Assembly (NCBI GenBank): GCA_017626015.1
Contig: JAGAJO010000001.1
Span: 248,001 to 312,000 of the forward strand
From: Ruminococcus sp.
GTDB lineage: Bacteria > Bacillota > Clostridia > Oscillospirales > Ruminococcaceae
Length of the DNA stretch: 64,000 bases
Direction: 5' to 3'
Shown: positions 1-64,000 of the stretch, piece by piece
How the letters are laid out: each line of letters starts with the position of its first letter
Numbering within the stretch: position 1 is the stretch's first letter
The notes under the pieces: model-generated
What the model was told of the DNA's origin: nothing
Database searches by the model: none
Seen by the model: only the letters and a program-made list of their open reading frames with translations
Program-made: the position numbers and the translations under genes

Positions 1-183
1 GAGTCCTGCGCTGAAAAGAGCGGATCTTTTTTCAAACCACCTTGGCTCGTCAAAGCCGCATACGTTTCCTGCGCAGCCGCCTGCGTCGCAGATGACCACG
101 ATACCTCCAAGCTCGTACAGAACGGCTGCCGCTCCGGAGTTGTCGGGAGCGAAGGGAGAAATATATTTCAAAAGCTTTTTCAA
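1..183 (-). CDS. NifK-like nitrogenase component 1 protein, second copy (partial, 3' end outside window)
   Basis: The first 61 codons are visible and run off the left edge. The start is TTG at 183-181, chosen because an AAGGAGGG site at 193-200 lies 9 bases upstream; it overlaps the stop of the preceding NifD-like gene as TTGA. The N-terminus resembles the complete NifK-like protein at 2232-3389: both have a short Tyr-Glu-(Leu/Met)-Gly-Gly stretch, then a Gly-Cys motif (here Gly-Gly-Cys-Ala-Gly), then Asp-Glu-Pro-Arg-Trp. In nitrogenase-type beta subunits a Cys in this area helps bind the P-cluster-like Fe-S centre. It would pair with the NifD-like protein at 180-1481. Family is supported by paralogy with the complete copy; function is unknown. 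Confidence 0.8.
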   Translation of the reverse strand, partial: MKKLLKYISPFAPDNSGAAAVLYELGGIVVICDAGGCAGNVCGFDEPRWFEKRSALFSAGL

Positions 184-1481
184 CGGTTTGTACCCTCCTT
201 AAAGTCCGTAAGAGCCTTGTCGAGTCTTTCAAACAGTCTGATAACGCCGCAGTAGCCGAAGGGCTGCTCCTCCTCGGAAAATTCTATGCCTGCCTTACCG
301 GCGTGGTAGTAAAGTGCGTCGCTGCCGATAACTGCGTCTATATCCTCTCCGCCGTTATAATAAAGCATGGTCGGGGACAGATTTGAGAAGATCCTTGTTT
401 TCGGGGACAGGCTTGCTATCTTCTTCACGAATACGAAGTTGCGTTCTCCCACGGTGCCGTAGATCTCTGCGACCTTAAAGCCGAAGCGGATAAGAGCGAG
501 GGAAAGTTCAAAGCTGTCGGCGTTGAGACATTCTCCCACCGCAAAGGAAAGACTGCCGTACTTTTCCCTGAAATCCTCCGCCGCCTTTGTTGCTTCACGG
601 TAATATTCGCTGTCGTCAAGCTCTGCGCCGATAGCCTGCCCAAGAAGTCTGTACTGGTTATGTATCTTATCCGGCTGATACATTCTCAGCAGCTCTATAC
701 TCGGCATTCCCAGGGATCTTTCTATTTCCTGAGCGGCATATCTTGCCTCGGGATTAAGAACAAGGCTGAAATTAGCTACGGAGATCTGCGAATATTCTTC
801 AAAGGTTTTGCAGCGGGCAAGCTCGTGGATCTTTTTTATCCCCGCCGATCTGAGCAGCCGGTAGATCTCGCAGCCGTCGTCAAGAGGAGAAAAATATCCC
901 ATGACCGCACATTCGTCGGCAGCTCTTTTCTGTGGTTTCAGCAGAGAATAAACGGACTTTCTCACCGCAGCCATAGGCGGCAGCTTTTTTTCTCTGGTAA
1001 GTGCGTACATATAGCAGGGAACGGCGGGAACACCGGTATATTCCCCGCATCTGCGGCAGACCCTTTCCATATCGGTGCCCAGAAGAGCGTCAACGCAGGT
1101 TATGCATATCATTATTGCCGAAGGCGTATAGTCAAGCTCTTCGCAGATCTCTCTTGCGGCTTCGGGGATCTTTGTAAGATGTCTGCCCGTAACAATGTCG
1201 GTGTCGTCCAGCAGCAGATAAAAAAACCTTTCGTTGTACCCAAGCTCGTTTAGCAGCGCAGTATTTCTTCCGCAGCAGGCAGGGGAGACCAGCAGCATGA
1301 CCGAGCCGGGTATCGCAAGCCCTGCACGTTTTACTCCGAAGCCCTTTGCTCCTGGGGAATTAAACGCCAGCGTTGCAGGTGAGCTGTATATCAGATGCTT
1401 TGCCGACAAAAGCTCCTCGGGGATATTGCTACTTCCCCTTTCTGCAAGCTCCGCCGCAGTTATATAAAAAGCCTTATTCAT
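180..1481 (-). CDS. NifD-like nitrogenase component 1 protein, second copy
   Basis: 433 residues. The start ATG at 1481 was chosen over an upstream in-frame extension because it overlaps the NifH-like stop by 8 bases and has a GAGGGAG site in front. Visible Fe-S ligand candidates are Cys69-Cys70 in a Pro-Ala-Cys-Cys-Gly-Arg-Asn motif and Cys129 in Thr-Cys-(x)5-Gly-Thr-Asp, placed like the NifD P-cluster cysteine near a Gly-Asp-Asp. It shares a Tyr-Ser-Leu-Leu-Lys-Pro segment with the NifD-like protein at 3386-4705, so the two look paralogous. Known relatives of this superfamily reduce N2, protochlorophyllide, Ni-sirohydrochlorin or thioethers. I cannot assign a substrate. Confidence 0.85.
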
Positions 1482-2235
1482 TTTTATCTCCCTCAAGGAG
1501 CTTAAGCGCAAGCTCCGTAAATCTTTTAGCCGCTTCGCACCCGGGCGCTCCCTCAATGACCGTTTTGCCCATATCCTCACATCTTATTATGTCATCGGAA
1601 CGCGGTATGTCCGCAGCGATCTCCAGTCCCGCCTTTTCTGCGAAGGCTCTGACCTTCTGCTCCTCGTTTTCGACGCTGCGGCGGTTGAGAATGATACCTC
1701 TGACCTTGGCATAGCTTCTGTCCTCAAAATTTTTTACGGCGCTGTTTATGTTGTTTGCAGCGTAAAGAGCCATTTTCTCTCCCGAGGTCACGATAAGCAC
1801 GTCTGTGGCATAGCCCTCTCTTATGGGGGCGGCAAAACCTCCGCAGACTACGTCTCCCAGAACGTCGTAAAGTACCACATCGGGGCGGTATTTTTCAAAA
1901 AGCCTCAGATCCTCCAGCAGACTGAAGGTCGTGATTATTCCTCTGCCTGCGCAGCCGAGACCAGGGGTAGGACCTCCCGTTTCGATACACAGTATGCCGC
2001 CGTAGCCGACTTTTGAGATCTCCTCTACCGATCCGGGCTCGTCGTCATGCTCACGCAGATAGTTCATTACCGGGGTAACGGGCGTTCCTCCCAGCAGATT
2101 TATTGTTGAATCCGCCTTGGGGTCGCAGCCTATCTGTATGACCCTTTTTCCCATTTTTGCAAAAGCTGCCGCAAGGTTTGCGGTACAGGTGGATTTTCCT
2201 ATTCCGCCTTTGCCGTAAATCGCTAGTTTTATCAT
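1474..2235 (-). CDS. NifH-like ATP-dependent reductase, second copy
   Basis: 253 residues, slightly shorter than classical NifH. The start ATG at 2235 overlaps the previous stop as ATGA; a longer in-frame ORF exists but it runs through the upstream gene. The P-loop GKGGIGKST is at residues 8-16, followed by the GCDPKADST motif. The two residues that hold the bridging [4Fe-4S] cluster in NifH are present: Cys95 in GLGCAGRG and Cys131 in [10 protein letters not shown]. By family knowledge it would be a homodimer passing electrons to a component 1 protein with ATP hydrolysis; the natural partners are the D and K proteins just downstream. It is homologous to the copy at 4698-5468. Confidence 0.92.
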
Positions 2236-3389
2236 ATATCCTTCTCCTTGAGATTCTCCTTGAGATTTCGGTTTATAAGATCGGGTATGCTTTTTCTGAA
2301 GCATCTTCCCGAGAACGCTTCGCTGGGCAGACTGAAAAATCTGCTTTCCTTCGGGCATATCGGCTTGTAGAGCGGGTCTGCGATAACGCCGTCTATTTCG
2401 TTTTCCGTAAGGGCTGAGCGTATCCCCTTTTCTGCGGATACAGTCAGATCTCCCTCCGCTGCGGCACGTTCGTCATGATCCAGCGGACAGATAACACGGC
2501 TGCTTTTTCCTTTCTCCAGCATTATCGCCGCGGCCAGAGAGCCTGAAAAAACGCTTTCTCCGATGATCTGAAGCCCTTCGCTGTCGGTTTTTCTGTCTGC
2601 GCAGGGGAAAAGGGTAAGTCCCTCCTGAGCGGCTGTCCACAGGCTTTCCGCAAGCCGTGCGGAGAATTTCTTGCCTATGGGTACTCCGCAGACGTAGGGT
2701 ATGCCAAAGCGGGAAAGCATATATTCCGCAGCCGCAATTCCGCAGTGGGATACCACAAGATTTACTCTTGCCGAGTCGGCATTTTTTATTTCCTCCAGGG
2801 TCCCGCCCATACCTATCCTTGAGGAGATCCCGAAGCCGCATTCCGTCAGCCAGTTTTCAATTGATTCCGCCGAGCCGTTTACGGAAAAGTCCAGCGGAGT
2901 AGCTCCCACTATATTAACGCCTATGCCTTTGGTTTTGGGACATTGGGAAACAAACGTCTCCGCAGCGGCTCTGAATGCCTCTGATGCTCCCGCAGTATAG
3001 GAGTGCATACCGTCAGTGTGGAGAGCCAGCGTTTTTATTCCCGAACGGTCTTGTATCTCCCTTGCAATAGCGTCGAAATCGGTGCCTGTCATCATGGGCA
3101 TGGGAGATCCGCATATTGCGATAAACTTCGGATCAAGCTCTGCGGCGGCAGTGCATACGTCGTCTACCAGCCGCTGGTCATTTCCCATTACCGAGTCTAT
3201 TTCCGTCAGACCGGAAATATATATCATGGATCTTTTATCATACCATCTCGGCTCGTCATGGGTGGAATATGTGGAATTGCAGCCCGATGCATCGTGTACA
3301 ACGATCATTCCGCCCATTTCATAAAGAGCCGAGCATACTCCCGCAGTGTCCGCAGCGTAGCATGAAATTATTCTTGCGTAATTTTTCAT
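2232..3389 (-). CDS. NifK-like nitrogenase component 1 protein, first copy
   Basis: 385 residues, shorter than classical NifK. The start at 3389 overlaps the NifD-like stop as ATGA, and the stop overlaps the next NifH-like start in the same way, pointing to translational coupling. Candidate cluster ligands are Cys10, Cys19, Cys37 (Ser-Gly-Cys-Asn) and Cys93 (Ile-Cys-Gly-Ser), with Gly-Thr-Asp 9-11 residues after Cys93, the arrangement seen around the NifK P-cluster cysteine. The C-terminal 40 residues are charged and carry a cysteine in Pro-Ile-Cys-Pro. Substrate unknown; nitrogenase component 1 superfamily membership is the supported claim. Confidence 0.87.
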
Positions 3390-4705
3390 AAGCAGGATTC
3401 ACACCCCAGTCCTTTCAGTCTTATGATCTCCCGCCTTGCTTTGGGATGAAGATATGCGTCTTCCATAAGTCCGGCAAGAGCGCATATTCCCGCAAAGCCG
3501 TAAAATCCACCGCCTGAAACTATGTTCACAAAATAGTCTGTAGCACAGTAGTAAGCTGCCTTCTGACCTACTGCGAGGATCTTTTCTTCCGGTGCAAGCT
3601 CCGGAGCGCATAGCATTTTCGCATTCACAGCCGAACGTATCTCGATATCCGGAAAGTCTTTTTTCAGGCTGTCGAACGCCCCCTTGTCCTCGGGATTTAC
3701 CGAGTCGGCAAAAATGTATCTGACCCGGAATCCGTGTCTGCACAGAAGCTCGGCGAAGCCGAAGGGTCTTGAAACAGCTGTGAAATCCACCGCTACGGCG
3801 GTATCGCCTATAAGCTCCCGTGCGGCTATCAGAGCGTCTTCGGCAGCACGTTCGTCTTCTGAAAGATCGGGAATGCTTATCCCCAGTGTTTTGCACAGCA
3901 GACTGTAATTTCTGCGTATCTCCTCATAGTCAAAGCTGACGGGCAGGTAAAGATGCTTTGTTCCCAGTCTGCGCTCGAGACTGTCTCCAGCAGGCTTTGC
4001 ATTGGGGAGATATGTTATGTTTACTGCGCTTTCAGCCATACTGAGATACTCGTCGTAGGTTTCGCACAGCGTTATATCCCGCAGACGGAGACCCGCTCCT
4101 CTGATGATCTTCACCAGCTCGGAATTTTCATCGGTGGGACGGTCGCACCCTATAATGCTTACCGATCTCGGGTCGGCTGGCAGCGGCTTCAGCAGCGAAT
4201 AGAGCTGCATACGCATTTTTGCGTCGGGCGAGATGGTTTTGCGCATTGTCGGCGCCATATAGCAGTCTGTGAAATCGATATCCGGGAAAAGCTCTCTCAG
4301 ACCAGTAAGGATAGTTTCAAAATCACATCCCGCAAAAAGATGCATACAGCTGAGAAAGATCAGGATCGCTCTGGGCTTTTTGGGAAGCTCTCGAATAATT
4401 TCAGCGGCTCCGTCGATAATGTCCGTTTCAAGCGTTCCCTCGAACATATCTCTTTCCTCCAGAGCTATCCAGCTCATTCTGTCTGCGGCGTTCATTTCGG
4501 CAGCCGTCAGGATAACTCCTCTCAGACAGCCCTGAGCGCAGGCAAAGATCTGATGTGACTGGGGTATGAGCATACCCGTATGAACGATGTTCCATACCCC
4601 TCTGGCGGGGGGGTTGTATTCAAGTCCCGAACGGAAAGGCTCGGGATAAGCGGCGTCCCGGATCTTCACCGCCGCAGGATTTTCTCCGTAAAGATCCTTA
4701 AGCAT
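3386..4705 (-). CDS. NifD-like nitrogenase component 1 protein, first copy
   Basis: 439 residues from ATG 4705, which overlaps the NifH-like stop by 8 bases and lies 8 bases after GGGGGCGG; an in-frame GTG at 4714 is less well placed. Cluster-ligand candidates are Cys56 and Cys60 (Phe-Ala-Cys-Ala-Gln-Gly-Cys) and Cys120 (Ser-Cys-Met-His), in positions comparable to the Fe-S ligands of NifD-type subunits. It resembles the second NifD-like protein (180-1481) in the Cys-Tyr-Met and Tyr-Ser-Leu-Leu-Lys-Pro region but uses a different cysteine pattern. The two D proteins may therefore hold different cofactors or act on different substrates. I could not place equivalents of the FeMo-cofactor ligands. 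Confidence 0.86.
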
Positions 4706-5468
4706 TTTTATCACCGCCCCCGCAGATCCTCAGCACAGTGTCCGCCAGCTCCTCAAACTGCTTTGCGGAAGCGCTTCCGGGGAAAGCCTCAACAACAGTT
4801 ACGCCCTTTTCGTCAGCGAGGGAAATATCCTCGGATCTGTCGATCACACCAATGATATCAGTTTTGAAATCCTCGGCAAGTTCTTTTACCGACTGCTCCT
4901 CGTCCCTGACGTTTCTGCGGTTGAGTATTATTCCTCCCAGTGAAGCGTAGCCTCTTCCCTTGAAGCTTTCCACCGCCATACAGATGTTGGCAGCCGCATA
5001 ACGGGACATTTTTTCTCCTGACGTCACAACGAATACCTTATCGGCAAAGCCCTTTCTCATGGGCATGGAAAATCCTCCGCATACAACGTCGCCAAGCACG
5101 TCGTAAATGACTATATCCGGCTTGTATACCTCGTAGGCTCCCTTTTTCTCCAGTGTTTCCAGCGCTGCGATTATACCTCTTCCTGCGCAGCCAAGTCCCG
5201 GAACGGGACCTCCCGCTTCAACACAGCAGACTCCGCTGCGGCTTTCAGTGACCATATCCGACAGGGAGATCGCATCTCCCCGTTCTCTTATAAGCTCCAG
5301 CACGGTGGGGATCCTGTCTCCTCCGTGGAGCAGTGCGGTGGAATCAGCCTTTGGGTCGCAGCCTATCTGCATTACCTTTAATCCTTTTTTTGCGAAAGCC
5401 GCAGATAGATTGGATGACGAGGTGGATTTTCCGATCCCGCCCTTGCCGTATATTGCAAGCTTTATCAT
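4698..5468 (-). CDS. NifH-like ATP-dependent reductase, first copy
   Basis: 256 residues. The start ATG at 5468 overlaps the hydE stop as ATGA. The P-loop GKGGIGKST is at residues 8-16, GCDPKADST at 36-44, Cys94 in GLGCAGRG and Cys130 in [10 protein letters not shown]; together these give the nucleotide site and the [4Fe-4S] ligands of NifH. It is expected to be a cytosolic homodimer delivering low-potential electrons to the D/K pair encoded next. Its direct coupling to hydE is unusual. A ParA/MinD-type ATPase is excluded by the paired cysteines. Which of the two component 1 pairs it serves cannot be told from sequence. Confidence 0.93.
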
Positions 5469-6523
5469 TTTAATGCCCTCCGTTCCTGCCAGTCTCCTCT
5501 GCCGATAACCAGCTCATATCCTATGGATCTCATTCGCTCCTCCAGACAATGCCTGCATTGAGCCGATTCGTCCCCTGTACATATTTTATTGTCGTACAGC
5601 ATATATTTTTTCCTCACAGCCAGAGGGGAAAGGTTAGGCATGATAACGTTTGCTCCTGCCAGAACCCCTTCCTCCCGTCCTCTGGGATCTATAGTTCCTA
5701 AAGCCGTAGTCGCAGGCAGCAGGACCTCGGGCAGCATTATCCTGCAAAGGCTGAGAAGAAACAGCGTCAGCTTATACGAGCCTGCCGTCTTGTCTCTGAA
5801 GGGAGTGTCCTTATGGGGAATAAAGGGTCCTATGCCTATCATGTGGGGCTGAAACTCCTCAAAGAAAAGCATATCCTTTGCTATACATTCCGCCGTCTGA
5901 TAGGGAGAGCCTACCATAATGCCCGCTCCCGTCTGATAACCCAGGGACTTTAGATCACGCAGGCACTTCATTCTATGCTCCCACGACATTTCGGCAGGGT
6001 GAAGCTTGCCGTAATGCTCCCTGTCGGCAGTTTCGTGTCTAAGTAAATATCTGTCCGCTCCCGCATCACGCAGAAGCTTGTATTCGCCGTATTCAAGCTC
6101 TCCCACGGAAAGGGTAACGGCGCAGTCCGGGTAGGAGAGTTTTATTTTCCTTACGATATCCGCAAGTCTGTCCGATGTAAAGAACGCATCCTCGCCGCTT
6201 TGCAGCACAAAGGTGCGGAACCCAAAGGAATAGCCCTCTGCACAGCATTCAAGTATCTCGTCCTCGGTAAGCCTGTACCGTGAAAGCGCTGTGTTGGATC
6301 TTCTTATGCCGCAGTATAAGCAGTCGTTTCTGCATATATTTGAAAACTCCACAATGCCCCTGATATAAATTTTTCTGCCGAAGATCCCTGTTGAGATATT
6401 TCTCGCTTTTTCGGCTGCATAGGCTCTGTCATCATCGGAGTATTCGGTAAGCAGCCTCACCCAAAGCTCCTTCGGAAGGGATCTTTCAGCGCTGAGCCTG
6501 TCGATAATTTCTCTGTTATTCAT
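5465..6523 (-). CDS. hydE: [FeFe]-hydrogenase maturase HydE-type radical SAM enzyme
   Basis: 352 residues, the normal HydE length. The radical SAM cluster motif is Cys64-x3-Cys68-x2-Cys71 in an Asn-Ile-Cys-Arg-Asn-Asp-Cys context. A second C-terminal set, Cys315-x7-Cys323-x2-Cys326, has the spacing of the auxiliary cluster site of HydE. HydE acts in building the H-cluster di-iron subsite. The start at 6523 overlaps the hydF stop as ATGA and the stop overlaps nifH-like as ATGA, so hydF, hydE and the nitrogenase-like genes are one translational unit. BioB/PylB-type relatives are less likely because of the hydF neighbour and the second cysteine triplet. Confidence 0.92.
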
Positions 6524-7734
6524 ATCTTTTCAGCCTCTGTAAAGCTTTTAAGCTCAGGCAGCATACTTACTGTTCTGCCTAGTATGCCGTTCATATATGC
6601 TATAGCTATGCCATAGTTGGTAAAGGGTACTCCGCTGTCGACCGCAGTTTTCATGCGGTATCTCATTTCCCGTTCGTTGAGCATACAGCCTCCGCAGTGT
6701 ATCACAAGGGAATATTCCGACAGCTCCTCGGGGAAATCACGTCCGGAGGAAAGGGATATCTCAAAGCTTTTACCTGTGAATTTTTTCAGCAGTGCGGGAA
6801 GCTTGACGCTTCCGATATCTCCGCACTGTCTGTGGTGAGTGCAGCCCTCGGATATAAGCACCTTGTCTCCGTCTTTGAGCCGGCTGATCGCTGCGGCTCC
6901 TTCGGCAGCCGTTTTCAGGAAGCCCTTGTATCTTGCCATAAGTATGGAAAACGATGTCAGAGGGATATCCTCGGGAGTATCCCTGCTGACGGCTGCAAAC
7001 GCCTGGCTGTCCGTTATAACGAGAGCGGGCTTTTCTTTAAGTCTGCCGAGCATAGTTTTCAGCTCGGTCTCCCTGACTACTACGGCGCAGGCTCTGCTGT
7101 CAAGAATGTCTCTTAATGTCTGCTGCTGAGGGAGGATAAGTCTGCCCTTCGGAGCAGCGAGATCGATAGGGGTGACAAGAACAACAGTGTCCTCCGCATT
7201 TATAAGATCTCCCACAATACGTTTGTCACGGTCTGACTGCTTTATTATGCGGGCGATCTTTTCTCTCAGCTCGTTTATGTTGAAATTATTCTTTGCACTT
7301 ACATATATTTCATTATCCGCAGCTTCGGGAGGAGTCTCCGTCAGGTCGCATTTGCTGCGGGCAACGATATACGGTATCTCCTTGCTTTCAAAAAGAGAAA
7401 TAAGCTCCTTCTCGCATTCGCCAAGCTCCGAGGAGGAGTCGGCAACAAGGACTGCTGCGTCGGTGCGGTTAAGGACCTGCTTTGTCCGTCTGACCCGCAT
7501 TTCACCCAGTTCTCCCACATCGTCGTAGCCGGGGGTGTCGATAATGACCACAGGTCCCATAGGGAGAATTTCCATAGCCTTTACGACCGGGTCGGTGGTA
7601 GTTCCTGCCGTGTCGGAAACCACCGCAAGCTCCTGATTTGTTACCGCATTGACGATACTGGATTTTCCCGCATTGCGTCTGCCGAAAAATCCGATGTGAA
7701 CTCTGTCGCCGGACGGCATATCGTTAAGTCCCAT
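6520..7734 (-). CDS. hydF: [FeFe]-hydrogenase maturation GTPase HydF
   Basis: 404 residues from ATG 7734, chosen because AAGGAGG lies just upstream; an in-frame extension to 7848 has no support. The N-terminal GTPase domain shows the P-loop at residues 18-25 (Gly-Arg-Arg-Asn-Ala-Gly-Lys-Ser) and Asp-Thr-Pro-Gly-Tyr-Asp-Asp. The C-terminal scaffold domain has Cys298-x-His300 and, 45 residues on, His346-Cys347-x2-Cys350, the CxH...HCxxC signature of the HydF [4Fe-4S] site. HydF carries the di-iron subcluster and hands it to apo-hydrogenase. It heads the hydF-hydE-nifHDK-like block. Confidence 0.94.
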   Translation of the reverse strand: MGLNDMPSGDRVHIGFFGRRNAGKSSIVNAVTNQELAVVSDTAGTTTDPVVKAMEILPMGPVVIIDTPGYDDVGELGEMRVRRTKQVLNRTDAAVLVADSSSELGECEKELISLFESKEIPYIVARSKCDLTETPPEAADNEIYVSAKNNFNINELREKIARIIKQSDRDKRIVGDLINAEDTVVLVTPIDLAAPKGRLILPQQQTLRDILDSRACAVVVRETELKTMLGRLKEKPALVITDSQAFAAVSRDTPEDIPLTSFSILMARYKGFLKTAAEGAAAISRLKDGDKVLISEGCTHHRQCGDIGSVKLPALLKKFTGKSFEISLSSGRDFPEELSEYSLVIHCGGCMLNEREMRYRMKTAVDSGVPFTNYGIAIAYMNGILGRTVSMLPELKSFTEAEKI

Positions 7735-7759
7735 TTTATTTTCCTCCTTCATTATAAAT

Positions 7760-7799
7760 AAAAAAGCACAGATCATCTCCTCCGAGGATATGACTGTGC
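7760..7799 (-). terminator. Terminator-like hairpin in front of hydF (possible attenuator)
   Basis: On the minus strand a stem GCACAG/CTGTGC at 7794-7799 and 7766-7771, extended by further pairing (TCAT/ATGA and CCTC/GAGG), is followed by a run of T at 7760-7765. It lies about 25 bases upstream of the hydF start codon and downstream of the TM1266-type gene, in the direction of transcription. It may end part of the transcripts or act as a regulated attenuator. The base pairing is seen directly; the role is inference. Confidence 0.6.
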
Positions 7800-7905
7800 A
7801 TATAAACGCATTTATGCGAAACCGCATTTTCAGCGTCAGACTTATCATACTTCCGCCTCAAAAAAATTTTGGCGTCAGGAGATATTTATTTGATATTCTG
7901 TTTTC

Positions 7906-8068
7906 AAGGCAACACCGCACAGAGATTGTGCGGCAGATGCGCAGTCAGATTTTTCGTCAGATTGTACAGAAACGACGCAGGAATACTGTCGTATTTCAAG
8001 GAGTTTCTGCGCGATATGACGGAAAAGAAGCAAGCAGATGACGTGCAATCTCTGTGCGGTGTTGCCTT
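7906..8068. repeat. MITE-like palindromic repeat, family B copy 1
   Basis: A 163-base element with perfect 23-base terminal inverted repeats (7906-7928 and 8046-8068) beginning AAGGCAACACCGCAC. The inner part contains GTCAGATT, CGACGCAGG and GATATGACGGAAAA blocks shared with the copy at 60419-60618. Its right end overlaps the TAA stop of the TM1266-type gene (8067-8069). It encodes no transposase. It fills most of the space between that gene and hydF. Confidence 0.85.
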
Positions 8069-8306
8069 AATAATACAGCGTTTTTGCCGTTACGTCCTCC
8101 AGCCTGCCTATTTTTCCCGCCAGGCTGTTTATTTTATCCTGCGGGGCGTCTATAGCCACGCTTATGATATTCACTCCCCTGTTTCTATAGGGAACGCCCA
8201 TTCGTCCGATTATATATTCGCCGTATTCGTGCAGAACGGAGTTTATTTTTTCCGCCGACCGGCTGCCTTCGGCTATTATAGCTATTACCGCCACTCTGGT
8301 TTCCAT
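8067..8306 (-). CDS. TM1266-family putative iron-only hydrogenase system regulator
   Basis: 79 residues, matching in length and pattern the small ACT-like proteins annotated as iron-only hydrogenase system regulator (TM1266 family), which are commonly found with hydE/hydF/hydG. Supporting stretches are Arg-Val-Ala-Val-Ile at the N-terminus, the His-Glu-Tyr-Gly-Glu-Tyr-Ile centre and the Ile-Ser-Val-Ala-Ile-Asp-Ala-Pro strand. A GGAGG site precedes ATG 8306, and a consensus promoter lies at 8350-8378. It is probably the first gene of the hydFE-nifHDK-like transcript, separated from hydF by a family B repeat whose end overlaps its stop codon. Actual regulatory activity is not established by the sequence. 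Confidence 0.8.
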   Translation of the reverse strand: METRVAVIAIIAEGSRSAEKINSVLHEYGEYIIGRMGVPYRNRGVNIISVAIDAPQDKINSLAGKIGRLEDVTAKTLYY

Positions 8307-8349
8307 TGCCGAACCTTCCTCCGATATTTTAGCTGTTTAGTATATTTAA

Positions 8350-8378
8350 ATGATATCATATTTTCTCCGAAATGTCAA
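8350..8378 (-). promoter_or_regulatory. Promoter of the TM1266-hydFE-nifHDK-like operon
   Basis: On the minus strand TTGACA (8373-8378), a 17-base spacer and TATCAT (8350-8355) stand about 45-70 bases upstream of the start codon at 8306. No further minus-strand promoter of similar quality was noticed before hydF. Confidence 0.75.
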
Positions 8379-8389
8379 TCGTATGATGC

Positions 8390-8530
8390 AGCCGGTAAAT
8401 TAATTTTAGAGAGAAGCATAATTGTGTTTGGAATACAGATGTCTGAGTTGTACTTTCCCCGTCGTACGGCGGGGAAAGGACAACAAATATATACAAAGCT
8501 TTTGTCAGATATTTTGAAAATTGATCTCTG
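8390..8530. repeat. Palindromic repeat, family C copy 1
   Basis: The centre is a hairpin (about 8448-8482) with a GTACTTTCCCCGTCGTACGG arm and a GGGGAAAGGAC arm, followed by ACAACAAATATATACAAA and TTTTGTCAGATATTTT. The same series of blocks occurs at 44118-44284. The outer ends are AT-rich imperfect inverted repeats, so the limits given are approximate. It lies between two divergent promoters. Confidence 0.65.
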
Positions 8531-8558
8531 CGGAAGCCGGATAACAGGTTAGTTATTC

Positions 8559-8588
8559 TTGACAATGGCAGTGAATGTGTGCTATACT
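8559..8588 (+). promoter_or_regulatory. Promoter of the NatAB-type transporter genes
   Basis: TTGACA at 8559-8564, an 18-base spacer and TATACT at 8583-8588, about 44 bases upstream of the start codon at 8632. Confidence 0.75.
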
Positions 8589-8631
8589 CTATTTACTGAC
8601 TGATCAGGCGGAACAGAAAGGAGAGAGGCTT

Positions 8632-9369
8632 ATGGAACCTATAAAGGTCCTCGAGGTAAAGGGTCTGTCCAAGCAGTACAAAAAAGGCGTATATGCGTCG
8701 GAAAAAGTCACTTTTGATGTGAAAAAAGGTGAAATTTTTGCGCTTATAGGTCCTAACGGAGCGGGAAAGACCACTACAATAAGAATGATAGCCACGCTTT
8801 TGCAGGCGACAGAGGGAGACGCACTGGTTGCCGGATACAGTATTCTTACCGATCCGGATAAGGTGCGCAGAAATATCACATATCTTCCCGATGAGGCGGG
8901 AGCGTACAAAAATATGACAGGCAGATCGTATCTCAAATTCATGGCGGAGCTTTATGCCGATAATAAGGAGCAGGCAGAGGAATACGCTGCGGAGGGGTGC
9001 AGAATGTGCGAGCTGGGCGACAGGCTGGATGACAAGATCAGTTCGTATTCAAGAGGTATGCAGAGAAAGCTGCTGCTAGCAAGGGCGATCATGTCAAAGC
9101 CCGTTCTTGCCATACTTGACGAGCCTACCTCCGGACTGGACATTATAAACGCTCTTGAAATAAGACGAATGATAAAAAATCTTGCGGCTGAGGGAATGAG
9201 CTTTCTTATCTCCTCGCATAATATGCTGGAGATCGAATACGTTTCGGACCGTGTGGGCATAATCGCCAAGGGTCATCTTCTCGAAACGGGCAAGCCGTCG
9301 GAGCTGCTTGAAAAATACGATACCAAAAACCTTGAGGAAGTATTTGAGAAGGCGGTGAATGCTCAGTGA
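8632..9369 (+). CDS. ABC transporter ATP-binding protein, NatA/drug-exporter type
   Basis: 245 residues. ATG 8632 follows AAAGGAGAG and gives the usual ABC2-type ATPase N-terminus. The Walker A Gly-Pro-Asn-Gly-Ala-Gly-Lys-Thr-Thr, the signature Ser-Tyr-Ser-Arg-Gly-Met-Gln-Arg-Lys, and the Walker B Leu-Ala-Ile-Leu-Asp-Glu-Pro-Thr-Ser-Gly-Leu-Asp are all present, as is the switch His in Ser-Ser-His-Asn. It would power the membrane protein encoded next, with which it overlaps (GTGA at 9366-9369). NatAB systems export Na+ or drugs; the substrate here is unknown. Confidence 0.9.
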   Translation: MEPIKVLEVKGLSKQYKKGVYASEKVTFDVKKGEIFALIGPNGAGKTTTIRMIATLLQATEGDALVAGYSILTDPDKVRRNITYLPDEAGAYKNMTGRSYLKFMAELYADNKEQAEEYAAEGCRMCELGDRLDDKISSYSRGMQRKLLLARAIMSKPVLAILDEPTSGLDIINALEIRRMIKNLAAEGMSFLISSHNMLEIEYVSDRVGIIAKGHLLETGKPSELLEKYDTKNLEEVFEKAVNAQ

Positions 9370-10679
9370 AATTTTTTAATCTGTTAAAAAAAGAGCTTAA
9401 GGAAATGCTGGGGCTTCAGACCATCATGATAATGGTCGTATCGGTAGTGGCACTTGTTTTCGCAGGTCAGGCAATGTCCGACGCTATAGACGAAAGCAGT
9501 GAGAGCCAGATGGACATAACGATATGCGATCTTGATAAAACGGAATTTACCGACGCTGTTGTCACTGCGCTTAAGGCTCAGCTGAACGAAAGCGGAGGAG
9601 AGCTTAAGGAGGTTGAGCTTGAATCGGACGATTATCCCAAGGAGCTTGACAGGCTTGACATATCCAGTGTTGTCATAATCCCGGAGGGCTTTACCGATCA
9701 GGTGGAGAAGAGTGAATCCGCAGATGTCAGCTTTGTACAGAAAATGACCAGCCTTGCTACCATGTCTAACCTCAATACCGGATCTCAGACTGCTCTGGGA
9801 TTTATTTCGGCGGCAGTGAAATCGACGATATACGCCCAGAAGGTTTTAGACGGCACAATGACGGAGCCGGAGATCGTTCTGCTGGAAAATCCCGTAACGC
9901 TTAACGAAACGACGGTAGTTGCGGATAAATCTGAAAGTATATCCAGCTCGGCAGTGCTTTCAATGTGTTCGATGCAGAACATGGTTGTACCTATTATAAT
10001 GTTCGTTCTCATCATGTTTTCCTCTCAGATGATACTCAATACCATCGCTACGGAAAAGGTCGATAAAACGTTGGAAACGCTTCTGTCCGCACCGATCTCC
10101 CGTCTTTCTGTGATCTCGGCTAAAATGCTGTCGGCGGGAACAGTCGCCGCACTTCAGGCGATAGTGTACATGATAGGCATGAACCGTATGATGTCAGGCT
10201 TTACCGATAATCTCAGTGCAGAGGGGAATTACGATAAGGCTCTGGAGGCTCTCGGACTTACCATGGGCTTTAAGCAGTATCTTCTTGTCGGTCTGCAAAT
10301 GTTCCTGTCTATACTTATTGCGCTGTCTGTTTCGCTTATTCTGGGAGCTTTGGCAAAGGACGCAAAATCTGCACAGACGCTTATCCTGCCTATAACTCTC
10401 AGTACCATGATACCGTATATGCTGTCGATGTTCTTAGATCTGCAAACAGTTTCTCCTGCGCTGAGATATGTTGTATACGCCATTCCGTTTACCCATACCT
10501 TTATGGCGTCACAGAATGCAATGTTCGGCAACTCCGGTATTTATATCGGCGGGATCATCTACCAGCTGGTATTTCTTATAGTATGTATGACCGTTGCACT
10601 GAGGATATTCATGAGCGACAGGATCTTTACCATGACTATCGGAGGAAAGAAAAAGAAAAACAAGCACGAGGCTGAATAA
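9366..10679 (+). CDS. ABC-2 type transporter permease, NatB-like
   Basis: 437 residues, GTG start overlapping the ATPase stop. Topology fits ABC2_membrane_3/NatB: one N-terminal membrane segment at about residues 19-36, a large outside domain to about residue 200, then roughly six membrane segments, ending with a lysine-rich tail. The sequence Thr-Glu-Lys-Val-Asp-Lys-Thr-Leu-Glu-Thr-Leu-Leu-Ser-Ala-Pro after the second membrane segment is typical of this family. It acts with the ATPase at 8632-9369 as an exporter of unknown substrate. Confidence 0.87.
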   Translation: MKFFNLLKKELKEMLGLQTIMIMVVSVVALVFAGQAMSDAIDESSESQMDITICDLDKTEFTDAVVTALKAQLNESGGELKEVELESDDYPKELDRLDISSVVIIPEGFTDQVEKSESADVSFVQKMTSLATMSNLNTGSQTALGFISAAVKSTIYAQKVLDGTMTEPEIVLLENPVTLNETTVVADKSESISSSAVLSMCSMQNMVVPIIMFVLIMFSSQMILNTIATEKVDKTLETLLSAPISRLSVISAKMLSAGTVAALQAIVYMIGMNRMMSGFTDNLSAEGNYDKALEALGLTMGFKQYLLVGLQMFLSILIALSVSLILGALAKDAKSAQTLILPITLSTMIPYMLSMFLDLQTVSPALRYVVYAIPFTHTFMASQNAMFGNSGIYIGGIIYQLVFLIVCMTVALRIFMSDRIFTMTIGGKKKKNKHEAE

Positions 10680-10725
10680 AAACCTGTCTTCATAAGCTGT
10701 GCATCTGCTTGTGAAAACAGGTTCT
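10680..10725. repeat. Palindromic repeat, family A, short copy
   Basis: AACCTGTCTTCATAAGC pairs with GCTTGTGAAAACAGGTT across a 9-base loop. These arms match the terminal inverted repeats of the full elements at 26572-26746 and 31911-32072, so this looks like an internally deleted copy. It starts directly after the stop codon of the NatB-like gene. Confidence 0.75.
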
Positions 10726-10728
10726 AAG

Positions 10729-10766
10729 AAAAAACCGCTCTCCGTCATGGAAAGCGGTTTTGATTT
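10729..10766. terminator. Bidirectional terminator between natB-like and rplL
   Basis: AAAACCGCT-C-TCC and GGA-AAGCGGTTTT form a stem around a short loop. An A run on the left gives a T run for rplL on the minus strand, and TTTTGATTTTT serves the plus strand. It sits between convergent genes. Confidence 0.85.
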
Positions 10767-10786
10767 TTACTTAAACGTAAGTAAGC

Positions 10787-11158
10787 TTACTTAAGCTCAA
10801 CAGAAGCGCCTGCAGCCTCGAGCTTAGCCTTGATCTCCTCAGCCTCAGCCTTGGGAGCAGCCTCCTTAACAGCTTTAGGAGCAGCCTCAACGAGAGCCTT
10901 AGCCTCCTTAAGTCCGAGACCTGTGATCTCCTTAACAGCCTTGATAACGCCCATCTTAGCGTCGCCGAAGGAAGTAAGAACTACGTCGAACTCAGTCTTC
11001 TCTGCCTCAGCAGCAGCGCCTGCACCGGCAGCGGGAGCAGCGGCAACGGCAGCTGTTACGCCGAATTCTTCCTGAATTGCCTCTACGAGTTCCGAAAGCT
11101 CGAGAACTGAGAGAGTCTTGATATCTTCTACAAATTTCATAATCTTTTCTGAAGCCAT
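10787..11158 (-). CDS. rplL: 50S ribosomal protein L7/L12
   Basis: 123 residues from ATG 11158 (upstream AAAAGGAG). It has the N-terminal dimerisation part, the Ala-rich hinge and the conserved C-terminal domain ending Ala-Ser-Val-Glu-Leu-Lys. L7/L12 forms the ribosomal stalk that recruits translation factors. It follows rplJ by 83 bases and is terminated at 10729-10766. Confidence 0.98.
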
Positions 11159-11241
11159 GATAATTATTCTCCTTTTAAAAATTTTTTCTGCGGAGGTCTT
11201 AAGCCGTCCGCCTGTAGGTGTCAAACCTTGTTACGCTGCCG

Positions 11242-11751
11242 TCAGGCTGCGTCGTTGTCCTTGTCCACGATAGCCTGAATAGTAGCTGCGAGCTTCTGCA
11301 TAGGACCCTGAAGAGAGCCGACCAGCATAGAAAGAAGCACGTCCTTTGAAGGGATCTTGGAAAGCTTTGCTACGCCTGCCTCATCGTAGATATCCTCTCC
11401 GATGTAGCCTGCCTTGAGCTTGAACTTATCGTTCTGGGTGCCCTCGGCGAATTTACCGAGGATCCTTGCGGGATCAGTCTGATCGTCGTCGGAGATCGCA
11501 AGGGCTGTTGTACCCTCGAGAACGCCTGTGAGATCCTCAAGACCTGCGTTTTTGAAAGCAAATCTGAGAAGAGTATTCTTCTCAACGAAATACTTTACGC
11601 CCGCCTCTCTCATTTCCTTTCTGAGCTTGGTATCCTCCTCAACGGTGATTCCCTCGTAGCTTACCAGTACGCCCGAAACAGAATTTTTGATGAGATCTGT
11701 AAGATCCGCAACTCTCTGCTGCTTTGCAAGCAAAACCTTTTCACTTGGCAT
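11242..11751 (-). CDS. rplJ: 50S ribosomal protein L10
   Basis: 169 residues, normal for L10. ATG 11751 is preceded by AAAGAGGTGA. It anchors the L7/L12 stalk to 23S rRNA and is normally the autoregulator of rplJL by binding its own leader. Here rplJL has a separate promoter and leader and is not joined to rplKA, which lies about 11 kb away on the same strand. Confidence 0.98.
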   Translation of the reverse strand: MPSEKVLLAKQQRVADLTDLIKNSVSGVLVSYEGITVEEDTKLRKEMREAGVKYFVEKNTLLRFAFKNAGLEDLTGVLEGTTALAISDDDQTDPARILGKFAEGTQNDKFKLKAGYIGEDIYDEAGVAKLSKIPSKDVLLSMLVGSLQGPMQKLAATIQAIVDKDNDAA

Positions 11752-11799
11752 TTTATGATTTCACCTCTTTGCACAAATTTGCAAAGCGTATGCTAAAAA

Positions 11800-11928
11800 G
11801 AAAAACTCTTTCATCATAAAGACAAAAGAGATACAAAGCCGTTATTGAAACTTTGCTATTCTTTCCTCGGCGGGACTTCCGTGAGATCGATACGACCCCT
11901 CAGCCCGCTGTCTTTAGATACGAATGCT
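11800..11928 (-). ncRNA. Ribosomal protein L10 leader
   Basis: The untranslated region between the promoter at 11934-11962 and rplJ carries, on the minus strand, the CCGCCGAGGAA sequence typical of Firmicute L10 leaders, within GC-rich pairing (for instance CAGCGGGCTG). In known cases L10(L12)4 binds this RNA and represses rplJL. Family assignment rests on this conserved block and position. Confidence 0.7.
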
Positions 11929-11933
11929 TATAT

Positions 11934-11962
11934 ATTATAACAAACCCCTGATGCGTTGTCAA
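11934..11962 (-). promoter_or_regulatory. Promoter of rplJL
   Basis: TTGACA (11957-11962), a 17-base spacer and TATAAT (11934-11939) on the minus strand, a perfect consensus promoter. Confidence 0.88.
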
Positions 11963-11996
11963 GGGTTTGCTGAAATTTTATTTGTTAACTTTTTAT

Positions 11997-12115
11997 TAAG
12001 GAAGCATTGATCAAATAGTTGCCTTAAAATTCGCTGTCTTGCAGATAACGTATTTAAGTGTATCTTTCCACGCCTTCGGCGGGGAAAGATACATTAGTCA
12101 ACATTTACTTGACTT
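11997..12115. repeat. Palindromic repeat related to family C, with TTAAGGAAGCATTGATCAA end
   Basis: The centre is a strong hairpin at 12059-12093 (TGTATCTTTCC...GGAAAGATACA) whose loop side resembles the family C hairpins. The outer ends form a weak inverted repeat (TTAAGGAAGCATTGATCA against TTAGTCAACATTTACTTGA). A similar single end occurs near 45087-45106. The right end touches the stop of the gene at 12114. Confidence 0.5.
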
Positions 12116-12635
12116 ATTCTGCCTCAACGGCATCAATGCTTTCGCCGTCATAGGTATAATCGGTTTCCGTCTCGTATGAACCGTCGTCGGAAAGTTCAAG
12201 CTCGGTGTCGTAATTTACTACGGTATCGTCCTCTGCGATAGCTATCTCTACTGAGTCGGCTTCATCTTCGTCCACATCAAAGGTATATACATGGTATTCG
12301 TTGCCTTCCTCGTCAACTCCGCTTTCTACCAGATGAGCGTCAGCTTCGACCTCTTCACCGTTAATGAACATCTTTATTTTTGTTACAGTATCTCCTACTG
12401 CGTCAGTGATAGCTCCGTCTGTTGCCGCATTGACCGAGATCATAGAAACTGCTGCTGTTGCTATTGCCGCCGCTAAGATCATAAGCGGTCTGATTCTTTT
12501 CTTTGTCATAGTGATCTGTCCTTTCTCATTTTCAAGTTTGTTTTGAACGGAAAGGCTTATGCTGTTGGCGCTGAAATCATTTTTGTCCGCCATATTGAGC
12601 GGAACAAACCGCTCATTCCAATTAAGATCATTCAT
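12114..12635 (-). CDS. Small single-pass membrane protein paired with an ECF sigma factor (putative anti-sigma factor)
   Basis: 173 residues from ATG 12635, which overlaps the sigma factor stop by 8 bases and follows AAAGGGG. The N-terminal 45 residues are predicted cytoplasmic, then a membrane segment rich in Ala/Ile at about residues 50-68, then a very acidic outside domain. The position and topology fit an anti-sigma factor, with the cytoplasmic part holding the sigma factor. No zinc-binding HxxxCxxC motif is present and I do not recognise a family, so the role rests on gene context. Confidence 0.6.
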   Translation of the reverse strand: MNDLNWNERFVPLNMADKNDFSANSISLSVQNKLENEKGQITMTKKRIRPLMILAAAIATAAVSMISVNAATDGAITDAVGDTVTKIKMFINGEEVEADAHLVESGVDEEGNEYHVYTFDVDEDEADSVEIAIAEDDTVVNYDTELELSDDGSYETETDYTYDGESIDAVEAE

Positions 12636-13179
12636 TAGTATAACCCCTTTCCGCCAGATATTTTCTAAGCTTTTCTCTTGTCCTGCAAAGCTTTGTCTTG
12701 CAGGCGTTTTCGGAAATTTCAAGCATTTCGCTTATATCCCTGAGCTTTTCTCCGTAATAGTAAAATCTTACGAAAATTTCCTGTTCGATGTCTGAAAGTC
12801 CGCGAAGGCATTCGGTAATAAGACTAAGCTGGTGAGATACCTCGCAGCTGTCCTGAATGCTGTCGGGGGAAACTATGTCCTCAAACAGCTCGTCCGCACA
12901 ATAGTCGATATGCAGCTCTCTGAGCTTATTTTTAGCGCAGTTCCGGGCGCAGGCGGCAAGATAAGGACTGAGCGGACGGCTTTCGTCCAGCTTTTCGGAG
13001 ATATGCCACAGCTTTATAAAGCAATCTGCGGATACCTCCTCCATATCCTCTTTTGTCATAGCCTGTCCGAGAATATTTCTTACAATTGTGTACACGTAAG
13101 GCGAATATTCTTTTATAAGGATATCCAGCGCCTTTTTGTCTTTATTTTTCAGCTTTGAGATCAAACGTTTTTCAGTCAA
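12628..13179 (-). CDS. ECF-type RNA polymerase sigma factor
   Basis: 183 residues. The start is TTG at 13179 with AGGAGG 9 bases upstream. Region 2 is at about residues 18-85 (Glu-Val-Ser-Ala-Asp-Cys-Phe-Ile-Lys-Leu-Trp) and region 4 at about 125-175, with a helix-turn-helix ending Thr-Arg-Glu-Lys-Leu-Arg-Lys. It is co-translated with the membrane protein at 12114-12635, the usual sigma/anti-sigma arrangement. Target promoters are not identifiable here. Confidence 0.88.
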   Translation of the reverse strand: MTEKRLISKLKNKDKKALDILIKEYSPYVYTIVRNILGQAMTKEDMEEVSADCFIKLWHISEKLDESRPLSPYLAACARNCAKNKLRELHIDYCADELFEDIVSPDSIQDSCEVSHQLSLITECLRGLSDIEQEIFVRFYYYGEKLRDISEMLEISENACKTKLCRTREKLRKYLAERGYTNE

Positions 13180-13784
13180 GCCTTAAAACCTCCTGTCTTG
13201 GGGCTTTCACTAATATATACACATCCCATTCCGAAAGGTTACACAGGTATAAAAATTTTTGCAAAAAAAATGCAGAGCAACGGTGCTCTGCGAAAAATAA
13301 AATAAAAAAAACTATGTGTAGAACAAAAGAAAGGAGACAACAAAACGGATGTTAAATCAAACAACAAAATTGTTCAATATCCTTAACATCAATTAAATTA
13401 TACCTTTTTTTGTTTGTTAAGTCAAGAAAAAGTTGCAAATAATTTTGTCGAAGTAAAGAAAATTAGCAATATGCACAAAATAAAGCGGGGGAATTTTTCA
13501 CAAAGCACAAAATATTATACAAAAACCTGAATTGAAGCTAAATTTATTAATTCAATTAACAGGAGGATCTGCAAGAAAAAAATGTTCAGATCTTAGCAAT
13601 GACGAGTACGGGGGTACGCAGAGAGAGCCGAGGCTGTTTAAAGCTGCGTATAAAAAACCTCGGCTCTTTGCGTCGGATATTTCATGCAGATAAAAACAAC
13701 GCTTTTCAGCAGACCTGCAAACCCTCGTTTTTTGCCGCTGAAACAGCTCTCTTTGCGTACCCCCGAAAAACGGTCGGCCCGCTT
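13180..13784. other. 605-base intergenic region with long inverted repeat
   Basis: No convincing gene is visible. A 19-base arm at 13609-13627 pairs with 13747-13765 (18 of 19 positions). Inside, AGAGCCGAGG at 13624-13633 pairs with CCTCGGCTCT at 13658-13667. Because CTCTTTGCGT occurs twice (about 13664-13673 and 13749-13758), the left arm can pair with either, giving two exclusive structures. A tiny ORF at 13349-13396 (15 codons) follows AAAGGAG but has no other support. The AT-rich part 13380-13560 shows nothing else clear. Confidence 0.55.
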
Positions 13785-14003
13785 TTATACTCTGTCGGGG
13801 AGAAGTTCTCTTTCCTTGAAGAAGAGGGAAATACACCATATTGCGGAGACCGCTACCAGCGTGTAGATTATCCTCGACATGAAGGCTGCCTGTCCGCCGA
13901 AGATAAACGCAACCAGATCGAAGCTGAAAATACCGATCAGCCCCCAGTTGATCCCGCCGATAATCAAAAGCGCAAGCGCAATTCTGTCCAGCACATTAAT
14001 CAT
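13785..14003 (-). CDS. DUF378 family small membrane protein
   Basis: 72 residues. It has two membrane segments (about residues 8-27 and 42-62) and the diagnostic Gly-Gly-Ile-Asn-Trp-Gly-Leu-Ile-Gly motif followed by Phe-Asp-Leu-Val-Ala, as in YuzA-type DUF378 proteins. The function of the family is unknown. It stands alone on the minus strand, divergent from the epimerase-like gene. Confidence 0.88.
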   Translation of the reverse strand: MINVLDRIALALLIIGGINWGLIGIFSFDLVAFIFGGQAAFMSRIIYTLVAVSAIWCISLFFKERELLPDRV

Positions 14004-14147
14004 TCCTTTCTTACGGCGGCTGTTTCCGCCTGTCTGACGTTATTATTGACATGAAAGCTGAGCATTATTCCGAATGATCAAAGGAAATTTTATACATAAT
14101 AGATTTATAAAATTTTATGTATTTGCATAAAAATATCTTTAAAACAC

Positions 14148-14176
14148 TAGACAAATTTTATTAAATATGTTATAAT
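14148..14176 (+). promoter_or_regulatory. Promoter of the epimerase-cellobiose phosphorylase group
   Basis: TAGACA (14148-14153), a 17-base spacer and TATAAT (14171-14176), about 60 bases upstream of the start at 14237. Confidence 0.7.
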
Positions 14177-14236
14177 AAATTGAATATAATCGTTTACGCA
14201 TATCCGGTACTTTATTATATTAAGGAGCTTTTATTT

Positions 14237-15241
14237 ATGAATAAGATCGATGCAAACTACTCTATGAAGGGAGTCGGCTGCGTACTGCTGGAATGGGGAA
14301 AATACAGGGCTGTGATCTCTCCGCAGTACGGAGCGTCAGTGTGGAGGATGCAGGATATCGAAAACAATATGGAGATCTTCCGCTACAGCGACAGCTGCAC
14401 TGCCGCTCAGATCGACAAGGCGAGAGAAATATGGGGACTTCCCACACTGTACCTCCCGAACCGTTTTGACGGAGGACTTCTCAGGACCTCCGACGGAGAA
14501 TATCATCTCCCGGTCAATGAAAAAAAGCTGGGCAACCACCTTCACGGCTGGGTACATAAAAGAGCGCATACGGTGGAGCGCTGCGAGCTGCTGGAGGACA
14601 GATGCCTGCTGACGACTTCGTTCACCCATGATAAAAACGATGAGATGTACGGCTGCTTCCCTGTGGATTTTAAAATTTCCTATACCTTTGAGCTTTCCGA
14701 TGAGGGACTGAAGCAGACTGTGGAGCTTAAAAATCTTTCGGATAAAAAGCTGCCCGTTTCCATATGCACACATACCTGCATAAATGCTCCGCTGGATATA
14801 GGCGGAAAGCAGTCGGGACTCAGACTGAGCGTTCCTATCACAGAACGCTGCGTGCTTGACAGAAGATGTCTGCCCACCGAAAAGCTTCTTCCGCTGACAT
14901 ACCGTGATATGAGATACAAAAACGGTTCCATGAGGCCTGTTCTTCATCAGATATCCAACGATATGTACACAGCCTGCGACAACGAGCTTGACGGTAAGCC
15001 GTTCTATGGGGTCATAATAACAGACAAAAGCACCGGACACAGGCTGTGCAACGAGGTGTCAAAGGAATATAAATTCTGGAATATGTGGAACGACAGGGGC
15101 GGAAACGGATATTTCTGTCCGGAGCCGATGACGGCTATGATAAACTCCGCAAACCTCAGTCTGCCGCATGATGTTTCCGGATACAGGGAGCTTTCGGAGG
15201 GCGAGACCTTCTCCTGCTGGCAGAGATTTTTCACAGAGTAA
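14237..15241 (+). CDS. Aldose 1-epimerase (galactose mutarotase-like) family protein
   Basis: 334 residues from ATG 14237, which follows AAGGAG; the longer in-frame ORF has no site. The beta-sandwich pattern and stretches such as Gly-Asn-His-Leu-His-Gly near residue 95 fit the mutarotase superfamily, where a His-rich loop lies in the active site. It would interconvert sugar anomers or bind a sugar. The nearby cellobiose phosphorylase, which releases glucose and glucose 1-phosphate, makes a carbohydrate role plausible. The exact sugar is unknown. Confidence 0.75.
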   Translation: MNKIDANYSMKGVGCVLLEWGKYRAVISPQYGASVWRMQDIENNMEIFRYSDSCTAAQIDKAREIWGLPTLYLPNRFDGGLLRTSDGEYHLPVNEKKLGNHLHGWVHKRAHTVERCELLEDRCLLTTSFTHDKNDEMYGCFPVDFKISYTFELSDEGLKQTVELKNLSDKKLPVSICTHTCINAPLDIGGKQSGLRLSVPITERCVLDRRCLPTEKLLPLTYRDMRYKNGSMRPVLHQISNDMYTACDNELDGKPFYGVIITDKSTGHRLCNEVSKEYKFWNMWNDRGGNGYFCPEPMTAMINSANLSLPHDVSGYRELSEGETFSCWQRFFTE

Positions 15242-15270
15242 TACAGATAATTCAGAGAGCGGTGATCTGA

Positions 15271-15945
15271 ATGGATCCTAGTATAAAAAATCAGTTTGAA
15301 AAAATGCGTGAGGACCGCATGGAAAGCCGCAAGTGGACTGCATTTTTTGCAGTGTTCGCTTTAGTATGTATGTTGGCTATGGCGGTAACAAGCTACTCGC
15401 AAAAGAATTCCGATCTGCTGGGCGGACGTAAGACCGTGGAGCAGTATCTTCACTCAAACTTCACCGCAATGGTGATAATTCTGGGGATATTCATAGTCTT
15501 TGTAATTGCGGTATTCAAGACCTGGAAGGGTATAAAAGGCTCTATATATCAGTTTATGATGACGATATTCGCCGCATTTATTATCATCTGGACAGGTTCA
15601 GCCAAGTTTCTTGCCATACATAATATAACGGACGATCTGAACAATGTCCGCAAGATCACGGCGGCGGAATACGTCCTTTGTCAGACCGGCGGAGATACTT
15701 TTTATTTAGGCTTTGAGGACAAGGGCGAATGCATACTTCTGGTAATTCCCGAGGAGAAATACATTGAGTTAAAACTGGGTACCGTATCGGACGTCCATAC
15801 CGACAACGATGTTTATCGTCTGGTGGAAGATTCAGAGTACGGCGGCTACAGGGACGCTGAGCTGTACTGCACGCCTGTGACGATCAGGTATTACTTCAAT
15901 TCCGCTATTTATGAGGAATGCGGTTTTGAAAATAAAGGAGGGTAA
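15271..15945 (+). CDS. Predicted membrane protein of unknown function
   Basis: 224 residues; I do not recognise the family. After a charged N-terminus there are three membrane segments at about residues 22-42, 66-86 and 92-114, then a globular C-terminal domain of about 105 residues with several acidic patches. It starts 29 bases after the epimerase-like gene and ends 5 bases before a lipoprotein gene, so it is probably co-transcribed with both. Confidence 0.7.
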   Translation: MDPSIKNQFEKMREDRMESRKWTAFFAVFALVCMLAMAVTSYSQKNSDLLGGRKTVEQYLHSNFTAMVIILGIFIVFVIAVFKTWKGIKGSIYQFMMTIFAAFIIIWTGSAKFLAIHNITDDLNNVRKITAAEYVLCQTGGDTFYLGFEDKGECILLVIPEEKYIELKLGTVSDVHTDNDVYRLVEDSEYGGYRDAELYCTPVTIRYYFNSAIYEECGFENKGG

Positions 15946-15950
15946 CAGCA

Positions 15951-17129
15951 ATGAAAAAACTGCTTGCAATTATATGCTCCGTTCTGTGCGTGGGACTTTG
16001 TGCCTGCGGTGAGGTCAGAGATGACAGTGTAAGCTCCAAGAGCTACGCAGCTGCGGACTCTGTGACGGAGGAAAACGAAACGGAAAATACCGGCGAAAGC
16101 AGCGTATCAGACTCCGAAGCCGATTTGGAAAGCGCTGCGGACAGTCAGTCTGCGGACGTAAGCATCGAGGACGCAAAAAACGCCGTAAGGCAGCTTGTTG
16201 AATATGCAAACGGCGGAGCGTATTCAAAGCTGAAATATGTTATGACCGAGGAGCTGTTTGAAGAGATCCCTCCCTCTGAGGACGGAGAAGAAACGTATCA
16301 GTATTCTGTTTCCTTTGAGGACGATAAAAGTTTTGTCAATTCTTCGGCGGACGGGTATACCTACATATCCTTCAGGGTGATACTTACGTCTCCCGACGAT
16401 GAGATCACAACGGATATAACGGTACGCTTCGACGGACAGAATTACCTGATCTCCGATATCGGGGAAGAGGGCGGCAACAGGGCGGACAGTCAGCCCGGGG
16501 ATAACGTTGACAGCGAGCTTGCAGAGGGTGCAAAGGACTGCATTACAAAGTGGACTGAATATATGAGCAATGCGGAGTATTCCAAAGCCGCAGAGCTTAT
16601 GACGGGGGAGCTTGCCGAAGAAACCTCCATGTCGGAAATGACAGACGGCGAGGATCCGTCGGCTGCCGAGGTCACATTTGGCAGTGTGACAAGCGTCAGT
16701 GAAGCAATGGACGGCAGCGTTTACATAGAGCTTGAAGTGACCCTGATCCCTGAGAGCGATCCTGATTTTAAGATACCCATAAAGGCGACCGTTGTTTATG
16801 ACGGTGAAAAATACCTGTTTTCGTCCTTTGACGAATATGACAATGATGAGGAATATGCCGACAGTATAGCTAAGACTGTTTTTAACGCTGCGGCAGTTCT
16901 TACCGCCGATATGGAAACAGAGGGAAAAACCGTTCCCGACGGCGATTATGACAAGAACAGCGACAGCGAATACGCTGAACGTCTGAACGAAATACTCCGT
17001 GATTATGACATCGGCGGAGATCATACCGTAACGATCCGGGACGGTATGCCCTTAAAGGCCACATATACGGAGGACGGATATACAGGACAGTACCCAAACG
17101 AGCATACAGTCAGAACTAACGGAAATTAA
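15951..17129 (+). CDS. Lipoprotein with tandem duplicated domain
   Basis: 392 residues. The signal peptide ends in the lipobox Leu-Cys-Ala-Cys with Cys19 as the lipidated residue. A Ser/Glu-rich linker is followed by two related domains of about 110 residues, starting with Ala-Lys-Asn-Ala-Val-Arg (about residue 75) and Ala-Lys-Asp-Cys-Ile-Thr (about 188), each with a Tyr-Ser-Lys and a Met-Thr-(Glu/Gly)-Glu-Leu block. The fold resembles DUF4878/NTF2-like lipoprotein domains, but this is only a guess. A third, different C-terminal part ends the protein. Confidence 0.7.
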
Positions 17130-17176
17130 TTAAGCAATTAATTTTATATAAAATAACAGGAAAGGTGGAAAATTTG

Positions 17177-19627
17177 ATGAAATTCGGATTTTTCGACGAC
17201 GTAAACAAGGAATACGTCATCACAAACCCCAGAACCCCTTACCCATGGATAAACTATCTGGGTACTCAGGAGTTCTTCTCCCTTATCTCCAATACAGCGG
17301 GAGGATATCACTTCTACAAGGACGCAAGGCTCAGAAGGATCACCCGTTACCGTTACAACAACGTACCTGTTGATATGGGCGGAAGATATTTCTACATCAA
17401 CGACGGCGGCGATATCTGGTCCCCCGGTTGGAGCCCCGTAAAAAAGGAGCTTGACGCATATTCCTGCCGTCACGGCATGGGCTATACCATTATAAAGGGA
17501 GAAAGAAAGGGCGTTGAGGCTGAGGTAACGTTCTTTGTTCCCCAGAATTACAACGGAGAGGTCCAGAAGGTGGTTCTCAAGAACACGTCTTCCGAAAAGA
17601 AGAGCTTTAAGCTGTTCTCGTTCATCGAATGGTGCCTTTGGAACGCTCAGGACGACTCCACAAACTTCCAGAGAAACTTCAATACAGGCGAGGTAGAGAT
17701 CGAAGGCTCTACTATATACCACAAGACAGAGTACAAGGAGAGAAGAGATCACTTCGCATTCTACACCGTAAATGCGGATATCTGCGGCTACGATACCGAC
17801 AGAGAAAGCTTTATGGGACTTTACAACGGATTTGAAGCTCCTCAGACGGTAGTTGCCGGACAGCCCTCAAATTCAGTTGCCGACGGCTGGTCGCCTATCG
17901 CTTCCCACTGCCTTGACATTACTCTTGAAGCAGGCGAGGAAAAGACCCTTGTATTTGTTCTCGGCTATGTTGAGAACGGTGCGGACAAGTGGAACGAGGA
18001 CGGCTCCATGAACAAGTCCAAGGCTTATGAGATGATCGAAGCTATGAACACCGCCGAAAAGGCAGACAAGGCTCTTGCAGAGCTTAAGGATACATGGAAC
18101 GCTCTGCTTTCGCAGTATCACGTTGAAACTGCCGATGATAAGCTCAACAGAATGGTAAATATATGGAACCAGTATCAGTGCATGGTAACGTTCAATATGT
18201 CCCGCTCCGCTTCTTATTTTGAAAGCGGTATAGGCAGAGGAATGGGCTTCAGAGACTCCAATCAGGACCTGCTTGGCTTTGTTCACCAGATTCCCGAGAG
18301 AGCAAGGGAAAGAATACTCGACCTTGCGGCTACTCAGCTGGAGGACGGCGGCTGCTATCATCAGTATCAGCCTCTTACCAAAAAGGGCAACGACGAGATC
18401 GGCGGCGACTTCTCCGACGACCCGTTGTGGATGATCCTTTCCACCGCCCAGTACATCAAGGAAACGGGAGACTACTCGATCCTTGACGAAATGGTTCCCT
18501 ACGATAACGATATGAACAAGGCTCAGACGATGATGCATCACCTCAAGCAGTCATTCTGGCACGTTGCCGCTATGGTAGGTCCTCACGGACTTCCGCTGGC
18601 AATGAGAGCAGACTGGAACGATTGTCTCAACCTGAGCTGCCATTCCGATATCCCCGGAGAAAGCTTCCAGACATATACCTCACCCAAGTACGGCGAGGAC
18701 AAGTTCAGCCGTGTTGCAGAGTCCGTAATGGTTGCGGCTATGATGGCTTATATCGGACCCGAGTACGTTGCGCTGTGCAAATACAAGGGACTTGACGAGG
18801 AGGCTGAAAAGGCTGCCGACGCTGTCAAGACGATGAACGACAACACAATGAAGTACGGCTGGGACGGCGAATGGTTCCTGCGTGCTTATGACGATTTCGG
18901 CAAAAAGGTAGGATCTCACGAGTGCGAGGAGGGCAAGATCTTTATCGAACCCCAGGGCTTTGCAGTTATGGGCGGTCTCGGAAAAGAGTCGGGCAAGGAT
19001 ATACTTACCCTTAACAGCGTAAAGAAATATCTTGACTCCAAGTACGGTCTTGTTCTTAACAATCCTGCATTTACAAAGTATTACAAGGAGTACGGCGAGA
19101 TCTCCACCTATCCCGCAGGATACAAGGAGAATGCAGGTATCTTCTGCCACAATAACGCATGGATAATCTGTGCGGAGGCTGCTGTCGGAAGAGGAGATCA
19201 GGCGTTTGAATACTATTCCAAGATCGCTCCGGCATATCTTGAGGATATTTCCGATCTGCACAGGACAGAGCCGTATGTATATGCCCAGATGATAGCCGGC
19301 AAGGACGCAAAGCGTCACGGCGAGGCTAAAAACTCATGGCTTACAGGTACTGCCGCATGGAACTTCGTAGCTGTTTCGCAGTTCATTCTCGGCTGTATCC
19401 CCGACTACGACGGACTTAAGATAGACCCGTCCATTCCCGAAGGCTGGGACGGCTTTAAGCTTACAAGAAAATTCAGAGGAAATACCTACAACATCACCGT
19501 TAAGAATCCCGATCATGTTTCAAAGGGCGTAAAGGCTGTTACTGTTGACGGAGTTAAGGTCAACGGCAACGTTCTTCCCGTATTTGACGAAGGAACTTCA
19601 CACGAGGTTGAAGTTGTAATGGGATGA
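17177..19627 (+). CDS. Cellobiose phosphorylase (GH94)
   Basis: 816 residues from ATG 17177, with AGGAAAGGTGG upstream; an in-frame GTG at 17165 overlaps that site. Length and sequence match GH94 cellobiose phosphorylases of ruminococci, including the N-terminal Lys-Glu-Tyr-Val-Ile-Thr-Asn-Pro and Asn-Thr-Ala-Gly-Gly-Tyr-His motifs and the catalytic-region Asp-Trp-Asn-Asp at residues 479-482. The enzyme phosphorolyses imported cellobiose to glucose 1-phosphate and glucose. There is no signal peptide, so it is cytosolic. A terminator follows at 19641-19673. Confidence 0.95.
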
Positions 19628-19640
19628 TCCCGGAAATACT

Positions 19641-19673
19641 GCGGCGGAGATATTCTCCGCCGTTTATTTTTTT
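19641..19673 (+). terminator. Rho-independent terminator after cellobiose phosphorylase
   Basis: GCGGCGGAGA-TAT-TCTCCGCCGT forms a 9-10 bp stem followed by TTATTTTTTT. Confidence 0.9.
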
Positions 19674-19775
19674 AGGCATCACCGCAAGGATCCTGCTTCT
19701 TCAGACGTATTATAAGTGAAAACCGATGGAAGCTCCGTTTCCCCTTGACGGAGGACTTCTGTAAGGGGTGGTTTT

Positions 19776-20237
19776 ATGGATAACGAAAATCTGACCCGTG
19801 CCTATGAAAAATATTTTGACACCGTTTATCGGATATGCTTTGTATTATTTCACGGAAACAAGGCTGACACCGAGGACGCTGTACATACGGTATTTATGAA
19901 GTATATGGAATATGCCAAGGGCTTTGAAAGCGATGAGCATGAAAAGGCGTGGCTTATCGTTACGGCTAAAAATACCTGTAAAAGCGTTCTGCGGCTTGCA
20001 AGACGGAAAAATGCGCCGCTGGATGCGGCCGCAGACAGGTCTGAGGAATTCCGGTACAACGATACGCTGGACGCCATAATGCGTCTGCCCGAAAAAGAAA
20101 AAACGGCAGTGTATTTATGCTACTATGAGGACATGACCGCCGCACAGGCGGCTGAGATCATGGGGTGTCGTGAGAACACGGTGTACTCTTATTTGCACAG
20201 AGCCAGAAAAAAACTAGAAAGATCGTTGGGAGAGTGA
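19776..20237 (+). CDS. ECF-type RNA polymerase sigma factor
   Basis: 153 residues, ATG 19776 preceded by AAGGGGTGG. Region 2 shows Thr-Glu-Asp-Ala-Val-His-Thr-Val-Phe, and region 4 has Ala-Gln-Ala-Ala-Glu-Ile-Met-Gly-Cys-Arg-Glu-Asn-Thr-Val, a clear helix-turn-helix. Its short length is normal for this Firmicute group. The gene downstream encodes its likely membrane partner. The 148 bases upstream hold a hairpin (CTCCG...CGGAG) and a possible TATTATAA promoter element near 19710. Confidence 0.9.
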   Translation: MDNENLTRAYEKYFDTVYRICFVLFHGNKADTEDAVHTVFMKYMEYAKGFESDEHEKAWLIVTAKNTCKSVLRLARRKNAPLDAAADRSEEFRYNDTLDAIMRLPEKEKTAVYLCYYEDMTAAQAAEIMGCRENTVYSYLHRARKKLERSLGE

Positions 20238-20242
20238 GCGCA

Positions 20243-22801
20243 ATGACAGACAGGCAAATAAAAGAAATTGTCCGTACAGAGCTTGATAAAATTCATGCAG
20301 ATGAAGATGTCAGGGCGCAGATCCTGAAAGGCTTAAAGGGTGATACTATGGAGTATAACAAAAGGGAAAGCGGGATCGATGTGATCCAAAATGCGGAAAA
20401 TAAAGAAAAAACGATTGTGACGTCAAAGGAAAGAGAGACAAAAGCAAGGATAAACACAAAAGGAAGGTTCGCAGCGGCAGCGGCTGCGGCAGCATTATGC
20501 ATAAGCGGAGGTGCCTATTTTCTCAGCAGAGTTAACGTGGATACGGACGACAAAGCAGCTTCCGACATCGATATTTCCTACTCGTCGGACTCGGCTGAGA
20601 ACACAGCTGTGCCTGACGTGGATTTTGCGGGTTATTACGATCCGCAGGGCTATACGGTATTTGAAAAATTCGGAGAGATGTCCTCGGTACTGAGACTTCC
20701 TGACGGCAAATTCCTGATACGGCAGGGAGGAAATCATTTTATGGACAACGGGCAGGAGATCTTTGACTACATTATTTTTAACGGCGAAAAGGGCTGTATT
20801 GAAAAGGTCATAAGCTCCCCCAGGTGCAACGTTAAGATCTGTTCGGAGGGTATAGAGCTGAGAGACGAGATCGCAGCGGCGATAGACGTAAAGAATGCAG
20901 ATCTTGATTTCTACGACTTTGATCTGAACCTGGTGAACACATTCTCTTTTGACGTTTCGCAGTACGACACAGGCGATACGGAGCAGCTGATACAGAATAT
21001 AGCCGCCGCTCAGGACGGCTCGGCGATGTACGTTTATACGCACGTTTTTGAGAACGGGGATTTTGCCGGCTCAAGGATTTACAAGGCTGCTCCCGGAGGA
21101 GGCGGAGAGCTTGTCTATGAGTCTGTCAAGGATAAAAACAAGCCGTCCATATTTCAGATAAAGGATATCTTCCCCTCGGCGGACGGTGAGGACATCTATT
21201 TTACCGGTTATAAGATGACTTATGAGGGGTCGGATATGTACCCCGGACAGCCGTTAGTTGCCGTTTGTGATCCGACAAGTTTTAACAGCGGTGTACAGTG
21301 GGTCGATCTGAACGATTTTGTCGATCAGAATTTTGTGTATGAGAGAAACGGAAAGCTGTACTATTATACGATCTCAGATGAAGAAGATAACGGTCAGGCA
21401 CCTGAATTCGGTGTGGCTCAAAGGCTTGAGGACGGAAGCTGTTCCGCTACCCTGTCGGAATTCCCCTTTGCGGAAAATTATGAGGAGTTTTCAGGCTGCC
21501 CGGACGGTATTTATTTTTCAGATTCGGGTAAATATGCAGTGGCTTCAAAGTCGGTATTAAACGGCGATGAAACCTACGATTCATACCTCTGTGTTTACGA
21601 GACAAGCGATATGTCGAAGGTCATTTTTGAGAAAAAGATTGAAGGAGCTCTCCCTGTGTTCCTCGGCGGAATGGACACTCTGTTTGACGAAAATACCGGC
21701 GACCTGTGCGTCCCTGTAGGAAATCTGGGAGAAGATCACGAAAGAACAGGATATCTTACGGAAAATGTTTTCGGCGGAGAGTACGCAAATTTCGGCATGA
21801 AGAGCGCAGAGCCGGAGGACAGCTCTGTTCCCGATACCAACGGTGAGACCGAGTACAGCAGTGAGGATTTTGAGCCGGAATACAATTTCGATATAATAAC
21901 CAGAAATCCTCATCCTGATGTGGACAATGAAAGAAGATGGATCACCGACGAAAAGATCCGGCGTGAGATACTCGACTGGTACAATTCGTTCCTGGAGCTT
22001 GATCTTGATCCCGTTGAAAGCAGCGATACCAATGAGTATACAGGCGGTTCGCCCAGCACTGCACTTTATTTCATCGCAGACAACGGCGAAAAGGTAGTTA
22101 TGTACACACAGTCAAGCTATACGGGAGCAAATATTGAAATAAACGGTGAGGACTACGACGTTCCCGACAATTCGGTTCTGAAATATGTGGATAAGGACTG
22201 GCTGGGCGACTTTCTCATAAGCTGCAAAAGCGGTACGGAGGAGATACACAGGTATGTGATCGGCAATGTGAATAAGGAGATATATCTGGACTGGTACGAC
22301 AGGTTTATAGCAAGAGATTTACAGCCCGTTGACGTAAGCGGATTATCGGCGGCAAACGGAGGAGTTTATCCCGAGCTTACCTTTACCGCAAGAAACGGAG
22401 ACGCCGTAAAGATAGGCGCTTCACGGTATACTGACGTTGCCAATGTCGAGGTAAACGGCGAGAATTATATGCTTCCTGCCGAAATGCTTGATGTGCTGGA
22501 TTTTGTACACGTTATAAGAGGCACTGAACCCTCCGATGATTTTACCGAGGTAAAAACCGCCTACGGCTATCAGAATATCATTTTCAGGCATATAAAGGAT
22601 TTCAATATTTCCTACACTGCTGTGATAGACAGCGAGGATATCCTTGAAATAAGCCTTGTGAACGATGATCTGAAGGATGAGCTTACAGAATTTCTGGAGA
22701 CCAACGGAGCCGATATGGAAAAAATACGCTTTGTTGAAAACTCCACGGTAGTTCCCACCAGTAGTGATATCCAGAATGCAGAGGTGACAATTTCCGGCTG
22801 A
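20243..22801 (+). CDS. Large membrane-anchored protein paired with ECF sigma factor (putative anti-sigma factor/sensor)
   Basis: 852 residues from ATG 20243, with GGGAG 10 bases upstream; GTG 20234 is too close to that site. A cytoplasmic N-terminus of about 70 residues is followed by an Ala-rich membrane segment (about 75-95) and a large outside region. The middle part has repeated Asp-Gly-rich strands that look like a beta-propeller. Near the C-terminus two related segments begin with Asp-Trp-Tyr-(Asn/Asp) and end with an Asn-Gly-Glu-(Asp/Asn)-Tyr motif, an internal duplication. The sigma-coupled position suggests signal sensing outside the cell; the ligand is unknown. Confidence 0.65.
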   Translation: MTDRQIKEIVRTELDKIHADEDVRAQILKGLKGDTMEYNKRESGIDVIQNAENKEKTIVTSKERETKARINTKGRFAAAAAAAALCISGGAYFLSRVNVDTDDKAASDIDISYSSDSAENTAVPDVDFAGYYDPQGYTVFEKFGEMSSVLRLPDGKFLIRQGGNHFMDNGQEIFDYIIFNGEKGCIEKVISSPRCNVKICSEGIELRDEIAAAIDVKNADLDFYDFDLNLVNTFSFDVSQYDTGDTEQLIQNIAAAQDGSAMYVYTHVFENGDFAGSRIYKAAPGGGGELVYESVKDKNKPSIFQIKDIFPSADGEDIYFTGYKMTYEGSDMYPGQPLVAVCDPTSFNSGVQWVDLNDFVDQNFVYERNGKLYYYTISDEEDNGQAPEFGVAQRLEDGSCSATLSEFPFAENYEEFSGCPDGIYFSDSGKYAVASKSVLNGDETYDSYLCVYETSDMSKVIFEKKIEGALPVFLGGMDTLFDENTGDLCVPVGNLGEDHERTGYLTENVFGGEYANFGMKSAEPEDSSVPDTNGETEYSSEDFEPEYNFDIITRNPHPDVDNERRWITDEKIRREILDWYNSFLELDLDPVESSDTNEYTGGSPSTALYFIADNGEKVVMYTQSSYTGANIEINGEDYDVPDNSVLKYVDKDWLGDFLISCKSGTEEIHRYVIGNVNKEIYLDWYDRFIARDLQPVDVSGLSAANGGVYPELTFTARNGDAVKIGASRYTDVANVEVNGENYMLPAEMLDVLDFVHVIRGTEPSDDFTEVKTAYGYQNIIFRHIKDFNISYTAVIDSEDILEISLVNDDLKDELTEFLETNGADMEKIRFVENSTVVPTSSDIQNAEVTISG

Positions 22802-22805
22802 TAAC

Positions 22806-22841
22806 AAAAAGCCCGGTATCTGAAAGATACCGGGTATTTTT
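22806..22841. terminator. Bidirectional terminator between the sigma operon and rplA
   Basis: CCCGGTATCT-GAA-AGATACCGGG with an A-rich left flank and TATTTTT on the right, between convergent genes. Confidence 0.9.
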
Positions 22842-22871
22842 ACTGTTATGATCTTTATTGCCGGAATAGGA

Positions 22872-23567
22872 TCAGTTGCCGTACTTAGCAGTGCTTACCT
22901 TGATTCCGGGGCCCATTGTAGAAGCAACAACGATGCTCTTAAGATACTGTCCCTTTGCAGCAGCAGGCTTAGCCTTTACAACTGCGTCAATAAGAGTATT
23001 GAAGTTCTGCTCGAGCTTTTCAACACCGAATGAAGCCTTGCCGATAGGGCAGTGAATGATGTTCGTCTTATCAAGACGGTACTCGATCTTACCTGCCTTA
23101 GCGTCTGTAACAGCCTTTGCTACATCGGGAGTAACCGTGCCTGCCTTGGGGTTAGGCATAAGTCCGCGGGGTCCGAGGATCTTACCCAGACGACCTACAA
23201 CGCCCATCATGTCGGGAGAAGCGATCACAACGTCGAAATCCATCCAGTTTTCCTTTGTGATCTTCTCTACAAATTCCATGCCGCCAACATACTCGGCGCC
23301 TGCTGCCTTGGCAGCCTCATACTTGTCCTCCTTGCAGAATACAAGAACTCTTACCTTCTTACCTGTTCCGTTAGGAAGAACAACTGCGCCTCTTACCTGC
23401 TGATCGGCGTGTCTTGAGTCAACGCCCAGACGGATATGAAGCTCGATGGTTTCGTCAAACTTAGCTTTTGCGCTGTTTGCTGCAAGTTCAAGAGCTTCTG
23501 CGGAATCATATTGCTTAGATCTGTCAACAGTCTTTGCGCTGTCAACATATTTCTTGCCGTGTTTCAT
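22872..23567 (-). CDS. rplA: 50S ribosomal protein L1
   Basis: 231 residues, full length. The conserved core [14 protein letters not shown] is present. ATG 23567 follows GAGGAGG. L1 binds 23S rRNA at the stalk near the E site and often represses its own operon by binding a leader. It is the last gene of the rpmG-secE-nusG-rplK-rplA group here; rplJL does not follow. Confidence 0.98.
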
Positions 23568-23575
23568 TAATATTT

Positions 23576-23662
23576 CCTCCTCATTAAGTGGTAATACCGG
23601 CTCAGACAGCCGGTTAGCGGAAAAATCCTCCCACCATTGCCCGTATCCTTAAGATACGGCTG
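23576..23662 (-). promoter_or_regulatory. Structured leader between rplK and rplA
   Basis: On the minus strand a GCCGTATCTTAAGGATACGGGC hairpin is followed by GGTGGGAGGA, a second hairpin (ACCGGCTGTCTGAGCCGGT) and TTACCACTTAAT just before the rplA ribosome site. The GGTGG and CCAC parts can pair around the second hairpin. The same arrangement stands before rplK. An autoregulatory ribosomal-protein site is likely by analogy. Confidence 0.55.
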
Positions 23663-23669
23663 CGATCGA

Positions 23670-24095
23670 TCAATCTTCAACTACTACGCCCATTGAACGG
23701 CAAGTACCTGCGATCATGCTCATTGCGCTTTCGATATTTGCTGCGTTAAGGTCGGGCATTTTCTGCTCAGCAATTTTCTGAACCTGCTCTTTTGTGATTG
23801 TAGCGACCTTTGTCTTGTTAGGTACGCCTGAACCTGACTCGATCTTGCATGCCTTCTTGATAAGAACAGCCGCAGGGGGAGTCTTGGTTATAAATGTAAA
23901 GGATCTGTCGGCGTAAACCGTGATAACAACAGGGATTATAAGACCGATATCGTTCTTTGTTCTCTCGTTGAAATCCTTTGTGAACGCCATAATGTTAACA
24001 CCGTGCTGACCGAGTGCCGGACCAACCGGGGGAGCAGGAGTTGCCTTTCCTGCCGGGATCTGAAGCTTGATATAGCCTACTACCTTCTGTGCCAT
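23670..24095 (-). CDS. rplK: 50S ribosomal protein L11
   Basis: 141 residues, the usual length. It has the conserved [12 protein letters not shown] motif near the N-terminus and the RNA-binding C-terminal domain. ATG 24095 follows GGAGGTG. L11 binds the GTPase-associated centre of 23S rRNA. Confidence 0.98.
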
Positions 24096-24105
24096 TATAT
24101 TGCAC

Positions 24106-24240
24106 CTCCATAATTAAGTGGTAAGGCGAGCCGCCATGCAGCTCTCCCACGTTTTGGGAAGCCTGTACTTCCATTTGACCGAATGCGGATATCACGTATC
24201 CGAAGATACGTTTATCCATGCGGGAAATCCCGCTGCGCTT
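24106..24240 (-). promoter_or_regulatory. Structured leader between nusG and rplK
   Basis: On the minus strand it has a GCGGGATTTCCCGC hairpin and an ACGTATCTTCGGATACGT hairpin, then ACGTGGGAGAGC, a GGCGGCTCGCC hairpin part and TTACCACTTAAT before the rplK ribosome site. It matches the element before rplA in order and in the GTGGGAG/TACCACTTAAT blocks. Confidence 0.55.
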
Positions 24241-24244
24241 TTCC

Positions 24245-24772
24245 TTAGCCCTCCGGCTTGACCTGAGTTACCGGCAGAGTTACAGACGTTTCACGTCCGA
24301 ACATGGATACCGTTACATCAACAGTCTTGGCATCAAGATCGATGCTCTCGACAGTGCCGGTGAATCCGTCGAACGAGCCGCCGACAACCTCTACGCTGTC
24401 GCCGGGTCTGATATTTACCTCTACTACAGGTGTGCCTGTCTCCACGCCCAGCGCCTCGACTTCTCTGTCGGAAAGCGGTACGGGCTTGGATCCGGGACCG
24501 ACAAAGCCCGTAACTCCTCTTGTATTTCTTACAATATACCAGGAGTCGTCCGTAAGAACCATTTTGACCAGAACATAACTGGGGAAAAGCTTTTTTTCAA
24601 CCTCAGCAGTCTTGCTTCCCTTTATCTCGGTAACGGTCTCCATAGGGATCCGCACCTCGGGGATAAGCTCCTGAAGCTTACGGTTTTCAACAACCTTTTC
24701 AATATTTTGCGCAACCTTATTCTCATAACCGGAATAGGTGTGAACTACATACCATTTTGCTTCTTCTGACAT
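24245..24772 (-). CDS. nusG: Transcription termination/antitermination factor NusG
   Basis: 175 residues, a standard NusG of an N-terminal NGN domain (Trp-Tyr-Val-Val-His-Thr-Tyr-Ser-Gly-Tyr-Glu) and a C-terminal KOW domain (about residues 120-175). It binds RNA polymerase and affects pausing and termination. ATG 24772 follows GGAGGT. It lies between secE and rplK as in most bacteria. Confidence 0.98.
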   Translation of the reverse strand: MSEEAKWYVVHTYSGYENKVAQNIEKVVENRKLQELIPEVRIPMETVTEIKGSKTAEVEKKLFPSYVLVKMVLTDDSWYIVRNTRGVTGFVGPGSKPVPLSDREVEALGVETGTPVVEVNIRPGDSVEVVGGSFDGFTGTVESIDLDAKTVDVTVSMFGRETSVTLPVTQVKPEG

Positions 24773-24825
24773 GAAATTACCTCCATATTGACGTTGTCAA
24801 AACCGATTTGCGAAGCCGATGTATG

Positions 24826-25095
24826 TCAGCTTCCGATGCTGAGAACAGCCTGAATCGCCGCACCGAGACCTGAGTCTACGGCAAAGAGGAACAGAGCCAT
24901 AACAACCATTACCGACAGAACTATGCCGGTGTTGTTTACTACCTGCTTTCTTGTGGGCCATACTACCTTCTTGATCTCGGCTTTGAGATCCTTGAAGTAT
25001 CTTCTTATACCGCCCTTTTTCTTTGCCTTGCCGGTATTCTTCGCCTTATCAGCGTCTTTCTTTGAAGACTTAGCAATCTCCTTATCCTTAGCCAT
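24826..25095 (-). CDS. secE: Preprotein translocase subunit SecE
   Basis: 89 residues. A lysine-rich N-terminus of about 30 residues precedes the conserved Glu-Ile-Lys-Lys-Val-Val-Trp-Pro-Thr-Arg-Lys motif and a single membrane segment at about residues 57-80. It is part of the SecYEG channel. ATG 25095 follows AAAGGAG. Confidence 0.97.
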   Translation of the reverse strand: MAKDKEIAKSSKKDADKAKNTGKAKKKGGIRRYFKDLKAEIKKVVWPTRKQVVNNTGIVLSVMVVMALFLFAVDSGLGAAIQAVLSIGS

Positions 25096-25115
25096 ATAAT
25101 ATAGCTCCTTTCAGA

Positions 25116-25265
25116 TCACTTTGTCTCTTTGTGAAGAGTGTGCTTCTTGCAGAACTTGCAATACTTATTCATTTCAAGTCTGTCAGGGTCATTCTTCTTG
25201 TTCTTCTTTGTGTTGTAGTTTCTCTGCTTACACTCAGTACAAGCAAGTGTAATCTTTACTCTCAT
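25116..25265 (-). CDS. rpmG: 50S ribosomal protein L33
   Basis: 49 residues, found by reading the minus strand directly. It starts Met-Arg-Val-Lys-Ile-Thr-Leu-Ala-Cys and contains two Cys-x2-Cys pairs (Cys-Thr-Glu-Cys and Cys-Lys-Phe-Cys), the zinc-binding C+ form of L33. ATG 25265 follows AGGAGGTG. It is the first gene of the secE-nusG-rplKA group. Confidence 0.96.
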
Positions 25266-25294
25266 TTCGGCACCTCCTGACGAAATTTATACTC

Positions 25295-25400
25295 CGCAAG
25301 AACTATCGGAGTACGTCTTGCCTCCCTCATACGACCGTGGAAGCTCCACGGCGCAAACCCCGTACTCTGCGGGATTCTGAGGTAACTTATGATTTTTCCG
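25295..25400 (-). promoter_or_regulatory. Structured leader of the rpmG-secE-nusG-rplKA transcript
   Basis: Between the promoter and rpmG the RNA can form an outer GAGTACG/CGTACTC stem that encloses a strong CCGTGGA/TCCACGG hairpin, and next to it an ACTCCG/CGGAGT hairpin. The enclosed part is too short and lacks a T-loop, so it is not a tRNA. I do not recognise a known family. Confidence 0.45.
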
Positions 25401-25447
25401 CCCTGAAAAACAGCGCAAAAAAATAGACCTCATAAAGAGGTATACAT

Positions 25448-25476
25448 ATTATAACATACTACAAAAAGCTTGTCAA
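25448..25476 (-). promoter_or_regulatory. Promoter of rpmG-secE-nusG-rplKA
   Basis: TTGACA (25471-25476), a 17-base spacer and TATAAT (25448-25453) on the minus strand, about 180 bases upstream of rpmG. Confidence 0.88.
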
Positions 25477-25567
25477 GGGATTTTGTGAATTTTCGGTAAA
25501 TTTTTCTCCCATTCCGCAATTTTTGCCCTTTCGCACAAATTACTCCCTGATAAAGCGCTGCCATTTG

Positions 25568-25608
25568 ACAAAAAAGAAATAGCCGCCCACAAGTAGCTAT
25601 TTCTTAGA
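25568..25608 (-). terminator. Terminator after the XRE regulator gene
   Basis: AAGAAATAGC and GCTATTTCTT form a 10 bp stem; read on the minus strand it is followed by a T run. The position 80-120 bases after the regulator stop fits. Confidence 0.65.
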
Positions 25609-25688
25609 AAAACATCTTGGAGTACCTCTTTTGTTATATACATTATATTGCAATATTTTATATTTGTCAATTTAACGCCATACTTTTT

Positions 25689-26099
25689 TCAGTGTAAAAT
25701 ATTGTATATAAGCCTGCCGAGATCGTATCCCATATCGTATACTATATTTCCTAAAAGCAGAATAATGAATATGATCCCGATTACCTTAAACGCTTTTCGC
25801 TCCTTTGCCGAAAGATTTGCCCAGTAGTCGGACAAAGACTGCAAGACCCCCTTTTCAACGGGCTTTAAGTCGTCGGAACAGTTTTCCCTTCTGCTGACGT
25901 CTATCTCGTCGGCAAAAAGCTCGTCCAGAGATTTTCCGTAGCGGTTGCTTATGTACAGGATCTTTTCAACTTCGGGATAGCCTATTCCTCTCTCCCACTT
26001 TGAGATCGCCTGACGGGAAACGTTAAGCTCCTCCGCAAACTGCTCCTGAGTGAGATCATTTTCCTTGCGTACTTTGATTATGTTGTCTGCAAAACTCAT
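25689..26099 (-). CDS. XRE-family transcriptional regulator with C-terminal membrane segment
   Basis: 136 residues. The helix-turn-helix is at residues 6-60, with the classical Leu-Thr-Gln-Glu-Gln-Phe-Ala-Glu and Val-Ser-Arg-Gln-Ala-Ile-Ser-Lys-Trp-Glu sequences. A hydrophobic stretch at about 108-122 predicts membrane attachment. Such membrane-tethered XRE proteins are frequent in clostridia. ATG 26099 follows AAGGGAG. The target genes are unknown; it is a single-gene unit. Confidence 0.88.
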   Translation of the reverse strand: MSFADNIIKVRKENDLTQEQFAEELNVSRQAISKWERGIGYPEVEKILYISNRYGKSLDELFADEIDVSRRENCSDDLKPVEKGVLQSLSDYWANLSAKERKAFKVIGIIFIILLLGNIVYDMGYDLGRLIYNILH

Positions 26100-26273
26100 T
26101 CTTAATTTACTCCCTTCGTGATCTTATGCTTGAATTTTATCACGAAATCTCTGAAAACTCCACAAACTTACCGTTTCTTTTGCGAAACTTTAAGTTTCAT
26201 TGCAGATCCTGTTCCTGCTTTTGTAAAAAAGGCGGCAGAAAATAACTTTTCTGCCGCCCTGCGAACATATGAT

Positions 26274-26555
26274 TCAGCTTACCTTCAGCCATGCACAGGC
26301 AATATCAAGCGCCTCGTAAAGACTGTCCTTTTTCGCCGTTTTGACAATAGCCTTGTTAGGCGGCAGCGTCATGTCTGTTGCCATTTTTCTTATCATTACC
26401 TTATTTGCAACATCCAGCCCGCCTATTTTTTCCGTACCCTGTATTTCGATCATTACCACAAATTCGTCGTACATATTTCCGAAATAAAGCTGATTTCCTT
26501 TTCTCACAAGAGGAAGTCCCTTGTATGTGAAAAATGCTGTTTTCTGTTCTGCCAT
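26274..26555 (-). CDS. Small conserved-looking protein of unknown function
   Basis: 93 residues, no membrane segment or signal peptide, probably cytosolic. It alternates hydrophobic strands in the N-terminal 50 residues (Leu-Tyr-Phe-Gly-Asn-Met-Tyr-Asp) with an amphipathic C-terminal helix ending Ala-Cys-Ala-Trp-Leu-Lys-Val. The ribosome site AAAAGGAGGAG is strong, which supports it as a real gene. A family A repeat ends within a few bases of that site. I do not recognise the family. Confidence 0.7.
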   Translation of the reverse strand: MAEQKTAFFTYKGLPLVRKGNQLYFGNMYDEFVVMIEIQGTEKIGGLDVANKVMIRKMATDMTLPPNKAIVKTAKKDSLYEALDIACAWLKVS

Positions 26556-26571
26556 AAAATCTCCTCCTTTT

Positions 26572-26746
26572 AGGACCTGTATTCACAAGATGTTGCACCC
26601 GCCTTTTCGGCAAATTTTGTCGATGGCTGCGTTGCAAAACCTTGACTTACGTCAGTAAGCCTGTGGTTTTGTGCCTTGCCCGCAGACAATACCCTCGGCA
26701 AAATTTGCTCGAAAATCCGTACACAAATCTTGTGAAGACAGGTTCT
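26572..26746. repeat. MITE-like palindromic repeat, family A copy 1
   Basis: A 175-base element with 20-base terminal inverted repeats (18 of 20 match) of the form AGAACCTGTCTTCACAAGAT. Near the middle (about 26639-26664) is a palindromic core with TTGACTTACGTCAGTAAGCC, also found in the copy at 31911-32072 and, in altered form, in family B. The left end stops 1-2 bases from the ribosome site of the gene at 26274-26555. Confidence 0.85.
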
Positions 26747-26882
26747 TATAAAATTATCAATACTGTAAATACTTTTTTCTGCCGTTCAGCGGCGGAGCCT
26801 CCATAAACCTGCGCCGCCTGTTTTCCGGCGCATACCTGTCATTATACTATGGTGCAAAGAAAAAATCAGTCGTTTTGCGCCG
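26747..26882. other. Spacer between family A repeat and the DUF4340 gene
   Basis: On the minus strand a TATAAT at about 26846 may serve as a promoter for the 93-residue protein, although its -35 box is poor. A GC-rich hairpin (GGCGGCGC...CTCCGCCGC, about 26798-26830) follows. Nothing else is visible. Confidence 0.35.
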
Positions 26883-28379
26883 TCAGAAATTTTCGTCAAC
26901 CGCTATACCCTTCTGAACATTCTCGGCGTTTTTCATAAGTGTGTCGATCCATGTACTCTGGATCCTGAAGGAAGGCTTTCCGTTAAGCTTGACGATGTAT
27001 CTTCTGGAGGTATCCTTATAAAATTCAAGTTTGTCGGAGCCTCCGTCCGATCTCTGCTGAACTATTGTAAGCTCGCAGCTGCCCTCAGGTTCCTCAAAGT
27101 ATATCTCGCCTGTCGGGCAGGTCAGGATATACTGATAAAGACTCTTGAAATTTTCTACATCGATATCTTTTCCGCCGCAGGTGACCTTTGTTACCTCCGC
27201 TGTGCTGCCGTCCTCGTTTGTATTGCTGCTTGAGCCGTTGCTCTCGATCTCGTATACCGTTTTCTCACCGTTGTGATCTATGGATATTTCCGAAAGATCA
27301 ACAATGTAGTTTGAAGTCATTACGCTTGAAATAACGTCCTCGATCCTGAAGGTCGCCCAGGGCAGATTATCCATAGATACCGTATAAATTGCATCAACAC
27401 CCTTTGTTCCCTCAAGATAGCAGTAGTAGCCTGTGGGAGAACCTGTATCCTCGCCGTTTTCGTCCTTTTCGTACACCTCGTTGCCTATCTTAAGCAGATA
27501 GTCGTAGCCTTCGCCTTTAAGACTTACCGTTGCGAAGGGGTCGCTTATGCCGTATTCCGCCAGATCCTCACCCTCGGGATGTAAAACGGCGCAGCCGCTT
27601 GCCGTAAGTCCCCACATTCCGTGAGTTACTGCGCTGGAGCCTGTGATATTAAGATAAGAGAATATAGGTGATGAAATTACCTGACTTGAAAGCATACCCT
27701 CGATATTTTTTGGGTCGTTTTCAAACACTACCTCGTAATCCCAGTCCTTTCTGGTTACAGTTTCCACGCCGTATTCCGGCCAATCCGATTCGGAGGGCTT
27801 GTCTATAAGCGTAAGAGCCGCAAAGTCGGTAAACGGACCCGTGAAATAGGAAAGCTTTGAACCAAGCACCATATAAACATCGCTGCTGCCCTGTATTCTC
27901 ACATAGGAATATCTCTCGTTGGGAGCCTCTGTTCCTACATCTACCGCAGTCTCGGTCCCGTCCTTATAAGCGATCTTAAAGGTTGCAGTCGGTTTATCGA
28001 GACCGTATTTAGCCATATCTCCCGCATTTTTCTCCACCAGCTTTTTGGCTTCAAGCCCGCCGCAGTTTGAGATCATACTGTTTTTCATCGTGCTGTTCTG
28101 ATTGATGCCGGACAGCTCAGCTATCTCCCACACCGATTTTCCGGAAGCGGGAGAATACAGCTTAAAGGAACAGTAGGAGTTCTCAACGCTTATTTCCTTA
28201 ATTTCGTCGGAGGACTTTTCAAGGATAACAACGCTTTCGTCCTCGCTTGAAGCGGATACCTGAGAGCTTGAATCCTTCTTGTCCTTGTCTTCCCCTGTGG
28301 AGTTAAGGAAAACCATAACTCCCGCAAGGCTTGCGGCAATTACCGTGCATATGATTATTCCCTGTATTTTTCCGTTCAT
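26883..28379 (-). CDS. DUF4340 domain-containing protein of a Gld-like ABC system
   Basis: 498 residues. One N-terminal membrane segment (about 6-26) is followed by a Ser/Asp/Glu-rich linker and repeated beta-rich units with Tyr-Gly-(Leu/Ile)-(Asp/Ser) and Asp-(Val/Ile)-Gly motifs typical of DUF4340. These proteins are usually encoded next to GldG-like ABC components, as here (15-base gap). The bulk of the protein is predicted outside the membrane. Substrate and role are unknown. Confidence 0.82.
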   Translation of the reverse strand: MNGKIQGIIICTVIAASLAGVMVFLNSTGEDKDKKDSSSQVSASSEDESVVILEKSSDEIKEISVENSYCSFKLYSPASGKSVWEIAELSGINQNSTMKNSMISNCGGLEAKKLVEKNAGDMAKYGLDKPTATFKIAYKDGTETAVDVGTEAPNERYSYVRIQGSSDVYMVLGSKLSYFTGPFTDFAALTLIDKPSESDWPEYGVETVTRKDWDYEVVFENDPKNIEGMLSSQVISSPIFSYLNITGSSAVTHGMWGLTASGCAVLHPEGEDLAEYGISDPFATVSLKGEGYDYLLKIGNEVYEKDENGEDTGSPTGYYCYLEGTKGVDAIYTVSMDNLPWATFRIEDVISSVMTSNYIVDLSEISIDHNGEKTVYEIESNGSSSNTNEDGSTAEVTKVTCGGKDIDVENFKSLYQYILTCPTGEIYFEEPEGSCELTIVQQRSDGGSDKLEFYKDTSRRYIVKLNGKPSFRIQSTWIDTLMKNAENVQKGIAVDENF

Positions 28380-28394
28380 ATTGAAAACCTCGGT

Positions 28395-30095
28395 TTACTT
28401 GTTCTTTCTTCTGATCCATACAACGATACCCACAGCCAGCACAGCTGCCGGAATAATAGCCGAGAATGTCCATTTAAGGATATTCTTCTGCCTTTCGTTT
28501 ATATCGAAAGCGTTTCCGGTGATGGTCTTGGGCGTTATGGTAACGCCGTCGGTCTTGTGGGTGATACCGTTAAGAACGCTGAGGACGTATTCACGGTTAT
28601 TGTACTGCTCAGCCGCAAGGATATTGTCGTTGAGCAGGTATTCCGAACCGAAGCAGAGAATGCTGCTGTAAACCGTAGTTCCCTCGCTGTCGTTAAGGAA
28701 TTTAGCCTTTGAGCCTACAGCCATATAGCACTGCTCTCCGGTTTCGATCCGGTCTGAGATCTCTCCGGTGGTCATGGATACGTCCGCTGTATATGCGTCG
28801 TCGGTGGACTTGATATATTCCTGGACGGTTATCATATCCTTTTCCTCAAACAGCGCATTTACCGGTCTTGTGAACCACGAGCTTATCACCGGCTCGGATG
28901 ACGTTATATCCTGATCGAAGCTGTCGGACAGGTTTGTGGCGGTGGTGATAAAGGGATAGTTATAATAGTTCGACTGATAAGTCTCGCAGATAACTCCGTC
29001 GCCTATGGAAAGTCCGTATTCCTCAAGAAATTCGTCAATGTTCGGTGTATCGTCCTGACCGTAGGAGGCGATGTAGATGAGCTGTCTTCCCAGATCGCCG
29101 TCGTTGTTCAAAAAGTCGCTGAGCTTTGTTATCTCAGCCTCAAGATAATCGGTCTTAGGTGCTGGAACGACTATTACGCTTGTATTTTCCGGGATATCCT
29201 CCTTGGTTATATCAACGCTGTTTACATTGTAGCCGTTTGCAACAAGGAGAGTCCGGAAATATGCAAGGTCTGTGATCTCGCTTCTGCCGGTAAGTATCGT
29301 GACATAAACGGGGTGAGGATCCGTTACTGTCATCAGTGCGGAGGTGAAAGCCTGCTCCGCATTGGAGGACTCAACGTATCCGCCGTAGTAGGCAAGGAAG
29401 GTCAGGTCGCTGCCCGCCTGCTCTACAAGCATATCTATGCTGTAGCCCGACTGGGAAAGCTCGCTTACAAAATCGCTGTTGAAGCTGAGCAGATCTACCA
29501 TGCCGAGCTTTCTTGTTCTCTGTATCTTCTCTCCGTCGATCTCGGTGTTGGTCTCAAAAATAATATCGAACTGGCTTACGGAATCGGTATAATTCTTTAC
29601 CACGTCCGGATTTGAATCGATATCCATAAATCTGTAGGAGATATGATCGTTGAGCTTGCAGTAATTTTTCAGCAGCTCCACAGCCTGCTTATTGTAGGCT
29701 GAATAATTTGTGTACGCTTCCTCGTCTGCAAATATAGTGACGGTAACGTCCACGTCAACGTTTTTAACATACTCCTCCGAATCCTCCGATACGGAATATA
29801 TCTTGTCGGAGGTAAGGTCTATAGTGACGGGGTATCTGTCAAAGATCATGGTGGTCACTATATTCACCATTACCAGGAGCGCAATAAAAACGCAGGTGAG
29901 AACGGTTGCCATTGTGCCGTGCTTAAGTTTTTTTGCGTTAAAAGCTTTTTCATGCTTTTTTTCTTTTTTCTCTTTTTTCGGCTTGTCGCTGCCGGAGTCA
30001 TTTTTTTCGCCGCTTACTATATCCTTCAGAAGCTCCTTTGAATCCTTTGAGAGCTTTTCCTGAACGTTTTCATTATTTTTGTTTTCGTTTTCCAT
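28395..30095 (-). CDS. GldG-like ABC-type uncharacterized transport protein
   Basis: 566 residues. A charged N-terminus (Lys/Glu-rich to about residue 55) precedes a membrane segment at about 60-82; the outside region contains an ABC-type (GldG/IFT52-like) domain with Thr-Val-Thr-Ile-Phe-Ala-Asp-Glu-Glu; a second membrane segment at about 540-560 ends the protein. In Bacteroidetes GldG works with GldA and GldF in gliding, while in Firmicutes the same set is found without gliding. ATG 30095 follows AAGGAGG. Confidence 0.82.
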   Translation of the reverse strand: MENENKNNENVQEKLSKDSKELLKDIVSGEKNDSGSDKPKKEKKEKKHEKAFNAKKLKHGTMATVLTCVFIALLVMVNIVTTMIFDRYPVTIDLTSDKIYSVSEDSEEYVKNVDVDVTVTIFADEEAYTNYSAYNKQAVELLKNYCKLNDHISYRFMDIDSNPDVVKNYTDSVSQFDIIFETNTEIDGEKIQRTRKLGMVDLLSFNSDFVSELSQSGYSIDMLVEQAGSDLTFLAYYGGYVESSNAEQAFTSALMTVTDPHPVYVTILTGRSEITDLAYFRTLLVANGYNVNSVDITKEDIPENTSVIVVPAPKTDYLEAEITKLSDFLNNDGDLGRQLIYIASYGQDDTPNIDEFLEEYGLSIGDGVICETYQSNYYNYPFITTATNLSDSFDQDITSSEPVISSWFTRPVNALFEEKDMITVQEYIKSTDDAYTADVSMTTGEISDRIETGEQCYMAVGSKAKFLNDSEGTTVYSSILCFGSEYLLNDNILAAEQYNNREYVLSVLNGITHKTDGVTITPKTITGNAFDINERQKNILKWTFSAIIPAAVLAVGIVVWIRRKNK

Positions 30096-30113
30096 TTTAC
30101 CCGGACCTCCTTA

Positions 30114-30818
30114 TCATCCCCAACGGCGTTTTTCAAGCACCCTGACCGTAAGGAAAAGGAATGCGGCAATGGCGCTGAGGAAAAATACAACGTTTGAAAA
30201 GTCAAACAGACCGTAGGTAAAAGCATAATATCTCTCGCCGAAGGATACCTTCTGAAATACCGTCTGGATCGCATTTACCGGAATAAGATCTCCGATCGTT
30301 GTCATGAACGACGCCGCGATCAGCGCAACAAAGCTTACGACTGCCGCAACTACCTGGTTCTCGGTAAAGGACGAGCAGAAGATACCTATAGCTATATAAG
30401 CTCCGCCCACCAGCAGGAGAGCAGCAATATTACCCACAATAACGTTCCAGTCAGGCTGACCGAAGGCGGACACCACCACAGCCATTACCGCTGTAATGGA
30501 AACGGCTATCACATATATGAGAAATGCCGCAAGGAATTTTCCCGCAACGATAGATCCCAGACTTATAGGAGCGGTCAGCAGACACTGATCGGTCCTGGAA
30601 CGCTTTTCCTCCGAAATGGTCCTCATGGTGAGGATAGGTATAAGCACAATTATAATAGTTAGCAGCGAGCTGAACAGAGAATCCAGCTTCGTATAGCCGC
30701 TGTTTAAGCTGTAATAGGAAAACATGATGCCGCAGTATGCAAAAAACGCCGCAATGAATATGTATCCTATAGGCGAGGTGAAGTACGCCTTGACCTCTCT
30801 TCTGAAAATAGCTCCCAT
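30114..30818 (-). CDS. ABC transporter permease, GldF-like
   Basis: 234 residues with six predicted membrane segments. It starts with Phe-Arg-Arg-Glu-Val-Lys-Ala-Tyr-Phe-Thr-Ser-Pro-Ile-Gly-Tyr, a hallmark of this ABC-2 permease group, and has Thr-Met-Arg-Thr-Ile-Ser-Glu-Glu-Lys-Arg-Ser after the second segment. The start overlaps the ATPase stop as TGATG. Confidence 0.88.
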   Translation of the reverse strand: MGAIFRREVKAYFTSPIGYIFIAAFFAYCGIMFSYYSLNSGYTKLDSLFSSLLTIIIVLIPILTMRTISEEKRSRTDQCLLTAPISLGSIVAGKFLAAFLIYVIAVSITAVMAVVVSAFGQPDWNVIVGNIAALLLVGGAYIAIGIFCSSFTENQVVAAVVSFVALIAASFMTTIGDLIPVNAIQTVFQKVSFGERYYAFTYGLFDFSNVVFFLSAIAAFLFLTVRVLEKRRWG

Positions 30819-31795
30819 CAGATATCCTCCTCCCCGCTGACGTTATCGTTAAGGGCGGGAATGCTCTCACCCATTGTGAGCTTAAGGAATATGTCCTCCA
30901 GAGACATTTCAGAGGACTTCATTCCAAGCAGATACCAGCGGTTTTCTACCATAGCATTAAAGATATCGTACCTTATGTCGGTACCCTCCTTAGCCTCTAT
31001 CCTGTAATCGCAGATATTGCCGCTGCGCTCTGAGTCGCATACGACTTTGTCCACGCCGTCGATCTTTTTGAGCGCCCTGAGAACGTCTTCCTTTCTGCCG
31101 TCGATCCTGCATACCAGCCTATGGTCTCCCGCAAGCTTCATTGAAAGGTTTTCCTCGGTATCGTTGGCAACGACCTTTCCTTCGTTTATGACCACGATCT
31201 TATCGCACACCGCCTGTACCTCCGACAGAATGTGTGAAGAAAGAATGACCGTGTGATTTTTTCCCAGCTTTTTGATAAGCGTCCTGATCTCGATGATCTG
31301 TTTCGGGTCGAGTCCCACTGTCGGTTCGTCCAGGATAAGCACCTTGGGATTTCCCACCAGCGCCTGGGCAAGACCCACTCTCTGACGGTATCCTTTGGAC
31401 AGATTCTTTATTAGCCTGTTATAAACGTTTTCGATCTTCACAAGGCTGCATATATCCTGCAAATGAGAGATCTTAGGCAGCTTGCATTTTTTTAGATCGT
31501 ATATGAAGTAAAGGTATTCCTTGACGGTCATATCCACATAAAGGGGCGGGATCTCCGGAAGATATCCGATCTTCTGCTTTGCCTTTACGGGGTTTTCCAG
31601 AATATCCACTCCGTCAATGAGCGCTTTGCCCCCCGAGCTGGATATATAACCGGTAAGTATATTCATTGTGGTGGATTTTCCCGCTCCGTTAGGTCCGAGA
31701 AATCCCAGGACCTCGCCGTCCCCGGCTTTGAAGGACACGTTATCCACAGCCTTTTTGTCGCCGTAATGCTTTGAAAGGTTTACAACCTCGATCAT
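30818..31795 (-). CDS. ABC transporter ATP-binding protein, GldA-like
   Basis: 325 residues. It has the Walker A Gly-Pro-Asn-Gly-Ala-Gly-Lys-Ser-Thr, signature Leu-Ser-Lys-Gly-Tyr-Arg-Gln-Arg and Walker B Val-Leu-Ile-Leu-Asp-Glu-Pro-Thr-Val-Gly-Leu-Asp motifs. About 90 extra C-terminal residues form a regulatory domain common in this family. ATG 31795 follows TTAGGAGGAAA. It is the first gene of the four-gene ABC operon. Confidence 0.9.
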   Translation of the reverse strand: MIEVVNLSKHYGDKKAVDNVSFKAGDGEVLGFLGPNGAGKSTTMNILTGYISSSGGKALIDGVDILENPVKAKQKIGYLPEIPPLYVDMTVKEYLYFIYDLKKCKLPKISHLQDICSLVKIENVYNRLIKNLSKGYRQRVGLAQALVGNPKVLILDEPTVGLDPKQIIEIRTLIKKLGKNHTVILSSHILSEVQAVCDKIVVINEGKVVANDTEENLSMKLAGDHRLVCRIDGRKEDVLRALKKIDGVDKVVCDSERSGNICDYRIEAKEGTDIRYDIFNAMVENRWYLLGMKSSEMSLEDIFLKLTMGESIPALNDNVSGEEDI

Positions 31796-31910
31796 TTTAT
31801 TTTTTTCCTCCTAACGGAAAATTATTCCTGACAGAATTTGCTCTTTAAATAATTTTACCGTGTAAATGTGAAAGCAGAGTGATAATTTAAAGAAACCTGC
31901 CGTTTCATTG

Positions 31911-32072
31911 AGAACCTGTCTTCATAAGATTTGTGTGCGGATTTTCGAGCAAATTTTGCCGGGGGCAAGACGCAAAGCCGCAGGCTTACTGACGTAAGTC
32001 AAGGCTTTGCAACGCAGTCCTCGACAAAATTTGCCAAAAAGACGTGCGCAATATCTTGTGAAGACAGGTTCT
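31911..32072. repeat. MITE-like palindromic repeat, family A copy 2
   Basis: A 162-base element with ends AGAACCTGTCTTCATAAGAT and ATCTTGTGAAGACAGGTTCT (one mismatch). The core CAGGCTTACTGACGTAAGTC is at 31981-32000. It ends 5 bases before the gltX stop codon region at 32078, so on the gltX strand it starts directly after the gene. Confidence 0.88.
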
Positions 32073-32077
32073 GATAA

Positions 32078-33535
32078 TCAGCCGCCAAGCTGTTCTATTC
32101 CCTTTTTCACCCTTGCGACAGTATCGTCCTTGCCGATAAGGGCAGCGATCTCGATACCGCCTCCGGGGGTAAACGCCTTGCCCGAGACCGCAACTCTCAG
32201 CGGCCACAGCACGATACCGTTCTTGACGCCCATTTCCGAGATAAGAGCGAACAGCTTTTCATGAATGGTCTCCTGATCCCAGTTTTCCTTGTCAATGCTC
32301 TCCAGTACGGGAAGCACTGCCTTAAGGGATCCCAGAGAATTTTCCGGGTTGGTCTTCATCTTCTTGTGGGTGTAAAGCCCGTTGGAATATTCGGGGAGAA
32401 CGTCGAAGAAATCCACCATTTCGGGGATCTCGGTGAAAAGCTCTACTCTAGCCTGTAAGAGCGCCGCAACTGCATTGAGATCTATATCCTCTCTTTTTAC
32501 GCTCTGTCTGATATACGGTATGGCGTACTCTGCAAATTTCTCGGGAGAAAGCTTCTTGATATACTTTCCGTTTATAGCCTTCAGCTTTACGGAGTCGAAG
32601 ATAGCGGGAGATTTTGAAAGCCCCTGTACATCGAACTCCTTCACAAGCTCGTCAAGAGAAAAGATCTCCTCCTCGCCCTTCGGCGCCCAGCCAAGCAGAG
32701 CGATATAGTTTATAACAGCCTCTTTAAGATAGCCTTTAGCCATGAGATCCTCGTAGGAGGCGTCACCGTCTCTCTTGGAAAGCTTATGCTGCTTGTCCTT
32801 CATGATATGCTCAACATGGATATATGTTGGGACCTCCCAGCCGAAAGCCTTATACAGCAGATTGTACTTCGGCGCAGAGGACAGATACTCGTTTCCTCTT
32901 ACAACGTGGGTAATTCCCATAAGATGATCGTCCACAACGTTTGCAAAATTGTATGTGGGCATTCCGTCGGTCTTTATCAGTATCTGATCGTCAAGGGTCG
33001 CACAGTCCACGGTAATATCTCCGTAAAGCTCGTCGTGGAAGGTCACCTCTCCCGATTCGGGTATCTTCTGTCTGATAACATAGGGAAGTCCCGCATCAAG
33101 ATTTGCCTGTATCTCCTCCTTTGAAAGATTGCGGCAGTGTCTGTCGTACATAGGTGAGATACCGCTCGCCTCCTGGATAGCCTTAAGCTCGTCGAGCCTT
33201 TCCTTGGTGCAGAAGCAGTAATAAGCCTCGCCCTTTTCCACCAGCTGCTCTGCATACTGCTTGAACATACCCATTCTTTCCGACTGGATATAAGGACCTA
33301 CCGGACCGCCTATATCGGGACCCTCGTCCCAGTTAAGGCCGCATTCCTTAAGAGTTTTGTATATGACCTCCGTTGCGCCGTCAACGTAGCGTTCTCTGTC
33401 GGTATCTTCGATACGGAGGATAAAATCTCCGCCGTTCTGTTTAGCTATAAGGTAGGTAAACAGTGCTGTTCTGAGATTTCCTATGTGCATATATCCCGTG
33501 GGAGACGGGGCAAATCTTGTTCTGACTTTGTTCAT
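32078..33535 (-). CDS. gltX: Glutamate-tRNA ligase
   Basis: 485 residues, a normal length. The class I signature is [10 protein letters not shown] near residue 10 (HIGH), with Lys-Leu-Ser-Lys-Arg near residue 253 (KMSKS loop). It charges tRNA-Glu. ATG 33535 follows AGAAAGGAC. It lies after ribF on the same strand, with a short family B-like hairpin between. Confidence 0.97.
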
Positions 33536-33557
33536 TTTTTCTGTCCTTTCTTATTTA

Positions 33558-33592
33558 GGTAACACCGTACAAGGACTTTGTACGATGCTGCC
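33558..33592. repeat. Short family B-like hairpin between ribF and gltX
   Basis: GGTAACACCGTACAAGG...TTTGTACGATGCTGCC forms an imperfect hairpin whose ends resemble the family B termini (GGCAACACCGCACA). It probably represents an internally deleted copy. Its right end meets the ribF stop codon (33592-33594). Confidence 0.55.
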
Positions 33593-34512
33593 TATATCAA
33601 ACCGTAATATTTTTCCGTAAACTCAGTATTCCTTTCTATTTCAGCCTTAAGCTCTTCAAGACTGCCGAATTTTTTTTCGGGGCGGACGAAGCTGTCCAGT
33701 CGTATTTCCACTGTTTTGCCGTACAGATCGCCGTTAAATCCGATTATATAGGTTTCCGCAAGGGGAATCGCTTTTTCGCTGACCGTAGGCTTTATTCCCA
33801 CATTTGTCACGCCGTAATAGATATGCGAATCCGTTATGACCCGTGAGCAGTATACGCCGAATCCGGGAAGTATCTGTCCTTTCGGTATGATCTGATTTAT
33901 TGTAGGGAAGCTCCACGTTCTGCCCAGCTCGTTTCCGTGCTCCACCGGCAGGGTAAAGCCGAAAGAGTACCCCAGCATTTCGTTGGCTTTTTCTATTTTT
34001 CCCGCCCTGATGTAAGCTCTTACCGCCGTGGAGCTTATCTCCTCTCCGCCGTAAAAAAGCTTGTCCAGTACAGTGACATCGATACCGTACTTTTTCCCGA
34101 GCAGTCTGAGGCTTTCTGCGTTGCCGTCAGCATTTTTTCCAAAGCGGAAATCGCTTCCGCACACCGCCGCCCGACAGCCAAGTCTGCCTTTAAGGATATC
34201 CCGTACAAATTCCTCGGGAGACATATCCTTAAGCTCCTCAAATGGGGGAGAATAGAGATATTCCACTCCAAGCTCCTCGAATCTTCTGTGTTTTCCTTCG
34301 TCTGTAAGGATCATTTCAAGTCTGCCGTCATGACCCTTCGATGTCACGGTATCGGTGCGGAATGTGAACACAGCAGGCTTGAGACCGTATTCCTTGAGTC
34401 TGACCGCCGTCCTGATGACTGCGCAGTGACCTTTATGAACACCGTCGAACAGCCCCAGCGCACAGGCGGTTTTTATATCGGGCGCTGCGCCCGTTAAAGT
34501 TATATCCTGCAA
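33592..34512 (-). CDS. ribF: Bifunctional riboflavin kinase/FAD synthetase
   Basis: About 306 residues. The start is TTG 34512, 9 bases after AAAGGA; another TTG at 34518 is nearer to that site. The N-terminal nucleotidyltransferase domain has Gly-Leu-Phe-Asp-Gly-Val-His-Lys-Gly-His and the C-terminal flavokinase domain (about 180-305) has Thr-Trp-Ser-Phe-Pro-Thr-Ile-Asn. It makes FMN and FAD. It is located after truB, a common clostridial order. Confidence 0.95.
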   Translation of the reverse strand: MQDITLTGAAPDIKTACALGLFDGVHKGHCAVIRTAVRLKEYGLKPAVFTFRTDTVTSKGHDGRLEMILTDEGKHRRFEELGVEYLYSPPFEELKDMSPEEFVRDILKGRLGCRAAVCGSDFRFGKNADGNAESLRLLGKKYGIDVTVLDKLFYGGEEISSTAVRAYIRAGKIEKANEMLGYSFGFTLPVEHGNELGRTWSFPTINQIIPKGQILPGFGVYCSRVITDSHIYYGVTNVGIKPTVSEKAIPLAETYIIGFNGDLYGKTVEIRLDSFVRPEKKFGSLEELKAEIERNTEFTEKYYGLI

Positions 34513-34562
34513 ATGCAACCGTCCTTTAGATCACAGCTCCGCCGATAACGGCACAGCTTATG

Positions 34563-35468
34563 TCAGTAAAAATTTTTAACGCTTCGGAAAAGACCTTCGT
34601 CAAAGCGGCCTATTCCAAGAAATTCTCCCGAACTTCCGTAGACCCTGTATAGCTGCCCGTCGGGAACGTCGGCTCCTACCTGCTGCGGTCTGAGCTTGAC
34701 GCCGTTTTTATAAAGTCCCGTTACACGGCTGCCAAGAGAAATTTTCCCGTACACCTCAAAGGCTCTGTCAAGGGGAGAGATAAGCCTTTCGATCTCTCCC
34801 GCAGCGGCAGCCTCTGCTATCTCCTCCGGAGTATGGCTGTCCTCTATACGGCAGCCGCCTGAATACGTCCTTTCAAGGCTTGTCATAACGCCGCCTGTTC
34901 CAAGGCTTTTTCCTATATCCGCAATAACTGTGCGCACATAGGTCCCCTTGCGGCACACGATGTACATTTTTCCCTGCCTTTCGGCTTCGTCGTATTCGGG
35001 GATATCTATGCTGTCAATGTGGACACATCTCGGCTCACGCTCAACTGTCCTGCCCTCTCTGGCAAGCTGATAAAGCTTTTTTCCGTCTACCTTTACCGCA
35101 GAATACATGGGCGGCACCTGCATGATGTCCCCCTGAAGCTTATCCGCCGCCGACCTCAGCTCTTTTTCGGATATCCTAAGCGGAGACGTTGAGATAACGC
35201 TGCCTGTGATATCCTCGGTGTCTGTGGATATCCCCAGTCTGAATCCCGCAGAATATTCCTTTCTCGTGTCGGGTATGATATCGCATGCCTTTGTGGCTTT
35301 TCCCACAAAAACAGGCAGAACCCCCGTCGCCATGGGATCTAGAGTGCCTGCGTGACCCAGCCGCTTTATGTGAAGTATCCCCCGGAGCTTTGCTATCACG
35401 TCGAATGATGTCCAGCCTGCGGGCTTATAAACATTGATTATCCCGCACAGGGCAGTATTGTCAGTCAT
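34563..35468 (-). CDS. truB: tRNA pseudouridine-55 synthase TruB
   Basis: 301 residues from ATG 35468, overlapping the nrnA-type gene by 8 bases. The catalytic motif Gly-His-Ala-Gly-Thr-Leu-Asp-Pro-Met-Ala-Thr-Gly holds the nucleophilic Asp near residue 43. A C-terminal PUA-like part is present. It converts U55 of tRNA. Confidence 0.97.
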   Translation of the reverse strand: MTDNTALCGIINVYKPAGWTSFDVIAKLRGILHIKRLGHAGTLDPMATGVLPVFVGKATKACDIIPDTRKEYSAGFRLGISTDTEDITGSVISTSPLRISEKELRSAADKLQGDIMQVPPMYSAVKVDGKKLYQLAREGRTVEREPRCVHIDSIDIPEYDEAERQGKMYIVCRKGTYVRTVIADIGKSLGTGGVMTSLERTYSGGCRIEDSHTPEEIAEAAAAGEIERLISPLDRAFEVYGKISLGSRVTGLYKNGVKLRPQQVGADVPDGQLYRVYGSSGEFLGIGRFDEGLFRSVKNFY

Positions 35469-36414
35469 CAAACCCCAGCTCCCTTACGCCCTCCAGAAGC
35501 TTAGCCTTTACCGTTTCCAGATCTCCGTGTATCTCGCAGCCCGAGGCTCTTATGTGTCCGCCGCCGCCGAATCTTCGGCAGAACTCAGAAGCGTCCGTAT
35601 CCTCGGTGGTCCGAACCGATATCTTATAAACGTTCTCGTGACGCTGCTTGACGGTTATGCCTATCTTTACTCCCTCCACTTGGAGAGGGATAGACGCAAG
35701 TCCGTCAAATTCCGCAGGATCTACTCCGCATTCCTCTATCATACGGGTGGTAAGCACTATCATTGAGCATTGACCCCCGAAGAAATATTCCATTTTACTT
35801 GTGACAGCCTGTTCAACGGCAAGCCTTGCACGGCTTTTTACATCGAACATTTTTCTGTTTACAGCGGCAAAATCAATATTGTACGCCATAAGCTCCGCAC
35901 AGGCGATATGAGCCTGCGGCGTTGTATTTTCATATTTAAAGCAGCCGGTGTCCGTGGCGATGCCTGTATAAAGACACTTTGCGGTCAGATCGGATATCTC
36001 CCTGCCGGTGTATTTGAAAAGCTGATACATTATCAGCGCAGATGCGGACGCATTGGCGTCCACATAGGTAAGCTTTGCAAACTCCTTGTTGGAAACATGG
36101 TGATCGATACACAGATCCACCGTTCCCGGCTGCTGAAACTGAGCCAGAGAGCTTCCTATAAGCTGCGGGTCGGCAATGTCCACCGCAATAACATATTCCG
36201 GATCAAATTCCTGCGGCTGATAATCCTCGTACATAAATGCATAACGCTGAGGAAAGCTGTCGGAATTCACCACGTTTGCCTTTTTCCCCATGTCCCTCAG
36301 AAAATAGCAAAGCGCAAAGCCGGTCCCAAGAGTGTCGCCGTCGGGACTTTTGTGCGTCAGTATAAGAAAATTGTCGTTATCTCTGAAAATATCCGTGATC
36401 TCACGAAAATTCAT
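35461..36414 (-). CDS. nrnA: DHH-family phosphoesterase (oligoribonuclease/PAP phosphatase NrnA-like)
   Basis: 317 residues. The DHH domain has Ser-Pro-Asp-Gly-Asp-Thr near residue 24, Ala-Val-Asp near 79 and Asp-His-His near 108, the metal ligands of the family. The DHHA1 domain ends with Gly-Gly-Gly-His near residue 289. It degrades short RNAs or cyclic dinucleotide products and pAp. It stands between rbfA and truB as in many Firmicutes. Confidence 0.93.
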   Translation of the reverse strand: MNFREITDIFRDNDNFLILTHKSPDGDTLGTGFALCYFLRDMGKKANVVNSDSFPQRYAFMYEDYQPQEFDPEYVIAVDIADPQLIGSSLAQFQQPGTVDLCIDHHVSNKEFAKLTYVDANASASALIMYQLFKYTGREISDLTAKCLYTGIATDTGCFKYENTTPQAHIACAELMAYNIDFAAVNRKMFDVKSRARLAVEQAVTSKMEYFFGGQCSMIVLTTRMIEECGVDPAEFDGLASIPLQVEGVKIGITVKQRHENVYKISVRTTEDTDASEFCRRFGGGGHIRASGCEIHGDLETVKAKLLEGVRELGFDD

Positions 36415-36441
36415 TAAAATCTACGCCCTTCCATTGAATAC

Positions 36442-36831
36442 TTAAAGCTGTTCGCCGCCGTCTTCCTCTTTATCCTCATGCTTCTCATGAGCCGTAAGCT
36501 CACTGAGACGTCTGGCGATCTGCGCCGAATGCTCTATAGAGTTGTCGGCGATAAATTTAAGCTCGGGACTTTTCTTCAGCTTAAGCACGTTGGATATCTC
36601 CCTTTTGAGGTAGCCGGTGGCGGACTCGAAGCCCTTTACAGCCTCCTTTGCCCGCTCATAGCCCTCAAAGCTTGAAATATACACCTTGCAGTAGGAGCCG
36701 TCCGAAGCCACGTCGCACCTTACCACGGTAAGCATTTCTCCGCCGTGTATCCTGGGATCCTTGAGATCTCTCATTTTTCCTGAAATAATTCTCCGAATGT
36801 CCTCTGACATTCTTCCTGCTTTATATCCCAT
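36442..36831 (-). CDS. rbfA: Ribosome-binding factor A
   Basis: 129 residues. It has the KH-type fold pattern with Arg-Met-Ser-Glu-Asp-Ile-Arg-Arg-Ile near the N-terminus and a charged C-terminal tail. It assists 30S maturation. ATG 36831 follows AAAGGCGG. Confidence 0.95.
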   Translation of the reverse strand: MGYKAGRMSEDIRRIISGKMRDLKDPRIHGGEMLTVVRCDVASDGSYCKVYISSFEGYERAKEAVKGFESATGYLKREISNVLKLKKSPELKFIADNSIEHSAQIARRLSELTAHEKHEDKEEDGGEQL

Positions 36832-36878
36832 AATCCGCCTTTCTTTTACTTTTATGATGACAGCTGCCGGCTTTACGC

Positions 36879-39440
36879 TCAGTCTCTGTATTCCTCCATT
36901 ATATACGCCTCGAAAATGTCTCCAACCTTGATATCGGTGAACTTTTCAAGTGTGATACCGCACTCATAGCCTGCGGAGACCTCCTTGGCGTCGTCCTTGA
37001 ATCTCTTCAGAGAGGACATCTTGTCGTCTGCAATGACGATACCGTCACGGACAACTCTGATAAGATCCGATCTTCCGATCTTTCCGTCAAGAACATACGA
37101 TCCTGCGACAATTCCCACGTTGGATATCTTATAGGTCTGTCTAACCTCTACTCTCGCCGTATCAACCTCTCTGAACTTAGGCGCAAGCATTCCCTTCATA
37201 GCGTCGGAAATTTCCTCGATAGCGTCGTAGATTATTCTGTAAAGCCTTATCTCGACTCCGCTCTGCTCTGCGTTTGCCTTTGCCACAGGATCGGGGCGGA
37301 CGTTGAAGCCTACTATGATAGCGTTTGAAGCGTTGGCGAGCATTACGTCGCTCTCGGATACCGCTCCTACTCCTCCGTGGATAACCTTTACCCTTACCTC
37401 CTCGTTGGACAGCTTTTCAAGAGACTGCTTTACAGCCTCCACTGAGCCTTGTACGTCCGCCTTGACGATAATGGGCAGCTCCTTCATTTCTCCCTCGGAA
37501 ATATGAGCGAACAGGTTGTCGAGCGTTACCTTCTGATACTGCTGGAAAACCTCTTCCTTGGCCTCCTGCTTCCTCTGCTCAACAAGCTCTCTTGCAAGCT
37601 TTTCGTCCTCTACCGCATTGAAGGTGTCTCCCGCACTGGGGACCTCTCCCAGACCGGTGATCTCCACCGGCGTAGACGGACCCGCCTTTTTGATGGCTTT
37701 TCCTGTGTGGCTGGTCATGGTCCTTACTCTTCCCACAGAAGTGCCTGCAATTATGATATCTCCGTTGTTGAGAGTACCGTTCTGAACAAGCAGCGTTGCA
37801 ACGGGTCCCTTGCCCTTATCAAGTCTTGCCTCGATGACAGTACCCTTTGCAAGCCTGTTCGGATTTGCCTTAAGCTCCTTTACCTCTGCTACAAGCAGTA
37901 CGTTTTCGAGAAGCTCGTCGATACCCATACCGGTTTTTGCGGAAACAGGCACTGCGATAACGTCGCCGCCCCATTCCTCAACGACAAGCTCATGCTCGGT
38001 GAGCTGCTGCTTTACTCTGTCGGGATCTGCTCCCTCTTTATCCATTTTGTTTATTGCAACGATGACGGAAACTCCCGCAGCCTTTGCGTGGTTTATGGAC
38101 TCGATCGTCTGGGGCATGATACCGTCGTCCGCCGCGACAACAAGGATTGCTATATCCGTGATATTGGCTCCTCTTGCTCTCATGGAGGTGAACGCCTCAT
38201 GTCCGGGAGTATCGAGGAAGGTTATCTTCTGTCCGTTTACATTTACCTGATATGCGCCGATATGCTGAGTGATTCCGCCTGCTTCTCCGTCGGCTACGTT
38301 TGAATTTCTGATCCTGTCGAGGATCGAGGTCTTTCCGTGATCGACGTGTCCCATTACGACTACGACGGGGCATCTTGGCTCCAGCGTATCGGGAGCGTCC
38401 TCATCGTCCTCGATAAGTCTTTCCTCAATGGTAACGTGTACCTCCTTCTCGACCTTTGCGCCAAGCTCCTCTGCCACCAGTGAAGCCGTATCGAAATCAA
38501 CGACCTCGTTTATGGACGCCATTACGCCAAGACCCATAAGCTTTTTGATCACTTCCATAGCCGTGACCTTGAGTCTGCTGGCAAGCTCGGAAACAACGAT
38601 CTCGTCGGGGATCATGACCTTAAGCTGCTGTCTTCTTGCCTTTTCAAGCTGAAGTCTCTTGAGCTTTTCGGTCTCCGTCTCACGCTTGTGGGAATGCTGC
38701 TGCTTTTTATACTGCTGGGATTTCTGTGTGATCTTCTGCTTTTTCTGAAAATTATCCTTATGCTTTCCGCCCTGCTTTGAGCTTGCGAGATTGTCGTATT
38801 TTTCATTATACTTATCAAGCTCCACATAGCTTCCTCTGGTATCCACAGTTCTGCGGGAGCCTGAAAAGCTGTCGGAATCCTCTGATATAGTATAACCCTT
38901 ATCGTCCTTTACAGGCTTGGAAAATCCGCCAAGCTGCTGCTTGACGCCGTGTTCCTTTTTCTTTGCGGCTTCCTTTTTCTCCGGCTTGCGCTCCGCCTTG
39001 GGCTGAGAAGCTTTTTTCTCCTCCTTTACAGCCTTTGGAGCGGGCTTGGGCTTTTCCGCAGACTTTTCTTCCGCCTTGGGCTTATCGTCGGTCTTTACGG
39101 GAGCCGGCTGCTCCTTCTTTTCGGCCTTCACGGCAGCAGGCTTCTGCTCCGGCTTTTTCTTTTCGGGAGCAGGCTCGCCGATCTGTGCCTTTTCGGGTTT
39201 TTCCGCCTTTGGCTTTTCCTGCGGCTTCTTATTGTTTGCAAAATATGCGTTGAAATTCTCTACCTGATTATTCTGTGTGAAATACTCAAAAACGTAGGAT
39301 ATTTCCTCCGGCGAAAGAGCCGCCTGCGTTTTCCTCGTTTCGCCGTCCAGCTTTACAAGGCATTCCACGATATCGTTGTTTGAAAGCTTAAGGTTCTTTG
39401 CCAGTTCGTTAAGCTTGATCTTATTTGTTTTCTTACTCAT
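36879..39440 (-). CDS. infB: Translation initiation factor IF-2
   Basis: 853 residues. A long Lys/Glu/Ala/Pro-rich N-terminal region (about 55-250) leads to an IF2-N domain, then the GTPase domain starting about residue 355 with Gly-His-Val-Asp-His-Gly-Lys-Thr, Asp-Thr-Pro-Gly-His-Glu and Asn-Lys-Met-Asp, followed by domains II-IV. It brings fMet-tRNA to the ribosome. ATG 39440 is 12 bases from AAGGAGG. Confidence 0.98.
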
Positions 39441-39488
39441 AGGCTGTTTAGTCCTCCTTGCTTCGAAGTGCTTCTATGCTTCATAATT

Positions 39489-39824
39489 TCATATGCTCGA
39501 GTAAAATTCGTCCGGATCGATCTCCACGGGCTTCAGTCCTTTTGCGCAGGATACTGCAAAGCCGCTGTCCGTCATAGCTATGACCCCCGTCCTTTTGCCC
39601 AGTCCGCTGCCGATCTCATCCATAGTCATATCCAGCGAATAAAGCTTTACGCCGTACCTTGCGCATGCGAACTTGATCTCCTTAAGCGATTTCGGAGAAA
39701 AATCCGCTGCCGCAAAAACCGCCTTAGCCGAGCCGTTCATGCAGCTGTCCTTGACCATATCCATGCCCATCGCAAGCTTTCCGGCTTTTCTGCACATGGA
39801 AATCAAACCGATCTTACTGTTCAC
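39489..39824 (-). CDS. L7Ae-family RNA-binding protein YlxQ
   Basis: 111 residues. The L7Ae/L30e fold is suggested by Met-Cys-Arg-Lys-Ala-Gly-Lys-Leu-Ala-Met-Gly and the Ala-Lys-Ala-Val-Phe-Ala-Ala-Ala-Asp strand. It is located between ylxR and infB, the normal place, and overlaps ylxR by 11 bases. It likely binds kink-turn RNA. Confidence 0.92.
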   Translation of the reverse strand: MNSKIGLISMCRKAGKLAMGMDMVKDSCMNGSAKAVFAAADFSPKSLKEIKFACARYGVKLYSLDMTMDEIGSGLGKRTGVIAMTDSGFAVSCAKGLKPVEIDPDEFYSSI

Positions 39825-40089
39825 TTTTCAGCTCCTCCTCCATGCTGTCGTATATTACGTCGTCTATGCGGCAGGAGAAGCTTTTTTCAAGGCGTCTGGC
39901 CTTTCTGGCTTTTTTCAGGCACTCTGCGCTGCGGCAGATATATGCGCCACGTCCCGCCTTTCTGCCCGTCAGGTCAAGGGATATCTCCCCCTCCTTGGAT
40001 CTTACCACCCTGACAAGCTCCTTCTTGGGTCTCATTTCATTGCACCCAAGGCACATTCTCATAGGTATTTTTTTTACTTTCATAGGCAT
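39814..40089 (-). CDS. YlxR/RnpM family RNA-binding protein
   Basis: 91 residues. The diagnostic Met-Arg-Met-Cys-Leu-Gly-Cys near the N-terminus and Arg-Gly-Ala-Tyr-Ile-Cys mid-protein identify the family, whose members bind RNase P RNA. The start overlaps the nusA stop by one base (TAATG). Confidence 0.94.
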   Translation of the reverse strand: MPMKVKKIPMRMCLGCNEMRPKKELVRVVRSKEGEISLDLTGRKAGRGAYICRSAECLKKARKARRLEKSFSCRIDDVIYDSMEEELKSEQ

Positions 40090-41240
40090 TATTCTGCGTC
40101 GGCAGCTGCTTCGTCCCCTGCTGCCTCCTCTTTCTCCGCAGGCTCGGGAGCGGGATTTTCGGGGACTATGTCTATTTTATAGCCCGTCAGACCTGCCGCA
40201 AGCTTTGCGTTCTGACCCTTATTGCCTATAGCCAGAGAGAACTGATTGTTTGGCACCACGACTCTGCACTTCCTGATGACCTTTTTGATCTCCTTCTCTT
40301 CTCCCTTGTCTTCCGTTTTATATTCAGGCTCCAGCAGCTCGACCTTGATAACGTCTGCGGGAGCAAGAGCCTTGGCGATAAATTCCGCCTCGTCCTCGCA
40401 CCAGTTGATAACATCTATCTTTTCGCCCTTAAGCTCCGAGACCACTGCTGAGATCCTTGATTTTCTCGGACCTATGCAGGCGCCCACTGCGTCTACGTTC
40501 TTATCCTTGGAATAAACTGCGATCTTGCTTCTTATTCCCTCGATCCTGGAGATGGACTTTATCTCCACCGTGCCGTCGGCGATCTCAGGTACCTCAAGCT
40601 CGAACAGTCTCTTTACCAGATCCTTGTGCGTTCTCGACAGCTTTACAACCGGCTGCTTTCTTTCCGTGCCTCCGATGCTTACGATGTAGACCTTGATGAT
40701 ATCTCCCTCTTTAAGAACTTCTCCGGGGATCTGCTCGCTTCTGTAGAAATAATGCTCGTTTCTGTCGATAGTGATAACAGCATTGAGAGTCGCCGGCTCC
40801 ACCTTCTGCACCGTTGCGGAAACTATCTCATGCTCCTTGTCCTTGTACTGCTCGATAAGCTTGTTTCTTTCAAAATCCTTGATATCGTGCTTTATGGACT
40901 GCTTTGCGTTCTGTGCCGCAACTCTTCCTATCTTTGCCGGATTGACCGGGATCTCTACCCAGTCGCCTTCCTTTATATCGGGATCGTATGTCCTTGCCTC
41001 GCCGATATAGATCTCGTTGGCGGGATCGTCAACGAACATAACCGGCATTACCTCCTTGAGGATAACCATTTCCAGCTTACCGGTGTCAGGCTCTATATCC
41101 ACCCTTATATGCTCGCACTCCGGATTTTCCTTTTTGATGGCTTTTGTGATACCGTCCTTGATCTTTTCGATAAGTACCTCTCTGTCAATATTATTTTCCT
41201 GAGAAAGCGCATTCAGCGCATCAAAAAACTGATCGTTCAT
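40089..41240 (-). CDS. nusA: Transcription termination/antitermination factor NusA
   Basis: 383 residues from ATG 41240 (Met-Asn-Asp-Gln-Phe-Phe). A GTG/ATG 12 bases upstream is too close to the AAAGGA site. It has the N-terminal polymerase-binding domain, the S1 domain (about 130-200) and two KH domains with Cys-Ile-Gly-Pro-Arg-Lys-Ser-Arg-Ile and Ala-Ile-Gly-Asn-Lys-Gly-Gln-Asn. It lacks the C-terminal repeats of E. coli NusA, normal for Firmicutes, and ends in an acidic Glu/Ala tail. Confidence 0.97.
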   Translation of the reverse strand: MNDQFFDALNALSQENNIDREVLIEKIKDGITKAIKKENPECEHIRVDIEPDTGKLEMVILKEVMPVMFVDDPANEIYIGEARTYDPDIKEGDWVEIPVNPAKIGRVAAQNAKQSIKHDIKDFERNKLIEQYKDKEHEIVSATVQKVEPATLNAVITIDRNEHYFYRSEQIPGEVLKEGDIIKVYIVSIGGTERKQPVVKLSRTHKDLVKRLFELEVPEIADGTVEIKSISRIEGIRSKIAVYSKDKNVDAVGACIGPRKSRISAVVSELKGEKIDVINWCEDEAEFIAKALAPADVIKVELLEPEYKTEDKGEEKEIKKVIRKCRVVVPNNQFSLAIGNKGQNAKLAAGLTGYKIDIVPENPAPEPAEKEEAAGDEAAADAE

Positions 41241-41318
41241 TTTCTTAATCATTCCTTTCGGTTTTTTATGTTTACTGCATTTATATTATTATATTATTGA
41301 CGGTGCCCTGATACGCCG

Positions 41319-41846
41319 TTAAATATCATAATCGTCGTAGAGCTTGACAAAAGCGCAGTCGGAAAGCTTAAATTCCACATTTTCCGTTCCGTCGCCGTTT
41401 TCGTCCAGCGTCTGACAGAGTATTTTTTCCCTGTCGTGACCCACAAGTCCCACGATGAATTCCTTTTCGCCGTTTTCATCGGGTCTTATAAGCCTGACCC
41501 TCACAACGTCCCCTATGCAGACCTCGAAATGCTCCGGCTTTCTCAGCTCTCTGCCAAGACCGGGACTTCCGCATTCAAAAACGTAGCTCTGCGGTATGGG
41601 ATCCACATCGTCAAGTATCTTGTTGAAGGGACGGGTGAAGGCTTCGCAGTCGTCCATAGTTACGCCGCCGTCTTTGTCTATAAGCACCCTGAGATACCAG
41701 GTTGCGCCCTCCTTTTCAAACCTTACGTCCCAAAGGAAAAGTCCCAGCTCATCGGCAAGGGGCTGAGCAAGCTCGGTTATTCTCTCTACGGTGCTTTTTT
41801 TAACCCTTGACTTTTTCTTTTCCCTGTTCTCATTTTTTTCAGCCAT
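41319..41846 (-). CDS. rimP: Ribosome maturation factor RimP
   Basis: 175 residues, slightly long because of a Lys/Glu-rich N-terminal extension of about 20 residues. The core motif Leu-Arg-Val-Leu-Ile-Asp-Lys-Asp-Gly-Gly-Val and Val-Ser-like Gly-Ser-Pro-Gly-Leu-Gly-Arg-Glu-Leu are present. It is the first gene of the nusA-infB operon, behind an attenuator-like leader and a promoter. Confidence 0.95.
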   Translation of the reverse strand: MAEKNENREKKKSRVKKSTVERITELAQPLADELGLFLWDVRFEKEGATWYLRVLIDKDGGVTMDDCEAFTRPFNKILDDVDPIPQSYVFECGSPGLGRELRKPEHFEVCIGDVVRVRLIRPDENGEKEFIVGLVGHDREKILCQTLDENGDGTENVEFKLSDCAFVKLYDDYDI

Positions 41847-41859
41847 GAAATACCTCCTT

Positions 41860-41909
41860 AAAAAAGGTCTTTACAAATACAAAAGACCGGAAGTCAAGTT
41901 CCAGTCTTT
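41860..41909 (-). promoter_or_regulatory. Attenuator-like leader of the rimP-nusA-infB operon
   Basis: Read on the minus strand, AAAGACTGGAA pairs with TTCCGGTCTTT (41882-41909). The last seven bases of that hairpin, GGTCTTT, can instead pair with AAAGACC (terminator stem 41866-41888), followed directly by six T (41860-41865). The two stems exclude each other because they share 41882-41888. The terminator ends just before the rimP AAGGAGG site. Confidence 0.7.
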
Positions 41910-41930
41910 CATTAAAAGCCTATTGTATAT

Positions 41931-41959
41931 ATTATATCACATGGAACGGCTTTTTTCAA
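41931..41959 (-). promoter_or_regulatory. Promoter of the rimP-nusA-infB operon
   Basis: TTGAAA (41954-41959), a 17-base spacer and TATAAT (41931-41936) on the minus strand. Confidence 0.8.
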
Positions 41960-42019
41960 GGGGAAAGAAAGGATTTTTAAGTAAAAATCAAAATATTTGC
42001 AATACAGTTTGTAAATATT

Positions 42020-42418
42020 TTATGAACCGGCATCCTTTTCCTTGTCGTTTTCCGTTTTCTTCGGCGTATTTATGATCGTACGGTTTTTTCTTGTTCCCTC
42101 TACAAAATCCAGGGGGATGGTGAAAAGTATTCCCGTATTTGGCTGGGAGAGGTCTCCCACGGTGGAGTACACGACCTTTCTTGCCGTTTCGAGCTGATTG
42201 TTTCTTATTACAGAAAGTATCGTCCGGTTGTCCTCCTCGTCCCCGCTGAACATTCCCCGTATGGAGGCGCTAAGAAAGCTCGAGTCCATTCTGGAAAGAG
42301 TCATAGCCAGACCTGATGACTGAATGATAGTCGCTCCTCCTATACCTGCGGCTGAAAGTCCCTCCAGCAGATACTCCAGAGAATCCGTTTTATTAAGAAT
42401 GATAACAAGCAGCTTCAT
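42020..42418 (-). CDS. PII-like signal protein
   Basis: 132 residues. The first strand Met-Lys-Leu-Leu-Val-Ile-Ile-Leu-Asn and the helix-strand segment Leu-Leu-Glu-Gly-Leu-Ser-Ala-Ala-Gly-Ile-Gly-Gly-Ala-Thr-Ile follow the ferredoxin-like fold of PII/GlnB relatives (residues 1-35). A clear T-loop Tyr as in GlnB is not evident and the C-terminus is long and charged. It lies 66 bases after the LCP-like gene on the same strand. Which ligand or partner it has cannot be inferred. Confidence 0.6.
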   Translation of the reverse strand: MKLLVIILNKTDSLEYLLEGLSAAGIGGATIIQSSGLAMTLSRMDSSFLSASIRGMFSGDEEDNRTILSVIRNNQLETARKVVYSTVGDLSQPNTGILFTIPLDFVEGTRKNRTIINTPKKTENDKEKDAGS

Positions 42419-42484
42419 ATTTTCACTGTCCTTTCGTAAGGGAGGACCGATGCGGCGTGTATGACCTCCGCAAACGGATCCGAA

Positions 42485-43414
42485 TTATTCCGCACTGTCC
42501 TCTGCGGTCGTTTCCTCCGCCGTGCCGTCCCTCAGCTCAGCCTTGAATTCCGAGGAAAGCTCAAAGGCTTCGTCGCTGTCCCACCATGTTCCCTCGGGAC
42601 AAATATACTCCGCAGGGGTTGATCCCGACGTAAGCATTTCCTTGAGATATGACTTTTGCAGCTTGAAATCGTCGGAGGTCAGATCCGTGTCGCTGTTGGC
42701 GGTAAGTATATCATATATATTGTCCAGATTGTCCATAATTACCGCTGACTGCTGGAAGGCGTGGTTTATCATGCCCGAGACAGCCTCTCCCAGAAAATCG
42801 GTGTTGCCCTGCATACCGTTTGAAAATACGGGATACTGGCAGATGAGCCTTATCTGCCGTCCGCTCAGATTTGCAAGCTCTCCCTTGGAAATAGATATGT
42901 CGTTTGAATCGTTATCCTTGGAAAGATAATAAAGCTCCTCCTTGGGGGTGTAGATTATTCCGTCGAAAATATCCGCCACACGTTCAAAGGCGTCGTTGGT
43001 GACGGACATATAATTATCCACCGTCACGCCGAAAAGATCCTCGACCTCTTCCTTGAGCTTTGTCATGCCGCCGTCCGCCAGAACGTCTCTCAGCGTCATG
43101 GATTTATCGATGCTGCCCGTTGTGACCGCCGGTATCGGTATCACGAGTATCTTCTGCTTGTCCGGGTCTATTCTTACGATAGTTGCGTCCTGAAGCTGTC
43201 CCTTTGAGTTTACTCTGGCGTATAGATTTGTAAATACAGGATTTGAAACAACTGCGTTATCCTCACTGCTACCGTCGTCGATAATATTAAACTCCTTGAG
43301 CAGATAGACCGAAAGCGCAGCCAGCAACCCCATAAACACCAGCACTGTCACAAAATAAACAAGCGCTACAGGCGCCTGAGACCTTCTTTTCTTCTTTTTC
43401 CTAGCAGCGGCCAT
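42485..43414 (-). CDS. LCP-like (LytR-CpsA-Psr) membrane protein
   Basis: 309 residues from ATG 43414, preceded by GGAGGGAG; a TTG further upstream belongs to that site. A basic N-terminus (Arg-Lys-Lys-Lys-Lys-Arg-Arg) leads to one membrane segment at about residues 20-40. The outside domain follows the LCP order: Asp-Ala-Thr-Ile-Val-Arg-Ile-Asp-Pro, Ile-Pro-Ile-Pro, Asp-Val-Leu-Ala, and an Asp-Gly-Ile segment. The usual catalytic arginines could not be fixed by eye, so it may be a degenerate family member. Confidence 0.55.
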   Translation of the reverse strand: MAAARKKKKRRSQAPVALVYFVTVLVFMGLLAALSVYLLKEFNIIDDGSSEDNAVVSNPVFTNLYARVNSKGQLQDATIVRIDPDKQKILVIPIPAVTTGSIDKSMTLRDVLADGGMTKLKEEVEDLFGVTVDNYMSVTNDAFERVADIFDGIIYTPKEELYYLSKDNDSNDISISKGELANLSGRQIRLICQYPVFSNGMQGNTDFLGEAVSGMINHAFQQSAVIMDNLDNIYDILTANSDTDLTSDDFKLQKSYLKEMLTSGSTPAEYICPEGTWWDSDEAFELSSEFKAELRDGTAEETTAEDSAE

Positions 43415-43432
43415 ATCACCGTCTCCCTCCAA

Positions 43433-44041
43433 CTATATTCTCGTAAAGTTCATCGTATCCTGACCGGCTCCGCTGTCGCAGTAAAGCAACGGATTGCCGT
43501 CAAGGGAAATTATCTGCAGATCCAATCCTGATTTTTTTGCCATATTTATGGTCTGAAGCGTACCCGAGCCTCTTTCCTTGCGCTTGTATGCGCCTATTAT
43601 CCTTGAGGAATTATCCACCATAAACTGATTTCTCAGACGATACCGCTGTCGGTCATTCCGGCAGCTTACTACTACCTTTTCATCGCAGTCTCCGATTATC
43701 ATTGAGTAATAGTAGCCGTCCAGCGGGTCGGATATCTCTTTATACTGTTCTTTATACGGCAAAGCGCACACCAGTCTCATGCCAGGATATCTGCCGGAGC
43801 ATATTTTCTCCCGTATCAGCTTTGCGCAGGTAAGATCTACGCCCTCCGCCATACCCGAAATAAAAGTGCGGAAGCCGTCACGGTAAGCCTCCTCGCACAG
43901 CAGGTCGAGCATACTGACAAGGCATTTCATGCCCTGCGTTCGCATATCCCCCCCGAAGGGCAGATCACGTCTGCGGTGACCTGTAATGCAGCAGGTTGCC
44001 GATCTGTCGCACACAAACTGATCTATAGCCGTAATTTTCAC
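43433..44041 (-). CDS. SLOG-superfamily protein (YpsA/DUF1273-like)
   Basis: 202 residues from GTG 44041, 7-8 bases after AAAGGCGG. The motifs Thr-Gly-His-Arg-Arg-Arg-Asp, Ser-Gly-Met-Ala-Glu-Gly-Val-Asp and Cys-Ala-Leu-Pro-Tyr-Lys-Glu-Gln are those of the nucleotide-binding SLOG fold in YpsA. The C-terminal Tyr-Lys-Arg-Lys-Glu-Arg-Gly-Ser-Gly-Thr matches the same family. In Bacillus YpsA affects cell division. Here it is the first gene of a three-gene unit. Confidence 0.82.
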   Translation of the reverse strand: MKITAIDQFVCDRSATCCITGHRRRDLPFGGDMRTQGMKCLVSMLDLLCEEAYRDGFRTFISGMAEGVDLTCAKLIREKICSGRYPGMRLVCALPYKEQYKEISDPLDGYYYSMIIGDCDEKVVVSCRNDRQRYRLRNQFMVDNSSRIIGAYKRKERGSGTLQTINMAKKSGLDLQIISLDGNPLLYCDSGAGQDTMNFTRI

Positions 44042-44072
44042 CAAACATCCGCCTTTCACAGCATTTACAGTT

Positions 44073-44101
44073 ATTATAACACATATTTTTCATTTTTTCA
44101 A
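44073..44101 (-). promoter_or_regulatory. Promoter of the SLOG-LCP-PII-like genes
   Basis: TTGAAA (44096-44101), a 17-base spacer and TATAAT (44073-44078) on the minus strand, about 32 bases upstream of the GTG start. Confidence 0.75.
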
Positions 44102-44117
44102 TAGTTTTAGCAAAATG

Positions 44118-44284
44118 TGCACGAAAATCAATTTTAAAGATCAAACATTTTGGTTATTACAAAATATCGAACTTTTGCCCGGAGTACAGAAGCCTGAGTT
44201 GTCTTTTCCCGCCGTACGGCGGGGGAAAAGACAACAAATATATACAAAATTTTTGTCAGGCATTTTAAAATTTATTTCCGTGCA
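44118..44284. repeat. Palindromic repeat, family C copy 2
   Basis: A 167-base element with imperfect inverted ends (TGCACGAAAATCAATTTTAA against the complement of TTTAAAATTTATTTCCGTGC). The centre is a GTCTTTTCCCGCCGTACGGC hairpin closing with GGGGGAAAAGAC at about 44199-44232. The following ACAACAAATATATACAAA and TTTTTGTCAG blocks match the copy near 8390-8530. It has no coding content. Confidence 0.8.
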
Positions 44285-44330
44285 AAATGAGTTTAACAAC
44301 TGATACCTAAGGGCGGATTTTTTTCCGACC

Positions 44331-44359
44331 TTGACAGACCGTGCTTTATGTGCTATATT
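44331..44359 (+). promoter_or_regulatory. Promoter of mntP
   Basis: TTGACA (44331-44336), a 17-base spacer and TATATT (44354-44359). Confidence 0.82.
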
Positions 44360-44365
44360 GTACTT

Positions 44366-44498
44366 TAAAAGCAAGGGGTTCGGCTTTTCGGCGTGCGGGA
44401 TCTTCACCCGTGTAAAACGCTGCCTTAAGGTGATTTTAAGGCTCTGTCGGATACGGAAATGTATCCGTTTTTTCTGAATTTACGGGAGTGTGTAAAAT
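44366..44498 (+). promoter_or_regulatory. Leader RNA of mntP ending in a terminator
   Basis: The roughly 130-base untranslated leader contains small hairpins (CGGG/CCCG near 44396-44410 and CCTTAA/TTAAGG near 44423-44441) and then CGGATAC/GTATCCG with six T (44448-44473), a rho-independent terminator only 25 bases before mntP. This is the layout of a transcription-controlling riboswitch. I could not find the GGGGAGUAG-type core of the yybP-ykoY manganese riboswitch. Confidence 0.6.
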
Positions 44499-45068
44499 AT
44501 GGGATCAATAGAGCTTTTTCTTATCAGCGTCGGACTTGCCATGGACGCCTTTGCGGTATCCGTCTGCAAGGGTCTTAATATGCGTAAGATAAACGCAGGA
44601 CAGGTATGTCTTATAAGCGCATTTTTCGGAGGCTTTCAGGCGCTTATGCCGCTTATAGGCTGGCTTCTGGGAAGACAGTTCGAGCGGTACATCACTGCGG
44701 TGGATCACTGGATAGCCTTTATCCTGCTGGCATTCATAGGCGGAAAAATGATAGTCGGGGTAATAAAAGGAGAGGACGGAGAGGAAAGCGGAGAGCAGGT
44801 CGGGACGGATCTGAAGGAGCTTTTCATTCTTGCTGTTGCGACAAGTATAGATGCGCTGGCTGTTGGGATAACCTTTGCGTTTTTGCAGGTGGAGATAGTC
44901 TGCGCAGTTTCCGTGATCGGTGCTGTTACCTTTGCGCTATCCGCAGCGGGAGTGCTTATAGGTCAACGTTTCGGAGCAAAATATAAGTCCAAAGCCGAGC
45001 TGGCAGGCGGTATAATACTTGTTCTCATAGGACTGAAGATACTGCTGGAGGGGGTAGGGATACTTTAG
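44499..45068 (+). CDS. mntP: Manganese efflux pump MntP
   Basis: 189 residues, six membrane segments in two related halves. The two signature sequences with acidic residues in the membrane are Gly-Leu-Ala-Met-Asp-Ala-Phe-Ala-Val-Ser and Thr-Ser-Ile-Asp-Ala-Leu-Ala-Val-Gly, as expected for MntP (DUF204). It exports excess Mn2+. The leader at 44366-44498 probably controls it. A terminator follows at 45136-45174. Confidence 0.94.
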   Translation: MGSIELFLISVGLAMDAFAVSVCKGLNMRKINAGQVCLISAFFGGFQALMPLIGWLLGRQFERYITAVDHWIAFILLAFIGGKMIVGVIKGEDGEESGEQVGTDLKELFILAVATSIDALAVGITFAFLQVEIVCAVSVIGAVTFALSAAGVLIGQRFGAKYKSKAELAGGIILVLIGLKILLEGVGIL

Positions 45069-45135
45069 CACACTGTCTTTATATTAAGGAAATGCTGATC
45101 AATGTTCCTTTATGAACAGTATAGCGATCTCATAG

Positions 45136-45174
45136 ACACGGTACGGCTATTTATCAGAGCTGTACCGTGTTTTT
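45136..45174 (+). terminator. Terminator after mntP
   Basis: ACACGGTACGGCT and AGCTGTACCGTGT form a stem of about 12 bp followed by TTTTT. Confidence 0.88.
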
Positions 45175-45227
45175 GGTATTGATTCTGTAAATTTTAATTT
45201 ATTTTTATAAAAAATATTACATATATA

Positions 45228-45256
45228 TTGACAAATAAAAAGACATTTGATATAAT
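45228..45256 (+). promoter_or_regulatory. Promoter of the tad locus
   Basis: TTGACA (45228-45233), a 17-base spacer and TATAAT (45251-45256). The 150-base leader that follows holds an AAAGGGATT/AATCCTTT hairpin and a GC-rich hairpin near 45350-45375. Confidence 0.85.
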
Positions 45257-45406
45257 TATGATAATTAGGTGAAAACGTACGAAAGGGATTGTATTTTATG
45301 TAAAATAATCCTTTATATTGTATTTTTTGCGGCTCGGCTGCACTGTTTTCCGGTGCTGTACGGATACCGTGCCGTTTTAATATATTTTGTTTGAGGAGCG
45401 TCAGTG

Positions 45407-46471
45407 ATGAAGATAAAAATTGCAATACTTGACAGTGATAAGAATTACCTGACAAGAATGGTTTCTGCGTTTGCCGCAAGATATTCGGACAAAACGGAGA
45501 TGTATTCTTTTACGGATCTTGATGCGGCGTTGGATTGTCTGGGCGAGGCTAAGATCGATATTTTCCTTGCATCGCCGGATTTTGATATCGATATGTCCGC
45601 TTTGCCGGCTCGCTGCGGATTTGCATATTTTGTGGAAAGCTCCGAAATAGAGACAGTAAGGGATCAGCGTGCTATCTGCAAGTTCCAGAAGGCTGACCTT
45701 ATCTATAAGCAGATACTTGGCTTTTATGCGGAAAGCTCCGCAGCGGTCACTGGTATGAAAACAAAAAGCGAGGGGACTGCCAAGATATATGCGTTCCTCC
45801 CTGTCAGCGGAGGTGCGGGAAGCTCTACCGCAGCTGCGGCATTTGCAAAGCGCCGTGCTTCCATGGGCAGAAAGACCTTGTATATGAATTTTGAGGACTT
45901 CGGCTGTGCGGATATCTTTTTCGCTGGCGAGGGACAGTTTAATCTTAGCGATATCATTTATGTTCTTAAGAGCAAGAAATCCAATCTGGCTCTTAAGCTG
46001 GAAAGCACCGTCAAGCAGGACGCCAGCGGGGTCTATTTTTACAGTAATCCCGTTGTTGCGCTGGATATGATGGAGCTGACGGAGGACGATAAGCTCAGGA
46101 TACTTAAAGAGCTTGTGGTAACAGCGGATTACGATACGATCGTTCTTGATCTGCCCCTCAGCTTTGAAAAGGAAAAGCTTGATCTGCTCAAGTTTGCCGA
46201 CAGCCTTATTTTCGTTTCCGACGGTTCTCATGTTTCCAGAATAAAGCTGGCAAGAGTCTATATGGCTATGAAGGTCATTGAGGAGCAGAACGAGATATGG
46301 CTCCAGAACAAGTCATACATACTGTATAACAGATTCAGCAACAAGACCTCCCAGATACTCGACACGGTGGAGCTTAAGCCGCTGGGAGGAATACCGAGAT
46401 TTGAAAATGCAACTTCTCACCAGATAGTCGATCAGATCGCCGGTATGAACGTATTTAACAGTTTGCAGTAA
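45407..46471 (+). CDS. tadZ: TadZ/CpaE-like pilus localisation ATPase
   Basis: 354 residues from ATG 45407 (GAGGAGC upstream). A receiver-like N-terminal domain (about 1-115) precedes a MinD/ParA-like ATPase domain with a deviant Walker A Ser-Gly-Gly-Ala-Gly-Ser-Ser-Thr at about residue 132, and Ile-Val-Leu-Asp-Leu-Pro as Walker B. In Tad systems TadZ positions the machine at the pole. It is the first gene of the locus. Confidence 0.87.
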   Translation: MKIKIAILDSDKNYLTRMVSAFAARYSDKTEMYSFTDLDAALDCLGEAKIDIFLASPDFDIDMSALPARCGFAYFVESSEIETVRDQRAICKFQKADLIYKQILGFYAESSAAVTGMKTKSEGTAKIYAFLPVSGGAGSSTAAAAFAKRRASMGRKTLYMNFEDFGCADIFFAGEGQFNLSDIIYVLKSKKSNLALKLESTVKQDASGVYFYSNPVVALDMMELTEDDKLRILKELVVTADYDTIVLDLPLSFEKEKLDLLKFADSLIFVSDGSHVSRIKLARVYMAMKVIEEQNEIWLQNKSYILYNRFSNKTSQILDTVELKPLGGIPRFENATSHQIVDQIAGMNVFNSLQ

Positions 46472-46489
46472 GCGGGGAGCATAAGAGCT

Positions 46490-47728
46490 ATGACCTTTGA
46501 GAAAGAACAGGAATTGATCGCCGAATTAAAACGGTATATATCGGATAATCTTCCTCTGAGCAAGCTTTCCGACGAGGAGCTTGAGGAGCAGGTAGAGAAG
46601 ATCACCGAGCAGAGGCTTGCGGACGAGTATTGTCCGATAAAGCAGAGAGTTTCGATAGTTGAGCAGGTTTACAGCTCGATCAGAGGATTTGGTCTGCTGG
46701 ACGCTATTATCAGCGACGATACCATAACCGAGGTCATGATAAACGGTCCGGATAACATTTTTATAGAGCAGAACGGACGTCTTTTTAAGCTGGACAAGCG
46801 TTTTGAGAGCCAGCGAAGGCTGGAGGACATTATCCAGCGTATCGTAGGACTTGCGGGGCGTGAGGTCAATCAGGCTAATCCTATCTGTGATACCAGACTT
46901 CCCGACGGTTCCCGTGTAAACGTTGTACTGCCTCCGGTGGCTCTGTGCGGACCGACGCTGACTATACGAAAATTCTCAAAAACGCCTATGACGATCGAAA
47001 GGCTTATCAAGTACGGCTCGATCACTCAGGAGATCGCCGATAAGCTGGAGCTGCTTGTAAAGGCAAAGTACAATATATTTATATGCGGCGGTACAGGCTC
47101 GGGAAAAACAACGTTCCTGAACGCACTTTCCAACTACATACCAAAGGACGAACGTGTTATCACTATCGAGGACTCCGCAGAGCTTCAGATAGTGGGCGTT
47201 GAAAACCTTGTAAGCCTTGAGACCAGAAATGCCAACGCAGCAGGCGTGGGCGCAATCACCATAAGGGATCTTATCAAGTCCTCGCTTCGTATGAGACCGG
47301 AAAGAATAGTAGTCGGAGAGGTAAGAGGAGGAGAAGCTCTGGATATGCTCCAGGCGATGAATACCGGACATGACGGATCTCTTTCTACCGGACACGCCAA
47401 CAGCACGCTTGATATGCTGAGCCGACTTGAGACCATGGTTCTCCAGGGTGCGGAGGGGCTTCCGCTTGAGGCTATCAGACAGCAGATCGCTTCTGCCGTG
47501 GATATAATCATCCACCTTTCCAGACTCAGAGACAAGAGCAGAAAGACAATGGAAATAACCGAGGTGGTCGGCTACGAAAACGGAGAGATAAAGCTTAATC
47601 CTCTTTATGTGTTTGAGGAGGATGAAAACAGTACGCTTGAAAAGGTGTCGGGTTCACTGAAAAGAACGGACAATCCGATGCAGAATGTGTTCAAGCTTCA
47701 GCTTTCCGGCATCAAGGTACAGATTTAA
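46490..47728 (+). CDS. tadA: TadA/CpaF pilus assembly ATPase
   Basis: 412 residues. A type II/IV secretion ATPase with Walker A Gly-Gly-Thr-Gly-Ser-Gly-Lys-Thr-Thr near residue 200, an Asp box with Glu-Asp-Ser-Ala-Glu, and Gly-Glu-Val-Arg-Gly-Gly-Glu-Ala as the Walker B region. It powers pilus assembly from the cytoplasmic side. It is preceded by GGGAGC and follows tadZ by 18 bases. Confidence 0.95.
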   Translation: MTFEKEQELIAELKRYISDNLPLSKLSDEELEEQVEKITEQRLADEYCPIKQRVSIVEQVYSSIRGFGLLDAIISDDTITEVMINGPDNIFIEQNGRLFKLDKRFESQRRLEDIIQRIVGLAGREVNQANPICDTRLPDGSRVNVVLPPVALCGPTLTIRKFSKTPMTIERLIKYGSITQEIADKLELLVKAKYNIFICGGTGSGKTTFLNALSNYIPKDERVITIEDSAELQIVGVENLVSLETRNANAAGVGAITIRDLIKSSLRMRPERIVVGEVRGGEALDMLQAMNTGHDGSLSTGHANSTLDMLSRLETMVLQGAEGLPLEAIRQQIASAVDIIIHLSRLRDKSRKTMEITEVVGYENGEIKLNPLYVFEEDENSTLEKVSGSLKRTDNPMQNVFKLQLSGIKVQI

Positions 47729-47741
47729 GGGGTGAATATTC

Positions 47742-48608
47742 TTGAGTAAAGAGAAAAAAGCCAAAAATAAAAAAGAGCTTGAACCTCAGTATTATGTATC
47801 CGCAACAGGAATGCAGACGCTTAATTATAAGGTTTATTATATGAAGCCGCTGGAGAAGATAATTTATTTTATTATCGCTTTCGCCGTCGGTGCGGCGGTG
47901 GGTTATCTTTTTTACGGAGGTATCGGCAAGGACGAATTCGGGCAGCCGACGAAGCTGACGTATACGCTTAACGTGATAATCTCCTCTGCTGTAGGACTGT
48001 TTGCCGGAATTAAGTTCATACCGATAAGAACGTCCCAGATAATAGCGTCCAGAGCAAAAAAGCTCAATTCACAGTTCAGGGATATGCTGGAGGCGTTGAA
48101 TACGTCACTTGGCGCCGGAAAAAACGTGGTGGATTCATTCCATTCAGTTTATGACGACCTCAAAATGCAGTACGATGAGGGAGCGTATATTCTTAAGGAG
48201 CTTGAGATCATTGTTTCGGGAATGGCAAACAATATAGATCTTGAGGATCTGCTGGAGGATTTCGGAAGAAGAAGCGGAAACGATGACATTGTAAGCTTTG
48301 CGAACGTTTTTAAGATCAGCTACCGAAAAGGCGGAAATATTAAGGAAACTATCAGAAATACTTATGAGATCCTTACGGATAAAATGGAGATCCGTGAGGA
48401 AATCGAGACCGTTGTAACGGGAAATAAGTCAGAGCAGAATATTATGATCGTCATGCCTATCGCACTTATCGGAGTGATAAAGATGATGAGCCCGGATTTC
48501 GCTGCTAATTTTACGACCCTGACGGGTGTTATTTCTACGACTGTCGCAGTTATTTTGTTTGTTATAGCATATTTTATCGGAAAGATAGTGCTGGATATCA
48601 AGGTGTAA
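47742..48608 (+). CDS. tadB: TadB pilus assembly membrane protein
   Basis: 288 residues, TTG start 47742 with AAGGGGTGA upstream. A T2SSF domain lies between about residues 110 and 240; membrane segments are at about 43-60, 75-92, 235-255 and 258-280. It forms the inner platform with TadC. Confidence 0.87.
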   Translation: MSKEKKAKNKKELEPQYYVSATGMQTLNYKVYYMKPLEKIIYFIIAFAVGAAVGYLFYGGIGKDEFGQPTKLTYTLNVIISSAVGLFAGIKFIPIRTSQIIASRAKKLNSQFRDMLEALNTSLGAGKNVVDSFHSVYDDLKMQYDEGAYILKELEIIVSGMANNIDLEDLLEDFGRRSGNDDIVSFANVFKISYRKGGNIKETIRNTYEILTDKMEIREEIETVVTGNKSEQNIMIVMPIALIGVIKMMSPDFAANFTTLTGVISTTVAVILFVIAYFIGKIVLDIKV

Positions 48609-48649
48609 CGCTGCGCTGAAAGCTCAGGGTCTCTGGAGGATTTTAAATA

Positions 48650-49522
48650 ATGCTGTTTACTACGTTAGATATTGTTATGATCTCAATTGGCGGATGCTTA
48701 ACGGCGATCTGGATGTTCTTTTACATAAAGGGATACAAAAAGGCAAGCTTTTTCGATCCGCTCACCGAAAAGGAATATCCGCTGAAGGAAATATATTTTG
48801 TCGGATTTGAGATAATGGAAACATTAAAATATCAGTATAAATCCAAGTCTGACAGAAAGCTCAGGAAGGAAGTCGAGGTCCTTTACGGTCCTAAGTATAC
48901 CGAATATTATATGAGAGTCATATATGCCCAAAAGGTGACCATGGCCTTCACTTTGTTGGTACTTGCGTTTGCCATGTACGGACTTGCAAATTCGGCTGCT
49001 GCCGCAGGAATAATGATAGTATTTGCGGGACTTGCATATTATTATTTCGGAACTGTAGCGGAAAACAGGATCAAGAAACGTTCCGATGAAATGCTCAGCG
49101 ATTTTTCAGAGGTCATTTCAAAGCTTGCGCTTCTTACAAATGCCGGAATGATCTTCCGCGAGGCATGGGAAGACGTCGCACAGACAGGTACGAGGGCGTT
49201 ATATGTTGAAATGCAGAAGTCGATCGATGAAATGAATAACGGCGTATCAGAGGTAGATGCGATCTTCAATTTCGGATCAAGATGTATCATACCCGAGATC
49301 AAGAAGTTTTCGTCTACCGTTATTCAGGGTCTTATAAAGGGTAACAGCGAGCTTACAAAAATGCTGCAGGAGCAGAGCGCTGAAGTATGGGGTTTGAAAA
49401 AACAGCGTGTAAAAAGGCAGGGAGAGCTTGCTGCAAGTAAACTGATGATCCCCATTATGCTTATGTTCGTGGGGATCCTGATAATGATTATAATCCCGAT
49501 TTTTACAAATCTGGGTGCATAA
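48650..49522 (+). CDS. tadC: TadC pilus assembly membrane protein
   Basis: 290 residues with a T2SSF domain (about 140-270: Phe-Ser-Glu-Val-Ile-Ser-Lys-Leu-Ala-Leu-Leu-Thr-Asn-Ala-Gly-Met) and membrane segments at about 5-25, 97-115, 117-135 and 265-288. It is the second platform protein. ATG 48650 follows TGGAGG. Confidence 0.87.
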   Translation: MLFTTLDIVMISIGGCLTAIWMFFYIKGYKKASFFDPLTEKEYPLKEIYFVGFEIMETLKYQYKSKSDRKLRKEVEVLYGPKYTEYYMRVIYAQKVTMAFTLLVLAFAMYGLANSAAAAGIMIVFAGLAYYYFGTVAENRIKKRSDEMLSDFSEVISKLALLTNAGMIFREAWEDVAQTGTRALYVEMQKSIDEMNNGVSEVDAIFNFGSRCIIPEIKKFSSTVIQGLIKGNSELTKMLQEQSAEVWGLKKQRVKRQGELAASKLMIPIMLMFVGILIMIIIPIFTNLGA

Positions 49523-49557
49523 TAAAAGTAATTAGGGGAGAAAGGAGGAAAAAGAAT

Positions 49558-49767
49558 ATGAACAAGATCAACGAGTGGTCAATTATGGCATATGTAAAGA
49601 TGATGAACGCTCTTTCCAAAGAGGAAGGAGAGGTAAACATCGTAGCAACGGTTCTTTTGATCGGTGTTGCAGTTTTGCTCGCTATTATTTTCAGGGGACA
49701 TATCGAGAATCTTCTTGAGTCGCTGTTCGGAACGATTGAGAATAATGCAGCTAACGCGATCAACTAA
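49558..49767 (+). CDS. Flp-type pilin
   Basis: 69 residues. A short charged leader Ser-Lys-Glu-Glu-Gly (residues 20-24) precedes a hydrophobic stretch from about 27 to 45, then a polar tail. A prepilin peptidase cut after Gly24 is likely, giving a mature pilin of 45 residues. It fits Flp1-like pilins of Gram-positive Tad loci. It has a very strong GAAAGGAGG site and is followed by a stable hairpin at 49790-49815. Confidence 0.85.
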   Translation: MNKINEWSIMAYVKMMNALSKEEGEVNIVATVLLIGVAVLLAIIFRGHIENLLESLFGTIENNAANAIN

Positions 49768-49789
49768 GCGTCTTTACTATGGCGGGTAT

Positions 49790-49815
49790 AAATGCGCATT
49801 TTATAATGCGCATTT
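49790..49815 (+). other. Stable hairpin downstream of the pilin gene
   Basis: AAATGCGCATT and AATGCGCATTT form an 11 bp perfect stem with a 4-base loop. There is no long T run, so it is more likely an mRNA-stabilising or partial stop signal than a full terminator. Confidence 0.6.
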
Positions 49816-49855
49816 ATGCTTGCTGTTATGCTGATTAATGTGTAGGGGTGAGAAA

Positions 49856-50515
49856 ATGAGAAAAGCTGACAAGGAATCGGGAATGGTTATCGTGGAAGCT
49901 ACCATAGTGTTTCCTGTTATGTTTCTTGTAATATTTTTGCTGATATTTATGGGTAACGCATATTTACAGAAAGCACGTGTCGAAGCAATAGTCAATGAAT
50001 TGACTCTTGAGGGGGCTTCACGCTGTACAACACCTATAATGACAGATGTTGTAAACAACGGTTCCGTACCGGAATTTGAAAATTATTCTACAAATCCATA
50101 CAGATATCTGCTGGGGGGTATGGACGCTGTAGAGCAGGATATAGCGTCTGAGCTTGAAAACAGGCTGAAAAATATGTCTACGGGATTGTTTTCAGGTATG
50201 GTCCCAACAGATTATACAGTAATGGCAGGCGAAGATGGAAATGTCAAATTTAAAAATCTTTTTGTCTACTCTACATTTTCAATAGATTTAAATTATAAGA
50301 TAGTTCTGCCGATAAGGCTTATGGGGGCTGATGAAAATTTCAGTCTTAATTTGGCGTCATATAATGAAAGTCCTGTTATGGACTCGCCGGACTTTATACA
50401 GAATACAAATATGGTGGAGGTCTACCTTGAGCGGGCGGGGATCGCTCAGCATGCGCAGGAAGGATTAGATAAAATTACTGCAATGACAGAAAAATTTAAC
50501 GAATGGTTCAAGTAG
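49856..50515 (+). CDS. TadE-like pseudopilin
   Basis: 219 residues from ATG 49856 (AGGGGTGAG upstream). The class III prepilin-like site Gly followed by Met-Val-Ile-Val-Glu (Glu at +5) is at about residue 9, then a membrane segment to about 32. The remaining part is outside and ends with an amphipathic helix. TadE-like proteins are minor pilins. Confidence 0.82.
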   Translation: MRKADKESGMVIVEATIVFPVMFLVIFLLIFMGNAYLQKARVEAIVNELTLEGASRCTTPIMTDVVNNGSVPEFENYSTNPYRYLLGGMDAVEQDIASELENRLKNMSTGLFSGMVPTDYTVMAGEDGNVKFKNLFVYSTFSIDLNYKIVLPIRLMGADENFSLNLASYNESPVMDSPDFIQNTNMVEVYLERAGIAQHAQEGLDKITAMTEKFNEWFK

Positions 50516-50531
50516 TGGGGGAAGTGTGAAA

Positions 50532-53500
50532 ATGAACAAGGTAAATGCTTGCAAAAAAAAGAGAAAGAAAACCAAAGCAGAACGCACAAAGGGCGCAGTA
50601 TCGGTATTCCTTGTTATGATCTTGGTGCCGTGTCTGGTTGTGACGAGCCTTTTTACGGATCTCGCAAGGGTGAAATTAAGCAAGGACATTTCCAACAACG
50701 CAGCGGATCTGGCGCTTAATTCCCTTATGACGAATTATGATGCCGATCTGAGCGAATGGTACGGTATGGTATCGTCATGCCAGAGCATTGACGAATTTTA
50801 TGATCTGTCCGCTCAGTATTTTTTGAGGATGCTCTCATCTCAGAATCTGTCTACCGACGAGGTCGCTTTGCTTTCCGACTACTACAGCGCCGCAACCCAG
50901 AATGGTGCTATATATGATTTTTTAACGGACTATGACACAAAAAAATCATCGGATCTGCTGGGGATGGAGGTTGAAACAGAGCAGAGTAAGATAGTAGGAC
51001 CTGTTGAAAATGCCAATCTCGGAAATCCTGTTATGGTAAAAGAACAGGTCATTGAGTATATGAAATACCGGGCGCCTATCGAGATCACAACTAATATTAT
51101 CGACAGGCTTACAACAAACGATTCAACATTAACTGAATTTACAGGAGAAGCAAGTAAGAATCAACCTCTTGTTGAAGCCAAAGAAGATTTTTATGAAACT
51201 GAGGGTGAATTTACATCTGCGGCATATCATTCATACTGGGCTATCAGAGAATATTCCGATGAAAAACTGACTAAAGAAATATTGAAGAATGATTATGTCG
51301 GAAGGTACGACGGCTATAAGCAGGCATACAAAGAGATGCACACCAATGCCGTAAAGTATCTTTATAACACTAAAAACGGCGGTTTGACGGTTTTTGATAT
51401 ACCGGTGTACAATATAGACGATTATACAGGTAATGATGATTACAACGAAAAAGCTATATGTACCGAAGAAGTGGACGAGGAACAGGATGACGGAACAGAG
51501 ATAACAAGATACTATATTACCAATGCACAGGTAGAAAATGTTATTGACGGACTGGCGAGCGCTGTTCTGGAGTTTGAAGACAAGATCGATGGTCTTAACG
51601 GCAACGAGCTGATCGTTGAACTGGCAGGATATATTGACAATCCGGGTGTTGGTGACGGCGACAGTCAGGTAAATCCCATTCAGTGGTGGGTCAAGGCAGA
51701 CGGCGTCAGCATGGATATAACCGATGAAGCTGAAGAGCTTATGAAGAACTACGCCAAGGTCAAGTCAATAGATAGCTGCGATGCGGATAACAGAGACGGT
51801 ACTTCAACAGATATAGGAGGCACCAAGAACAGTTACTGCAAAAAAGATTTTTGGGGTAATGATGTGACTGACAATGCCGGAAACAGTCTTACCTATAATC
51901 ATATAGTATCAATGGCTGAATCTTATTATAATAATTATCTTAAGGCCATGAGCAATGACTCAAATTACGGTAAGGTCGCAAATAAGTATGATGAGATCTC
52001 CACAAATACTGCCAATAAGAACCTTATTATGACAAGTCAGCATAATGTTACGGTAGACGGTGCTGTCAAGGGCTATGATGACGCTCTTAATTATATGTCA
52101 ACTCAGCTTACCGACCAGTGGAATTATCTGAAAACCCTTATCGGCAGGCTTAAGATAGCTATTGAAGGCGGAACAGGCGACAAAGGCAGAGTCAAGAGCC
52201 TCCAGACGCTCAAATCCCTTGCATCTGAGTATGCCAGTGACTTAGGAACGTGGACTGATGAGGCTAATGGATCGACTACTGACATGGGAAGAGATGACAG
52301 AGGCGAAATCAGTAGACGAAGCGAAGATCAGCTGATACATAAAATTACAGCGGATAATGTAGATGCCTTAGAGCTAAGGCTTAAAAATATCAGATCCTTA
52401 CTTACAGAGATCAAAGATCTGATCGACTCTCTTAAGTATAACGGAACAGCTATTAAGAGCATAAAGAATTTCAGTACATTCAAAAGCAAGATGGGATCTC
52501 TCACTATTCCGTTGACCAATGCAGAGCTTGATCAATATGCGGAAGATACCTTTAAATTTGAACCCGAATCTATCAATGAGCCTGCAAATCTTAATGATCC
52601 GGCGTATGATCCGTATCTGGATCCTGAGGATTCTTCGGCAGATATTCCCGAGCTTTACGGGTATATGCATGAACAGTATAAGGATACGACGCAGGAAACT
52701 AAGGACGCTGTAGATAATGCTGAGGATGAGCAGGATGCGGCAAAGGAAGATGCGGCAAATAAGGAAGAAGAAGCCAAAAAAGGGACCTGCCTTGTTCCGG
52801 AGGGACGCAGTGATTTATGCGATCTTTCCGGTGATAATAAGGTCGCAACGTCAAGCAGCAGCGTTTCATTAGGTTCTGTGCTGGAGAGTATAGCGACTAC
52901 GTTTTCAACTATGATGGATGAGGAGGGTCTGAGTGGTGCCGCAGAGGATCTCAGAGATTCTCTTTATACGACTGTTTATATCCGTCATATGTTCAGTTTT
53001 GGTACATATGAGAATGAAGGCCTTTACGGAAGAGTAAAGGCTGCAGGTGACGATAAGGTAAAGGAATTGACACTGAACAATTATGAGGAAACATATAAAA
53101 AAGAAGATTATATGGGTATTGAAAATCCTGCTGATCCCGACTCAAATAAAGGAAGATGGCTTAGTGCTTCCAAAGAAGACGCTTTCAACAAAAGTCTGAC
53201 AAATAATCTGATAAATGCCAATAACAATTATATTTACAGTGCCGAAATAGAGTATATTCTTTACGGCGGAAAGAATAAGGATAACATTGATAAGGCAATA
53301 GGTGAAATATACACGATCAGATATGCATTGAATCTGGTATCCGGTTTTCAGCATTTCTGGAAGGGCACGGGTTTGACTGGAGGAGCAATTAACACTGCCG
53401 CTGCTGCAATACAAGCTGCAACTGCCGGTGTTGTACCTGCTGCTGTGACCAAGGCGATATTGATACCTATTCTTACGATTTTTGAAACGTTCTATGATAT

Positions 53501-53987
53501 TCAGCGCCTTAAGGCAGGGTTCCCGGTTGAGATCTATAAAAAAGATGCGAATATGTGGTGGTTCTCTCTGGAAAGCCTGTCATCGGATGAGGCTGGTGGA
53601 GCTAAAAGCGTTTCCGGTATCATGGCGAAGCTTAAAAGCATAATTCCCGAAGAGCATCCGAATCCCGATAACGGTTTGTTCTACAGTGATTATATTACGC
53701 TGTTCCTTTTTAGCGGTCTTACAGCATCATCAACCGAAAAGGTAATGTATGAACGTATGTCTGAGGTAATTCAGATGAACATGCGGCAGCTTATAGACGG
53801 AAGCAGTGCTAAGCTTGATTCCGGTTTTCAAATGAAGAAGTCTGTAACTTATTTCAAGCTTGAGGCGGATATCAGAGTAAGACCACTGATGATAACGCTT
53901 CCTATATTTAATGAATATGACAACAATCTTCAGGATAAAAAGGATTGGTGTTCATATAAGATCAAGGCGGTACGAGGATACGCATAA
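50532..53987 (+). CDS. Very large TadG-like/DUF5702 protein
   Basis: 1151 residues from ATG 50532 with GGGGGAAG upstream. After a highly basic N-terminus (about 1-20) comes one membrane segment (about 24-44), with Lys-Gly-Ala-Val-Ser-Val-Phe as a prepilin-like start. The rest is outside and rich in Asp/Asn/Thr/Tyr, with coiled-coil-like parts (about 590-680) and an acidic Glu/Ala/Asp linker at about 715-750. A late hydrophobic part (about 945-985) may be a second membrane segment. Such DUF5702 proteins stand in clostridial Tad loci; the function is unknown. Confidence 0.75.
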   Translation: MNKVNACKKKRKKTKAERTKGAVSVFLVMILVPCLVVTSLFTDLARVKLSKDISNNAADLALNSLMTNYDADLSEWYGMVSSCQSIDEFYDLSAQYFLRMLSSQNLSTDEVALLSDYYSAATQNGAIYDFLTDYDTKKSSDLLGMEVETEQSKIVGPVENANLGNPVMVKEQVIEYMKYRAPIEITTNIIDRLTTNDSTLTEFTGEASKNQPLVEAKEDFYETEGEFTSAAYHSYWAIREYSDEKLTKEILKNDYVGRYDGYKQAYKEMHTNAVKYLYNTKNGGLTVFDIPVYNIDDYTGNDDYNEKAICTEEVDEEQDDGTEITRYYITNAQVENVIDGLASAVLEFEDKIDGLNGNELIVELAGYIDNPGVGDGDSQVNPIQWWVKADGVSMDITDEAEELMKNYAKVKSIDSCDADNRDGTSTDIGGTKNSYCKKDFWGNDVTDNAGNSLTYNHIVSMAESYYNNYLKAMSNDSNYGKVANKYDEISTNTANKNLIMTSQHNVTVDGAVKGYDDALNYMSTQLTDQWNYLKTLIGRLKIAIEGGTGDKGRVKSLQTLKSLASEYASDLGTWTDEANGSTTDMGRDDRGEISRRSEDQLIHKITADNVDALELRLKNIRSLLTEIKDLIDSLKYNGTAIKSIKNFSTFKSKMGSLTIPLTNAELDQYAEDTFKFEPESINEPANLNDPAYDPYLDPEDSSADIPELYGYMHEQYKDTTQETKDAVDNAEDEQDAAKEDAANKEEEAKKGTCLVPEGRSDLCDLSGDNKVATSSSSVSLGSVLESIATTFSTMMDEEGLSGAAEDLRDSLYTTVYIRHMFSFGTYENEGLYGRVKAAGDDKVKELTLNNYEETYKKEDYMGIENPADPDSNKGRWLSASKEDAFNKSLTNNLINANNNYIYSAEIEYILYGGKNKDNIDKAIGEIYTIRYALNLVSGFQHFWKGTGLTGGAINTAAAAIQAATAGVVPAAVTKAILIPILTIFETFYDIQRLKAGFPVEIYKKDANMWWFSLESLSSDEAGGAKSVSGIMAKLKSIIPEEHPNPDNGLFYSDYITLFLFSGLTASSTEKVMYERMSEVIQMNMRQLIDGSSAKLDSGFQMKKSVTYFKLEADIRVRPLMITLPIFNEYDNNLQDKKDWCSYKIKAVRGYA

Positions 53988-54014
53988 CAATTAATTTTTG
54001 AAAGGAAAGAGACA

Positions 54015-54755
54015 ATGAAAAAAATCATTACAATTATGGCTGTACTTGCAGTTATGACAAGCTTTGCGGCTTGCGGAGACAAAAAAGACGAAAAGGGAAA
54101 TGATTCATCGAGCAAGCAGGTCGCAGCTGAAAATAACGACGACGCAGAGGATAATGCTGACGATGACGGTGAAAATACTGCGGACGCCGATGACGATGAT
54201 GATGAGCAGGAGCCGGCCGCTGACGATTCTCCGATAACTGTTGACGACGTGCTTAACCACCCGGAAACACCAGCAGAGGATTTTGAATACAGAGACGGTG
54301 ATTTTGTCGTTATCGAGCGTTATATAGGTACTGATCCTATTGTTGTGATTCCTGAACAGATAAACGGTCACCCTGTTACGGTGGTAAATGCAAATGGATT
54401 TAACCTTGACAGTAAGGTGAAAGGAGCATTATTCCCTTCAGGTGTAACGGAATTAGATGGTACATTTAACAATAACGAGGTAGTGCAGATTGTCATTGCA
54501 AAGGGAGTAGAAAAAGCAGGCGAATACACATTTATTGGTAATCCTTGCTTAAAATATGTTGATCTGGGACCTAATCTTATTGAATTAATAGGAAATCAAT
54601 TTATCACTGACGAGGAACTGGAAATCCATATTCCGGAAAGCACCACAGAAATAGATAGTTATATGTGGGAGGAAAAAACTACTATCGTAGGCGCAGCAGG
54701 CTCTTACGCCGAAACCTTCGCAAATGAAAACGGAATTAAATTTGAGGTAGGATAA
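54015..54755 (+). CDS. Lipoprotein with BspA-type leucine-rich repeats
   Basis: 246 residues. The signal peptide ends with Phe-Ala-Ala-Cys, Cys20 lipidated. A strongly acidic linker (about residues 38-75, almost all Asp/Glu/Ala) separates the anchor from an LRR_5-like domain with Val-Ile-Pro-Glu-Gln-Ile-Asn-Gly-His-Pro-Val-Thr and a terminal Gly-Ser-Tyr-Ala-Glu-Thr-Phe-Ala. Such domains occur in surface proteins. It is inserted between two pilus genes on the same strand. Confidence 0.8.
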   Translation: MKKIITIMAVLAVMTSFAACGDKKDEKGNDSSSKQVAAENNDDAEDNADDDGENTADADDDDDEQEPAADDSPITVDDVLNHPETPAEDFEYRDGDFVVIERYIGTDPIVVIPEQINGHPVTVVNANGFNLDSKVKGALFPSGVTELDGTFNNNEVVQIVIAKGVEKAGEYTFIGNPCLKYVDLGPNLIELIGNQFITDEELEIHIPESTTEIDSYMWEEKTTIVGAAGSYAETFANENGIKFEVG

Positions 54756-54779
54756 AAATAAGAAAACAGGGGTGTGAAT

Positions 54780-56042
54780 ATGAAGGATAAAATGGAGAGG
54801 GGCGCTGTTGTTGTAGAAGCAACGCTGTGCCTGACGGCATTTGTTTTTGCTATTGTTATGGTTCTTACTATTGTTAATATAGCATATGCCCAGGCGAAAA
54901 TAGGTACGGCATTGGACTATGCTGCCAAGGAAATGTCACAGTATTCATACCTGTATTTCAAGCTCGGTATCGACGAATGGGACGCCAATATTTCAGAAGG
55001 TACAGACGATTCGGAAGAGATGGCGCAGAACACAATAAAGGGTATCGTTGAGGTAACGGATTCACTTTCGGACGCCGAGAGCGCTATGAATGAATGCGAT
55101 ATTGAAGGATTAGTCGCTGATATTGAGAACGGAGCCAATTCGGTGGAGGGTCTGGTTGACATGTACAGCGAAGCAATAACCGGCGATCCGAAGGGTTTTG
55201 CTATGGGAATGGGACAGCTTGCAGTTTCCGAGCTTAAGGAAGAGGCAAAGGTCGTACTGGGTCAGGTGCTGGCAAAGTCTCTTATGAAAAAGAATCTTAA
55301 AGCGTATGTAAAAGATGAACCGGAGAATTTTCTGCACCGTATGCACGTTGTAAGAGAATCTGATACCGATTCGTATATGAGCGCATTGTCATTTGACGGT
55401 TCATATCTTATGCCTGCGGGTTCAAATTCCATACAGCTTGTATGCTCGTACGAGATCCAGGTCCTTCAGCTGTTGAATGTTGACTTTAAATTCAAGTTTA
55501 CACAGTGCGCTAAAACTTCTGCATGGGGCAGAGGCGTTTCTGAGATCACTCCTAAAAGCATATGGGATACCCTGCCCAATATGGAAAGAGGAAAATATAT
55601 TGTCGGCCAGGAAAAACAGAATTATACCTGTACTTCTTCCCGCAACGGTTTCGACGCATATGACGAAAGCAGCAATCAGTTCGTAAGTATCTTTTCAATG
55701 GATAACATTACAAATACAAAATATCAGGATGCCGATGAAGTTTACGGCCGTTTGAAAGATGAATTCGGGTCTATGTACAATGGAGTTCAAAGCTTGCCGG
55801 AGGATATAAGGGTCCATAAGGACGGTCAGTCGGTAACGGTACAGTCTGATCCGGGAACACGAACCTATAAGCTGGTTATCGTTATTCCGGATGATGGAGA
55901 CAAGACTCTAATAAATCAGGCGATAGATAGGCTTAAGCAGGACTATCCTAACGTAAGCATTGATTGTGAAGTCAAAGGCGGGTACGGTAATCCCAAGGTT
56001 GAAGCTGAGTCGGACGATTCAGGCAACGGCGGAGATGCATAA
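54780..56042 (+). CDS. TadE/TadF-like pseudopilin, long
   Basis: 420 residues from ATG 54780. The start Arg-Gly-Ala-Val-Val-Val-Glu-Ala-Thr-Leu, with Glu +5 after Gly, is a TadE-type processing site, followed by a membrane segment (about 13-36). The long outside domain includes acidic helices (about 60-110). The C-terminus is Gly/Ser/Asp-rich. It would be a minor pilin or adhesin of the pilus. Confidence 0.75.
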   Translation: MKDKMERGAVVVEATLCLTAFVFAIVMVLTIVNIAYAQAKIGTALDYAAKEMSQYSYLYFKLGIDEWDANISEGTDDSEEMAQNTIKGIVEVTDSLSDAESAMNECDIEGLVADIENGANSVEGLVDMYSEAITGDPKGFAMGMGQLAVSELKEEAKVVLGQVLAKSLMKKNLKAYVKDEPENFLHRMHVVRESDTDSYMSALSFDGSYLMPAGSNSIQLVCSYEIQVLQLLNVDFKFKFTQCAKTSAWGRGVSEITPKSIWDTLPNMERGKYIVGQEKQNYTCTSSRNGFDAYDESSNQFVSIFSMDNITNTKYQDADEVYGRLKDEFGSMYNGVQSLPEDIRVHKDGQSVTVQSDPGTRTYKLVIVIPDDGDKTLINQAIDRLKQDYPNVSIDCEVKGGYGNPKVEAESDDSGNGGDA

Positions 56043-56053
56043 GGAGATCAAGT

Positions 56054-56719
56054 ATGATGTGGATGTTTATTGCCGCAATGGCGCTTATAAGCTTGGTTTC
56101 GGGTGCGCTGTTTGTTTACGTACTGAAAAGCGAAAAATATAAGATATCGAAAAATGAAGCTCCGCTTAAGTTAACAAAATCGGCTGTTATCTATGGCTGT
56201 GCGGCAATACTTATTAATTTCTTCGTTTCAATGTTTATTTATAAAAGCAACCTACAGAATGAATTGTATATGTATAAGTCAATGAGCCTGTTATCGGTGA
56301 TATGGCCGGTTGCATACATAGATTTTAAAGCCTACCGCATACCGAATCTGTTCATTATATATGGATTTTCAGTGAGAGCTGTGCTGTTTATATTTGAAAT
56401 AATTTTTAAAACGGATACGCTGAAAAGCAGCGTGATCTCAAATGTGGCGGCTTCGGTCATAATTGTGGCAGTCTCCTTGCTTTGCACAGTGATCCTGAAA
56501 AATTCCATCGGTATCGGAGACATAAAGCTGTTTGCGCTTTTGGGAATTTTTCTGGGACTTGAGGGGATATTTGGCGCTATTTTCTTTTCTCTTATCGTAT
56601 CTTTCTTTATTGCCTGCTTTGTTCTTGCAACAAAGAAGAAGGGCAGAAAGGATACGATCCCGTTTGGTCCTGCCATTGTTGCGGGAACCTATGTTGCGGT
56701 ATTTTTATCATTTCTTTGA
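56054..56719 (+). CDS. A24 prepilin peptidase (TadV/CpaA-like)
   Basis: 221 residues, six or seven membrane segments. The catalytic aspartates are visible: Tyr-Ile-Asp-Phe-Lys (about residue 94) and Gly-Ile-Gly-Asp-Ile-Lys (about 157), the GxGD motif. It lacks the N-methylation domain, as expected in Tad loci. It would process the Flp pilin and TadE-like proteins. Confidence 0.9.
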   Translation: MMWMFIAAMALISLVSGALFVYVLKSEKYKISKNEAPLKLTKSAVIYGCAAILINFFVSMFIYKSNLQNELYMYKSMSLLSVIWPVAYIDFKAYRIPNLFIIYGFSVRAVLFIFEIIFKTDTLKSSVISNVAASVIIVAVSLLCTVILKNSIGIGDIKLFALLGIFLGLEGIFGAIFFSLIVSFFIACFVLATKKKGRKDTIPFGPAIVAGTYVAVFLSFL

Positions 56720-56731
56720 GGTGTTAATTCT

Positions 56732-58033
56732 ATGAGTAGCTACAAATTGATTTTTCCAATTATAATGGTGCTTGTTATGCTTGGCTCTGTCTATATGCTC
56801 TGGGATACTCGGGCAAAGGTCAAAGCCGAATATGATGAGGCATTGTCGCAGGCAAGAGAATATGCAGAGCAGGATATTGAAAAATATGCAGTTGAAAATT
56901 ATACCAAAGCGCTGGATATCAATCCGACTGTTGATGTATATTATGAGCTTGGAAAATATTATTTCGATATTGAGAGCTATAAGAAGTCCCTTGATGTTGC
57001 AGAAACTATGATGGACGAGTATGCAGACAATGTCAAGGGCTATGAATTGGCACTGGATGTTTATCTTTCCAAGAATAATTTCAGGGATTGTTTTGAGCTT
57101 AATGATGTTTACGAAAAGAGAAGTAAAAAATCAGAAAAATTTGAAAAAGGTATTGAAAAAATAAAATACGAGTTTTACATAGAAGCGTCATTTCAGGGAG
57201 TTACTTCGTTCTGCGGTGACGTATGCTCGGTAATGAAGGAAAATAGTTGGGGATACAGAGATAAATACGGCGATAGCGTCACAGGACTTAATTTCAATTT
57301 TACCGGTCCTATGTTTGACGGGTATGCTCCGGTAATTGATAAAGAGGGCGATGCATATATAATAGATTCCGAAGGTTCCAAGGTCGATAATATCAAAGAT
57401 GTGCCGAGGGCTGTTTCGATCGGTATGGTCGTTGACGGAATTTGTCCGGTATATGACGGAAGCAGCTGGTCTTACTATAATACGAAGGACGGTCTGCTTT
57501 TCGGCGGTTATGACAGCGCCGGAGCTTTCAGCTCAGAGGTTGCCGCCGTACAGAAAAACGGTAAATGGAATCTGATAAATTATGAGGGTTCAAATGTAAT
57601 AGATGATACCTTTGATGAAATTTTTGTCGATGAAAAGGGGATCTCCTACCGTAACGAGCGCCTTTTTGTGAAGCAGAACGGTTCATGGTATATGATAGAC
57701 GCAGAGGGCAAGAAAATTACCGACGAGGCGTTTGAGGACGCAAGACTTTTCGCAGATACCACCTATGCGGCTGTCAAGAAAAACGGAAAGTGGGGCTATA
57801 TCGACAACAGCGGAAAATGGTTTATCGAGCCGACGTATGACGAAGCAAGAAGCTTTTCAAACGGATTTGCCGCTGTAAAGATCGGGGATAAATGGGGTTT
57901 CATTAATTCCGATAAAGAGCTTTGCATTGAATGTCAGTTTGATGATGCAAAGGAGTTTTCGGATAATGGTTCTGTTTTTGTAAAAGAAGGCGAGGAATGG
58001 CAATTCCTCATGCTGTACAGCTATAATCATTGA
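56732..58033 (+). CDS. Membrane-anchored TPR and WG-repeat protein
   Basis: 433 residues. An N-terminal membrane segment (about 7-23) is followed by a TPR-like helical part (about 50-130) and then WG repeats from about residue 165 on (Trp-Gly-Tyr, Lys-Trp-Gly-Tyr-Ile, Lys-Trp-Gly-Phe-Ile). It is probably an outside scaffold. It is placed as the TadD-like TPR protein of other Tad loci but with added WG repeats. Confidence 0.8.
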   Translation: MSSYKLIFPIIMVLVMLGSVYMLWDTRAKVKAEYDEALSQAREYAEQDIEKYAVENYTKALDINPTVDVYYELGKYYFDIESYKKSLDVAETMMDEYADNVKGYELALDVYLSKNNFRDCFELNDVYEKRSKKSEKFEKGIEKIKYEFYIEASFQGVTSFCGDVCSVMKENSWGYRDKYGDSVTGLNFNFTGPMFDGYAPVIDKEGDAYIIDSEGSKVDNIKDVPRAVSIGMVVDGICPVYDGSSWSYYNTKDGLLFGGYDSAGAFSSEVAAVQKNGKWNLINYEGSNVIDDTFDEIFVDEKGISYRNERLFVKQNGSWYMIDAEGKKITDEAFEDARLFADTTYAAVKKNGKWGYIDNSGKWFIEPTYDEARSFSNGFAAVKIGDKWGFINSDKELCIECQFDDAKEFSDNGSVFVKEGEEWQFLMLYSYNH

Positions 58034-58050
58034 TTTGGAGGAAATACACT

Positions 58051-59619
58051 ATGTTTGCTTATGAGACGCAGGGAACAAATACATATCTTGTTTATGATAT
58101 TACCGATAATTCAGATATCGATACCCTTACTATGGGAATGATCATAAACAATAAGATCGCAGGGTTTGCGCCTGCTTTTTATACGCAGGTAGACGACCAT
58201 AAACTTCTGAAATATAACGTAACTGCCAAAATATCGTGCAGTCAGTTTTTCTCGGAGACCGTCAGCAGAAGACAAATGCTGGGCGTTTTCAGGAGCATAC
58301 TGGCGGCGGTGCTTGCAGCCGATGAATATATGATAGAGCCAAGCTCTATTGTACTGGATCTGGACTATATTTTTGTAGACGTTTCCTCTTGCGCAGCAGA
58401 CGTCATCTGTCTGCCTGTGCTTGACAGAAACAGCGTTGATCTTACAACGTTTTTTAAGAATATCGTATTTTCTACCCAGTATAACCAAAAGGAAAACTGC
58501 GATTATGTGGCTCAGATCATAAGCTGTCTTAACCGCAAGGCAGGATTTTCCGTAGAGAATTTTTACGAGCTTGTATGCAGCCTTGACGGAGCGTCTTCTC
58601 CCAAGGTCAACGTACAGCCTCAGGTCAGTCCGGCAGCTCCCAAGATGTCGATGCCTCAGCAGCAGACGTCTGTTCCGGTTCAGCCGTCTGTGCCTGTTCA
58701 GCAGCCTGTTCCGGCTCCACAGCCTGTTCCTGTACCGCAGAATAACGCTGCGGCACAGCGTCAGCAGATACCTGTACCGGGAGCTGTTCCTCAGGGAAAG
58801 AGTCCCGTTGCGCAGCCTGCTCCCGCTCAGATGAACATTCCTAAGCCATCGGCTCCGGCTAACGGTCAGCAGGCGGCTCCTCAGCAGGGCGGAGATAAGA
58901 TGTCGTTTGGTTATCTGCTTATGCACTACAGCAAGGAGAATGCCGCAAAGTATAAGGAAGCAAAGAACAACGCTGCTCCCAAGCCTGCTAAGGGAGCTGC
59001 AAATAACAGCGTCGCAGGTATGGGCTTTGCTGTACCCGGACAGCCGTCCGCTCCCGTTGCGGCGGCAAAGCCGGCAGCTCCGCAGGGTGCAGTTCCTGTT
59101 CCGCAGCCGGCTGCGATACCTTCGTCCGCACCTATGCCTTCATCTGTACCTATGTCTTCTCCGGCTCAGAACGTTATGCCCCAGCCTCATATTCCGGCAG
59201 CGCCTCAGCAGATCCAGCCTGCCATGCCTGAGGGCTTCGGAGGAACGACCGTACTTAACAGCAAGCCTGTGGCAGGAGATACAACTATCCTCAGTGAATA
59301 CAACAAGGCCAGCAATGCGGCTTCTGTGCCTTATCTTCTGAGGGTGAAAAACAATGAAAAGGTCATGCTTTCCAAGGAGATCATAAGGATCGGCAAGGAA
59401 AGAAGCTTTGTTGACTATTTTATAGGAGATAATTCCGCCGTCAGCAGATCCCATGCAAACGTTATTTCAAGAGACGGTAAGATATACATACTCGATACAA
59501 ATTCTACTAACCATACATATGTAAACGGACAGATCATTCAGAGCAACATGGAGATCGAGATAAAGCAGGGCGATAAAATCAAGCTTGCCAACGAGGAATT
59601 TGAACTGTGTATGTTCTGA
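58051..59619 (+). CDS. FHA-domain protein with N-terminal DUF6382-like domain
   Basis: 522 residues from ATG 58051 (TTGGAGGAAA upstream). Residues 1-180 form a globular domain like DUF6382. Residues about 185-400 are a low-complexity Pro/Gln/Ala/Val linker. The C-terminal FHA domain (about 425-515) has Arg-Ile-Gly-Lys, Ser-Arg-Ser-His-Ala-Asn and Asn-Ser-Thr-Asn-His-Thr-Tyr-Val-Asn-Gly, all needed for phosphothreonine binding. Just before the FHA domain are Thr-Thr-Val-Leu and Thr-Thr-Ile-Leu motifs. Confidence 0.88.
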   Translation: MFAYETQGTNTYLVYDITDNSDIDTLTMGMIINNKIAGFAPAFYTQVDDHKLLKYNVTAKISCSQFFSETVSRRQMLGVFRSILAAVLAADEYMIEPSSIVLDLDYIFVDVSSCAADVICLPVLDRNSVDLTTFFKNIVFSTQYNQKENCDYVAQIISCLNRKAGFSVENFYELVCSLDGASSPKVNVQPQVSPAAPKMSMPQQQTSVPVQPSVPVQQPVPAPQPVPVPQNNAAAQRQQIPVPGAVPQGKSPVAQPAPAQMNIPKPSAPANGQQAAPQQGGDKMSFGYLLMHYSKENAAKYKEAKNNAAPKPAKGAANNSVAGMGFAVPGQPSAPVAAAKPAAPQGAVPVPQPAAIPSSAPMPSSVPMSSPAQNVMPQPHIPAAPQQIQPAMPEGFGGTTVLNSKPVAGDTTILSEYNKASNAASVPYLLRVKNNEKVMLSKEIIRIGKERSFVDYFIGDNSAVSRSHANVISRDGKIYILDTNSTNHTYVNGQIIQSNMEIEIKQGDKIKLANEEFELCMF

Positions 59620-59654
59620 TCTGTGTTGCGTAAGCTGTGAAAGCGGTGAAGAAA

Positions 59655-60422
59655 ATGGAGTTTATAGTTTCCGCAAGCACAGATATAGGACTGGTGAAAT
59701 CCACCAATCAGGACAGCCTTAACGTTCGTGTCTATTCAACTTCGATCGGCAAGGTAGTTTTTGCCGTGCTGTGCGACGGCATGGGCGGTCTGGAAAGCGG
59801 CGAGATCGCCAGCGCCAGCGTTATTAATGCCTTCTGCAAATGGGCTGACTTCAGACTTCCTCAGCTTATCGCCGCAGGCTTCGGAGATCAGGATATTAAA
59901 AGAGAGTGGACGGATATCGCTGTGGATATGAACAGCAAGCTGAAGGCTCACGGCGCAATGAGGGGCATTAATCTCGGAACTACCCTTACCGCCATTCTTC
60001 TGACGTCCGAAAGATATTACGTTATAAATGTGGGGGATTCGAGGACCTATGAGATCGCAGACCGTGCTGAGGTCCTGACTCAGGATCAGACAGTCGTTGC
60101 CATGGAGGTAAGAAACGGCATCATAACCGAGGAGCAGGCTGCGGTAGACCCCCGAAGAAGCGTGCTTTTGCAGTGTATCGGAGCGTCCGAAACGGTAGTT
60201 CCCGATCTGTTTTTCGGTCAGACCGTTCAGAATGCAGTTTATATGCTTTGCAGCGACGGCTTCAGACATGAGATCACTCCGGAGGAGATCTACGGAAGCT
60301 TCTGTCCGGGAAACATGCTTTCCGCCGAGCAGATGAAACAGAATGAGCTGTATCTTATAGAGCTGAACAAACAGAGAAGCGAGCGGGACAATATTTCTGT
60401 CATCACCATCAGGACATACTAG
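59655..60422 (+). CDS. PP2C-family Ser/Thr protein phosphatase
   Basis: 255 residues from ATG 59655. The metal motifs are Ser-Thr-Asn-Gln-Asp-Ser, Cys-Asp-Gly-Met-Gly-Gly, Ser-Asp-Gly-Phe and Arg-Asp-Asn-Ile, all in the usual PP2C order. It should reverse phosphorylation by the kinase encoded next. Its TAG stop lies inside the left end of a family B repeat that separates it from the kinase gene. Confidence 0.94.
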   Translation: MEFIVSASTDIGLVKSTNQDSLNVRVYSTSIGKVVFAVLCDGMGGLESGEIASASVINAFCKWADFRLPQLIAAGFGDQDIKREWTDIAVDMNSKLKAHGAMRGINLGTTLTAILLTSERYYVINVGDSRTYEIADRAEVLTQDQTVVAMEVRNGIITEEQAAVDPRRSVLLQCIGASETVVPDLFFGQTVQNAVYMLCSDGFRHEITPEEIYGSFCPGNMLSAEQMKQNELYLIELNKQRSERDNISVITIRTY

Positions 60423-60618
60423 GGCAACACCGCACAACTATTGTGTGCGTATTGCGGCGCTTAATCTTGATTAAACGCTACAGATCTTTTGTCAGATTGC
60501 CTAAATTCGACGCAGGCATACTGACGTATGTCAAGGAGAATTTGGGTAATATGACGGAAAATATGCAAGCAAGACGTACACAAAGCCGTAAGGCGGTAGT
60601 TGTGCGGCGTTGCCCTAG
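60419..60618. repeat. MITE-like palindromic repeat, family B copy 2
   Basis: A 200-base element with 22-base terminal inverted repeats (21 match) of the form CTAGGGCAACACCGCACAAC. The core CGACGCAGGCATACTGACGT is at 60509-60528 and is followed by TCAAGGAG and ATATGACGGAAAA, also in the copy at 7906-8068. The left end overlaps the stop codon of the PP2C gene. Confidence 0.88.
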
Positions 60619-60635
60619 AATTTTGGAGGAATAAT

Positions 60636-62357
60636 ATGCTGGAGATAGGTTCGCTGGTTGACGGCAAATACCGCGTCCTCAGAGAAGTCGGCCACGGCGG
60701 AATGAGCGTGGTTTATCTTGTAATTAATGAAAAAGCGAATAAAACATGGGCGATCAAGGAAGTAAGGAAAAACGGAGTAATGGATTTCGAGGCAGTCGAG
60801 CAGGGTCTTATCGTTGAGACCGAGCTGCTGAAAAAGCTGAGACATCCCAATCTGCCCAGTATCATAGACGTTATTGAGAACGAGGACAGCCTGCTTATCG
60901 TTATGGATTATATCGAAGGCAAGCCTTTATCCAAGGTACTTGAGGAATACGGCGCTCAGCCGCAGGATCTTGTTATCAAATGGGCAAAGCAGCTGTGCGA
61001 TGTGCTTGCGTATCTGCATACCAGAGAGCCTAAGATAATATACCGTGACATGAAGCCCGCCAATATCATGCTCAGACCGGGAGGTCACGGCGATGAAAAG
61101 GATATCACCCTTATCGATTTCGGAGCCGCCAGGGAGTTTAAGGAGAAAAATCTTGCGGATACCATGTGTCTGGGTACTATCGGATACGCCGCTCCGGAGC
61201 AGTTCGGAGGAATGGGACAGACCACCGAAAGGACGGATATATACTGTCTGGGAAAGACGCTGTATCATCTTGTTACCGGCTGCAATCCCAGCGAGCCGCC
61301 CTATGTTATAAGACCTATCAGAGAGATCAATCCTTCGCTGTCAAGCGGACTGGAGAAGATCATTGAAAAATGTATCAAGGACAATCCGGACGAAAGATAT
61401 CAGTCCTGTGAGGAGCTTCTTTACGATCTGGAAAATTATAAGACCATAGATGAAAAGTACGCCAGAAAACAGAAATTCAAGCTTACTGCGTTTATTTTGA
61501 CCGTTATCATGTCCGCAGGCTTTCTTGCAGGCGGCTTTGCGTTTGATAAAACAGCGAAGTCCAATGCGGATAAGCAGTATCTTGAGCTTATAGACGAGGC
61601 GGAGACTGAAACTAATTATGACGATAAGGTCGATCTGTACAAGGAATGTACGGAGATACCCAACAAGGCGGGGGATAAGGCAGCTTATCTTGCGCTCATA
61701 GATCTTTTTAAGGAAAATGACGCCGTGTTCACAAAGGACGAGGCGGATACCATTATAAAGCTTGTAAAAACCAATGAAGAGGTTATCAGGAGCGATCCCG
61801 ACGGTTATGCGGAGATATGCTTTGAGATCGGCAAGCTGTACTGGTATTACTATTCCGACACCAACGAGCTTACAAGAAGGACAAGCTCTGTAAAGTGGTT
61901 CAACGACGCTATCAGCGCTTCGGATAACTACAAACAGCTGGGAATGGCTAAGGTCTATTCCCGTATAGGTACATTCTATTCGGAAATTTCTGTAAACACC
62001 ATTGAGGCAAGCGACAAGGGACTTTATAAGCCGTTTTTTGCTGATGTTGCAGAGCTTCTGGACTCGGTTGCGGTTGACCCCGACGAGAGCGAGATCGTCA
62101 GACTGGAGCTGCTCAAGCTTTCCTGCGACGCTTTGGTCACATATCCTACCAAGTTCAAGACAGATGGGGTAACGGAGGAGGAGCTGATGGAAATGTGCGA
62201 TAAGATACAGTTAGCAAGCGAAAGCATATCCCCCAGCACCGATCAGACAAAAAAGCTAAGCGATGAGATAATCAGTCTGTACGTCAAGGCAAAAGAGGAG
62301 ATCCAAACAGCGTTTTCCACCAATATGCCTGCTGACGACGTGAAGGGAGGCTCCTGA
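60636..62357 (+). CDS. Membrane Ser/Thr protein kinase
   Basis: 573 residues from ATG 60636 (GGAGGA upstream). The kinase domain covers about residues 12-275: Gly-His-Gly-Gly-Met-Ser loop, Ala-Ile-Lys with the catalytic Lys, Tyr-Arg-Asp (in place of HRD), Asp-Phe-Gly and Ala-Pro-Glu. A membrane segment at about 285-307 leads to an outside helical region without PASTA repeats, which is TPR-like. The substrate is not certain; the neighbouring FHA and TTVL proteins are candidates. Confidence 0.92.
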   Translation: MLEIGSLVDGKYRVLREVGHGGMSVVYLVINEKANKTWAIKEVRKNGVMDFEAVEQGLIVETELLKKLRHPNLPSIIDVIENEDSLLIVMDYIEGKPLSKVLEEYGAQPQDLVIKWAKQLCDVLAYLHTREPKIIYRDMKPANIMLRPGGHGDEKDITLIDFGAAREFKEKNLADTMCLGTIGYAAPEQFGGMGQTTERTDIYCLGKTLYHLVTGCNPSEPPYVIRPIREINPSLSSGLEKIIEKCIKDNPDERYQSCEELLYDLENYKTIDEKYARKQKFKLTAFILTVIMSAGFLAGGFAFDKTAKSNADKQYLELIDEAETETNYDDKVDLYKECTEIPNKAGDKAAYLALIDLFKENDAVFTKDEADTIIKLVKTNEEVIRSDPDGYAEICFEIGKLYWYYYSDTNELTRRTSSVKWFNDAISASDNYKQLGMAKVYSRIGTFYSEISVNTIEASDKGLYKPFFADVAELLDSVAVDPDESEIVRLELLKLSCDALVTYPTKFKTDGVTEEELMEMCDKIQLASESISPSTDQTKKLSDEIISLYVKAKEEIQTAFSTNMPADDVKGGS

Positions 62358-62358
62358 T

Positions 62359-62844
62359 ATGACGGTTGAAATGCAGGAGACCCTTTCGCTGGTTTCGTTT
62401 ATCCTGGCGGGAGTTTTCCTCGCCGCTGCGGTCGTTTTGTTCTTCGTTCTGAAAATACCCTCCGTGCTGGGATACCTTACAGGATCCCAGAGAAATAAGG
62501 GCATAAGCAGACTCAAAGGAAAAAATCTTTCTCAGAACAACGCCGAAAGCGGAAATCTGAAATCCGATGCAGTCAGCGGAAATCTTACCATAACGCAGAA
62601 GATCGGTACCTCACGTCTGGACGATTCAGGAGACAGAGGTGCAACTACCGTGCTGGCGGAAGAAAGTCAGAATACCACTGTGCTTTCTCAACCGCAGGAA
62701 ACGACAGTTCTCTCGGATATGGGAGCCGATCCGTCAGCAGTATCTGTCAGATCCGAGGAATTTAATGACATCCCCCTTCAGGATAGTATCTTTGAAAAGG
62801 AAGTTGAGATAAATTTCACCGACAGCAGAGAGATAATAGAGTAG
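62359..62844 (+). CDS. Single-pass membrane protein with repeated TTVL motifs
   Basis: 161 residues; no family recognised. One membrane segment (about 10-30) is followed by a low-complexity Ser/Asn/Asp-rich region with three Thr-Thr-Val-Leu motifs (about residues 95-120). Such Thr-Thr motifs resemble phosphothreonine sites bound by FHA domains. The FHA protein of this locus carries the same motifs. It starts 1 base after the kinase stop, so it is translationally coupled. Confidence 0.65.
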   Translation: MTVEMQETLSLVSFILAGVFLAAAVVLFFVLKIPSVLGYLTGSQRNKGISRLKGKNLSQNNAESGNLKSDAVSGNLTITQKIGTSRLDDSGDRGATTVLAEESQNTTVLSQPQETTVLSDMGADPSAVSVRSEEFNDIPLQDSIFEKEVEINFTDSREIIE

Positions 62845-62857
62845 CGGGGAAAATGCA

Positions 62858-63274
62858 ATGAAGAAAAATATACTTGCGGCAGCTCATATCGTTTCGATGT
62901 CAGTTTTGGCGGTTTCGGTATTTTTGATGCCGGCAGCAAGCGAACACGCAATGAAAACTCAGGTAAGGACGGCGCTTGCGGTAAACGGGATCGCCTTTTG
63001 GGCGGGACTTGTTTCGTTCGTTGCGGTCTCGATAATTTCGGAAAGGAAAAACCGGAGAAAAAAAGACAGATCCCGGGCAGTAAGAGCCGGAAAGCTTTTT
63101 ATTGCTGCGGACGTCTGCATAGCTGTTGCGATCGCCGTAATGGCTGTGCTGGACAGGTTCTTTTTCAGCTCCTTGTATATAACGTCGGCGATAGGATCGG
63201 CGGCAGTGCTGTATATAGGCATAAATTTGATCCTGCGTAACCGCAGGTCACAGAAAGGAAAAAAGGTATTATGA
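62858..63274 (+). CDS. Four-segment membrane protein of unknown function
   Basis: 138 residues, with predicted membrane segments at about 5-24, 42-60, 82-101 and 106-126, and basic loops between (Arg-Lys-Asn-Arg-Arg-Lys-Lys-Asp). I do not recognise the family. It is located between the kinase-associated protein and a secreted protein and overlaps the latter as ATGA. Confidence 0.65.
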   Translation: MKKNILAAAHIVSMSVLAVSVFLMPAASEHAMKTQVRTALAVNGIAFWAGLVSFVAVSIISERKNRRKKDRSRAVRAGKLFIAADVCIAVAIAVMAVLDRFFFSSLYITSAIGSAAVLYIGINLILRNRRSQKGKKVL

Positions 63275-64000
63275 TAAAAACCGGAAGATTTTTTCATCGT
63301 GCGGCAGCTTTCTCAATGGCATTGGCAATGACGCTCAGCTCTTTGCCTATGTTTGAGGTCGCAGCGGTCGGAGAGACTGATAAAAATAACGATCAAGCCG
63401 GACAGATCGAACAGACTGTGCCAGGACTTAGTTTTAGTGTCTTCGGACAGGAAGAAGGTGCTGTTAAGGACGCAGATATCAAGGTATGGACCCAAGGTGA
63501 CTCTTACCGTGAATTTGTAGGAAAAACGGGCGAGAACGGAGTCTGGTTCTGCCCTGATTTTGCGGAGCTTAAAAATGCCGATCTCGCTCCGGACTGGGAA
63601 ACGGAGATCTTTGAATATACCGTTTCCAAGGACGGTTATATAAGTTCAAGCGGCGACTTCAAGGCTTCAAACGCAGATTGGAACGCAACCGTCAGCGTAA
63701 CTCTTGAACCTAAAACAGAATTTGATTTTACGGGATTTTCCGCATACATAGGTACCTATGACGGAGAAGCTCATGACGCCATAAATTTACCGGAGGATCT
63801 TCCTGATGACGTTACGCTTAAGTATAAGGTCAAAGGCGGAGACTACAGTGAGGATATGCCCCGGTTTACCAATGTGTGCAAGAGAACGGTATGGGTAAAG
63901 GCAACAGGAGATAATTACATAGAGACCACAGGGAAGTTCGCAGTTGAAATCGGAAAGAAAAACATTGATGATTTCCGGTTTGAACAGCCGTACCCTGCGG
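63271..64000 (+). CDS. Secreted Ig-like domain protein (partial, 3' end outside window)
   Basis: At least 243 residues, open to the edge. The ATG at 63271 overlaps the previous stop as ATGA. A signal peptide (about 1-31, ending Val-Ala-Ala) is followed by a Cna-B/transthyretin-like domain (about 48-150: Gly-Lys-Thr-Gly-Glu-Asn-Gly) and then a domain beginning Gly-Thr-Tyr-Asp-Gly-Glu-Ala-His that resembles MBG/bacterial Ig-like repeats. It is probably the first part of a large surface protein that may be an effector or partner of the pilus/kinase locus. Confidence 0.75.
   Translation, partial: MIKTGRFFHRAAAFSMALAMTLSSLPMFEVAAVGETDKNNDQAGQIEQTVPGLSFSVFGQEEGAVKDADIKVWTQGDSYREFVGKTGENGVWFCPDFAELKNADLAPDWETEIFEYTVSKDGYISSSGDFKASNADWNATVSVTLEPKTEFDFTGFSAYIGTYDGEAHDAINLPEDLPDDVTLKYKVKGGDYSEDMPRFTNVCKRTVWVKATGDNYIETTGKFAVEIGKKNIDDFRFEQPYPA

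Follow-up and report, generated by a model that had tools for sequence, protein, structure and literature searches.

A gene cluster joining hydE and hydF to two nitrogenase-like reductases and Hyp proteins is a candidate HydG-independent route to the [FeFe]-hydrogenase H-cluster

The H-cluster, the active site of [FeFe]-hydrogenases, carries five CO and CN ligands, for which HydG is the sole known source; this enzyme, thought to make both CO and cyanide, converts tyrosine to an Fe(CO)2(CN)(Cys) synthon. In [NiFe] maturation, HypF and HypE convert carbamoyl phosphate to cyanide, which is placed on an iron held by HypC and HypD. Here we describe a cluster from a Ruminococcus sp. genome, lying at the edge of the stretch of 64,000 nucleotides that was analysed (the window). 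It shares HydE, HydF and a TM1266-type regulator with the HydEFG system, all above curated cut-offs, but has no HydG, whose place is apparently taken by two nitrogenase-like reductases together with HypF, HypC, HypD and HypE. Judging from gene content and conservation, we consider it likely that the cluster is a HydG-independent route to the H-cluster; both this product and the chemistry leading to it are what we infer. The genes run along the minus strand in the order TM1266-hydF-hydE-H1D1K1-H2D2K2, followed by hypFCD past base 1 of the window:

8067..8306, minus strand: TM1266-type putative [FeFe]-hydrogenase regulator (TIGR03959, 108 bits, cut-off 60.8)
6520..7734, minus strand: HydF, H-cluster scaffold GTPase (TIGR03918, 561 bits, cut-off 325.6), with a GRRNAGKS P-loop and C-terminal cysteines
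5465..6523, minus strand: HydE, radical SAM maturase (TIGR03956, 556.8 bits, cut-off 254.6), with CxxxCxxC
4698..5468, minus strand: H1, NifH-like ATP-dependent reductase of module 1 (PF00142; loop motif; C94 and C130)
3386..4714, minus strand: D1, nitrogenase component-1-like protein of module 1 (PF00148, 69.5 bits; conserved C59, C63 and C123)
2232..3389, minus strand: K1, nitrogenase component-1-like protein of module 1 (PF00148, 116 bits; invariant C37)
1474..2235, minus strand: H2, NifH-like ATP-dependent reductase of module 2 (PF00142; P-loop; C95 and C131)
180..1481, minus strand: D2, component-1-like protein of module 2 (PF00148, 87 bits; conserved C69 and C128)
1..183, minus strand: 5' part of K2, component-1-like protein of module 2 (Oxidored_nitro, PF00148, above cut-off, as are the matches of D1, K1 and D2)
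G000:C9:247131-248183, minus strand: whole K2 gene, 350 aa, extending beyond the window edge
C9:244574-244783, minus strand: hypC, outside the window, downstream of hypF
C9:243534-244577, minus strand: hypD, outside the window, downstream of hypC

The initial annotation had described hydF and hydE with two tandem nifHDK-like sets on one strand, headed by a TM1266-type gene and joined by start-stop overlaps at nearly every junction. The coordinates and curated-model scores above bear this out: between hydF and K2 each gene overlaps the next by 4 to 17 bases, and a gap of 332 bp separates TM1266 from hydF. Two facts that decide how the cluster is read escaped that annotation: HydG is absent, and Hyp genes lie beyond the window edge. 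Past K2 come hypF, hypC and hypD, and after these mtnA and a 5'-deoxyadenosine-deaminase-like gene; the hypE of the assembly is on a different contig from the cluster.

The D and K proteins resemble [4Fe-4S] reductases that belong to none of the curated families tested. In a low-identity alignment (the Sporomusa rows being excluded from the cysteine count) they keep equivalents of NifD C88 and C154 and NifK C95 and lack those of NifD C62 and NifK C70 and C153, these six being the P-cluster cysteines of nitrogenase. The same alignment shows no equivalents of NifD Cys275 and His442, the FeMo-cofactor ligands; the first position is variable and the second is Val, Ile or Leu. It is the retention of three P-cluster cysteines combined with the lack of the FeMo-cofactor ligands that points to [4Fe-4S] reductases. 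A nitrogen-fixing or cofactor-scaffold role was rejected on these missing ligands and because a whole-genome search with PF00148 matched only D1, K1, D2 and K2. DPOR (BchLNB), whose cluster is a [4Fe-4S] cluster, and COR (BchXYZ) likewise combine an H protein with a DK component, lack FeMo-cofactor ligands and carry a smaller set of cluster cysteines than nitrogenase does, as would suit a single [4Fe-4S] cluster. However, the proteins studied here score far under the Bch cut-offs, no chlorophyll gene was noted alongside, and in a tree with Nif and Bch (but no Cfb or Mar) reference rows they stand apart from both, being separated from Bch at 100/99 (22 D rows) and 100/100 (22 K rows). CfbC of the coenzyme F430 pathway is the top model for H1 at 309.6 bits, but its cut-off is 402, and the CfbD model (cut-off 268) scores 28 bits against K1 and 16 against D2, with D1 not among its listed matches. 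Membership of Bch or Cfb was accordingly rejected, H1 and H2 falling below the NifH, CfbC, BchL and BchX cut-offs, and within the families tested nothing contradicts the uncharacterised status first proposed for the system. MarHDK is also a nitrogen-fixation-like HDK set, and the best solved relative of H1 is 9fmg_D, annotated 'Nitrogenase iron protein', which we take to be the iron protein of methylthio-alkane reductase. The latter enzyme carries a P-cluster and an [Fe8S9C] cluster according to PMC12552129, whereas the corresponding ligand positions are not kept in D/K when aligned to NifDK.

HydG is consistently missing where the cluster occurs. In the source genome the HydG model gave only a cross-match to HydE (E 8e-16). 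HydG exceeded the cut-off in none of 13 family genomes with a strong K1 match as against 64 of 144 others, in none of 10 strong-D1 genomes as against 213 of 388 others in the phylum sample (E <= 1e-80), and in none of the 50 genomes reached by D1 loci, these three positive sets overlapping slightly. The 13 K1-positive genomes come from 26 matches at E <= 0.001, from which 13 weaker than E 1e-17 were excluded. Among 75 HydE-positive family genomes, HydG was found in none of the 13 with K1 and in 60 of the 62 without (Fisher p = 8e-13, a value that overstates independence because the genomes are related). The genome-wide HydE counts cover the family sample, whereas in the other sets the HydE counts, like all those of HydF, cover locus flanks. 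Many surveyed genomes are metagenome-assembled. An artefact of incomplete assembly was nevertheless rejected, since HydG was likewise not found in two-contig G113, in one-contig G585, or in Clostridium carboxidivorans P7 and Ruminococcus bicirculans 80/3, both with records titled complete. A single genus, g36, includes both G035, in which the cluster is present and HydG absent, and G143, with TM1266-HydE-HydG and no K1 match; the backbone of the HydE tree is too weak to show how often such a swap occurred. HydA presence is a weak marker, as 75 family genomes have HydA-like proteins without HydE or HydG over the cut-off. A 2022 paper records hydG as missing, without explanation, from five of eight clostridial acetogens, and the cluster is present in two of the species so reported. 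HydG is reported, together with HypCDEF, in C. autoethanogenum, C. drakei and C. scatologenes (PMC9431212), species outside the genomes searched here; the cluster with a true HydG in any of them would be an exception to the exclusion.

The hydFE-HDK-HDK arrangement extends well beyond one strain, recurring in many genomes that record titles place in three phyla, among them Ruminococcus (including R. albus), Lentisphaeria, a spirochaete and Clostridium; we recognised no description of the hydFE-HDK-HDK-Hyp cluster in the open-licence PMC literature. It is carried by R. albus 8, KH2T6 and AR67, and the yield of 2.6-4 H2 per glucose and the three [FeFe]-hydrogenases given in PMC6776011 are those of R. 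albus strain 7. We surveyed 80 of 445 candidate loci, 37 of them with nearly full flanks; 50 of the 80 supplied the 50-genome set, the other 30, mostly on short contigs, being dropped. H1D1K1 is accompanied by H2, D2, K2 and HypF in 36 of the 37 nearly full loci. HydE lies in the flanks of 28 of these loci, HydF of 19, HypC and HypD of 33 and HypE of 27, so that the operon is often scattered. Across all 80 loci, many of them truncated, HydE adjoins H1D1K1 in 59 and TM1266 does so in 66. D2 and K2 are naturally fused in three genomes. The single exception among the 37 is a second version of the cluster, in which H1D1K1 is kept and a FecBCD-type importer replaces H2D2K2-Hyp, so that HydG's place is apparently taken by one reductase and an importer. 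HydE is present in 8 of 10 such clusters, and TM1266 is often fused to the importer ATPase. HypD was not found in 10 of 11 genomes tested for this version, one of which (G022, on a truncated contig) was counted as K1-positive with no version assigned; in G521 a Hyp set lies elsewhere in the genome. Import of a CO and CN source would be needed to explain these ligands in the importer version.

The Hyp proteins follow module 2. HypE occurs in all five two-module family genomes and in none of the eight other K1 genomes, and HypD in all 15 two-module genomes tested. As in the HypABCDEF system, HypF, HypC, HypD and HypE are present with intact catalytic residues (the C-terminal PRIC of HypE in 7 of 7, Cys2 of HypC), and cyanide would thus be expected from carbamoyl phosphate. 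HypA and HypB are reported as not found in C. ljungdahlii (PMC9431212). Unlike that system, the cluster is linked to nitrogenase-like genes and its HypDs form a single clade (100/99) with extra conserved cysteines, C140 and C233 being present in all 14 rows. The clade excludes the 11 other HypDs compared, among which are second copies from four of the cluster genomes. A role in [NiFe] maturation was rejected because the large subunit had no match in 57 of 63 genome records (about 61 genomes, as G182 and G186 share coordinates of G035 and G065), nor in the source genome.

Two options had been put forward for the coupled genes. The one in which the nitrogenase-like enzymes receive a metal centre built by the maturases is not upheld, since D/K lack FeMo-cofactor ligands and HydE and HydF match standard maturases; the other, in which the reductases give a reductive step in H-cluster assembly, is the best-supported reading. 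According to the model we favour, module 2 would comprise H2D2K2 with HypF, HypC, HypD and HypE. HypF and HypE would turn carbamoyl phosphate into cyanide and pass it to iron on HypC-HypD, and ATP-driven H2D2K2 would supply or generate CO (for example from CO2) or reduce the bound iron complex. H1D1K1, a putative second ATP-driven [4Fe-4S] reductase, would reshape the product into an iron-CO-CN unit for HydE, standing in for the synthon made by HydG, after which completion and delivery of the cluster by HydE and HydF would follow the usual course. The importer version would probably take in the product of module 2 or a comparable iron complex. The least certain parts are the assignment of CO production to one of the modules and the cargo of the importer. 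It is a speculative and rather doubtful extension that module-2 carriers produce a stable iron-cyanide-carbonyl complex, an organometallic building block that gut relatives salvage; if so, an H-cluster precursor would be a shared nutrient, taken up by a dedicated FecBCD importer with a TM1266-fused ATPase.

Were the HydG-independent route real, major rumen cellulose degraders and industrial acetogens would possess a second H-cluster ligand pathway, combining components of the [NiFe] system with two nitrogenase-like reductases, and this would explain why hydG has been reported missing from several acetogens. The route could account for part of the nifH-type genes in rumen genomes, rumen nitrogen fixation being negligible, and could offer tyrosine-free production of active hydrogenases. 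The origin of CO in anaerobic Hyp chemistry would become testable, with H2D2K2 as a concrete candidate.

The alternative that survives best, though we judge it unlikely, is that the HDK and Hyp proteins build a separate new iron-CO-CN cofactor for another enzyme, with hydE and hydF adjacent through chance or iron economy, HydG lost for other reasons, and HydE and HydF using diffusible CO and cyanide. Consistent with this, the cluster encodes no target enzyme, HydE is outside the flanks in 9 of the 37 nearly full loci, and weak in vitro activation without HydG is quoted second-hand in PMC9431212; that activation, however, is put at about 1% of normal. Against it, the exclusion of HydG is complete in the genomes searched, and the frequent adjacency of HydE and TM1266 to H1D1K1, with HydE retained in most importer clusters, also speaks against a chance association.

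Decidedly improbable is the proposal that the Hyp proteins serve [NiFe]-hydrogenase and the HDKs are iron-chelate reductases, the hydEF link being mere genomic neighbourhood. Related HDK clusters do adjoin FecBCD importers in seven of eight phylum loci and on a Treponema plasmid, and a Sporomusa plasmid carries a more remote relative that is accompanied, in addition, by a siderophore receptor and an esterase. These sister clusters, of which we found no description in the open-licence PMC literature, belong to the same protein family, and in the D/K tree both modules branch from among them; by contrast, no HydE or HydF was seen alongside them, and HydG coexists with them in six of the eight phylum genomes, so that the wider HDK family has another function. 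A [NiFe] enzyme is present in three Clostridium genomes. Against the proposal stand the 57 records without a large-subunit match, the second, different HypD of C. carboxidivorans and three phylum genomes, and the near-constant company of H2D2K2 and HypF.

Highly improbable, too, is an unrecognised HydG, its job being done by a divergent tyrosine lyase or a ThiH-type protein. PMC9431212 proposes that in several acetogens an atypical radical SAM protein acts as HydG, and 26 of the 50 locus-reached genomes have a HydG-model match stronger than 1e-50 yet below the cut-off, taken here to be ThiH. In the other 24, however, the model gives nothing stronger than E 1e-25, the level of HydE itself, so that a ThiH-type tyrosine lyase is probably absent there as well, and this alternative leaves the Hyp and HDK genes unexplained. 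Scarcely credible is a methylthio-alkane reductase of methylthioadenosine salvage, suggested by mtnA and the deaminase-like gene closely 3' of hypD, for the ligand positions of that enzyme are not kept and MtnA and the deaminase, used as references, were unseen in the mapped loci of relatives; the simpler reading of the two genes is salvage of the 5'-deoxyadenosine made by HydE.

The nitrogenase-like genes of the window belong to a longer run in which genes for the maturation of [FeFe]- and [NiFe]-hydrogenases stand together, since hypF, hypC and hypD continue past the window edge:

Window, minus strand: TM1266 (putative regulator of the [FeFe]-hydrogenase system), hydF, hydE, H1, D1, K1, H2, D2 and the 5' part of K2
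Outside the window, after K2: hypF (TIGR00143, 735 bits)
Outside the window, after hypC: hypD (TIGR00075, 396 bits)

HydF, HydE and TM1266 passed curated cut-offs in model searches; H1 and H2 matched curated NifH-type models and reached none of their cut-offs, and for the D and K proteins the one model passed was Pfam's general component-1 family. In this assembly (G000) the order beyond the window is the rest of K2, hypF, a small hypC, hypD, mtnA and a 5'-deoxyadenosine-deaminase-like gene, with hypE on a separate contig. The last two genes of the run stand close behind hypD (G000:C9:241157-243504, C9 being the window's contig) and could salvage the 5'-deoxyadenosine released by HydE. Between TM1266 and hydF lies an inverted repeat (window 7901-8073; arms 7901-7940 and 8034-8073, 40 bases, 83% complementary) that resembles a small mobile or structured element.

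A family sample of 157 genomes was queried with K1, HydG, HydE and HypE. K1 matched in 26 genomes at E <= 0.001, and strongly in 13 of these (E < 1e-27, one a truncated gene), the next match lying at 7e-18. HydG, the enzyme thought to make the CO and CN of the H-cluster, was over its cut-off in none of the 13 strong-K1 genomes as against 64 of the 144 remaining genomes, and HydE, for which genome-wide searching covered the family sample, was over cut-off in all 13. Among the 75 HydE-positive genomes of the family, 62 are without K1, and HydG is present in 60 of these; the other two are G016, a genome 55% complete, and G049, in which HydG is fragmented. Fisher's test gives p = 8e-13 when HydE is required to be present and 9e-4 when it is not, both values being too optimistic because the genomes are related. 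Within a single genus, the cluster occurs without HydG in one genome (G035), and in another (G143), which gave no K1 match, HydG adjoins HydE and TM1266.

Wider searches went beyond the family sample. A D1 profile search of the genome collection gave 445 relatives, of which 80 loci were taken, including, going by their record titles, those of Ruminococcus albus 8, KH2T6 and AR67, R. bicirculans 80/3, Lentisphaeria, a spirochaete, Clostridium ljungdahlii, C. carboxidivorans, C. muellerianum and others; HydG was over cut-off in 0 of the 50 genomes searched from these loci. In a phylum sample of 398 genomes, 213 of which have HydG (counted at E <= 1e-80), it was found in none of the ten with a strong D1 match (E < 1e-140; p 4e-4). 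Eight further phylum genomes have distant D1 relatives only, and six of them contain HydG.

PMC9431212 reports that, of eight clostridial acetogens, five gave no hydG, that C. ljungdahlii has HypCDEF with HypAB not found, and that HypC, HypD and HypE occur in duplicate in C. carboxidivorans; its authors had no straightforward explanation for these findings. The cluster would account for these findings in both species, the C. ljungdahlii strain here being a different one, ERI-2. The same paper assigns HydG to C. autoethanogenum, C. drakei and C. scatologenes and proposes atypical candidates for it in others.

The cluster exists in two versions. Thirty-seven loci had almost complete flanks (21.2 kb or more), and in 36 of them H1D1K1 (module 1) is accompanied by H2, D2, K2 (module 2) and HypF. 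Within these flanks we found TM1266 in 35, HypC and HypD in 33, HydE in 28, HypE in 27 and HydF, counted throughout by its occurrence in clusters or flanks, in 19, so the outer genes are often located elsewhere. The initial annotation had suggested checking whether the hydFE-HDK-HDK order is kept across genomes: the two-module set does recur, with the order rearranged in Clostridium (H2D2K2-hypFCDE-H1D1K1). Modules 1 and 2 lie on separate contigs in one genome (G524), and in three (L170, L171, L175) D2 and K2 are fused into a single protein of 791-870 residues, a ready substrate for structural work.

In the importer version module 2 is missing, and H1D1K1 occurs with a FecCD permease, an ABC ATPase and a periplasmic-binding lipoprotein. 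All three parts were present in 10/10 importer clusters examined, one of them spread over two contigs; HydE lies within the cluster in eight, HydF in five, and the ATPase is followed by an in-frame TM1266 domain in seven. HypD was found in 15/15 two-module genomes and was not found in 10 of 11 genomes without visible module 2 (including G022, of ambiguous type), the eleventh, G521, having HypD elsewhere. The simplest reading of this module swap is that of make or import. A sigma-54 gene stands immediately after hydF at one locus (L172) and one gene further on at another (L169). In an importer-type genome a Lyase_1 (Pfam) gene overlaps the 3' end of hydF (L043:10617-11957), in line with the link between hyd operons and ammonia lyases described in PMC11736057.

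The Hyp set of the cluster does not look as though it serves [NiFe] enzymes. Of 63 genome entries (about 61 genomes), 6 gave a [NiFe] large-subunit match, which was clear in three Clostridium and partial in the other three (E 1e-13 to 1e-15). The cluster HypDs form one clade (16 of 27 tree rows, 100/99), and the remaining 11 HypDs, which stand apart from it, include second copies in C. carboxidivorans, G350, G430 and G524. C140 and C233 are present in 14/14 cluster HypD rows and C257 in 13/14; in the other HypDs position 140 is alanine in 10/10, with cysteine at 233 in one and at 257 in one. The C-terminal PRIC of HypE is kept in 7/7, and HypC retains its second-residue cysteine.

Each of the two modules has a clade of its own in the D/K tree (module 1, D 100/100 and K 99/98; module 2, 100/99 and 100/100), both nested among other HDK clusters, with a Sporomusa HDK falling outside. 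Both clades stand apart from the reference rows of this tree, which are Nif and Bch. Against solved structures D1 gave distant matches only, the best being NifE at 8e-9. In alignment to nitrogenase at low identity, and in nitrogenase numbering, the D and K proteins keep the equivalents of NifD C88, NifD C154 and NifK C95, to which module 1 adds a further D cysteine, C59, that is invariant; they lack the remaining P-cluster positions and the two FeMo-cofactor ligands. In DPOR a single [4Fe-4S] cluster feeds electrons to the bound substrate. The D/K pattern fits one such cluster with the same role. The related HDK clusters belong to a sister family (L159-L161, L163-L166 and L176, the last on Treponema plasmid pTS1) that adjoins FecCD-type importers at seven of eight phylum loci (the exception is G221), and a more distant HDK on Sporomusa plasmid pSPTER (L179) is accompanied in addition by TonB siderophore receptors and an esterase; a possible role for these is ATP-driven ferric-siderophore reduction.

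From the genomes we infer the H-cluster as the cluster's product, and steps can be provisionally assigned to the Hyp proteins, module 2 and module 1. HypF and HypE would convert carbamoyl phosphate to cyanide. Carbamoyl phosphate yields CN but not CO in a [NiFe] enzyme, according to a title cited in PMC7460606, and CO would need another source. A natural candidate is an ATP-driven low-potential reductase beside HypCD. Nitrogenase Fe protein reduces CO2 to CO. HydG normally makes Fe(CO)2(CN)(Cys), which is taken by HydE (PMC11736057). Because both versions contain module 1, it would probably act last, just ahead of HydE.

The presence of HydA-like proteins proves little, since PF02906 matches 153 of the 157 family genomes, 75 of them without HydE or HydG over cut-off. 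At the first H-cluster motif, TSCSPGW rather than TSCCPGW was read in 6/6 genomes checked without HydE and HydG, and TSCCP in 7/7 two-module genomes checked and in the window's own genome. Among the genomes read, the best HydA-like copy also has TSCSPGW in 6/6 of the importer version and in 5/5 with HydG; another two proteins from importer-version genomes have TSSCCPAF (G040) and TSCCCPMW (G032). TSCSPGW proteins, widespread in the family (L192-L197, L198-L212), may not all be H-cluster hydrogenases. One 0.9 Mb genome (G087) has HydE and HydG over cut-off and no PF02906 match.

PMC6776011 describes up to 4 H2 per glucose and three [FeFe]-hydrogenases in R. albus 7, and nitrogenase genes in 23% of rumen genomes even though the rumen fixes a negligible amount of N2; some of those nitrogenase genes may be this cluster.
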